Shown: one piece after another, positions 1 through 35,756 of the stretch
Position numbering within the stretch: the stretch's first letter is position 1
Layout: every line of letters starts with the position of its first letter
DNA from: an uncultured bacterium
GTDB lineage: Bacteria; Cyanobacteriota; Vampirovibrionia; Gastranaerophilales; Gastranaerophilaceae
Direction of reading: 5' to 3'
Assembly (NCBI GenBank): GCA_902796515.1
Contig: CADBOZ010000055.1
Coordinates: 1 to 35,756 of the forward strand
Length of the DNA: 35,756 nucleotides
Translations under genes and position numbers: made by a program
Notes under the pieces: generated by a model
The model's input: the letters and a program-made list of their open reading frames with translations, nothing else
Databases searched by the model: none
What the model was told of the DNA's origin: nothing

Positions 1-1
1 A

Positions 2-85
2 GACGAAAAGGATAAAAATACTCTCGTTCAAGAAGCTAAAGAAGAATTAAATTCCGTTGAACAGGGTAATATATTTAATGAATAA
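2..85 (+). CDS. 3' end of an unknown gene, cut by window edge
   Basis: An open frame runs in from the left edge and stops at TAA 83-85, leaving 27 residues rich in Glu, Lys, Asp and Asn (it ends QGNIFNE). The tail is charged and hydrophilic, with no recognisable domain. The frame is open to the edge and is followed by an inverted repeat that could terminate transcription, which supports it as a real gene end. The fragment is too short to assign a function. Confidence 0.5.
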   Translation, partial: DEKDKNTLVQEAKEELNSVEQGNIFNE

Positions 86-91
86 TTTTCA

Positions 92-142
92 AACATCAAG
101 TTAAAAAAACGCTTCGAACATTTCATCCGAAGCTTTGATGTT
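92..142. terminator. Possible bidirectional terminator between convergent genes
   Basis: The outer arms AACATCAA (92-99) and TTGATGTT (135-142) are exact complements. Nested inside are GCTTCG (111-116) and CGAAGC (128-133). The structure lies between a plus-strand gene ending at 85 and a minus-strand gene ending at 174, where a shared terminator is expected. The internal A-run on one side and the lack of a clean U-tract right after the stem make it non-classical. Confidence 0.4.
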
Positions 143-173
143 ATTGAAAGGAAAAGTATAGAAATAAACTTAG

Positions 174-659
174 TTATTTTTGTTTTTTGTCTTCTTCTTT
201 ATCGAACGGGTTAAATCCGTTTGATGAAGAAGCGTTTTTATCAGATATATTGAACAGTTTGATTATGTTTGATTGTTGCTGAATTGCTTTAGGTGCAACT
301 AATTCAATCTGCTGTACGCTTTGAGTTAATTCAACATTTTTTTGTACCGCAGCTGCAGAATACAAGTTTTGTGCTGCTGCCGAATTTAATTGAGAAACGT
401 CTATCGATTTTGCATAAAGCCCTGCGTTTATCTGGCTTATTTGTTTTTGTAAATCAACATTTGTTCTTGAAGAGTAGAGATTAACGCCGAGTGTATTTCT
501 GTTGAATTGTGTATAATCAATGTTTTGAACAGTAGGTTGCTTCTTTGCCGGTTGGCTCAGGATTTTGTTTGCAACGTTTTCAACATTGTTTACATCCACA
601 CCCTTCATAGAATATAATGTTTTTCCAACATTCAAATTCATTTGCCTTATTGTCTCCAC
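174..659 (-). CDS. Unknown 161-aa protein with four LY[SA] repeats
   Basis: Not recognised. The protein has no signal peptide or membrane segment and is rich in Gln, Asn, Ser and Val. Four short repeats carry Leu-Tyr-Ser/Ala followed by an acidic V/I-D/E-V/L step: near residues 15 (TLYSMKGVDV), 61 (NLYSSRTNVDL), 81 (GLYAKSIDV) and 99 (NLYSAAAVQKNVEL). Spacing shrinks from 46 to 20 and 18 residues. The C-terminus is polar and charged (FNPFDKEEDKKQK). The gene is divergent from the HD-protein gene at 811 across a 151-bp spacer that holds a 12-bp inverted repeat. The start fits the first in-frame ATG. Function unknown; the repeats suggest a scaffold or binding protein, which is inference. Confidence 0.7.
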   Translation of the reverse strand: METIRQMNLNVGKTLYSMKGVDVNNVENVANKILSQPAKKQPTVQNIDYTQFNRNTLGVNLYSSRTNVDLQKQISQINAGLYAKSIDVSQLNSAAAQNLYSAAAVQKNVELTQSVQQIELVAPKAIQQQSNIIKLFNISDKNASSSNGFNPFDKEEDKKQK

Positions 660-724
660 CTTATTGTCTTTTTTCCTTACATTTTAATATTCGACACAAT
701 TAGCAGAAACTTTAGATTTTTGTT

Positions 725-755
725 TTATTAATGTTACATTTGTTAACATTAATAA
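725..755. promoter_or_regulatory. 12-bp inverted repeat in a divergent promoter region, possible operator
   Basis: TTATTAATGTTA (725-736) and TAACATTAATAA (744-755) are perfect complements separated by 7 nt. The repeat lies in the 151-bp spacer between divergent starts at 659 (minus) and 811 (plus). It has no following U-tract and is entirely AT-rich apart from the two GTTA/TAAC cores, so an operator is likelier than a terminator. The cognate regulator is unknown. Confidence 0.4.
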
Positions 756-810
756 CAAACTTTTAAAAAATTATGGTTTTTATATACATAGGGAAAATAA
801 GGCTTTTAGC

Positions 811-3800
811 ATGTCGCAAGGTAATTCAATTAATCATTTAAGTCAGGCTAATCAAAAATATATAAATTCTTATAAAACAAAAACTCCAAAGCCTGCCGTT
901 AAAATTAACAATACCCCGCATGACATTTTTGTAAATTCTAAAAAGCAGCTTAAAAGACCTGCCTTTAAAGACTTTCTTAAAGGAATTTTAATTTCGGCAG
1001 CAGTAATCGCTCCGTTTATTGCCATAGATAACATAAACCCCGAAAAAATAAGTAAGTTAATAAAAAAACTTCGGCCTTTTGATAATAAGAAATTATTTAC
1101 CGAACCTATTAGCCTTGAAAAATATTATCAAAAAATGCTTGATAAAATAAAGGGTGTGAAATTAAACTTATCTTTTGATGAAGCAAAAGTTGATGATGAT
1201 ACAATAGTTAAGTGCTTGAGAAAAATCGGAATTTTTGATTCTGATATTGAAGAATACAAGCAGCTTGTAAAAGCAAAACCGAATTTGCTGCATCTTTTAA
1301 ATGTTTTTTCTGTTTTTAATTCAAAAACCGTATCCCCGTTCAATTATACGCTTTTTGATAAAATAGATAATAATATCAGTGTCGATGAAATTGACCTTGC
1401 GGGAAAATTTGTAACAGCATTCGAAGGCAATTTTGCTTCTAAAACCGGCCGGAAAAGGCTTGCCGCTTTTGAACAAAAAATTTCATGCATGTTAAATACA
1501 AAAAAATCCCCTTATAAGGGCATCGGTTCAAAATTCAAAATTGAAGATTTACTCAACAACAGAAAAGAAATTATGGGATTATCTTCAATTCTTGAAGAAA
1601 TATACAGAAAAACGGGTAAAAAATCCGCTATCAGAAATCACGAATATTTTATTGATGCTTTGCATTTAAATCCCGCAAAAAATCCCAATGCCGACATCAG
1701 TGAATTTTTAAGTTTTCTTGAGACACTGAAAAAAGGAACTTTAAAACAAAGCTCACCTTATGATATTCAAAGAATCTTTTATGGCTATGAATCTATTGAA
1801 GATTTTAAAAAGGCAAGAAAATTTTATGAAAGCTTAAACGGTAATGTATTAAAGAAACTTGAAATACAAGATATAAGCGATTTACTAAGAGTAAAAGATA
1901 AAAATTCGGTTGAAATATCCAAGATTTTAAATAATACGCCTAAAAACATATTAAAAAAATTAGAAGCAGAAGACCTTCCCGTCTATGTAGTATATAATGA
2001 ATATTACGGCATAGATAACATTCATCAACTAAGCATTGAACAAAAAAGAGTGCTTTTAAGAAAACTTGTAAGTACAAACAGCTCGACTTTTGCTTCAGGA
2101 AAATCCGTTTCAAAAATTCTTCCGTCTAATCAGAGGGAATATTGTGCTTTGATGGACAAACTGGCTAAATCAATAGGTGTTGACACTAAACAATTATCCA
2201 AAGCCGAAATTTTAAGCTTCAATAAAACAATTAAAGAATTAGCCGAAACTATCGGAAGCGTTGATTTTAATAAAGCAACTTTTGAACTTAATTTTTCAAG
2301 ACAAGATTTTATAGCCGAAGTTGAAAAGAAAACAGCAAAACTATCGGATAAAGAAAAAATTGAAGTATCAGATTACTTCGGCTTTGAAATTAAAGACGGA
2401 AAACTTATCGGCTACCCGATAAATATTGATGATAACGGAAGGTTAAATGAAATAAGTTCCCCGAAAGTAAAAAAAGTTATAACAAAAGTTAAAGATACCG
2501 TAGAAAGATTTACATCAAAAGATAACAAAGTAACAATTAAAGGCGCAAGCAAGGAATTTAACGATAGTGTTAATAAACTCTTTGAAAGTTTCCCTGAATT
2601 AAAAACAATGATTCAAAAAGCACAGCATGAAACTCACGCTTTCACTTTGGATATCCATGTATTTAAAGTATTGCAAAATGTTTGCACTAATCCTAAGTTT
2701 AAAGAACTTTCGGATGATGATAAAAAAGTTCTTGAAATTGCATCCTTGCTGCATGATATAACAAAAGCCGAGGGTTTAAGGGATTATATGCATCCTATTG
2801 AATCGGCTTTTGATGCTTATTATATTATTCAAAAATTAAACTTACCTGAAGGTCAACAATTAAAAGTTTACGAATTGATTAAAACTCATAACTGGCTTCA
2901 GCAGTTAAATAACCCTAAAAATAAGGATATAATTGAAAATATAGCGCAGGACATTGCTTTTGATTCAAGACATACCAATACTTTTGAAATGGCAAAAATA
3001 CTGTGCGAAGCCGATTTAAAATCCGTAAGAAAAGATGCGTCATTCTTTAATTCACACAAGAAAAATCTTCAAGAAATGAGTGCAAAAGTTGACGGATATA
3101 TTAAACAGCTTCACGAGAGTCAAATTGTTCTTCCGCAGACAAAAATTCCGAAAGCCTCCGAGGTTATAAACGGTACGGAAAAAACGGCGGACGGCATAAG
3201 TAACGTCGTTATATATATGAACAGCGCCGACCCTGACTTGTCGAAATACGGATTTAGTGCGGGTACTACAAAGGAAAACTGGACAGCTCTTGTTCATGCA
3301 CTTGAACGTCCGGAACAAATGAGCAAGTTTGACACATTTAGCGTAATTGACACTGAAGCACTTTTATCAACATCCTTTATTAATCCTGATGAATACAAGG
3401 TATTTAGAAAACAAGGATTGATTTTAGATGTTAATTTTAACGATATCCATGCGGGTTACGAAATGGATTTCGGTACAGGCTACGGAAAAACTCTTGATAT
3501 TTTAAAAGAAGACTATTTATTCCACGGAAAAAGAAAAAGCTTAACCGAAAAAGATCTTTGGAGAAGTGACAGAAGCGAATACAGAACATTTATCTCGAAT
3601 AAAATAAGGGAAAAAATGCACTTGACGCCGGAAGAATATTATAAAAGACTGGAAAAAATTCAAGATTGTAAATCAATAACCGATATTGAAGCTGTTGATA
3701 AAGAGCTTGCAGACGGATTATTGAACGTATTTAAAAATATGCATGCAGGCAAAAGAAGGTTTGGAAGAGCATATAATGAAATGCTTGTTTCAAGACCAAA

Positions 3801-3903
3801 AATTCAGGGCGTATTTGCATACGACAAAAGCTATGAAGACATACCCGTATTTTTAAGAAAATATGCTTCCGATAACAATCTTCCGATTATAATTTTCGGT
3901 TAA
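811..3903 (+). CDS. Membrane-anchored HD-domain protein with unknown flanking domains
   Basis: A 1030-aa protein. An N-terminal polar stretch (1-50) precedes one hydrophobic segment near 56-74 (FLKGILISAAVIAPFIAID), probably a membrane anchor. Residues 75-590 are charged and helical, without a family I recognise. An HD-type phosphohydrolase core follows: H606/H609 in HETH, the signature H648-D649 in ASLLHDITKAEG, H661 in MHPIES and H693 in IKTHNW. These match the metal ligands of HD proteins. Residues ~805-1030 form another conserved-looking unknown domain ending in a beta-strand-like IIIFG. HD proteins hydrolyse phosphate esters of nucleotides or second messengers; the substrate here cannot be told. 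It ends one base before the convergent GH13-like gene. A weak AAGG lies 8 nt before the ATG. Confidence 0.75.
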   Translation: MSQGNSINHLSQANQKYINSYKTKTPKPAVKINNTPHDIFVNSKKQLKRPAFKDFLKGILISAAVIAPFIAIDNINPEKISKLIKKLRPFDNKKLFTEPISLEKYYQKMLDKIKGVKLNLSFDEAKVDDDTIVKCLRKIGIFDSDIEEYKQLVKAKPNLLHLLNVFSVFNSKTVSPFNYTLFDKIDNNISVDEIDLAGKFVTAFEGNFASKTGRKRLAAFEQKISCMLNTKKSPYKGIGSKFKIEDLLNNRKEIMGLSSILEEIYRKTGKKSAIRNHEYFIDALHLNPAKNPNADISEFLSFLETLKKGTLKQSSPYDIQRIFYGYESIEDFKKARKFYESLNGNVLKKLEIQDISDLLRVKDKNSVEISKILNNTPKNILKKLEAEDLPVYVVYNEYYGIDNIHQLSIEQKRVLLRKLVSTNSSTFASGKSVSKILPSNQREYCALMDKLAKSIGVDTKQLSKAEILSFNKTIKELAETIGSVDFNKATFELNFSRQDFIAEVEKKTAKLSDKEKIEVSDYFGFEIKDGKLIGYPINIDDNGRLNEISSPKVKKVITKVKDTVERFTSKDNKVTIKGASKEFNDSVNKLFESFPELKTMIQKAQHETHAFTLDIHVFKVLQNVCTNPKFKELSDDDKKVLEIASLLHDITKAEGLRDYMHPIESAFDAYYIIQKLNLPEGQQLKVYELIKTHNWLQQLNNPKNKDIIENIAQDIAFDSRHTNTFEMAKILCEADLKSVRKDASFFNSHKKNLQEMSAKVDGYIKQLHESQIVLPQTKIPKASEVINGTEKTADGISNVVIYMNSADPDLSKYGFSAGTTKENWTALVHALERPEQMSKFDTFSVIDTEALLSTSFINPDEYKVFRKQGLILDVNFNDIHAGYEMDFGTGYGKTLDILKEDYLFHGKRKSLTEKDLWRSDRSEYRTFISNKIREKMHLTPEEYYKRLEKIQDCKSITDIEAVDKELADGLLNVFKNMHAGKRRFGRAYNEMLVSRPKIQGVFAYDKSYEDIPVFLRKYASDNNLPIIIFG

Positions 3904-3904
3904 A

Positions 3905-6220
3905 TTAAACCATCTTATATACTTTAAATTCGCCCGGATAAAGCTCTTTAAATGTTATTTGTCCTCTGATTTCATTTTCCAGAGGTTTTTCGACAAATTT
4001 ACATTTTTTATTTTTATCCAGCTCAAATTCATATATTGAAACAAGCTTCTTATCTTTCTTTAAATCAACGGAGTTGTTCTTTGTAATTGCACCTCTGACA
4101 GCTTTTCTTTCAATATGCCCGTCTTCTAATTGAACATCCTTTAATTCGTTGGGAGAAAAATAATTTGCAACAACAAGATAAGTAGGCTGTTTTGAATTTT
4201 TATCCGCCGAATCCGGAACAATTTCCCAGCAAACAAAACCGTTATTTTCCTGTTTATGCAAAACGGCCCTTCCCTGATTTAAAAGTTTATCATTCTGCGC
4301 AAAATAATTTATTGCAGAAAATTTTTCCCAGAAATTCCAATCAAAATTTCTTACCATGGAAACTTCTTTTGAAATAACACGCTCTATACCGGTCTTTGTA
4401 AAGCTTTCATCTCCGTCAACAATCAAAACCGGACGGGAAGCAAATTTTCCCCCCGGAAGGAATTTGAATTTAAACCATTTGAAGAGCGCACCCTGAACTC
4501 CCAGTTGTCCGGGGTACTGGTTAATATCTCTGAATTCACCGTCCTGATTATTGTAACCTTTTAAAATTGATAAAGGATTTTGCTTTCCGTTTTTCTGATT
4601 ATAGGTCGACAATCTTAAATTATCGTTTATAATTTGTTCCGGAGTTTTTGAACTTTGAGCAACGATATCATCACCCCAGAGCAAATCAAAATTCATATCC
4701 TTATGGTATTCTTTAAAATATCCGTCCCAGAGCATATATTCTGCCAGTACCGCAAAATACGGGATTTTCTTTTTCATTGTGGAATTTAATTTACCGAGAA
4801 CCATAGCCGGAATTCTGTAGCTAATCGGCTGACCTTTTTTATTTTGTGATACTTCATCAACAATATGGTCTATATGGTCAACTCTAAATCCGTCAAAGTC
4901 AAATTCTTCCTGAATTTTTTGCATATATTCAATAAAGAAATCAATAACATCTCCGTTATACTTATTTATTTCAAAATGATAGAAATAATAAGGGGTCTGG
5001 CAATCCAAATTTGCAAAATGCGTAACATCTTCTTCTTTATAGTTATAATGCTTGAATAAAGGATATTTTTTGGATTTATGCATTTTATCAAAAATCGGAA
5101 CACCCGCAGAACACCATGCTCCGCCGGGAAGAGTCCATAAACCCGCTTTAATTAGAGCTTCCGTTATTTCATCCTGATTTTTAATATCGCTTTCCGACTT
5201 TACCGTTATACCCGCAGTAGCATTTATTATATCCTGCGCTCTTTTTTGAAGCTCGTCCTGTTTTTGAGCAAAACTCATATTGTACGAAACAAGTATTTTA
5301 TATTCTCTTAAGTCATCTTCGATTTCCGATATTATTTTTGCTTCTTCATCCGAATATTTTTTATCATTTCCCTTCAGATTATCAATATATTTTTGCGCCG
5401 CAGAATCAACAATTTCGTCTTTGTATGTTCTTTTCAGTTTTATTTGCGCAAGAAGTGCCGTCAGGTATCCTGTTATACTGTTTGTAAGCTCTTTTATATC
5501 AACCCATCTTGCAACGTATGGTTTTGATAAAACAACTTTGGAAAATCTTGCGGTTTGCGGAAGAATGTCATAAATAACAGGATGGTTACACAATTGAGCA
5601 AGCTCAATAAATAATTTAACCTGATGTTCCGCATCAAGTCCCAAGAATTTTAAAAGATTGTCATCCTGTAATTTTGCGGAAACGGATGAATCTTTCGGCA
5701 AATAAGCACAATCAAATTCTCTTGTTGTAAAAGGAATTAAATATATGGTATCAGGCAATATATCAAGCTTCATATTGCCAACACTAAGAGTTATTAGGCA
5801 TTTAACCCAATCAATAAATTTTCCCGTTTTTTCGGAGGCATTACCGTCACCAAGCCCGCTCAAAGAAACGAGCTTTATATTATGTCCTTCTTTTTTAAAC
5901 CAGTTTGAATTTTTGATGTTTTCTCTGTCTAAAACGGATGCCTTTTGAAAATCGATAAATTTATTTTCAACAAAAGTTCCCGCCCAGATGAGCTTTTCTA
6001 CAAGGCAATATATTGTTTCCGCCGGAGTCAACTCCTGTAATACTTTATACTGAGGATACGGAAGATAGCCGTATTCTCTTATTGTTTTTGAAAGATATTT
6101 TTTTCTTTCTTTATCAAGTTCATCAATTCTGTATATTTGCGCAATTTTTGCAAGCAAAACATCAAGCTCACGCGGAGTGAAATTAGCCTTACATTCTTTC
6201 TTTGAAAATAATTTAATCAT
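3905..6220 (-). CDS. Divergent GH13 (alpha-amylase family) enzyme, cytoplasmic
   Basis: A 771-aa protein with no signal peptide (it starts MIKLFSKKE), so probably acting on intracellular glucan or maltodextrin. The GH13 (beta/alpha)8 signatures are partly clear. Region II is FDGFRVDHIDHIVDE with nucleophile candidate D448, and region III is FAVLAEYML with acid/base candidate E494. A region IV-like LIVDGDES carries D602. Region I near residue 220 (VIYDILPQTARF) lacks the usual Asn-His. The last ~100 residues (EFELDKNKKCKFVEKPL...) look like a beta-sandwich C domain. Specificity (hydrolase, branching or transferase) cannot be assigned. The gene is convergent with the HD-protein gene and stands alone on its strand. 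It has been assigned from motifs only, and the weak regions I and IV leave some doubt about activity. Confidence 0.75.
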   Translation of the reverse strand: MIKLFSKKECKANFTPRELDVLLAKIAQIYRIDELDKERKKYLSKTIREYGYLPYPQYKVLQELTPAETIYCLVEKLIWAGTFVENKFIDFQKASVLDRENIKNSNWFKKEGHNIKLVSLSGLGDGNASEKTGKFIDWVKCLITLSVGNMKLDILPDTIYLIPFTTREFDCAYLPKDSSVSAKLQDDNLLKFLGLDAEHQVKLFIELAQLCNHPVIYDILPQTARFSKVVLSKPYVARWVDIKELTNSITGYLTALLAQIKLKRTYKDEIVDSAAQKYIDNLKGNDKKYSDEEAKIISEIEDDLREYKILVSYNMSFAQKQDELQKRAQDIINATAGITVKSESDIKNQDEITEALIKAGLWTLPGGAWCSAGVPIFDKMHKSKKYPLFKHYNYKEEDVTHFANLDCQTPYYFYHFEINKYNGDVIDFFIEYMQKIQEEFDFDGFRVDHIDHIVDEVSQNKKGQPISYRIPAMVLGKLNSTMKKKIPYFAVLAEYMLWDGYFKEYHKDMNFDLLWGDDIVAQSSKTPEQIINDNLRLSTYNQKNGKQNPLSILKGYNNQDGEFRDINQYPGQLGVQGALFKWFKFKFLPGGKFASRPVLIVDGDESFTKTGIERVISKEVSMVRNFDWNFWEKFSAINYFAQNDKLLNQGRAVLHKQENNGFVCWEIVPDSADKNSKQPTYLVVANYFSPNELKDVQLEDGHIERKAVRGAITKNNSVDLKKDKKLVSIYEFELDKNKKCKFVEKPLENEIRGQITFKELYPGEFKVYKMV

Positions 6221-6331
6221 AGCTCGACTTTCTATCCTTTTTCAAAATTCATTGTATCAAAAAAATCCTGATAAACATTATCTTGAAACAATTTTTAATA
6301 TTAAGTTTTGATAACAATATACGTTTGCCTG

Positions 6332-6360
6332 AATTTTATACACTAAAATTCATGTATAAT
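6332..6360 (+). promoter_or_regulatory. Candidate promoter for the 6454 gene
   Basis: A perfect TATAAT stands at 6355-6360, with a poor -35 match (AATTTT, 6332-6337) 17 bp upstream. An inverted repeat TGAATTTT / AAAATTCA (6330-6337 / 6345-6352) covers the spacer and might bind a regulator. The predicted leader is about 85 nt. Confidence 0.35.
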
Positions 6361-6453
6361 TGATTTTTATTGTAAATTTTTGTAAAATGGGAATATATAA
6401 AGGCAACTTTTAAGTTTCAGGTGTTTTTGAGTATACGAAAAGGGTGGTGCGTA

Positions 6454-7044
6454 ATGATAAAACCAATCAAAAATTCAATTTCTTTCGGTAATTTTAAAGA
6501 ATTTCAAAACAGCTTAAAACAAGGCGGCAATTATGCTCCGAAAATGAACGGCAAAGTAAACGAAGCCGCAGTTCAAACAGCTCAAACAACTCCTAAAAAA
6601 CTCACATTTAAACAAAGGGTTTTAAATGTTTTTAAAGGATTTAACAGAGTAACCGGTGTTGCTTCAGGAGCGGCAAGAGGTGTCGCTGACGGCGTTATTT
6701 TAGCAGGTAGCGTCGGATTTATAGGAAGAAATATTAAAAGAGCAAACGGAAATATCGGAAAAACAATTACAGGTATGTTTAACGATGCCGGAAAAATTAT
6801 AAAAACCGTATTCAGTCATAAACCGATAACAAGTTTAATTACAAAAGCACCTATTGAAAATCTTAAAACATTAAAATCAATTCCCGCTAAATTCTATAAA
6901 AGCTGTATGAAGGGCAATAAGTTAACTTCTTTAGCTGTTGTCGGCACATTCCTCGGTGCTGTTGCATTTAGAACCATTCAGGGAAAACTTATCGCAAATA
7001 AGAAAAATGCGGATATTGACCACTATACAAATAATAAACACTAA
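6454..7044 (+). CDS. Unknown 196-aa protein with N-terminal ISFGN motif
   Basis: Not recognised. I start it at ATG 6454 (MIKPIKNSISFGNF), preceded by AAGGGTGG, rather than at the upstream GTG 6421. Residues 8-12 ISFGN match the [IV][NS]F-x-G pattern seen in other unknown proteins of this window. Residues ~70-100 are Gly/Ala-rich and moderately hydrophobic (ASGAARGVADGVILAGSVGF). A second hydrophobic stretch near 157-175 (LTSLAVVGTFLGAVAF) may insert in a membrane. The rest is basic (many Lys/Arg), and the C-terminus is NNKH. It is a single-gene unit between its own promoter candidate and a strong terminator. Function unknown; a small basic membrane-associated protein is all that can be said. 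Confidence 0.75.
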   Translation: MIKPIKNSISFGNFKEFQNSLKQGGNYAPKMNGKVNEAAVQTAQTTPKKLTFKQRVLNVFKGFNRVTGVASGAARGVADGVILAGSVGFIGRNIKRANGNIGKTITGMFNDAGKIIKTVFSHKPITSLITKAPIENLKTLKSIPAKFYKSCMKGNKLTSLAVVGTFLGAVAFRTIQGKLIANKKNADIDHYTNNKH

Positions 7045-7064
7045 AAAATAAAAAAAATAAATTA

Positions 7065-7095
7065 AACACCGGCATTTAAAAAGCCGGTGTTTTTT
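7065..7095 (+). terminator. Rho-independent terminator after the 6454 gene
   Basis: A perfect 9-bp stem AACACCGGC / GCCGGTGTT (7065-7073 / 7083-7091) runs into a T-tract ending at 7095, starting 20 nt after the stop codon. Confidence 0.85.
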
Positions 7096-7192
7096 AGTTA
7101 AGAATTGTAAACAAAATAATAAAAAATGCAATTTTTCCCAAAAAAAATACTTTATAGATATGTAGAAGAATTAAGTATAGGAAAAATTTAGA

Positions 7193-7555
7193 ATGACAAT
7201 GGGTATCAATTTTTTAGGTTTAACAAGCGGAGGGGTTGCACAACCGCAACAAGAATACAAAAAGGGATTTTTAAACGGTGAAGTTCGTGAATTTTCAAAA
7301 GGTTCACAAAGTAAGGTAAATACTTATGCAAGCAGAAGTTTATTTCAAAATATTGAAGACCTTGAATCAAGAACTGCAGTTCATCAAGGCAGATTTGAAG
7401 GAATAAATACAGACGAAAATAAAGTAGCGACTGTTCCGATAAAAAACAGAGGCGCATTATGGGGGGAAGGCTTTGTAGTTCCCGCAAATAACGGAACAGG
7501 CGATTTAATTCCCGAAGTGGATAATGACAAATTAAGAACGATAGCTATGGCATAA
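7193..7555 (+). CDS. Unknown 120-aa protein with N-terminal INFLG motif
   Basis: Not recognised. It begins MTMGINFLGLTSGG, so residues 5-9 resemble the [IV][NS]F-x-G pattern of neighbouring unknown proteins. The remainder is polar with no hydrophobic segment. It contains KKGFLNGEVREFSKG, HQGRFEG and a Gly-rich stretch RGALWGEGFVVPANNGTG near residues 84-101, and it ends in LRTIAMA. ATG 7193 has AGGA about 12 nt upstream; ATG 7199 (M3) is an equally possible start. It is a single gene between terminators at 7065-7095 and 7654-7684. Function unknown. Confidence 0.65.
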   Translation: MTMGINFLGLTSGGVAQPQQEYKKGFLNGEVREFSKGSQSKVNTYASRSLFQNIEDLESRTAVHQGRFEGINTDENKVATVPIKNRGALWGEGFVVPANNGTGDLIPEVDNDKLRTIAMA

Positions 7556-7653
7556 ATAAATATTGACTTTGTCATAAACGAGAAGTCAATTCAACAGATG
7601 GAGGCTACTTTACTTGGGAAGGCTGAACATCACAAATCACTAAGAAGCAAACG

Positions 7654-7684
7654 AAAAATCCTGTGAAACATCACAGGATTTTTT
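7654..7684. terminator. Bidirectional terminator between convergent genes
   Basis: A perfect stem AAAAATCCTGTG / CACAGGATTTTT (7654-7665 / 7672-7683) with a 6-nt loop has A and T tracts on both sides. It can therefore serve the plus-strand gene ending at 7555 and the minus-strand gene ending at 7709. Confidence 0.85.
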
Positions 7685-7708
7685 CTCGTATTTATAATTG
7701 CTGACATT

Positions 7709-8572
7709 TTATCCGAATATTTTAAACGTATCTTCTATATTATCGTCTATTACTTTTGAAATACTGTCCATTTCGGTTTGAATAGCTTCTCTTTCTGTTT
7801 CAAGCTGATCCAATTTCATTTCAAGAGCTTTATCGATTTTTTGAGTTTCTTTTTGGAGTTTATCATATTTTGCTTCTGCCGCAGCATCATCCGATTTATC
7901 ATATTCTTCCGATACTACACCGTTTGCTAAGCTTTCCCATGAATGCGCATCAAATTCTTCCCGTTCCGTGTCGTCATTATATTTTAATTTTGCAAACAGG
8001 AAGACACCTTCTTCGATATTCTTTTGGAATTTGTCCGCATCATCAAGATCTTCAACAATCATAAAATCTTTTGCGGTTAATTCACGTTTCTTTCTGTTTG
8101 TTTTATTCGACTCCAACTCCGACGAAACAACGGTCGTATTTTCCGAATTTTCTGTCGTATTTTCGGTTGTTTTATCCGTACTTTCCGGTTCGGATACATC
8201 TTCTGTTGCCACAGAAGCATTATGAGCATTAATCATTGCATTCATTTCTTCTTCCGAAGAAACAATTATTTTATTTCCGCTTGAAGATACAAGATAGAGC
8301 TTATCCTGTGTTGTATTTAAGTCTTCAAGCTGTTGATTCATATAGTTTTTATAGTTTTGGTATGTTAAATCAACTTTTTCCTGACCCGTACCGGTATTAT
8401 ACTTATAAACAAGTTTTTTGTTGTTCACCTTGTCTGTATATTCCGCCGCATCACTTTCAAGTTTGTTTGACAATTGAAGCCTTTGAAACGTAATTTGCTG
8501 GGCTTGATATTCAACATTACTTTTTCTGGCAGTCAATTGTAAAAATCGCGCCTGGCTTGCAGAAAGCCCCAT
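7709..8572 (-). CDS. MGLSASQ-type coiled-coil protein next to flagellin
   Basis: A 287-aa protein with no signal peptide. The N-terminus MGLSASQARFLQLTARKS, followed by an NVEYQAQQI helix (1-45), is amphipathic. It recalls the short SASQAR-type starts I associate with flagellum-linked proteins of related bacteria; that is memory, not a search. Residues ~115-165 are a Thr/Ser/Glu-rich low-complexity linker (TTENTTENSENTT). Residues ~225-287 form a heptad-like coiled coil ending in IEDTFKIFG. The start has AAGGAG 7 nt upstream. The gene lies downstream of flagellin on the same strand, separated by 192 bp with a terminator, so it is probably its own unit. It could be an axial or secreted flagellar protein (helical ends around a variable middle, like flagellin), but this is inference. 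Confidence 0.65.
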   Translation of the reverse strand: MGLSASQARFLQLTARKSNVEYQAQQITFQRLQLSNKLESDAAEYTDKVNNKKLVYKYNTGTGQEKVDLTYQNYKNYMNQQLEDLNTTQDKLYLVSSSGNKIIVSSEEEMNAMINAHNASVATEDVSEPESTDKTTENTTENSENTTVVSSELESNKTNRKKRELTAKDFMIVEDLDDADKFQKNIEEGVFLFAKLKYNDDTEREEFDAHSWESLANGVVSEEYDKSDDAAAEAKYDKLQKETQKIDKALEMKLDQLETEREAIQTEMDSISKVIDDNIEDTFKIFG

Positions 8573-8693
8573 AATTATTCTCCTTAACTTTATTGTCTTA
8601 CACTGTAAATAACGGCAATTTAGCGGTATTCTTTAATTTTTGAAGTAATTTTTCACATTTTCGTTACACTTCTTAACAAAATTTTATACATAG

Positions 8694-8721
8694 GAAAACC
8701 CATCTTAGCCTTAAGATGGGT
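8694..8721 (-). terminator. Terminator after flagellin
   Basis: Read on the minus strand, a 9-bp stem ACCCATCTT / AAGATGGGT with a 6-nt loop is followed by TTTTCC. It starts about 44 nt after the flagellin stop codon. The T-tract is short. Confidence 0.6.
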
Positions 8722-8764
8722 CTTGAGGAGAGAATTACTTATTTTGAAAAAGCGTTAACTTATT

Positions 8765-9646
8765 TTAACCGCCGAGTAATGATAATGCCATTGATTGCAA
8801 TGAATTAGCCTGTGAAAGCATAGCTATATTAACCTGTTCCAGTATCTGGTTTTGAGTTAAATTTGTAGCTTCTTTTGCTATATCGGTATCAACGTAATTG
8901 CTCTTTGCGGTTTCAAGTGATTCAATACGAATTGTCATATTGTCATATGAACTGTCAAGTCTGTTTTCATAAGCACCGAGAAGACCTCTTCTGGTTGCTA
9001 ATGTTCCGATTGCTGCCTGAACTATACCCATATATGTTCTGCAGTTTGCGTTTGTCGGGTCAAAATTTTCGCTGTCCGGATTCAAATTTTCGGGAAGCGT
9101 TGCACCGAATGAACTTACAAAACATTTTGTTAAAGCGGAAGAAATATCCAGAGTTGAATTTTCATCGCTGCTTGAACCCATTTGTATAACAATCGGTCTT
9201 GTTTCGCCTGTTTCCGGATCAATATTGCCGTCGAGCATTGTTCTTCCGTTAAAGTTTGTTACTTTTGCAAGTCTGTCGATTTCGTCTAAGCGTTCGATTA
9301 TTTCTCTTGCTGATGCCGTTCTTGAGCTGACATCATTTGTATCGTTTGCCATATTGGTTAACAGGTCATTAATTCTTTGAAAATGTTCACCTATGGAAAC
9401 CATACCGTCTTCAGCAACGGCCAAATACGCTTTCGCATTTTGTATGTTGCTCATTGCTTGTCTTGAGCCTCTTACCGTTGCTTCCATGTTTTGTGAAATA
9501 ACAAGTCCGGCAGCATCGTCGCCGGCTCTGTTAATTTTTGCACCTGAAGACAATCGTGCCATGGTGGTCGTTAAATTACCGACCACACTGTTTAATTTCG
9601 TGCGGGCACTGTGAGCAGGTACGTTTGTGCCTAATGTAATTGCCAT
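8765..9646 (-). CDS. fliC: Flagellin, filament subunit
   Basis: A 293-aa flagellin, near the short end of the family. The N-terminal D0/D1 region (1-140) contains LSSGAKINRAGDDAAGL, AEDGMVSIGEHFQRINDLL and LDEIDRLAKVTNFNG. A short variable middle (~141-205) with two Cys residues (KCFVSS, NANCRT) replaces large D2/D3 domains. The C-terminal D1/D0 (~206-293) has DTDIAKEATNLTQNQILEQ and ends SLLGG. The conserved ends assemble the filament and are exported by the flagellar type III system without a cleaved signal. GGAGAG precedes the ATG. Two dyads lie about 50-85 bp upstream, and a terminator follows. It is monocistronic as far as visible. Confidence 0.95.
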   Translation of the reverse strand: MAITLGTNVPAHSARTKLNSVVGNLTTTMARLSSGAKINRAGDDAAGLVISQNMEATVRGSRQAMSNIQNAKAYLAVAEDGMVSIGEHFQRINDLLTNMANDTNDVSSRTASAREIIERLDEIDRLAKVTNFNGRTMLDGNIDPETGETRPIVIQMGSSSDENSTLDISSALTKCFVSSFGATLPENLNPDSENFDPTNANCRTYMGIVQAAIGTLATRRGLLGAYENRLDSSYDNMTIRIESLETAKSNYVDTDIAKEATNLTQNQILEQVNIAMLSQANSLQSMALSLLGG

Positions 9647-9696
9647 TTTTTTCTCTCCAATTTTCCTAATACTTTTTTTAACGAAATTATTTTTTA

Positions 9697-9729
9697 ATAC
9701 TTTAGTATAAAATTCTCATACCAAAGTAT
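9697..9729 (-). promoter_or_regulatory. Two ATAC-N4-GTAT dyads upstream of flagellin
   Basis: Plus-strand ATACTTTAGTAT (9697-9708) and ATACCAAAGTAT (9718-9729) share the palindromic ends ATAC...GTAT. Their centres are 21 bp apart, two helical turns, which suits two dimers binding the same DNA face. They lie 51-83 bp upstream of the flagellin ATG, in the spacer shared with divergent rsmE. The regulator is not identified. Confidence 0.5.
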
Positions 9730-9841
9730 AAGAAAATAGCTAAAACCCTTTTATAACAAGGCTTTATGCGGGTTTAATTTATTTTTTAAATATCCTCCAA
9801 ATGTATTAGAGTTTGTATTTCTATGTTAATATGTACTTACT

Positions 9842-10573
9842 ATGCCGCATTTTTTAATCAAAAAAGAAAATATAAAAAATAACTTTATTGAGCTTATCGA
9901 CGATGAAAATTTTTTTCATCTGACGAGGGTTTTAAGAATTAAAACAGGCGAAGTTATTAAATTTATAGATGAAAACAAGACAGTTTATAAAGCAAAGGCC
10001 TCTAAAATCACGAAAAATTCTCTTGAAGCCGAAATCATACAAAGTTTTACATCCGAAAGATATTTAAAACATAATATTGTACTTATTCAATCAATTTTAA
10101 TGAATGATGCACAAAATCTTCTTATAGCAAACGCCGTTCAAACGGGTGTTAAAGAAATTTATCCCGTTATTTCGGATAATGTTTCGCCTCCCGCCAAAAC
10201 TTTAAAAAATAAAAAAGAAAAATGGGAAAAAATTGCACTTGAAAATTTTAAACAATGCGAAAGAGCCGATACGGTTAAAATCAATGAAATATCAAACCTT
10301 AATGAAGCATTGTGCAATTTTAAAAAAGAAAATATTTTAATTTTTGCGGAAAAGAATGAAAACCATACCCTGAATACAATGCTGCAAAACATCGATATAA
10401 ACTCTAAAATAGCTGTTGTAATAGGGCCTGAAGGCGGTTTTTCGGAAAAAGAGTTTGATTATTTTAAAAAAGAAAACTATAAATTGATAACATTGGGTAA
10501 AATGATATATAAAGCACCGAATGCCGTAGTTTCCGCCATATCTAATGTCGTATCAAGGATTGAAAATGATTAA
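9842..10573 (+). CDS. rsmE: 16S rRNA (uracil-1498-N3)-methyltransferase
   Basis: A 243-aa RsmE-family protein that methylates N3 of U1498 in 16S rRNA using S-adenosylmethionine. An N-terminal PUA-like domain (1-70, with the typical HLTRVLRIKTGEVIKF) precedes a SPOUT knot domain. Its signature VIGPEGGFSEKEFD sits near 191-204, followed by LITLGKMIYKAPNAVVSAI. In most RsmE proteins the last part reads LG-x-x-ILR-x-ETA; here the ILR/ETA segment is YKAPNA, a visible divergence in the cofactor knot. Length is normal for the family. No Shine-Dalgarno is seen before the ATG, and a TAATAT lies 9 nt upstream, so the mRNA may be leaderless. The 3' end overlaps the next gene by 8 bp, which suggests cotranscription. 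Confidence 0.9.
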   Translation: MPHFLIKKENIKNNFIELIDDENFFHLTRVLRIKTGEVIKFIDENKTVYKAKASKITKNSLEAEIIQSFTSERYLKHNIVLIQSILMNDAQNLLIANAVQTGVKEIYPVISDNVSPPAKTLKNKKEKWEKIALENFKQCERADTVKINEISNLNEALCNFKKENILIFAEKNENHTLNTMLQNIDINSKIAVVIGPEGGFSEKEFDYFKKENYKLITLGKMIYKAPNAVVSAISNVVSRIEND

Positions 10574-11894
10574 TTTTAATGATGAAATACTGAATTTAAT
10601 AAAAAAACCCGCAAAAAACTATGAAGCATACATTGTAGGGGGATATTTAAGAAATTATTTTATAAATAACAAAATTTCATGCGACAGAGATATTGTTATC
10701 AGAGAAAATGCGGAAAGATTTGCCGGAGAAATTGCAAATCTTCTTGATGCGACTTTTATTGAACTTGATAGGGAAAACAAAATATACAGGGTTGTTTTAA
10801 AAGATAAAGAAAATTATTTTGATATAGCCCAAGCTGTTGAAAACGATATTTTAAAAGATGCTCTAAGAAGAGATTTTACAATAAATTCTATTTTTTATGA
10901 CTTAAATAAAGAAGAAATTTTTGATCCCCTAAACGGAATTAGCGACATTAAAAATAAAATTTTAAGAACTTCAAATCTGAACAATTTTATTGATGACCCT
11001 TTAAGATTTTTAAGGCTTTACAGATTTTATTCCAAAACCGCTTTTAAAATTGATGAAAAGCTTCTTGATTTTACCAAACAAAACTTTTATAAGATTTCAT
11101 CGGCTGCACCCGAGAGAATTAATTATGAAATCATGCAGATTTTTGAAGCGGAATATACTCCCGAAACACTGGAAAAGATGTATGATGACGGCGTTTTGGA
11201 AATAGTTTTTCCTTTTGTAAAAGAAATTAAAAGAATTCCGCCAAACTCTCATCACCACCTCGATTTAATCCATCATTCAATTGAAACGGTGAGAAACATA
11301 CGAACAAACAAGCCTCTTTTAAAGCTTTCGGCTTTTTATCATGACATAGGAAAACCCGCAACATGGACTATTGAACCTGTCGGCAGACATCGTTTTATAG
11401 GTCATGACATAAAAGGCGGAGAGCTTGTAAAACAAGAGCTTGAAAAGTTAAAATTTTCAAATAAACAAATAGCATATGTTTCAAAAATGGTCAGATTTCA
11501 TATTTATCCGGCATCTTTAATAAATATCGAAAAAGATAAAACAAAAAAAGCCTACGCAAGATTTGTAAAAAAATTGGGAAGCGATACCCCCGATATAATC
11601 GAACTTTCAAGGGCGGACAGGTTATCCGCAAGAGGTGAAGCTGTAAGCAATGAAATGATTAATATGGCATTATCTCATCTTGATAATTTATTAAATTATT
11701 ATAATGAAGTAAAAGATGCCGTAGAAGAACCCAAAACATTTTTAGACGGCAAAGAAATTATGGAAATATTGAATATCAAGCCCTCTAAAACAGTAGGCAT
11801 AATACTTGATAAATTAAAAGAAGCACAAATTTTAAAAGAAATAAATTCAAAAGAAGAAGCGATTGATTTTATTAAAAATAATCATAAAAATTAG
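10566..11894 (+). CDS. cca: tRNA nucleotidyltransferase (CCA- or A-adding), HD-containing
   Basis: A 442-aa class II nucleotidyltransferase of the Cca/poly(A) polymerase family. The motifs are IVGGYLRN (24-30), the metal-binding pair D40/D42 in CDRDIVI, RRDFTINSIFYD and DPLRFLRLYRF. A C-terminal HD domain has HHSIET, H259-D260 in FYHDIGKP and HDIKGGE. The start at ATG 10566, inside the rsmE stop region, has AAGGA 7 nt upstream and fits the family better than the upstream ATG 10545. The tRNA gene in this window has no encoded CCA, so such an enzyme is needed. CCA-adding and A-adding (split) versions cannot be separated by eye. It ends in a 4-bp convergent overlap with the amidase gene. Confidence 0.88.
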   Translation: MINFNDEILNLIKKPAKNYEAYIVGGYLRNYFINNKISCDRDIVIRENAERFAGEIANLLDATFIELDRENKIYRVVLKDKENYFDIAQAVENDILKDALRRDFTINSIFYDLNKEEIFDPLNGISDIKNKILRTSNLNNFIDDPLRFLRLYRFYSKTAFKIDEKLLDFTKQNFYKISSAAPERINYEIMQIFEAEYTPETLEKMYDDGVLEIVFPFVKEIKRIPPNSHHHLDLIHHSIETVRNIRTNKPLLKLSAFYHDIGKPATWTIEPVGRHRFIGHDIKGGELVKQELEKLKFSNKQIAYVSKMVRFHIYPASLINIEKDKTKKAYARFVKKLGSDTPDIIELSRADRLSARGEAVSNEMINMALSHLDNLLNYYNEVKDAVEEPKTFLDGKEIMEILNIKPSKTVGIILDKLKEAQILKEINSKEEAIDFIKNNHKN

Positions 11895-13066
11895 TTATTT
11901 CCGAAAGTTTCGGTAAGATAGTTTTCAACCCCTTTTGCGATTGCTTTTGCAATTATTTTTTGATTTTTCTCGTTTGAAATATAATTTGCTTCGTATGAAT
12001 CAATTATATACCCGCATTCCACAAGTACACTAACGGGCAGAGTCGGTCTTGTAAGGGCAAATGAAGCATAATTAACTCCGTCATCCATAAATCCCGTTGC
12101 TTCTTTAAGACTGTCTTTGATATTTCTTGCAAGAGGTTCAGCCTGTTTATTATAGTAATAAGTGCCGACTCCGTGTTTTTTATAAACGTCTTTAGGATTA
12201 GGAAGCGAGTTTTGATGAATGCTTAATAAAATATCCGCATCCTTCTGGCGTGCAAATGCCGTTCTGTCATACAGTCCGACTTTTTTATCTTTTGTTCTTG
12301 TCATATAAACCTTAGCGCCCCGTCTTTTAAGCTCGCTTTTTAATTTTTTTGAAATTTGAAGATTTATCGTTTTTTCTTCCATATTAAAAGCAACGGCACC
12401 CTTTTCATCTCCGCCGTGTCCGGGGTCAAGCACTATTTTAATGTGTTTTAGAGGTCTTTTCTTATTGATTTTCGGTGATTTTTTAATTGTAAGAACATAA
12501 CCCTTTTCGCCTCTGTCTGCAATATATCCGAATAGCGGGGTATATCCCTGATATTCAAGATTAAATTCGTTTGAAATTAAATTTGCAAATTTAAAATTAT
12601 TTTCTTTGTTTTTAACTTCCGCTTCGGTCGGGTCAAATCTGTTGTCAAAAAGCGTAAAATCAAGATTGTTTCCGTCTTCTTTAAATATAAATGCGCTTTT
12701 CGACGGAGTATTTATTTTTGCAATATATCTGTCATGTTCTTCTTTAAAAGATACCTTTTCTATATTATCAAACCGTTTTTCGGGGATTACAGCCTGAACT
12801 TCAACGTGTTTTTTGTTTACCCAAACATATTTTCCGTCCTTTAATTCAACTCTGTAATATTTATCATTTTGCTTATCCGCAAACAAAACGGCATCTTTAA
12901 ATAAATGGGTTACTCTTGTTGCAAATTCATCCGCCTTTTCTCTGAGCGGAGTATTATCTTTCAAAACTTCAAGAACGGCATACTTTGAGATACCGACATC
13001 CTGCAATTCTTCTGATGCAAATACCGGCAATACCGATAACAGCAATAAAATTAAAGTTTTTTTCAT
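11891..13066 (-). CDS. Secreted N-acetylmuramoyl-L-alanine amidase (Amidase_3)
   Basis: A 391-aa exported cell-wall hydrolase. The signal peptide 1-18 (KKTLILLLLSVLPVFA) is probably cleaved after the Ala. An SH3-like region spans ~30-90 (TPLREKADE...KYVWVNKKH), then a linker/AMIN-like region to ~200. The zinc amidase domain covers 210-385. Visible zinc and catalytic residues are H217 (LDPGHGGD), E230/E231, H284 (LSIHQN) and E350 (VLVECGY). Such enzymes cleave between MurNAc and the stem peptide in the periplasm, often during daughter-cell separation. The start overlaps the upstream metallopeptidase gene by 4 bp (ATGA type), so translation is coupled and the two form an operon. Confidence 0.93.
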   Translation of the reverse strand: MKKTLILLLLSVLPVFASEELQDVGISKYAVLEVLKDNTPLREKADEFATRVTHLFKDAVLFADKQNDKYYRVELKDGKYVWVNKKHVEVQAVIPEKRFDNIEKVSFKEEHDRYIAKINTPSKSAFIFKEDGNNLDFTLFDNRFDPTEAEVKNKENNFKFANLISNEFNLEYQGYTPLFGYIADRGEKGYVLTIKKSPKINKKRPLKHIKIVLDPGHGGDEKGAVAFNMEEKTINLQISKKLKSELKRRGAKVYMTRTKDKKVGLYDRTAFARQKDADILLSIHQNSLPNPKDVYKKHGVGTYYYNKQAEPLARNIKDSLKEATGFMDDGVNYASFALTRPTLPVSVLVECGYIIDSYEANYISNEKNQKIIAKAIAKGVENYLTETFGNN

Positions 13067-14808
13067 TCGGTTATTTTTTCCTCAAATAACTTATCCGCAA
13101 GTTTATGTTCCGTTGTTCCGTTTAATCTTTTTGAAACTTTTTTTAGTTTTTGTCCCATAATTTCCATTTCTTTTGTCCAGATGAAATTATCAAGAACATA
13201 TTTTTCACCTTTTGAAAAATCCTGTGACAATTGAACCTGAATTATTTCGGATAACATTTTTCTTGCAGTTTCGACCATTTTATCAATTTTTACCGTCAAA
13301 ACCCCGTAATTTGAAATATTTATTGCACCTTCTTTGATGAAATAATAATTTTGCATAACCGAGCGAACTCTGTGTGCTTGTGATAATTCGGGTTTTGATT
13401 TCAGCATATTATCCGCAGCATAAGTTACAATTATTTTCTCTTTTTCTTCTTTTGTATACAATCCCTTATCGGTTAATATATCGAGCATAGACAGAGAAAC
13501 CATATCGGCTTTATTTTCTTCAATTATTGATTTATATTTACCTAACGCATCACAGCCCGATTTTGGCCCTAAGGAATGACCGTTTTCATGACCTATTGTA
13601 AACGGGTGATCCATTTTATCATCGTAATATTTGTGTAAATTTTTATCTAAAATAGCATCAAGTCTTTCCTGAAGCTTCTTTTTTGCATCTTCACTTGTAA
13701 TAAATCTTATTTGTCTGTGGTATACGTTTCTTCTTCCGCCGCCTATGGTTAAAGACAATTTATCATTGTTCGGAAGGTTTTCAGCCAATGTAATTCCCGC
13801 TCTGAATGCTCCGACATCTCCCGCTACTTCAACAAGGTCAACATCAACCATTGTTTGAGAAACTTTGCTGTCCCCGCCTATAACCTGTTTATATTGGTCA
13901 TTGTACGGCATATTTTCAGCCATAAGAGGAAGAAAGTCTTTAACTTTTAAAATATAGTCCGTTCCTTCTTTATTTACAATGCCTACTCTTGCGCCTAAAT
14001 AATCCTTTGAAATAACTTCAATATTGTTTTCTTTTAAAAGTTTATTTAATTCTTCGTTTTCATAAACGGTTTCAGTCATTTCATCGGTATAATTTTCTCT
14101 TGTTATTGTAAATTCAAGAGGGGTGTCCTGAAGAGTTGCCCATTTTTTATCCGCATAAGCATCAAGCATAGGGTCGGCTTCCGAAAATGCCTGTGCTTGA
14201 AGTCTTAGGTATTCGTTAAAAGGAATGCAGGTTGAAACACAGCTTGCACGAAGCAAAAGTACTATAATTTCTTTAAAATCATCGGAAAATTTGTCAACAT
14301 AGTCGATTGCTTTTAATTTTTGTCCGTCTCTTTCAACAACGCTTCTCTGATTTAAAATTGCACTGACTTCTTCAATTTCGCCGTTTTTAATCATATTAAT
14401 CAAAATTTTATGAAATTCTTCTTTTGTAAGGTCATCGGGATAAAAACCTCTGCCCTTTTTAAGTTCAAGTCCCGATGCAAGTTTAACAAGATTAGACTCG
14501 CAATCCAGTGCAAAAATACCTTTTTGAGCATCAAATAAAATTTTTGTAAGTTCCGCTTTTTTATTTCCTTTTTTAACTTCTTTTTCAAGAAATTCTTTAA
14601 AAGGGAGATTGTGATGGCTATCGAGCTGCATATTTATTTTTTCTATTATTCTTGCCGCTTTAACAAGATAAGACAAAGCCTTTTTATCGCCGTCTTTTAA
14701 ATTTTCAAATTCGGGTGCGTCAACATCCAGCATCTTTTTTGTAACAAGGTAGTCCTTTGATGTTCTTTTTTCAAGTTCCTCTATATCCAAACCGAAATTA
14801 TATTTCAT
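13063..14808 (-). CDS. M49-like (dipeptidyl-peptidase III family) zinc metallopeptidase
   Basis: A 581-aa cytoplasmic protein without signal peptide. The gluzincin-type core is TIGHENGHSLGP (H407, E408, H411) followed by IIEENKADMVSLSML (E430/E431, D435). This corresponds to the HExxH-like and EExxAD/E motifs of the M49 family; HENGH-SLGP closely resembles the HELxHGLGP form of bacterial and plant relatives. Upstream, a beta-rich region (~215-385, including LTIGGGRRNVYHRQIRF) also fits that group. M49 enzymes release dipeptides from short peptides; here the substrate is unknown. The gene is translationally coupled (4-bp overlap) to a secreted cell-wall amidase, hinting at muropeptide or peptide turnover. 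AGGATAGAG precedes the ATG. Confidence 0.75.
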   Translation of the reverse strand: MKYNFGLDIEELEKRTSKDYLVTKKMLDVDAPEFENLKDGDKKALSYLVKAARIIEKINMQLDSHHNLPFKEFLEKEVKKGNKKAELTKILFDAQKGIFALDCESNLVKLASGLELKKGRGFYPDDLTKEEFHKILINMIKNGEIEEVSAILNQRSVVERDGQKLKAIDYVDKFSDDFKEIIVLLLRASCVSTCIPFNEYLRLQAQAFSEADPMLDAYADKKWATLQDTPLEFTITRENYTDEMTETVYENEELNKLLKENNIEVISKDYLGARVGIVNKEGTDYILKVKDFLPLMAENMPYNDQYKQVIGGDSKVSQTMVDVDLVEVAGDVGAFRAGITLAENLPNNDKLSLTIGGGRRNVYHRQIRFITSEDAKKKLQERLDAILDKNLHKYYDDKMDHPFTIGHENGHSLGPKSGCDALGKYKSIIEENKADMVSLSMLDILTDKGLYTKEEKEKIIVTYAADNMLKSKPELSQAHRVRSVMQNYYFIKEGAINISNYGVLTVKIDKMVETARKMLSEIIQVQLSQDFSKGEKYVLDNFIWTKEMEIMGQKLKKVSKRLNGTTEHKLADKLFEEKITE

Positions 14809-14901
14809 AAAATCTCTATCCTATAACTTAATTACTAAAAAATTATATCATAGGATAGAGAAAATGAGTAAAAGTAAATATATAAGAAATAAATTCAACA
14901 G

Positions 14902-17538
14902 TTAATTACTTGTTTTATTATGTTTTTTATTCCATCTGGTCAAAGCTTCTTTAACTTCTTCATTATCTATAGCATCAATTCCCTGTTTTCTATATATTTC
15001 AAGATAATCTTTTGCTTCTTTTAAGCTTTCAGACCACTCTTTTGTTCCGGATATTTCCCAGCAGCTTTTATAGTAGCTTAAAATTTTTATTTTTTCTTCT
15101 TCGGATAAACCAAGCCTGTCTGTTAATTCTGATGCTTTTTCAAGGTTAATTTCGCTAAGCAAAAGTATTTTTCTTATGGTATTTAATGAATTATATTTTT
15201 CAAGAAGTTCTTTAATGCCTTCATCCAATAGTGCGCCCTGAACGGCTTTTGTTTTGGGAGATAAAGCCCATGCTATAACGAGTCTTAATGAACGGTCTTC
15301 AGCTATTTCTTTTTTCATTTGCTCTTCCTGAAGAGCTTTTAATTTTGCCGCCAGCTGCCTGTCTTCAGCCTTTCCGTCTATATATTCTCTTGCTTCTTTT
15401 CTTGTCAGCGCACCTGAATTTATAAATTTTTCATATTCTTCATGGTTATGTTTTTTATATTCTTTGTAATTTTTGTACGATTGGGATAAAAACTCTTTAA
15501 ATTCAGGGTTTTTTACCTTTTTAAAATATTCTAAATTTTTCCTGTCAAAAAGATTTATGCAATAATCGGAATATTCTGTCATATATAAAGGATTTTCGGT
15601 TATAACATTAATTTTATCTTCCGATAATGCTTGTAAAAATTCTTCTCTGCTTTCGCCGAGTTTTCTTTGCAAATCAATAATATTAATAATTGCAGGGTTT
15701 CTTTTTCTTGCAAGAGTTAAAAGCTGCATCATTTCTTTTCTGTGTAAATCATAGAAATCATTGTCGTAAATATATTGTTGTATTTTATTAAAATCAGCCC
15801 TCATTGTTTCACCGGCAAGCGCTATTAAATCTTCTTTTGAACCATATCCCAATACTTTAAGTACGGATGCAGGGTATTTCTTCATAGGCGAATTAATACC
15901 GTTTGCAGTTACTTTGTTTCTGAGGCATGCTTCTTTGATATTTGCGGGAGCTAAATATGGCTTAGTTTCCTGCAATTCTTTAATTTGTTCTTTCTTTTCC
16001 AAGCTTTGCGCCAGTTGTTTAATAAATTTTTCATTTGTTTCATTTTTCGTATCAAACATATAATAATAAGAATCTAAGCGAGGCATAGTTTTTGCTTTTT
16101 CAACGCCAAACGGAACAAGTTCACCTTTAGATACGGCGTTTTCTATCTTTACATGTGTTATTTGATACTTTTCTTCAAGCTCGGATATGGTTAAAATTTC
16201 ATCTCTTCTTTTTGCCAAGTTATCCAGAAATTCTTTATTTTTACCTGTTATACCGCCAAAATATGCCGAAAAGTTTGTTTTTAGATTGGGTTTTAAATTA
16301 CCATGTTTAATTAAATTGTAAACGTACATATCCTCCAGTTTTAATTCTTTTGCAATATCACTTGCAGTAATAAACTTTTTATCAAGAATTTTTAGCGCAC
16401 CAAAACTTGCAATTACGCTTCCGTCTGCAATTATATTTTCATTTAAAGATTCGGCTGCTGCTTCCGATAGCACTATAGAACCTTTGACTCTTACTATATC
16501 TTTTAAAAGGCGGCTGTAATCAAATCCGAGTTCGTCATAGCTGATATCGAACCTTTTACCTGCAATATAGTTTGAAAGTTTAAATTCAAGGTCGCCGTCC
16601 ACCGTTATTTCGCCGTTTTCATCTTTTTTTGCGGGAATGCCGAGACTTTTTAATGCTTCAAAGCTGTCCTCTTTTTTGAGCAATTCTTTTACGTTTCGTA
16701 TTTTTTGTTGAAAATAAGGCTCCATGAATACAAGTTTCTTTGCCGCCTCTTTATTTTCCGAAAATAATGCTCTCGAACACTCAAGTTTTGTTATATAAGG
16801 AAGTTCTCTTACTTTGATATAGTGGTCAACACTATCGGCTTTTTCAAATATTGCACTTCCTTTTATTCTTGTAACATGGCTTAAAAGTTCTTTTTCGTTT
16901 ATATCAAAGCCTGATAGGGTTTGTTGTTTATGTTTAAGATTTACACGAATAGGCGTATAATCGCCTTCTATTGTAATATCTTCGCTGTTTGATGAGGTTT
17001 TAAAACCCAGGATATTTAACGCTTTTTCATATTCTTTATTTTTTAGCGCTTTATTAACGTCTTTTGCTTTTATTTCTTCCCTTTTGCAAAACATTTCATA
17101 TACATAATCGGGACTGTCGCCTTTTATAGCGATAACATTTTTTAAAAGTCTTTCTTCGTCAATTCCAATCTTTTTATAATCAGTTCTGTCAAAAGCTGCA
17201 CCGGATTTTTTTTGAACCTGATATATCATTACGGGATGATAGTTGCCGTTTATTATAATGCCGTCCGTTCCATTATTCGAGGTTACATCGCATCCTAAAA
17301 TTTCAAGTGCCGCTGCATCATCACCTTTATCAAGCAGGTCATTGACCTGTTGTGCAAGATTATTATAATATTCTTGCGCTTCTTCGGATGTTTTAAAAGA
17401 TTGTTTAATGCTGCCCGTAAAATTAACGGTATCCTGATTTAAAGGTAATTTCATTTTAAGATTTGATATCGGATTGGAAACAGCTTTCCCCGCTTTTTTA
17501 ATTGCATGGTTAAGATTGTTCAATAAATTAATTTGCAT
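14902..17538 (-). CDS. Unknown 878-aa protein: three tandem repeats plus HTH-like segments
   Basis: Not recognised as a whole. After a basic leader, residues 38-43 (VNFTGS) give the [IV][NS]F-x-G motif. Three divergent repeats of ~70-77 residues follow (about 65-141, 160-229, 282-354). Each has an A-L-x-x-L-G helix end, an acidic I-x-[IV]-[DEN]-G-[DN] turn, an F-D step and a closing LL-x-x-[IV]-x-x-[IV]-KG. Then come helix-turn-helix/excisionase-like segments at ~389-416 (ITASDIAKELKLEDMYVYNL, then IKHGNLKP) and ~448-476 (LTISELEEKYQITHVKIENA, then VSKGELVP). A weaker one may lie at ~613-646. The last 200 residues are highly charged and helical, with repeated KEY/EYEKF stretches. A DNA- or RNA-binding scaffold is my inference. 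No signal peptide; possibly monocistronic. Confidence 0.7.
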   Translation of the reverse strand: MQINLLNNLNHAIKKAGKAVSNPISNLKMKLPLNQDTVNFTGSIKQSFKTSEEAQEYYNNLAQQVNDLLDKGDDAAALEILGCDVTSNNGTDGIIINGNYHPVMIYQVQKKSGAAFDRTDYKKIGIDEERLLKNVIAIKGDSPDYVYEMFCKREEIKAKDVNKALKNKEYEKALNILGFKTSSNSEDITIEGDYTPIRVNLKHKQQTLSGFDINEKELLSHVTRIKGSAIFEKADSVDHYIKVRELPYITKLECSRALFSENKEAAKKLVFMEPYFQQKIRNVKELLKKEDSFEALKSLGIPAKKDENGEITVDGDLEFKLSNYIAGKRFDISYDELGFDYSRLLKDIVRVKGSIVLSEAAAESLNENIIADGSVIASFGALKILDKKFITASDIAKELKLEDMYVYNLIKHGNLKPNLKTNFSAYFGGITGKNKEFLDNLAKRRDEILTISELEEKYQITHVKIENAVSKGELVPFGVEKAKTMPRLDSYYYMFDTKNETNEKFIKQLAQSLEKKEQIKELQETKPYLAPANIKEACLRNKVTANGINSPMKKYPASVLKVLGYGSKEDLIALAGETMRADFNKIQQYIYDNDFYDLHRKEMMQLLTLARKRNPAIINIIDLQRKLGESREEFLQALSEDKINVITENPLYMTEYSDYCINLFDRKNLEYFKKVKNPEFKEFLSQSYKNYKEYKKHNHEEYEKFINSGALTRKEAREYIDGKAEDRQLAAKLKALQEEQMKKEIAEDRSLRLVIAWALSPKTKAVQGALLDEGIKELLEKYNSLNTIRKILLLSEINLEKASELTDRLGLSEEEKIKILSYYKSCWEISGTKEWSESLKEAKDYLEIYRKQGIDAIDNEEVKEALTRWNKKHNKTSN

Positions 17539-17610
17539 CGCTAACTAACATTCCTTAAAACTAACTATATAAATATTAAAAACAAAATAGGGTAAAAAAT
17601 TGCCTTGAAA

Positions 17611-17653
17611 TTTAATAAAACAGTCAGGGTGTTACCCTGACTGTTTTATTAAA
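17611..17653 (-). terminator. Very stable hairpin terminator after rubrerythrin
   Basis: A perfect 20-bp stem (17611-17630 with 17634-17653) has a 3-nt loop. The core is CAGTCAGGGT / ACCCTGACTG flanked by A/T arms, so T-rich ends appear on either strand. It begins 18 nt after the rubrerythrin stop codon and separates that gene from the 878-aa gene on the same strand. Confidence 0.85.
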
Positions 17654-17670
17654 AAAGTTTTATTGATTAA

Positions 17671-18204
17671 TTAAAATAATCTTTTTAATAAACCTTTAAA
17701 TGCTGCACCGTGACGGGCTTCATCTTTTGCCATTTCATGAACCGTATCATGGATTGCATCCAATCCTAATTCTTTAGCGCGTCTTGCTATTTCTAATTTA
17801 GCGGCACATGCACCATGTTCTGCTTCCGCTCTTAAAGTTAAGTTTTCTTTTGTGGAAGGTGTAACAACTTCGCCCAATAATTCTGCAAATTTTGCAGCGT
17901 GTTCTGCTTCTTCATATGCTATTCTTTTATATGCTTCGGCAGCTTCGGGATATCCTTCTCTGTCTGCGACTCTCGACATTGCTAAATACATACCAACTTC
18001 GGTGCATTCACCTTGAAAATGGTCTTTTAAACCTTGAAGCACAACAGCATCAACACCTTTTCCTTCGCCAACTTTATGTTCACAAGCCCATGCATTCATA
18101 TCACCTGCTTGATTAAATTTTGTTGCTCCGCATTGGGGACATTTTTCCGGAGCTTTATCCCCTTCAACAGTATAACCGCATACAGCACAAACCCATTTTG
18201 CCAT
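17671..18204 (-). CDS. Reverse rubrerythrin (rubredoxin domain first), peroxide-scavenging protein
   Basis: A 177-aa protein. An N-terminal rubredoxin-like iron site (C6-x2-C9 ... C22-x2-C25) comes before a ferritin-like diiron domain (~55-177). Carboxylate/His motifs are [27 protein letters not shown] and [10 protein letters not shown]. Classical rubrerythrin has the opposite order; this arrangement is the reverse rubrerythrin known from clostridia, which reduces hydrogen peroxide with electrons from NAD(P)H-dependent partners. It indicates an anaerobic or microaerobic host. AAGGAGAA precedes the ATG. It follows the isocitrate dehydrogenase by only 28 bp and ends at a strong terminator, so it may be the last gene of the leuD-like operon. 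Confidence 0.93.
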
Positions 18205-18232
18205 TTTCTTTCTCCTTAATTTAACTGATTAA

Positions 18233-19246
18233 CTATATGGACATTTTTCTTATTATTTCGTCCGTAAATTCCGTTGTTGAAGCATTACCTTTAAGGTCAG
18301 AAGTCAAAATCTTGCCTTCACTTATTGTTTCTTCAAGCGCATGCTGAATTTTTAATGCCTCATCATTTTTATTTATGTATTTTAACATTTCAATTGCACT
18401 TTTTAACAGTCCTGTCGGATTTGCAATATTTTTCCCTGCAATATCGGGCGCAGAGCCGTGTACAGCTTCAAAAATTGCACAATTTGTTCCGACATTAGCA
18501 CTTCCCGCAAGTCCAAGACCGCCGATTAAACCCGCACAAAGGTCTGAAACAATATCTCCGTACAAATTCGGCATAACCATAACATCAAATTGGGCGGGAT
18601 TTACCACTAATTGCATACATAAATTATCGACAAGAATTTCTCTTGTTTTAATTTCGGGATATTTTTTTGCAACTTCTCTGAAACAATTTAAAAATAAACC
18701 GTCTGCAAGCTTTGATATATTTGCTTTTGTGACAACCGTTACTTCATGCCTGTTATTTTTAAGCGCATATTGAAATGCAAAATCGCAAATTCTTGTTGAA
18801 CCTTTTTTTGTTATTAATTTGATACCGTGAATTCTGTCTTCATCAACTTTTTCTTCTAAGCCGGCATATATATCTTCGGTATTTTCTCTTATTACAACCA
18901 AGTCCACATTATTAAAAGGTGTTACAACGCCTTTCATATTTTTTGAGGGACGAACATTGGCATAAAGGTCAAAATGTCGTCTTAGAGCAACGTTAACTGA
19001 AGAAAAACCATGCCCTATCGGAGTAGTTATCGGGGCTTTTAATACAATTTTATTTTTTTCAATTGATGAGATTGTTACATCGGGTAAAACCGAGCCGTAT
19101 TTTTCATAGGCATTTTTTCCCGCCAACATCTTTTCCCAATTTATTTTTACGCCCGATGCTTCAATTATTTTTACAACCGAAGAAGTTATCTCAGGCCCTA
19201 TACCATCTCCTTCAAGAAGGGTAACAGTCGGAATATTATTAATCAA
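18233..19246 (-). CDS. NAD-type isocitrate dehydrogenase (isocitrate/isopropylmalate family)
   Basis: A 337-aa beta-decarboxylating dehydrogenase. Motifs are LLEGDGIGPE, APITTPIGHGFSSVNVALRR, DLYANVRP, VVIRENTEDIYAGLEE, the metal site NLYGDIVSDL and GSAPDIAGKNIANPTG. S83-x-N85-x3-R89 matches the isocitrate-binding S-x-N-x3-R of isocitrate dehydrogenases. The D-I in APDIAG is the usual NAD (not NADP) discriminator. I therefore favour isocitrate to 2-oxoglutarate over isopropylmalate or homoisocitrate. I choose the TTG at 19246 because GGAG lies 9 nt upstream and the overlap with the preceding gene is only 8 bp. The ATG at 19294 has no Shine-Dalgarno and would add 16 residues and a 56-bp overlap. 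It is part of an operon with the LeuD-type gene. Confidence 0.88.
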   Translation of the reverse strand: MINNIPTVTLLEGDGIGPEITSSVVKIIEASGVKINWEKMLAGKNAYEKYGSVLPDVTISSIEKNKIVLKAPITTPIGHGFSSVNVALRRHFDLYANVRPSKNMKGVVTPFNNVDLVVIRENTEDIYAGLEEKVDEDRIHGIKLITKKGSTRICDFAFQYALKNNRHEVTVVTKANISKLADGLFLNCFREVAKKYPEIKTREILVDNLCMQLVVNPAQFDVMVMPNLYGDIVSDLCAGLIGGLGLAGSANVGTNCAIFEAVHGSAPDIAGKNIANPTGLLKSAIEMLKYINKNDEALKIQHALEETISEGKILTSDLKGNASTTEFTDEIIRKMSI

Positions 19247-19757
19247 GTTTGAAATCTCCGTTTTTATTAAGGTGTTCAACAAGTCCGCCGTCATTTAAAA
19301 GTTTAATCATAACATCGGGCAGAGGCATAATTTCAAGTTCAATATTTTTTGTTAAATCTTTTATAATGCCTTTTTTAATATCTACTTCAAGCTCGTCACC
19401 CGCATCTATTTTATCGGTATCGCATTCAAGCGCCAATAAGCCGATATTGATGGCATTTCTGTAGAAAATTCTTGCGTAAGATTTGGCTATAACCGCGCCT
19501 ACTCCCGCTATTTTAATTATTTGGGGAGCATGCTCTCTTGATGAACCGAGTCCGAAATTATTCCCCGCTACAACAAAATCGCCTTTTTGGAGTTTTGACG
19601 CAAATTCAGGGTCTGCATCCTCCAATACATGTTTAGAAAATTCAACCAAATCATTTCTCAAATGAAACAATCTTCCGGGTGCAATTAAATCGGTTGATAT
19701 ATTATCTCCGAATTTAAAAGCTTTCCCCTTTTTAATATAATCAAAATCCTGTGACAC
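19239..19757 (-). CDS. leuD: LeuD/aconitase-swivel type hydro-lyase small subunit
   Basis: A 172-aa protein of the 3-isopropylmalate dehydratase / homoaconitase small-subunit family. It supplies the swivel domain that pairs with a separate iron-sulfur large subunit. FGDNISTDLIAPGRL and the substrate loop FGLGSSREHAP (68-78) are intact, followed by AVIAKSYARIFYRNAINIGLL. The specificity loop reads HLRN at 32-35. An Arg there resembles the YLRT form of (homo)aconitases rather than the hydrophobic loop of isopropylmalate isomerases. With the downstream isocitrate dehydrogenase, this hints at citrate/isocitrate as substrate, though leucine synthesis is not excluded. The start is GTG with AAGGAG 5 nt upstream. 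No large subunit is encoded nearby. Confidence 0.85.
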   Translation of the reverse strand: MSQDFDYIKKGKAFKFGDNISTDLIAPGRLFHLRNDLVEFSKHVLEDADPEFASKLQKGDFVVAGNNFGLGSSREHAPQIIKIAGVGAVIAKSYARIFYRNAINIGLLALECDTDKIDAGDELEVDIKKGIIKDLTKNIELEIMPLPDVMIKLLNDGGLVEHLNKNGDFKLD

Positions 19758-19780
19758 TTCTGCTCCTTTTATTAGAATTC

Positions 19781-19810
19781 ATTATACAATAGCCGATTTA
19801 AAAAATCCAA
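19781..19810 (-). promoter_or_regulatory. Candidate promoter of the leuD-icd-rubrerythrin unit
   Basis: On the minus strand TATAAT (19786-19781) is preceded at 18 bp by TTGGAT (19810-19805). It lies 24 bp before the GTG start, leaving a short leader that contains AAGGAG. Confidence 0.45.
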
Positions 19811-19829
19811 AAAATAATGATTTTTTATT

Positions 19830-20105
19830 TTAATTAAAAACCGCATAAAATTGCGCAAAAATAAAATAAAATAAAATTGCATATAATATGCTGATTATTT
19901 GATATTTATAGTATTTATATGAAAAACAATAGAAAAATGTACTTATTGCAAGCAATATAAATTCTATAAGAATATAGGAATTGTTTGAAAATGATCTGTG
20001 GTAACTTTTAAGAATCAAAGGAAATATAGTTATGCTGAAAAGTGCAATAAACAAAAATATTGTACCTATAATAAAGTTTTTTCTTTTGTTTGAAATTTCA
20101 GCCAT
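19830..20105 (-). CDS. Small three-helix membrane protein
   Basis: A 91-aa hydrophobic protein, not recognised. Three membrane segments are visible: IIGTIFLFIALFSITIFPLI, ILIEFILLAISTFFYCF and ISILYAILFYFIFAQFYAVF. The N-terminus is basic (MAEISNKRKN). I choose the ATG at 20105, 1 nt after the upstream stop codon and 8 nt after GGAAG, over the ATG at 20120, which would overlap the regulator by 14 bp. It follows two WYL-type regulators without a gap and ends the operon, so it may be functionally tied to them. Function unknown. Confidence 0.65.
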   Translation of the reverse strand: MAEISNKRKNFIIGTIFLFIALFSITIFPLILKSYHRSFSNNSYILIEFILLAISTFFYCFSYKYYKYQIISILYAILFYFIFAQFYAVFN

Positions 20106-20106
20106 T

Positions 20107-20970
20107 TTACAGTCTTCCATTTATATTGTTCAGGGATTTATCTATATACTCCTCAAATTTTATTTTATCACTTTCCGGATAAATTATTTTACATAAAATA
20201 TCATATCTTAAAAGTCTTTTAAATAAAACTTCTTTATCTTTACCGCCGTTTGCAATTCTTATTCCGTTTTCAAAACAATCTACCACCGTTTCTTCTTCTC
20301 TTAGAATATATGTTTTTGCAAGGTGCCCGTATATCTCAAAAATTGTTTCTTTTCCTTCTGGATTTCCGATTTTAACGGACATTTCAGGTTCAATATTGAT
20401 TAATTTGTCGGCAAGTATTGTTTTTATTTTATTATCATCGTTTATAAAATTAAAGTAAACTTTATTTTTTCTGTAGCTTACTTTATAAGGTCTTAATCTG
20501 AATATACCTTTATTTTTGACGGTTATTTCACAAATTATCTTAAGTTTTAAATATTTTTCAAATAAGTTGATTTTATCTTTAAAATTATTATAACCGGCGG
20601 ATTTTCTTTGCGATATAAACATATCACACGCTTTTTTGTATGTATCTGTATCGGTCATGGAAAGCATTTTTTTAATAATTTTTTCTGTTTTATCCGATTC
20701 TGCACTGCTTAACATATTTTCGCTTATTTTATTAATTTCCGCCAGAAAATCCATATCGGACAAATCTAATGATACGGCATTAGCGTATTTGTTAATACTG
20801 TACGAATTTCCTGTTTTTATAACATCAAAACCCGCCTGTTTAAAATTTTTTATGTATTTATAGAATGTCTGCTCCTTTATTTGAAATTTTCTCTCAACAT
20901 CTTCCTGAGTCAAACATTCGTCTTGAAGGGCTTTGAATAATTCTAAAATATTTAGTTTACTGTTTTTCAT
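20107..20970 (-). CDS. WYL-domain transcriptional regulator, second of a tandem pair
   Basis: A 287-aa protein. An N-terminal winged helix (about 1-55, LTQEDVERKFQIKEQTFYKY followed by a wing GFDVIKTGNSYSI) is followed by a helical linker. Then comes a beta-rich WYL-like domain (~145-215) with CEITVKNKGIFRLRPYKVSYRK and a C-terminal extension with a characteristic TVVDCFENG. WYL domains sense ligands such as nucleic acid fragments or nucleotides and control transcription. The literal W-Y-L residues are degenerate here, so ligand binding is uncertain. It overlaps the preceding WYL regulator by 14 bp and precedes a small membrane protein by 1 bp: a three-gene operon. Confidence 0.75.
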   Translation of the reverse strand: MKNSKLNILELFKALQDECLTQEDVERKFQIKEQTFYKYIKNFKQAGFDVIKTGNSYSINKYANAVSLDLSDMDFLAEINKISENMLSSAESDKTEKIIKKMLSMTDTDTYKKACDMFISQRKSAGYNNFKDKINLFEKYLKLKIICEITVKNKGIFRLRPYKVSYRKNKVYFNFINDDNKIKTILADKLINIEPEMSVKIGNPEGKETIFEIYGHLAKTYILREEETVVDCFENGIRIANGGKDKEVLFKRLLRYDILCKIIYPESDKIKFEEYIDKSLNNINGRL

Positions 20971-21874
20971 ATTCTTTTTTCAATAATTTTAATCTTTTTT
21001 CAACTTCTTTTTTTATTTCTTCATCGGATATATAATGCAAATCCGGACAAAATGACATAAGTCTTTGAACAATATAAAATTTATTATTTTTATTTCTTTT
21101 TATTATTGCAAAATCTTCGGTTAATTTGACAAGTTTTTCTTCCTCATCCAAATCAATTTCATCATAAAGAGCTCTTGAAATTTTATATTCAATATCGTCC
21201 TGTTTAATATTAAAGGGGACGTTTTCTTCAACAACTTTATCTATCATAAATATTTTATCTGCCGGCAAAAATGATAATTCACCGTTATCAAATAATTCTC
21301 CCCAGAGATAAATTTTATCCGACCATTCCCCGATTGATATACTGTTGCAATGAATTTTCATTTTTGTAAGCTCGCATCCGTGCTTTGCATAGTCTATAAT
21401 TATTACATCCTTGTTTTTACAGTGTTTTTCAAGCTTATCAACCAGATACCAGTTAATTTTTGAATAATACTCAAAATCAATAAGAATATTTTTATCATCG
21501 TCACAATTTGACATCAAAAGTATAAATTTATACAAAAATTCCATGGCTTTTTTTATTTTATTAACATTTTTTTGGGAAATTATTATTTTTTTAATTTTTT
21601 CAATAAGCCAAATTTCATCTTCTTTAAAATTCAATTTAAAAGCTTTTTGATTAAGATGATATATTTTAGTGTTATTTTCCTTTTTTACCTCTATATCAAA
21701 GTTGCTTTTAATAAGGGTGTTTATATATGAATTAACGGAAGTTCTGTCTGCTTCTTTCGGGCTTGCTTTAGAAAGCTCTTCAATAAGTTTTTCAATACTT
21801 ATATCACCCTTTGTTAAAAGATAAAGCGTGTATAATACTCTTTGTACCCTAGTGGTTTGCAGCAAATTTTCCAT
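20957..21874 (-). CDS. WYL-domain transcriptional regulator, first of a tandem pair
   Basis: A 305-aa protein. The N-terminal helix-turn-helix (about 8-75, RVQRVLYTLYLLTKGDISIE onward to SYINTLIKSNFDIEVKKENN) matches the DeoR-like winged helix that precedes WYL domains. Residues ~150-225 (DVIIIDYAKHG... SISIGEWSDKIYLWGELFDN) are the beta-barrel WYL-like part. The C-terminus is charged (KEVEKRLKLLKKEYEKQ). It is distantly similar in layout to the next gene, so the pair probably acts as a heterodimer or arose by duplication. No Shine-Dalgarno precedes the ATG and a TAAAAT sits 9 nt upstream, suggesting a leaderless transcript. The gene is divergent from the transglycosylase-fliE-fliF operon. 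Confidence 0.75.
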   Translation of the reverse strand: MENLLQTTRVQRVLYTLYLLTKGDISIEKLIEELSKASPKEADRTSVNSYINTLIKSNFDIEVKKENNTKIYHLNQKAFKLNFKEDEIWLIEKIKKIIISQKNVNKIKKAMEFLYKFILLMSNCDDDKNILIDFEYYSKINWYLVDKLEKHCKNKDVIIIDYAKHGCELTKMKIHCNSISIGEWSDKIYLWGELFDNGELSFLPADKIFMIDKVVEENVPFNIKQDDIEYKISRALYDEIDLDEEEKLVKLTEDFAIIKRNKNNKFYIVQRLMSFCPDLHYISDEEIKKEVEKRLKLLKKEYEKQ

Positions 21875-21977
21875 TATTAAACTATTTTACTTAATGAGTT
21901 TGTTTTGTGCAAATTTGATATCTTTAAAATCATTGAAGCAAAAACAGGGCATGATAATTATTTTGCGTTATTTTGTT

Positions 21978-22005
21978 TTGACAATTTAACCAAAAACATT
22001 ATATT
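21978..22005 (+). promoter_or_regulatory. Sigma-70 type promoter of the transglycosylase-fliE-fliF operon
   Basis: A perfect TTGACA (21978-21983), a 16-bp spacer and TATATT (22000-22005). The implied leader to ATG 22141 is about 125 nt and holds an ACGGG / CCCGT hairpin near 22091-22110 before the strong AGGGGAAAAGGG ribosome-binding region. It resembles the main sigma factor's promoters, not the flagellar sigma-28 consensus. Confidence 0.6.
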
Positions 22006-22140
22006 CATGGTATGTTAGCTATTTTCTTTCTTGAATTATATTTTGTAATATTCATACATTTGTATGAAATTTTGTTAGAAATTCTAAAAAACGGGCAGTT
22101 TTCTCCCGTATTATATTTCGAGGGGAAAAGGGTATAATTA

Positions 22141-22791
22141 ATGTTTAGTCCGCAAATACAAAACTATATCAATTCATCAAGCCAAACACAGGCATACAAC
22201 AGAGTTAATGAAATAAATAATTACATTAATTCCTTTTATCCTGCCCAAAAAATAAGTGAAGAAAAATCCACCGGCGCATTTAAACAAATCCTTGCCGAAT
22301 CCAAAGACAACGTAAGAAAAGAAAGTGTATTTGAGCTTGACCCGCCGCCGAATATTAAAGAAAAAACAATAAAATTCGGTTCATTAACGGGAATTAAATC
22401 CGCTTCTTCAAAAACAAAAAGTGCAATTATAGGCTACATAAAAGATATAAGCAACAAATACGGAGTTGATGAAAAACTTGTTCAAGCCGTTATTAAACAA
22501 GAGTCGGGATATAATCCCGATGCCGTTTCCAAAGTCGGCGCAAAAGGTTTAATGCAATTAATGCCTTCTACTGCAGCCGCTATGGGAGTAAAAAATATTT
22601 TAGACCCGAGAGAAAATATTGAAGGCGGGGTTAAATATTTAAAGCAAATGCTTGATAAATATAACGGAAATAAAATTTTGGCACTTGCCGCATATAACGC
22701 AGGCCCCGGTGCGGTTGATAAGTATTCGGGCGTTCCTCCGTATAAAGAAACTCAAAACTATGTAAAATCAATACTTGCGCAATATCTGTAA
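22141..22791 (+). CDS. Lytic transglycosylase (SLT domain) without signal peptide, flagellar operon
   Basis: A 216-aa protein. Residues ~95-216 are a soluble-lytic-transglycosylase (GH23) domain. Catalytic E121 sits in VIKQESGYNPDAVS, followed by GAKGLMQLMPSTA, NIEGGVKYLKQML and ALAAYNAGPGAV. It cleaves the MurNAc-GlcNAc bond of peptidoglycan. The N-terminal ~90 residues are polar (NYINSSSQTQAYNRVNEI...FKQILAES), with no signal peptide, so Sec export is unlikely. Lying 13 bp before fliE and in one operon with fliF, it probably opens the wall for the flagellar rod and may be exported by the flagellar apparatus, as FlgJ-like hydrolases are. That export route is inference. Confidence 0.9.
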   Translation: MFSPQIQNYINSSSQTQAYNRVNEINNYINSFYPAQKISEEKSTGAFKQILAESKDNVRKESVFELDPPPNIKEKTIKFGSLTGIKSASSKTKSAIIGYIKDISNKYGVDEKLVQAVIKQESGYNPDAVSKVGAKGLMQLMPSTAAAMGVKNILDPRENIEGGVKYLKQMLDKYNGNKILALAAYNAGPGAVDKYSGVPPYKETQNYVKSILAQYL

Positions 22792-22804
22792 AAGAGGGTA
22801 AAAA

Positions 22805-23119
22805 ATGAATCAAATAAACAAAATTAATTTTTTTAAAAATCAGCCCGCGGAAATGATGAAATTAAACGGAAACATTTCTCTTAATTCCGATGAAACAAAC
22901 ATCAAAAGCTTCAAAGATACAATCGGAGAAATGATTGTTCAAATGAACGAAACAACAAACAAACCTCAGGAGCTTATGAAAGAGGCAATGCAGGGAAATG
23001 CCGATATCCATGATGTTATGTCGGCGATTGCTCAAAGTGAGTTAACCGTTCAGGCAGCAACCGCAATAACGGGTAAAATACTTCAAACGTATGAAAAAAT
23101 AATGCAAATACAGATTTAA
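22805..23119 (+). CDS. fliE: Flagellar basal-body protein FliE
   Basis: A 104-aa protein joining the MS ring to the rod. The C-terminal helical half carries the family pattern ADIHDVMSAIAQSELTVQAA, then TGKILQTYEKIMQIQI, ending in the usual hydrophobic tail. The N-terminus (KINFFKNQPAEMM) is variable, as is common. GAGGG precedes the ATG. It sits between the transglycosylase and fliF; flgB and flgC, its usual upstream partners, are absent here. Confidence 0.93.
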   Translation: MNQINKINFFKNQPAEMMKLNGNISLNSDETNIKSFKDTIGEMIVQMNETTNKPQELMKEAMQGNADIHDVMSAIAQSELTVQAATAITGKILQTYEKIMQIQI

Positions 23120-23143
23120 CTTAACTTTCGGTAATTAAACCTG

Positions 23144-23173
23144 TATAATTTATATTATTAAGAATGTTCTTAA
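23144..23173 (+). promoter_or_regulatory. TATAAT and 16-bp palindrome immediately before fliF
   Basis: TATAAT (23144-23149) is followed by the palindrome TTAAGAA-TG-TTCTTAA (23158-23173), which ends 4 nt before the fliF ATG and occupies the place of a Shine-Dalgarno. It could be an operator at an internal promoter or a small hairpin that limits fliF translation. There is no good -35 element, so promoter activity is uncertain. Confidence 0.4.
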
Positions 23174-23177
23174 GATT

Positions 23178-24908
23178 ATGGAAAAATTTGATTTGAAACA
23201 AATACTTGAAAATAAGCCGTTACTATACACTATTATCACATGCATAAGTGTTGTTTTGATTATGTTTGTGATTACAATGGTGATGGTATTTAACGTTACG
23301 TCAAATTCTTCCTCATCAAATGCCCCGATAGACGGCAAAATAAGAGCTGCTGAAAAAGTCATAAAAAATGACCCCGTTACATTGTTTACAACGGATAATT
23401 CGGGAAAAGCTCTTGAAGTTCAGGCATTGCTTGCAAGAGAAAATATTACGGCAACAAAAGTAGATACCGGTTCAAAAGTAAGTATTGTTTTAAAAGAATA
23501 CACAAAAGACCAGAGGGACAGAGCACTTCTTACAATCGTAAAAAGCGGTTTAATAGATGAGCACACCGGTCTTGAAATATTTGATAAAGGCGATTTTACA
23601 TCAACCAAAGATGATAAAAAAATAAGACTCGTAAGAGCAATAAACGGTGAATTATCCAGATTAATCAGGAAAATTCCTCCGATTGAAAACGCTCAGGTAT
23701 TTATTTCAATTCCCGAACAAACATTCTTCTCTCAAGACCAAAAACCGATAACGGCAACAGTACAAATAACAATGCCTTCCGGTGAAAGACTTGACAATAT
23801 GAAGGTTAAAGCAATTTCAAATCTTCTTTTAGGTGCGGTTCACGGTCTTGAATCGGATAATATTTCAATTACGGATACTAACGGAAACGTATATAATTCA
23901 ATAATCGGAGCTTCGGATGATGCTATTGCAAAACTTGAAGAAAACGACAAGTATATGCAATCCAAAGTTAACGCTCAACTTGATAAATTAATCGGAAAGG
24001 GCAATTATATAGCAACTGTTTCAACATATCTGACCCAATCTCCTGTTGAAAAATCAAGTATATTATATAATCCCGACCAAAAAACCTCCGTATCGGAACA
24101 AGTATTTAATGAAAAATTAGGTGATAATTCAAACGGAGCAAGTACAACAAACGGAAATGCGGTAAGCGTTTATGTTCCCAATAATGCATCAGGCGCAATT
24201 ACCTCGGGAACATCTCAGGAAGACAGAAGATATTCCAAAACCGCAACCGAAACTCAATACGGAGTATCCAAAACACAAATCAACGAATATATGTCCGCAG
24301 GAATAATCGAAAAGATATCAATAGCGGTATCTATTGAAGAAAATTCAATTCCTGCAAATATAAGTTTATACGACTTAAAAACGCTTATTGCAAATGCTGC
24401 AAGTCCAAAAGTTAATCCCGAAGATGTTTCGATAGCTTTTGTGGAATCAAACAGCCTTGTGCTTGCACCTGATAAAGAAAATGAACTTCCCATGCCTGAA
24501 GAATCAGGCAATCCATGGTGGCTTGTTGGCGTATTGCTTGCTGTCGGACTTGTATTAGGACTCGGACACATCGGCAAAAAGGTTAAAACCGAAGCAAGGA
24601 AACAGGAAGAAGAACTTGAATATTTAAAAGAACTTGCCGCAAATCAGGAACAGCAAATAAAAACCGTTACCCAGCAGGCAACAAATTTAATTGCCCAGCA
24701 GGAAAAAATGGCGCAAAACCTTATTGAACAAAAAAATCAGTATAATCTTGCAATCGAGCAGGCAAAAACAATGGCAAAAACCGCAGTAAAAGAAAAAAGA
24801 CCCGATAATCGTCTTGACGATGTTATAAGCGAGCTTGAATCAAACTTAAACAGTATGGATGAATCCGAAGCCGTTGAAAAAATTAAAAATTGGATTGATA
24901 ACGGCTAG
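23178..24908 (+). CDS. fliF: Flagellar MS-ring protein FliF
   Basis: A 576-aa MS-ring subunit. A first membrane segment at ~16-38 precedes the ring-building (YscJ/FliF) domains, with LFTTDNSGKALEVQALLARE, LIRKIPPIENAQVFISIPEQ and VQITMPSGERLDNMKVKAIS. A periplasmic insertion rich in Ser/Asn follows (~305-355). A second membrane segment spans ~445-465 (WWLVGVLLAVGLVLGLG), then a Gln-rich cytoplasmic coiled coil and a terminal FliG-binding peptide ESEAVEKIKNWIDNG. Length is typical. The Shine-Dalgarno is weak and a palindrome covers the start region. fliG, its usual next gene, is missing; a convergent GIY-YIG gene shares the stop codon bases. Confidence 0.95.
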   Translation: MEKFDLKQILENKPLLYTIITCISVVLIMFVITMVMVFNVTSNSSSSNAPIDGKIRAAEKVIKNDPVTLFTTDNSGKALEVQALLARENITATKVDTGSKVSIVLKEYTKDQRDRALLTIVKSGLIDEHTGLEIFDKGDFTSTKDDKKIRLVRAINGELSRLIRKIPPIENAQVFISIPEQTFFSQDQKPITATVQITMPSGERLDNMKVKAISNLLLGAVHGLESDNISITDTNGNVYNSIIGASDDAIAKLEENDKYMQSKVNAQLDKLIGKGNYIATVSTYLTQSPVEKSSILYNPDQKTSVSEQVFNEKLGDNSNGASTTNGNAVSVYVPNNASGAITSGTSQEDRRYSKTATETQYGVSKTQINEYMSAGIIEKISIAVSIEENSIPANISLYDLKTLIANAASPKVNPEDVSIAFVESNSLVLAPDKENELPMPEESGNPWWLVGVLLAVGLVLGLGHIGKKVKTEARKQEEELEYLKELAANQEQQIKTVTQQATNLIAQQEKMAQNLIEQKNQYNLAIEQAKTMAKTAVKEKRPDNRLDDVISELESNLNSMDESEAVEKIKNWIDNG

Positions 24909-25195
24909 TCCAATTCAAACATTTTCAAATATTTATCTGTTCTCTTAAGATTATTTTCAATAATTTCAAGCTTTTGCGCTCTTGATAAAGTCTTTTTTAT
25001 CCTGTATTCTTCTTTTGAAGCATCAGACTTATTTTCAAACACGTCAACATACACAATTTTTTTTGGCGGATGCGTTTTTGTATATTTAGCCCCTTTTTTA
25101 TTAAGGTGTGCATAAAATCTTTTTACCAAATCGTTTGTTATACCGCAATACAAGGTATCATCAACGGTCAGAAGAATGTAAACAAAGTATTTCAT
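24905..25195 (-). CDS. GIY-YIG domain protein (UPF0213/YhbQ-like)
   Basis: A 96-aa single-domain protein. The GIY-YIG core is YFVYILL...DDTLYCGITND (4-22; the YIG part is YCG), then the active-site Arg in LVKRFYAHL. A Lys-rich KGAKYTKTHPPKKIVY follows, and the conserved Glu is in SKEEYRIKK. Free-standing proteins of this size are common and some are DNA endonucleases; cellular role uncertain. The 5' end overlaps dusB by 35 bp, and the 3' end overlaps fliF by 4 bp with the shared bases CTAG serving both stop codons. No good ribosome-binding site is visible, which suggests coupling to dusB. Confidence 0.88.
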   Translation of the reverse strand: MKYFVYILLTVDDTLYCGITNDLVKRFYAHLNKKGAKYTKTHPPKKIVYVDVFENKSDASKEEYRIKKTLSRAQKLEIIENNLKRTDKYLKMFELD

Positions 25196-26141
25196 CTAAT
25201 ATTTTTTCTATTTCAGCTCTGTCTTCAAGGGTTACAAGCAATCCTCTGTATTTAGAAGCATTGCGCTCGGAATTTATGTAATAATTATAAAATTTTCTCA
25301 TAAATTTTATACCGTTTTTTTCGCCCATAAATTCTATTTCAAGCTTGAGATGTTCACGCAGCATTGCTATTTTTTCTTCAAAGCTCGGCTCGGGTATTAT
25401 AATTCCTTCATTCAAATATTTTTCAATCCGATACGGAAGGGTAAAATCACCCATAATGCCTCTTCCTATTGCAACTCCGTTGCATTCCGTAAGTTTTATA
25501 CAATCAATCGCATCCTGAATGGTTTTTATATCCCCGTTTGCAAAGACGGGAATTTTAAGCTCCCGTTTTAAAAGTTTTATCTTATTCCAGTCGGCATGAC
25601 CCTGATACAATTGCGAGCGTGTTCTTGCATGAAGCGTTACAAAGTCAACTCCCGCTTTTTCAAGCGCAAGAGCAAACTCTATATAATTTTCATTATCCAA
25701 ACTCCATCCCAGCCTGAATTTTGCACTGACCGGAAGTCCTGTCGCATCTTTTATTGCTTTAACAATATCGCAGGCAAGCTCCGGAGTTTTCATCATAGCT
25801 GACCCATCTCCCGATACAACAACCTTTTTAACGGGACATCCGCAATTTATATCTATTGCGCTTGCAAAAGGGGCTAATATTTTTGCGGATTGAACCATTT
25901 TATCTGTTTTATGTCCGACAAGCTGAAAAGAAAGAGGGTACTCAAACTCTTCAAATTTAATAATTCTCGGATTTGGATTATTACAAAGCATCTCGGAAGA
26001 AATCATTTCGGTTGTCATCAAACATTTTGAATTATGTTTTCTGATTAAACCCCGAAATACGGCATCCGAAATTCCCGCAAGAGGTGCTTGAATAACTTTT
26101 ATATTATTTATTTCAACTGTTTTATTTTTTGTTAAGGGCAT
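25161..26141 (-). CDS. dusB: tRNA-dihydrouridine synthase (DusB-like)
   Basis: A 326-aa FMN-dependent Dus-family enzyme reducing uridines in the tRNA D-loop. The TIM-barrel start is VIQAPLAGISDAVFRGLIRK, then FQLVG and IDINCGCPVKKVV with catalytic C102. VSAKFRLGW, FVTLHARTRSQLYQGHADW, VFANGDI and GVAIGRGIMGDF follow. A C-terminal helical tRNA-binding domain contains FMRKFYNYYI. Length fits bacterial DusB. The start lies inside the end of the TPR gene (20-bp overlap) and the end overlaps the GIY-YIG gene, forming an overlapping three-gene operon. Confidence 0.93.
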   Translation of the reverse strand: MPLTKNKTVEINNIKVIQAPLAGISDAVFRGLIRKHNSKCLMTTEMISSEMLCNNPNPRIIKFEEFEYPLSFQLVGHKTDKMVQSAKILAPFASAIDINCGCPVKKVVVSGDGSAMMKTPELACDIVKAIKDATGLPVSAKFRLGWSLDNENYIEFALALEKAGVDFVTLHARTRSQLYQGHADWNKIKLLKRELKIPVFANGDIKTIQDAIDCIKLTECNGVAIGRGIMGDFTLPYRIEKYLNEGIIIPEPSFEEKIAMLREHLKLEIEFMGEKNGIKFMRKFYNYYINSERNASKYRGLLVTLEDRAEIEKILDEILCLHSSDR

Positions 26142-28275
26142 TTAAGTAATCTTTCAATTCTTTGACTCTGCCTGTAACAAAATCGCTTATTTCATCTTTA
26201 GTGCCGTTATTTAAAGAAAGATATTTTTCATAATTTAAAACAGCGGTCTTATAATCTTCCTGTTCATCCAGCAAAAAGCCGAGGGAATAATACACATCTT
26301 TAAAATCAGATTTTTTGGAAATCACTGATTTATAAACTTTTATTGCATCCGATTTTTTGCCCAATCCGTCAAGATTAAGTCCCTTATAGTATAATCCGTA
26401 AATGTCGTCCGGTTTTGTTTGAAGATATTTATTAACCAGATTTAAGGATGCATTGTAATCCTGCTTTTCGTAGTTTGCAATAGCCTCTTCAAGTAAATTT
26501 GAACTTTCGTTTTCTTTTATTGTACCGAGGAGCTCTGCTGCATCTTTATTGTTTTTATCGAGCAAAAGAAGTTTTTCTGCCGCAATTTTTGCATTATTTA
26601 TATCCTTAAGATTGTAATAAGCCCATGCGCTGTTTAAAAGCGCATCTTTATCATTCGGGTTTTCATCCAGAACAAGTTTATAGTATTTATTTGCATTGCC
26701 AAAATCATTTAATTGCCACCAGCAGCTTGCAATTGCCATATCAACTTCTTTTGTTTTATTTTGAATTTTAGAATATTCTTTTATTGCTTCTTTATATTTC
26801 TTTTCGTTAAACAGTTTTGTTGCATTTTCGTATATATCGTTTGAAGCAAAAGATTTAGAATCATTCAAATATTTCTTCAATTCCTGATTATCGGGAAGAA
26901 TTAGAAGTCCTTTTTCACATATTTGATTTGCTGCGGAATAATTTTTTTGTTCAATGTAAATTTGCGCAAGATTTATATATGGTTCAGGCTTTGCGGGGTT
27001 TATATTTTGCGCTTTTTTATAATATTGAATTGCGCTGTTGTAATTTTTTGCTTTATGAAGTTCAAGAGCATATTCAAATTGAGCTTCATAACTGTTTGCA
27101 GAAGTTATAGCCCTGTTATACAGGTAGTTTTGAAGTTTCTGGGCGGAAAAATTATTATACAAAATGTCATTTTTCATCGCCTTGTAATTACTGTTTTCCG
27201 GCTTTAAAGCAATTAAGGCATCATATTGCTTCATGGCTTCTTCGTATCTTCCTGATTCTTTTAACGCCGAAGCTCTATACTCCATAACTTCAATATTATC
27301 CGGCTTTTTAGCAAGAAGTTTATCATATACGCCGATTACTGCATTGTAATTTTTCTGCTCGCTATACAGTGAAGCAAGGTTATAAAGACTTGTTTCATCC
27401 TTAGAATCAAGGCTTTCAGCTTTCAAATATTGGGCTTTAGCTAAATCGAAATTGCCCTGTTTTTGATATATTGCACCAAGGTTATTATAACTTTGCGCAT
27501 CCGAAGGATTATTTACAATGTTTTGAGTCCATTTGTTTTCTAAAATTTCAAGCAATTCGGGGCTTTTATCACCGTATTTCAGCGCAAGATTGTATTCATC
27601 CATACTTGCTTCAAAGTTTTTCGCTTCATCAAGCATAACACCGTACATAAAATGCAATTTCGGGTTTTTCGGGTCTTCATCAATAGCGTCTTTATAATAG
27701 CTCATTGCCATTGAAAGATTATTCAAATTTTTATAAATATTTCCTAAATTTTCAAGAGCTTGTTTTTTAAATCCCGAATTTATCATATTTTGAAAATCAT
27801 ATCCTGCAGCGGCAAGCTCGCCCTGAGCTTTCAATTTTCTTGCTGTATCAAATCTTCCGTTAGGCGTTACAATTACATTTAATCTTCTTTCAAAATCGGC
27901 TATATCTTTAATTGCAGAATTTGAAAGCGATAACATAGCCTGCGAAGGTGCGGTTTCACTCCAATATTTAGCATAAAATACCGCGCTTTTTAAATCAACA
28001 AGCGCTTTTGTTATTTCTTTTGTTGTGGTTCTATAATATTGCGCTCTTGCAAGATATGTATTTGCAAGCGCCTCACGAATTGTATCATCATATGGCGAAA
28101 ATCTTAAAACCTTTTTAAATTCAACAATTGCGGAAGAATATTGTTGATTTTTAAGATATTCCATACCGTTTGAATAGTATGCGGAAAATCTTTGTATATC
28201 TTGTTGGGATATTTCCTGAGCATTAGCAGTTAAAAACAAAAACACGGAAAAAATTACAATAATTTTTTTCTTCAT
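26122..28275 (-). CDS. Exported TPR-repeat protein
   Basis: A 717-aa protein. A signal peptide at 1-19 (KKKIIVIFSVFLFLTANA) has a cleavage site before QE. Nearly the whole mature part is tetratricopeptide repeats: the canonical N-x-G-x-x-Y/L ... A-x-x-x-Y-x-x-A-L pattern recurs (for example NNLGAIYQKQGNFDLAKAQY and YINLAQIYIEQKNYSAANQI), at least 14 units by eye. There is no Cys after the signal peptide, so it is not a lipoprotein. TPR proteins act as scaffolds, often for envelope assembly; the partner is unknown. It is the first gene of an overlapping operon with dusB and the GIY-YIG gene, and its ATG is preceded by a GGGGG-containing leader. Confidence 0.88.
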   Translation of the reverse strand: MKKKIIVIFSVFLFLTANAQEISQQDIQRFSAYYSNGMEYLKNQQYSSAIVEFKKVLRFSPYDDTIREALANTYLARAQYYRTTTKEITKALVDLKSAVFYAKYWSETAPSQAMLSLSNSAIKDIADFERRLNVIVTPNGRFDTARKLKAQGELAAAGYDFQNMINSGFKKQALENLGNIYKNLNNLSMAMSYYKDAIDEDPKNPKLHFMYGVMLDEAKNFEASMDEYNLALKYGDKSPELLEILENKWTQNIVNNPSDAQSYNNLGAIYQKQGNFDLAKAQYLKAESLDSKDETSLYNLASLYSEQKNYNAVIGVYDKLLAKKPDNIEVMEYRASALKESGRYEEAMKQYDALIALKPENSNYKAMKNDILYNNFSAQKLQNYLYNRAITSANSYEAQFEYALELHKAKNYNSAIQYYKKAQNINPAKPEPYINLAQIYIEQKNYSAANQICEKGLLILPDNQELKKYLNDSKSFASNDIYENATKLFNEKKYKEAIKEYSKIQNKTKEVDMAIASCWWQLNDFGNANKYYKLVLDENPNDKDALLNSAWAYYNLKDINNAKIAAEKLLLLDKNNKDAAELLGTIKENESSNLLEEAIANYEKQDYNASLNLVNKYLQTKPDDIYGLYYKGLNLDGLGKKSDAIKVYKSVISKKSDFKDVYYSLGFLLDEQEDYKTAVLNYEKYLSLNNGTKDEISDFVTGRVKELKDYLNALNKK

Positions 28276-28556
28276 TAAATATCCCCCCGATTATTTCTTT
28301 TATAGAGTTATTATACAACAACAAAACAGGTTTTTAATAATAAATAATACATTATCCTTTTGATGTGTATATTTTGTAAACATTAATATTAAAAATACAA
28401 ATAGCGTATAAACCCTTCGCTGCCGCCAATTTGCATAAATATATTAAGAAATGTAACGAAATATTATATATTTTTTATTTATTTAGCAATTAATTATTTC
28501 AGATATACTTTATATATATGTAAGAAGAAAATACACACTATTATAAAGGAGATAAA

Positions 28557-28745
28557 ATGGCACGAGTACTGATTTCAATGCCTGAAAAGTTTTTAACGCA
28601 AATCGACTCCGTAGCGGAAGGCGAAAACAGATCGAGAAGCGAGCTAATCAGAGAAGCTTTAAGAACATATATAAATCGTTCTAAAGTCAGGGAAAGTTCG
28701 TTTGCAACTAAAAACGCAGCTATTCTTGAAGCCCTGTTGGATTAA
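28557..28745 (+). CDS. Solitary ribbon-helix-helix (CopG/MetJ-type) DNA-binding protein
   Basis: A 62-aa protein. A beta-strand (ARVLISMPEK), helix 1 (FLTQIDSVAEGE) and helix 2 (RSRSELIREALRTYI) make the ribbon-helix-helix fold, which dimerises to bind DNA through the strand. A perfect AAAGGAG precedes the ATG. Many such proteins are antitoxins, but no toxin-like partner is adjacent: the next gene, 159 bp away and beyond a terminator, is an adenylate cyclase. A free-standing repressor is therefore more likely. The 281-bp AT-rich region upstream has TATACT/TATATA -10-like elements near 28504-28517 and nothing else I recognise. Confidence 0.88.
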   Translation: MARVLISMPEKFLTQIDSVAEGENRSRSELIREALRTYINRSKVRESSFATKNAAILEALLD

Positions 28746-28828
28746 AAACGGTATCAGGAAGTTAACAAGAGGAGTTTTTTAAAAACTTTAAACAAAAGAC
28801 TATAATTGTCAGAGAGAGAAAAAAATGT

Positions 28829-28861
28829 AAGACCTGCAGCTAGAGATAGCGCAGGTCTTTT
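28829..28861 (+). terminator. Long hairpin terminator between RHH gene and adenylate cyclase gene
   Basis: AAGACCTGC (28829-28837) pairs with GCAGGTCTT (28851-28859). Inside, GCTA / TAGC pairs around a GAGA tetraloop with a single bulged A. A short T-run (28858-28861) follows. It lies 84 nt after the RHH stop codon and 43 nt before the cyclase ATG, so it isolates the cyclase gene. Confidence 0.8.
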
Positions 28862-28904
28862 GACATGTGTGGCTATTTTTTGAAAATTATTATAAAATAG
28901 AACT

Positions 28905-30854
28905 ATGGAGTTTAAGCAGAGAAATATTAAATTTTTATTTCCCGTATTTGCATTAATTTTTCTTGCAGTATACGTGTTTACGGCATCCCTGATGCAGCTT
29001 AAATCATATAATGTAATGAACAAGCTTACAATGGGAAGCAAAAAGCCGTCTGATGAAATTAAGCTCGTTGTTATAGATGATAAATCTCTTATTGAAATCG
29101 GAAGATGGCCGTGGAAAAGAGAATACTATCTTGAAATTTTTGATTATTTTGAAAATTACACAAATGCAAAACTTGTAGGTTACGACGGACTTATAATGGT
29201 TCCCGATTTGGAGCATCCCGAAAGTGATAAAAAGTTCTTTTCGGGAATTAACAATTTTCGCAAATTGGTTATGGGAGTTGTTTTTTCCGATGAAGAGTTT
29301 AAAAAAGATGTAAATGAAGAATATTATAATAATCTTTTAAAAACAAAAATCGGCATCAAAATTACCGATAAACGTACAAAACCGCAGCAAAAAAGCCGAT
29401 ATAAAAGTTTTACGGCACTTCAAAAAGATTTTTTTGAAAACGTAATCTTGCTCGGCGGATTAAATATAATTGAAGACAAAGACGGTTATGCAAGAAAGGT
29501 ATCACAGGTAACTTCATATAAAGATATGCTGTTTCCTTCCATGTCTTTAATTATGCATTCAAAATATACAGGTAATGACGAGTATATAATTGAAGACAAA
29601 TATTTTATATCTAAAGACGGCACTTTAAGAATTCCGATTGAAAACAGTTACGGAAGTGTTTTAAATTATATATGCTACTACAATACAGACGACGAAATAT
29701 ATTCGCATGAAAAGTACTCGGCTTCCGATATTATTAAGTCATACAGGGCAATAAAAAGCGGTAAAAAACCGGTTGTAGATGCTAAAATTTTCGATGACAA
29801 AATTATTTTTGTCGGCGCAAATGCTCATGCGCAAGCACAGGCAATAGCGGACATTAACAGAACACCCGTATCGGAAACATTTTCAGGACTAGATATTCAG
29901 GCGACAAATTTTGATAACCTTCTGACAAATAATTTTTATAGGGTTATTAAGCCTGCATATAACTTTTTAATTTGTCTTATAATTTTTGTTCTTATTTTTA
30001 TTTTAACAAATATGCTTGCCATAACTCCGGCATTAATTTCAAGCGTAAGCATAATGGGTATTTATTTTATATTTACGTTTTTTATGTATGAGAATAAAAT
30101 TGCAACAGACATTATTTTACCTGAATTATTTGTAATAGTTGCACTTGCTTGCTCATATTCCTACAAGTATTTGCTTGAAGATAATAAAAAAACAAAAATT
30201 CAAAAAGCAATGGGAAAATATCTTTCTCAGGATGTTATGGAAAATGTTGTAAAAAATATTGATAATATTTCTCTCGGCGGAAAAAGAGCGGATATTACCG
30301 TTCTTTTTGCTGATATCAGAAACTTTACAACAATTTCGGAAACAATGGATCCAAACAGTGTTACGGATATTTTAAATGAATATTTCAGTGCAATGGTACC
30401 GATTATAGAAAATAATAACGGAATACTGAATAAATTTATGGGGGATGCAATCCTTGCCATATTCGGCGAACCTGAAAGAGAAAATGAAAACCATGCTCTA
30501 AATGCCGTAAAATGTGCCTGCAGTATGATAAAAAAGGTCAGACTTCTTCAGGAAAAATGGATGGATGAAGGTAAACCTAAAATTGAAATAGGCATCGGCA
30601 TCTCATCAGGCGAAGCATTTATCGGTAATATCGGCTCTCAGGAAAGGCTTGAATATACCGTTATAGGCGATACCGTTAACACGGCAAGCAGAATTGAAAA
30701 CTATAACAAAATATATAAAACAAATCTCTTGATAAGCGAAGGAACTTATGAAAGAGTTAAAGAAAATATTGACGTAATTATCATAAAAGATGTTACAATA
30801 AAAGGAAAAGCTAATAAAATTAATCTGTACGAAGTTATAAGGCTGATTGATTAA
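28905..30854 (+). CDS. CHASE2-domain class III adenylate cyclase
   Basis: A 649-aa membrane sensor. A first helix (~8-30) precedes an extracytoplasmic CHASE2 domain (~50-340, with LVVIDDKSLIEIGRWPWKRE and a final KIIFVGANAHAQ... DIQATNFDNLL). Two or three membrane helices follow (~348-420), then a cytoplasmic class III cyclase domain (~455-645). The metal-binding aspartates are D470 (VLFADIRNFT) and D514 (FMGDAILAIFG). KFMGD and LEYTVIGDTVNTASRIE give the Lys/Asp pair typical of ATP rather than GTP cyclases. It should make cAMP in response to an external signal. It ends 9 bp before recG. No Shine-Dalgarno; TATAAAAT at 28891-28898 suggests a leaderless mRNA. Confidence 0.93.
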   Translation: MEFKQRNIKFLFPVFALIFLAVYVFTASLMQLKSYNVMNKLTMGSKKPSDEIKLVVIDDKSLIEIGRWPWKREYYLEIFDYFENYTNAKLVGYDGLIMVPDLEHPESDKKFFSGINNFRKLVMGVVFSDEEFKKDVNEEYYNNLLKTKIGIKITDKRTKPQQKSRYKSFTALQKDFFENVILLGGLNIIEDKDGYARKVSQVTSYKDMLFPSMSLIMHSKYTGNDEYIIEDKYFISKDGTLRIPIENSYGSVLNYICYYNTDDEIYSHEKYSASDIIKSYRAIKSGKKPVVDAKIFDDKIIFVGANAHAQAQAIADINRTPVSETFSGLDIQATNFDNLLTNNFYRVIKPAYNFLICLIIFVLIFILTNMLAITPALISSVSIMGIYFIFTFFMYENKIATDIILPELFVIVALACSYSYKYLLEDNKKTKIQKAMGKYLSQDVMENVVKNIDNISLGGKRADITVLFADIRNFTTISETMDPNSVTDILNEYFSAMVPIIENNNGILNKFMGDAILAIFGEPERENENHALNAVKCACSMIKKVRLLQEKWMDEGKPKIEIGIGISSGEAFIGNIGSQERLEYTVIGDTVNTASRIENYNKIYKTNLLISEGTYERVKENIDVIIIKDVTIKGKANKINLYEVIRLID

Positions 30855-30863
30855 GGAATAGCG

Positions 30864-33263
30864 TTGAGTTTTGATAAAATATACGAACAAATAAAAAAAG
30901 CTTCGGCTTTGGAAATTAATCACCGGTATGTCGATTTTAACGGAAAAACCACAAACTTTTCCAAATTTATGACATCAACTTTGCGTGACGTTTTAAAAAG
31001 AATAAACAAAGTTGAAAAGCAAAATGTTGCACACCTTATTGCATTATTTGAAAGTTATCATGTTGACGGACTTTCGGGAAGAAAACATACAATAGAAAAA
31101 ACTCTTGAATTTTTTGCAAGACTGAGAAAAGAAATTAAACCGAGAACAAAAAAAGAACCGCTCCGCACGAAAGAAAAAAAAGAATTTCAGGATGAAATAG
31201 AAGATATTGACGTAACCTATGTTAAAGGGGTAGGCCCCGTTTTATCAAGACTTTTTAACAAAATAGGGATTTTTAAAGTATCCGATTTAATTGAATACTA
31301 TCCCAGAAAATATGTCGATTACAAAGGACAAAACAAAATTAAAGATTTAAAATTCGGTGAAGAAGTAACTATTTACGGAACTATTGCAAAAGTTAACCAC
31401 TACACTTCCCCGAAAAAACTTACTGTTTTAACCGTTTGGATAAAAGATTCAACGGGCATGATTGCTGTTAATTTCTTTATAAAAACAAACAACAGAAGAA
31501 TAATAGAACATTATAAGCAGGCATATCCCGTCGGTGCGCTGGTTATGGCTATGGGTAAAGTTAAATTTGATGATTATAATTCAAGAACAACACTTGATAA
31601 AGCGCAAATTCAAATTCTCGGTCAAGGTACGGAGATTGAAACAAATAAAAACAAAATCGTTCCTATATATACTCTTACCGAGGATTTAAACCCGAAAACC
31701 TTGACATCAGCTATAAGAAACGCCCTTGAAAAATATAAAGATAAAATATATGAGCCTTTGCCTGAATTTATTCGGAATGAGCTTAATTTAATCGATAAAA
31801 AACAGGCAATAATTAATATGCATCTGCCCGACAATTTTGATGAAATTGAAAAAGCAAGACACAGGCTTGTTTTTGAAGAATTTTTTTCAATGCAGTTAAA
31901 TCTGGCGCTTTTGAGAAAAGAAAATTCTCAATTTTCGGCAATAAAACTAAAGCACAAAAAGGGCGGACTTGTTGATAAATTTATTAAAAACCTGCCATTT
32001 GAACTTACAAACGCTCAAAAATCCGCAATAGATGAAATATTTAAAGACTTAAATTCAAATATTCCTATGCAAAGGCTTCTTCAAGGTGACGTAGGTTCAG
32101 GTAAAACAGTAGTCGCCTGCATTATGCTCCTATGCGCCATTGAAAACGGCTATCAAGGAGCTATTATGGCACCTACGGAAATTCTTGCAATTCAGCATTT
32201 TAAGAACTTTTCAAACTGGCTCACTCCGCTCGGGCTTAGCATAGGCTTGTTTACGGGAAAAAATACGGCAAAAGCAAGAAGGGAAACATATACAAATCTT
32301 AAAAACGGTCAAATTCATATTGCTGTCGGAACTCACGCTCTTATTCAAGAAGGAGTTGATTTTAATAATCTGGGTGCAATTGTAATTGATGAACAGCACA
32401 GATTTGGCGTTAAACAAAGAAACGCCCTTCTAAACAAAGGTAAAATGCCGCAGATGTTAAATATGACGGCAACGCCAATTCCGAGAACCCTTGCATTAAC
32501 ACTTCATGGCGACCTTGATATGACCGTTATGAATGAACTTCCGAAAGGAAGGAAGCCGATTATAACAACGCTGGGCGGAGCAGGTGAAAGAGCAAGAATT
32601 TATGAACTCATAAAAAAGGAAATATTTTTTAAGCATCAAGCCTATATTGTTTATCCTTTGATTGAAGAATCGGAGTCAATTAGTGCGGCTGCGGCTACTC
32701 TTGAAGCGGAAAAACTTGCGAAAGGAGAATTCAGCCAATATAAAATCGGGCTTTTGCACGGTAAAATGACATCCGCCGAAAAAGATAAGGTGATGAACGA
32801 CTTTAAAAATCGGGAATTTGATATCCTTGTTTCGACAACGGTTGTCGAAGTCGGAGTTGATAATCCGAATGCAACGGTAATTGTAATAGAAAACGCCGAA
32901 AGATTTGGTTTATCTCAACTTCATCAATTAAGAGGAAGGACGGGCAGGGGAGATAGCCAGTCATATTGCGCTTTAATTACAACAAGCAACAATCCCGACG
33001 TTAAAAACAGACTAAAAATCATGACACAAACCAATGACGGCTTTATAATTTCTCAAAAAGACCTTGAAATCAGAGGGCCCGGAGAATTTTTGGGAACAAG
33101 ACAGTCCGGTTTACCTGATTTTAAACTGGCGGACTTGGTTAACGACGTTGAAATTTTAAGTACCGCAAGAAATTACGCTAAAGATTTTTCGGAAAATTAT
33201 AATATTGACGACTTTCCTCTTCTTAAAAATGAAGTTGAAAAGAACAATCTTTTTAGAGGTTAG
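30864..33263 (+). CDS. recG: ATP-dependent DNA helicase RecG
   Basis: A 799-aa branch-migrating helicase that rescues stalled forks. About 110 extra N-terminal residues (charged, helical) precede the wedge/OB domain (VKGVGPVLSRLFNKIGI..., DLIEYYPRKYVDY). Such an extension is known from cyanobacterial RecG. Helicase motifs include Walker A GDVGSGKT (~408-415), MAPTEILAIQH, VIDEQHRFGVKQR (~506-518), NMTATPIPRTLA, VSTTVVEVGVDNPNA and QLRGRTGRG. The C-terminal RecG wedge-contact segment KDLEIRGPGEFLGTRQSG is present. The start is TTG with AAGGA 6 nt upstream. It follows the cyclase gene by 9 bp and overlaps the convergent fliN gene by 11 bp. Confidence 0.96.
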   Translation: MSFDKIYEQIKKASALEINHRYVDFNGKTTNFSKFMTSTLRDVLKRINKVEKQNVAHLIALFESYHVDGLSGRKHTIEKTLEFFARLRKEIKPRTKKEPLRTKEKKEFQDEIEDIDVTYVKGVGPVLSRLFNKIGIFKVSDLIEYYPRKYVDYKGQNKIKDLKFGEEVTIYGTIAKVNHYTSPKKLTVLTVWIKDSTGMIAVNFFIKTNNRRIIEHYKQAYPVGALVMAMGKVKFDDYNSRTTLDKAQIQILGQGTEIETNKNKIVPIYTLTEDLNPKTLTSAIRNALEKYKDKIYEPLPEFIRNELNLIDKKQAIINMHLPDNFDEIEKARHRLVFEEFFSMQLNLALLRKENSQFSAIKLKHKKGGLVDKFIKNLPFELTNAQKSAIDEIFKDLNSNIPMQRLLQGDVGSGKTVVACIMLLCAIENGYQGAIMAPTEILAIQHFKNFSNWLTPLGLSIGLFTGKNTAKARRETYTNLKNGQIHIAVGTHALIQEGVDFNNLGAIVIDEQHRFGVKQRNALLNKGKMPQMLNMTATPIPRTLALTLHGDLDMTVMNELPKGRKPIITTLGGAGERARIYELIKKEIFFKHQAYIVYPLIEESESISAAAATLEAEKLAKGEFSQYKIGLLHGKMTSAEKDKVMNDFKNREFDILVSTTVVEVGVDNPNATVIVIENAERFGLSQLHQLRGRTGRGDSQSYCALITTSNNPDVKNRLKIMTQTNDGFIISQKDLEIRGPGEFLGTRQSGLPDFKLADLVNDVEILSTARNYAKDFSENYNIDDFPLLKNEVEKNNLFRG

Positions 33264-33930
33264 CGGGACTTTTTTGAATATTTGTGTTTGTAACTCTGAC
33301 ACCAAACTTGTCTTCAATTACGATAACCTCGCCCTTTGCAACAAACTTGTCATTTACAAATATTTCAACCTGTTCACCCGCAATCTTGTTAAGTTCAACA
33401 ATTGAACCTTTTGTCAAATCTATGACATCCTTTATAGTTGATTTTGTTCTGCCGAGCTCAACGCTTATATGCAAAGGAACATCAAGCATAATATCATAAT
33501 TCTTTTTCACGATATGATTCGGAGGAGTTTCCTCAAATTCTTTAAATTTCACGGGTCTTACCGTAACAAGACTTGAAGTATTTTCACTATCCTCATCTTC
33601 AACAATCGAGCTTAAGTTATCGTTTTTTTCTTTATCTTCCGTGTCAACCGCAGCGGGCGGAGTTTTTTCCTCAGGAGTTTTTTGAATGTCCTCGCCGCCG
33701 GTTTTATTCTCCGTAACCGGTTCTTCTGTTTTTTCAAGCTCTTCGGTTTTTTCGGGTGCTGCCTTAACTTCTTCTTTTATTTCTTCTTGTTTTTCATCAG
33801 ATTTTAGGGCATCATCAAACATAGAAGCAGAACTGTCTTCTTTAATGTTATCATCAAACATTGAAGAAGCTTCACTGCCTGAAGGCTCATTAAACATGCT
33901 ATCCGAATTTTTTTCGTTTTCGTTTTCCAT
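33253..33930 (-). CDS. fliN: Flagellar switch protein FliN with long acidic N-terminus
   Basis: A 225-aa protein. The C-terminal SpoA/FliN domain (~143-215: DIMLDVPLHISVELGRTKST, TKGSIVELNKIAGEQVEIFV, AKGEVIVIEDKFGVRV) builds the C-ring of the motor. Ahead of it, about 140 residues are acidic and disordered (Glu/Lys/Pro-rich). They include three spaced SMF[ND] motifs at 11, 23 and 36 (SMFNE, SMFDD, SMFDD). Ordinary FliN is near 80-140 residues, so the extension is large. It follows fliL by 16 bp, and FliM is not encoded here. The ribosome-binding site is weak. The 3' end overlaps recG by 11 bp. Confidence 0.92.
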   Translation of the reverse strand: MENENEKNSDSMFNEPSGSEASSMFDDNIKEDSSASMFDDALKSDEKQEEIKEEVKAAPEKTEELEKTEEPVTENKTGGEDIQKTPEEKTPPAAVDTEDKEKNDNLSSIVEDEDSENTSSLVTVRPVKFKEFEETPPNHIVKKNYDIMLDVPLHISVELGRTKSTIKDVIDLTKGSIVELNKIAGEQVEIFVNDKFVAKGEVIVIEDKFGVRVTNTNIQKSPANL

Positions 33931-33946
33931 TTATTTTAACAGCTTT

Positions 33947-34564
33947 CTACTGAATGATGAATTGTCCGAAGCTGACCCTCATAACTTCTCTTTGACCGCC
34001 AAAGATATTATTTACGCTTTCCTGAATTTCTTCCTTAGCAAGCTCTTTTCCGGTCGGGCTTGAAAGCTCTTCGGAAGTTTTGTTTGAAAGAACCGAAATT
34101 ACCGCATCTCTTATTGCCGGTTTGTATCTTTCCATTTCCGCAACTATTGCCTCATTCGGGTCTTTCGGCGCAGATTCACCGTGTCCTGACGGTTTTTCCG
34201 CAGGAGCCGATGCTGCTTCAACTTCTTCGGCAGTTTTGGATAAATCCATTGAAACTTCAACTTTTAAATACTTTCTTGTATTTGCATCAGCAAGATTCAA
34301 AATAAAATCTCCGAGATTTAATAAAATTCCCTCTTGTTTTTCATCATCCGCCTCTTCATCCGCACCTTGTTCCGCATCCGGCATTAATTTTGCAATTTTT
34401 TTATCCATTGAAGATTCAAGTGATACATACATAACAAACATTGAAACAATGAATACAACAATCAGGATGACGTTATTAATTATCATCATCAAATTTTGAT
34501 TTACTTCCATGGGTTGCTTATTATTAGGATTGTTATCGTCTTTTCCGTCTGCTGGTTTTGCCAT
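33947..34564 (-). CDS. fliL: Flagellar basal-body associated protein FliL
   Basis: A 205-aa single-pass inner-membrane protein. A cytoplasmic, Asn/Pro-rich start precedes a membrane segment at ~26-49 (MMIINNVILIVVFIVSMFVM). An acidic linker and the FliL periplasmic domain follow, with LLNLGDFILNLADANTRKYL, VEVSMDL, the helix YKPAIRDAVISVLSNKTSEEL and the terminal VMRVSFGQFIIQ. FliL rings support the stators. A low-complexity insert (AASAPAEKPSGHGESAPKDP) interrupts the domain. A strong GGAGG lies 5 nt before the ATG. It belongs to an operon with the exported protein upstream and fliN downstream. Confidence 0.93.
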   Translation of the reverse strand: MAKPADGKDDNNPNNKQPMEVNQNLMMIINNVILIVVFIVSMFVMYVSLESSMDKKIAKLMPDAEQGADEEADDEKQEGILLNLGDFILNLADANTRKYLKVEVSMDLSKTAEEVEAASAPAEKPSGHGESAPKDPNEAIVAEMERYKPAIRDAVISVLSNKTSEELSSPTGKELAKEEIQESVNNIFGGQREVMRVSFGQFIIQ

Positions 34565-34582
34565 TTTATCCTCCGATTTTAA

Positions 34583-35497
34583 TTATAACCAAACTTTATT
34601 TTTCTTCTTTTTTGAAAATATATCTTTTATTCTTCTTCCTGTGGTTTCCGCACCGTTTTTAATTCTTTTGCAGGTATTAATTGTATTTGTTTTTGTATCC
34701 GCAGTAAGTTTTTCGGTGTCCCATTTTTGTCTTTCAATTTCGGATAATTCCTTTTTAACTCCGATATTGTGCCTGTCTTTGGCATACTGTTTAAGGTTTT
34801 CTCTTGTTATTGCCGTAGGCGGTTCGACAAAATTAGGATTTAATAATTTCATTTTAACATTATATGCAACATCAGGGCTTATATATTTGGAGTATTCTTT
34901 TAATCTCAGCATTCCTTCATAATTATTGGAAATTGCGGTATCGAGATTTTTCATTTTGTTATTTCTTATATTTTTAGCATAAATACTCTCCCAAAGCACG
35001 GTTTCTTTTTCCGTATCAACGAGTCCGACATATACGCTGACTCTGTGCGTCGGGTTAACTACATCCATCCCCGGCACGTTAAATATATTCCAAACCGTAT
35101 TTTTCAGAAAATCTCTCTGAACATCCATTCCCATTGTAACAAGCACAAGCTTCTTTACGCCCAAATTTTTTGCAATTTTTTTCAAAAAAGGATATTCAAC
35201 ATTATAACCCTGCTGAAATCCTTGCAAACTTTCAAGGTCGTATTGTCTTAATCCGGCATTTTTAAGTGCAGTCTGTGTTTTATCAATTGAAACGACCTGA
35301 ACTTTCTTTTTTAAAAGTTCTCCTCTTATATCCTGTGCAAAAAATTCAGGCGTTCTGTAATAAGCATTATAATAATTTACGGGTGTTAAAACCGTATCGG
35401 TTATTATACCTATTGTTTCAACGGCATAAGAGCTCAGGCTCGTAAATATAGAAATAATAAAAACAAATATAAATTTTGACAAAAAACCCCTAATCAT
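34583..35497 (-). CDS. Exported unknown protein at the head of the fliL-fliN operon
   Basis: A 304-aa protein, not recognised. I prefer ATG 35497, which gives a clean signal peptide (MIRGFLSKFIFVFIISIFTS to SSYA). ATG 35539 would add 14 residues; neither has a clear ribosome-binding site. The mature part begins VETIGIITDTVLTPVNYY. It has an alpha/beta look (KKVQVVSIDK, LGVKKLVLVTMG, HRVSVYVGLVDTEKETVLWE), reminiscent of outer-membrane-associated alpha/beta domains such as TolB-N or CsgG-like folds, without a real motif. The C-terminal ~60 residues are strongly basic (RRIKDIFSKKKKNK). It ends 18 bp before fliL, so a role in flagellar or envelope assembly is possible but inferred. Confidence 0.75.
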   Translation of the reverse strand: MIRGFLSKFIFVFIISIFTSLSSYAVETIGIITDTVLTPVNYYNAYYRTPEFFAQDIRGELLKKKVQVVSIDKTQTALKNAGLRQYDLESLQGFQQGYNVEYPFLKKIAKNLGVKKLVLVTMGMDVQRDFLKNTVWNIFNVPGMDVVNPTHRVSVYVGLVDTEKETVLWESIYAKNIRNNKMKNLDTAISNNYEGMLRLKEYSKYISPDVAYNVKMKLLNPNFVEPPTAITRENLKQYAKDRHNIGVKKELSEIERQKWDTEKLTADTKTNTINTCKRIKNGAETTGRRIKDIFSKKKKNKVWL

Positions 35498-35636
35498 AGT
35501 AATAAAATTATCGTTTATTAAAGATATATTTAAAATCATATATTTGATTGATTTTTTAAAGCATACTTTGTTCGCATACGCTCACAAAACAGCTAAAGCA
35601 TCGCGACCAAGGTCGCTCGTTTAGAGTTTATTAAAG

Positions 35637-35670
35637 TAAAATACCGAACAGTAAACTATTCGGTATTTTA
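35637..35670 (-). terminator. Terminator of tRNA-Arg
   Basis: A perfect 12-bp stem TAAAATACCGAA / TTCGGTATTTTA (35637-35648 / 35659-35670) begins 2 nt after the tRNA on its own strand. The second arm ends in TTTTA. Confidence 0.8.
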
Positions 35671-35672
35671 TT

Positions 35673-35746
35673 CGCGCGTGGCAAGATTCGAACTCGCGAC
35701 CTTTTCGTTCGTAGCGAAACGCTCTATCCAGCTGGGCTACACGCGC
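35673..35746 (-). tRNA. tRNA-Arg, anticodon ACG, CCA not encoded
   Basis: Read on the minus strand it folds as a full cloverleaf. The acceptor GCGCGTG pairs with CACGCGC. The D-arm is GCCC...GAGC around AGCTGGATA. The anticodon stem is TTTCG / CGAAA with loop CTACGAA, giving anticodon ACG (Arg, read as ICG after deamination). The T-arm is GCGAG-TTCGAAT-CTTGC. The discriminator G is at 35673 and the next bases are AAT, so CCA must be added enzymatically. A terminator follows at once. Confidence 0.96.
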
Positions 35747-35756
35747 ATAATATTAA

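What the first reader, a model, noticed from the sequence alone, without database searches (positions are those of the whole stretch)
14902..17538. Large unknown protein with three tandem repeats and several helix-turn-helix-like units
The 878-aa product has three divergent ~70-77-residue repeats (65-141, 160-229, 282-354) with a shared A-L-x-x-L-G / acidic turn-G-[DN] / F-D / LL-x-x-[IV]-x-x-[IV]-KG layout. Two or three segments then resemble excisionase/MerR winged helices (389-416, 448-476, perhaps 613-646). I know no family combining these. Multiple HTH units on one chain after a repeat domain could mean a nucleoid- or RNA-binding scaffold. Seen: repeats and HTH-like patterns. Inferred: nucleic acid binding.
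Basis: partly seen in the sequence, partly recalled or inferred. Interest (0 to 1): 0.65.

Follow-up and report, generated by a model that had tools for sequence, protein, structure and literature searches.

The report
Tagged LRR-cap and winged-helix array protein
A fast-evolving protein found only in one family of gut cyanobacterial relatives strings together a short N-terminal tag, three copies of a small domain that normally caps leucine-rich-repeat proteins, and four linked winged-helix units; it looks like a multi-site binding scaffold, and its target is unknown.

Summary
The minus-strand ORF 14902-17538 (878 aa, Ca. Gastranaerophilales) has three homologous repeats (64-141, 160-229, 282-354; profile-profile E 6e-17 to 1e-20). 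It has not two or three but four mutually homologous winged-helix units of MerR/excisionase topology (about 389-445, 446-512, 551-614, 615-676), plus a disordered N-terminal tag and a helical C-terminal domain. AlphaFold models are confident (pLDDT 86 whole; 95 for repeat 3 plus HTH1-2).

The repeat is a lineage-specific domain: 118 of 288 family genomes carry it, none found outside the family. In relatives it is usually single-copy, just before an L-domain/LRR-like solenoid. Four-HTH paralogs occur in 28 of 288 family genomes. Both groups share an N-terminal motif, D-x-[VILFC]-x-F-x-[GAS] (28/38 and 11/40, against 6/555 other ORFs).

The nucleoid/RNA scaffold reading is not supported. HTH1, HTH2 and HTH4 lack the net positive charge of genuine MerR/Xis domains of the genus, and dN/dS (0.31) is 2-10 times that of neighbours. 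I favour a targeted, multivalent, mainly protein-binding adaptor. Export through a retained flagellar-type apparatus is an open alternative. New variant of known kinds; function untested.

The parts
14902..17538 (-). whole coding sequence, 878 aa
   Evidence: ortholog L005 58% identical over full length
17410..17538 (-). N-terminal tag, residues 1-43, disordered, with motif LNQDTVNFTG
   Evidence: pLDDT under 50 at 1-41; motif class D-x-[VILFC]-x-F-x-[GAS] in 28/38 R-domain and 11/40 HTH-array proteins vs 6/555 background
17116..17349 (-). repeat R1, residues 64-141
   Evidence: HMM E 4.9e-25; helix-helix-four strands-helix-strand
16852..17061 (-). repeat R2, residues 160-229
   Evidence: HMM E 1.2e-22; same order of elements
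16477..16695 (-). repeat R3, residues 282-354, followed by a segment resembling an LRR rung
   Evidence: HMM E 2.1e-26; profile match to PDB 8z5u LRR after R3; model pLDDT 95
16204..16374 (-). winged-helix unit HTH1, residues 389-445
   Evidence: hhalign to genuine MerR/Xis 92%, E 6e-7; MerR-type structures listed
16003..16203 (-). winged-helix unit HTH2, residues 446-512
   Evidence: hhalign to genuine MerR/Xis 88%, E 2.9e-6; VIA-align Z 3.0-3.5 to MerR, SoxR, GlnR, Xis
   Evidence: profile homology to HTH1, HTH2, HTH4 (E 8.6e-6, 1.6e-6, 1e-5); strand-helix-helix order
15511..15696 (-). winged-helix unit HTH4, residues 615-676
   Evidence: profile homology to HTH2 97.7%, E 1.9e-12; acidic
14905..15510 (-). 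helical C-terminal region, residues 677-878; 741-878 shared with paralogs
   Evidence: W757, W827, G831, G853 invariant among the 13 sequences
17611..17653 (+). 20-pair terminator-like palindrome between the rubrerythrin gene and this gene, so the gene probably has its own promoter

Best explanation
A non-enzymatic, modular binding scaffold specific to one Gastranaerophilales family. A disordered N-terminal tag shared with other lineage-specific proteins specifies where the protein goes (inferred). Three tandem copies of a small alpha/beta domain, which in relatives caps L-domain/LRR-type solenoids, present one binding surface (inferred from that association). Four covalently linked MerR/excisionase-type winged helices followed by a helical domain present a second, extended surface. 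The winged helices have mostly lost the basic character needed for ordinary DNA reading and have probably been turned to binding proteins (inferred). Fast change of R1 and HTH1 with slower HTH3-4 and C-terminal domain suggests a variable partner at the N-terminal side and a more constant one at the C-terminal side (inferred). Shown: domain anatomy, homology of the repeats and of the HTH units, distribution, rates and tag enrichment. Not shown: any binding, location or phenotype.
For: Repeats are homologous and group by position R1, R2, R3 across genera (local supports 0.96, 0.91, 0.82), so the triplication is old and kept. The R domain occurs in 118/288 family genomes and 29/41 genera, usually as one copy directly before a solenoid of about 20-residue rungs; one such solenoid matches Pfam Recep_L_domain at 1.5e-8. 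LRR and EGFR L-domain structures are listed for the R3 part of the model. Four homologous winged-helix units with high-confidence models. Charge deficit in HTH1, HTH2 and HTH4 against genuine MerR/Xis of the same genus (domain p 2.4e-5, 1.8e-4, 1e-9). dN/dS 0.31 against 0.03-0.15 for eight neighbours; 0.59 in R1 and 0.64 in HTH1 against 0.16 in the C-terminal domain. No Pfam or NCBIfam family at cut-off and no PADLOC match, so no catalytic domain is recognised.
Against: Net charge is a weak proxy for DNA binding. The control MerR set is dominated by one ortholog group, and the recognition helices alone differ significantly only for HTH2 and HTH4. HTH3 keeps a mildly positive charge. Structural matches to MerR/Xis and to LRR are weak (Z 2-3.8; Foldseek E above 0.08). 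Fast evolution can also reflect relaxed constraint.
Confidence: 0.45

Rival explanations
1. A nucleic-acid-binding array. The four linked MerR-like units are a covalent version of the head-to-tail multimers that BldC or RdfS form on DNA, and the protein organises a DNA site, the nucleoid (as RacA does) or an RNA (as the tandem winged helices of SelB do). Bacterial, cytosolic.
For: HTH1 and HTH2 match genuine MerR/Xis profiles. Structures listed at the HTH part of the model are nearly all DNA-binding MerR, SoxR, GlnR, Xis, BldC and RacA proteins. BldC binds direct repeats as cooperative multimers (PMC5859096, title); RdfS is an oligomeric wHTH protein (PMC11963761).
Against: Low or negative net charge of HTH1, HTH2 and HTH4; HTH1 among the fastest-evolving segments; patchy presence, 28/288 family genomes for the HTH array; no curated HTH family reached cut-off.
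Confidence: 0.25
2. An exported effector or surface protein. The disordered N-terminal tag is an export signal read by the flagellar-type type III export apparatus that these bacteria keep, and the repeat and winged-helix modules bind a target in a neighbouring cell or host.
For: Tag shared by proteins of different architecture and disordered. A second FlhA-type export gate, 38% identical to the canonical one, is in the window's genome and is the best FHIPEP hit in some family genomes; 287/288 family genomes have at least one FHIPEP. Fast evolution. Gut Melainabacteria with flagellar genes but no filament genes are reported (PMC3787301).
Against: No export was or could be tested. Type III signals usually share no short consensus, whereas this tag does. 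No host-targeting domain was found. Tagged proteins make up only a few percent of the sampled ORFs and are mostly of unknown role.
Confidence: 0.2
3. A decaying accessory or anti-phage gene without a conserved role.
For: Broken copies in G010 (an in-frame TGA, split ORFs) and remnants in G002 and G007; patchy distribution.
Against: dN/dS 0.31 and an intact full-length frame in the window and in G013, G208 and G258. No PADLOC match; no match in phages or plasmids.
Confidence: 0.1

Closest known systems
MerR/excisionase-type winged helices (Pfam MerR_1, HTH_17; BldC, RacA, GlnR, SoxR, Xis structures)
   Same: beta-alpha-alpha-beta(-alpha) order, G-x-L-x-P after helix 2, profile similarity for HTH1 and HTH2
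   Different: Four copies on one chain, internal rather than N-terminal, no curated score reached, low basic charge
Receptor L-domain / leucine-rich-repeat solenoids (Pfam Recep_L_domain; PDB 8z5u LRR)
   Same: The R domain precedes such solenoids in relatives, and a rung-like segment follows R3
   Different: Here the cap is tandemly triplicated and the solenoid is replaced by the HTH array
SelB C-terminal region and RPC62 (tandem winged-helix proteins; recalled from general knowledge, not tested)
   Same: Several winged helices in tandem on one chain
   Different: Other winged-helix subtype; no sequence relation shown; RPC62 appeared only against the helical C-terminal region
TniQ
   Same: HTH-bearing protein matched at HTH1-2 (Z 3.8, 79 residues, rmsd 4.4)
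   Different: Tied with MerR rows; no transposon context; no other shared domain found

Membership tests
MerR/excisionase winged-helix superfamily | beta-alpha-alpha-beta winged-helix topology | tested here: met
   AF2 models, pLDDT above 90 over most of HTH1-2
MerR/excisionase winged-helix superfamily | sequence-profile similarity to genuine members | tested here: inconclusive
   HTH1 92%, HTH2 88%, HTH4 37%, HTH3 0.1%; HTH3 joins only through the other units
MerR/excisionase winged-helix superfamily | curated Pfam score (HTH_17 27 bits, MerR_1 21.6 bits) | tested here: not met
   P0001 HTH_17 16.3 bits; best relative L003 25.3 bits
MerR transcription regulators | single N-terminal HTH followed by dimerising coiled coil and effector domain | tested here: not met
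   four internal HTH units after three repeats
DNA-binding wHTH proteins | basic DNA-facing surface | tested here: inconclusive
   net charge of HTH1, HTH2 and HTH4 below genuine controls; HTH3 not different (p 0.17); net charge only, no electrostatic map
DNA-binding wHTH proteins | binding to DNA | not testable with these tools
   needs gel shift or ChIP
LRR / receptor L-domain proteins | run of consecutive LRR-like rungs | tested here: not met
   no Recep_L_domain or LRR hit in P0001; rungs present in R-domain relatives
R-domain family of this lineage (defined here) | match to the R profile | tested here: met
   three matches, E 1.2e-22 to 2.1e-26, profile includes this protein; R copies of other genomes align at 22-45% identity
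four-HTH plus C-terminal-domain paralog family (defined here) | match over HTH1-4 and C-terminal domain | tested here: met
   E 8.9e-140 (profile includes this protein); pairwise E about 1e-8 to 1e-15 to the paralogs
type III exported proteins | disordered N-terminal export signal | tested here: inconclusive
   residues 1-41 disordered with conserved motif; export itself not testable

The most novel reading that the evidence does not exclude
This Gastranaerophilales family carries a lineage-specific set of proteins that share an N-terminal address tag and mix exchangeable LRR-cap, L-domain-solenoid and winged-helix-array modules. The tag sends them to, or through, a second flagellar-type export apparatus that is kept even where the canonical flagellar export gate is missing, so this protein would be one cargo of an undescribed secretion pathway.
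Probability: 0.15. Interest if true: 0.8.

Novelty: new variant of a known kind. Interest (0 to 1): 0.45.

Why it matters
It defines a domain (R), a four-unit winged-helix array and a shared N-terminal motif, none of them found in the searched family libraries, in an uncultured and common gut lineage. The tag links proteins of different architecture and gives a simple, testable handle on how these bacteria sort or export their fast-evolving proteins. It also warns against calling every winged helix a DNA reader.

Tried and rejected
Close-relative scans of viral contigs and genome contigs with the protein alone found nothing; an alignment of paralogs found ten loci and the organism names. Phage and plasmid collections had no match, so a mobile-element origin has no support here. 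Pfam and NCBIfam gave nothing above cut-off, PADLOC nothing, PHROGs only weak excisionase hits; sub-threshold AbiEi_4, RHH_3 and excisionase hits were read as general HTH similarity. Fold search with the whole 878-aa model gave only unspecific, mostly helical matches, which led to the smaller model. No fold match above Z 3.8 was found with that model; this does not show a new fold. A first loose regex for the N-terminal motif showed no enrichment (48 against 45) because it also picked up membrane segments; stricter motifs did, but they were framed after seeing examples, so the figures are somewhat optimistic. An exact DTVSFG-like DNA pattern is only about three times more frequent than its reversed control. 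A first charge-control script recovered one sequence and was replaced (then 86). Filing the protein as a MerR regulator was rejected (membership test).

Full report
Setting. The window is a contig (C55 of G000) of a 1.85-Mb draft genome. Paralogs of the protein from genomes of the same genus are in records named Candidatus Gastranaerophilales, and one is RUG14156, so the organism belongs to the non-photosynthetic gut relatives of Cyanobacteria. The ORF lies on the minus strand, 17538 down to 14902. A 20-pair terminator-like palindrome at 17611-17653 separates it from the upstream rubrerythrin gene, so it is probably its own transcription unit.

Observation check. Each pair beats 1000 shuffles, and profile-profile E-values are 5.9e-19, 6.4e-17 and 1.1e-20. 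In the AlphaFold2 model (mean pLDDT 86, pTM 0.51) all three have two helices, four strands, a helix and a strand. The HTH impression is also right: four units, strand-helix-helix-strand, at about 389-445, 446-512, 551-614 and 615-676. A second model of residues 275-512 has pLDDT 95 and pTM 0.88. Family profiles show the four units to be mutually homologous (E 1e-5 to 2e-12). HTH1 and HTH2 match 32 genuine MerR/Xis domains taken from the same genus (92%, 88%), HTH4 weakly (37%), HTH3 not at all; R and C-terminal controls score 1.3% or less. The low pTM of the whole model means that the relative placement of the domains is not known.

Relatives and distribution. The full architecture (tag, three R repeats, four HTH, C-terminal domain) is seen in the window and G013 and, diverged, in G208 and G258; G288 has it without R1. 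L006 and L007 lack the C-terminal domain and R2; L074 has three repeats but stops after HTH2; L073 has no repeats. A paralog family of about 500 aa with four HTH units and the C-terminal domain but no R repeats makes up most of the hits in 19 of 28 genomes of the genus and 28 of 288 of the family; in a draw of 194 genomes of the class only three, all of this family, matched. Members sit at different chromosomal places: next to ribosomal protein genes, alaS, or between genes I read by eye as uvrB and proC.

The repeat as a domain. A profile of single R copies matches 118 of 288 family genomes in 29 of 41 genera, and in a draw across the class all 42 positive genomes belong to this family. In most of the extracted relatives the domain is single. 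In many it follows a domain with a conserved W-C-T-K-S and G-D-F-H-V-Y-L-E-N-G-K-P pattern (no clear Pfam match), and in most it precedes a solenoid of about 20-residue rungs, I-G-G-D-A-x-F-x-x-S-x-I-T-x-L-G-N-L; one solenoid matches Recep_L_domain at 1.5e-8. The segment after R3 matches PDB 8z5u, an LRR protein, through several weak rungs (whole-sequence E 3.5e-5, best single rung E 0.66). I therefore read R as a cap domain of L-domain/LRR solenoids that has been triplicated here. R1, R2 and R3 of different genera group by position (local supports 0.96, 0.91, 0.82), so the triplication predates the split of these genera and later copies were lost.

The tag. Residues 1-41 are disordered and lead into LNQDTVNFTG. 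A strict motif D-x-[VILFC]-x-F-x-[GAS] occurs in the first 90 residues of 28 of 38 R-domain proteins, 11 of 40 HTH-array proteins without R, and 6 of 555 other ORFs; several of the remaining family members have variants such as NPINFKG. In a sample of 428 ORFs, which includes family members, a related motif is at the N-terminus in 6.1% against 1.1% of interior windows. The motif was framed after seeing examples, so these figures are descriptive. The tag is thus a module of its own.

Evolution. Against G013 the gene is 58% identical with dN/dS 0.31, while eight neighbours are 75-98% identical with dN/dS 0.03-0.15. By segment, R1 (0.59) and HTH1 (0.64) change fastest and the C-terminal domain (0.16) slowest; synonymous change is near saturation in some segments, so segment values are rough. 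Broken or residual copies exist in G010, G002 and G007.

Does it bind DNA? Structures listed for the HTH part of the small model are almost all MerR, GlnR, SoxR, Xis, BldC or RacA (Z 2-3.8), which supports the fold, at such scores only by consistency. In genuine MerR/Xis domains of the genus the net charge is +2.4 on average; in the family it is -0.6, -0.1, +1.4 and -2.0 for HTH1-4. I take this as evidence that at least HTH1, HTH2 and HTH4 are not ordinary DNA readers. Net charge does not exclude it.

Mechanism. Shown: anatomy, homology, distribution, rates. Inferred: a targeted scaffold whose R-side partner varies and whose C-terminal side is more constant, binding mostly proteins. A DNA/RNA array in the manner of BldC (PMC5859096) or of tandem winged-helix proteins is the main rival, and export through a flagellar-type apparatus the most consequential one. 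The window's genome has two full-length FlhA-type gates: one in an flhA-flhB-fliRQP operon (identified by eye), the other of a type that in G033 and G028 sits beside fliE, fliF and fliH; the two types are 38% identical. In several family genomes the best hit is of the second type. Partial flagellar gene sets in gut Melainabacteria have been reported (PMC3787301, PMC5877343). Nothing here ties the tag to that apparatus.

Verdict. A real, unannotated, lineage-specific modular protein; a new variant built from known fold types. Interest is moderate: the anatomy is solid, the function open.

Noticed in passing
14902-17538 (residues 1-43), 6454-7044, and L007, L071, L104, L110, L112, L133 and others: A short N-terminal motif (D-x-V-x-F-x-G and variants such as NINFKG or ISFGN) marks a few percent of proteins of otherwise different architecture in this lineage; possible address or export signal.
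   Followed up: partly
L198 4081-10067; L199 8136-14236; L200 7653-12701; L204 5689-7773: Two full-length FlhA-type export gates in the window's genome (types 38% identical), plus a partial FHIPEP match on C10; one type is in a fliE-fliF-x-fliH-flhA cluster in relatives and is the best FHIPEP hit in family genomes such as G028 and G033.
   Followed up: partly
L129, L133, L142, L145 and other R-domain loci: Family of proteins with a WCTKS...GDFHVYLENGKP domain, one R cap and a solenoid of about 20-residue L-domain-like rungs; the first domain has no clear Pfam match.
   Followed up: partly
13063-14808 (-): 581-aa protein with HENGH and a downstream EENKAD pattern, reminiscent of zinc metallopeptidases (dipeptidyl-peptidase III-like, from memory); no Pfam match and absent from the syntenic place in G013.
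   Followed up: no
811-3903 (+): 1030-aa protein with a sub-threshold HD-domain match (E 0.0023) and otherwise unassigned.
   Followed up: no
20107-21874 (-): Two adjacent, fairly fast-evolving genes, one with a sub-threshold HTH_28 match; possibly paired WYL-like regulators, not tested.
   Followed up: no
17611-17653: 20-pair terminator-like palindrome between the end of the rubrerythrin gene and the start of the studied gene.
   Followed up: no
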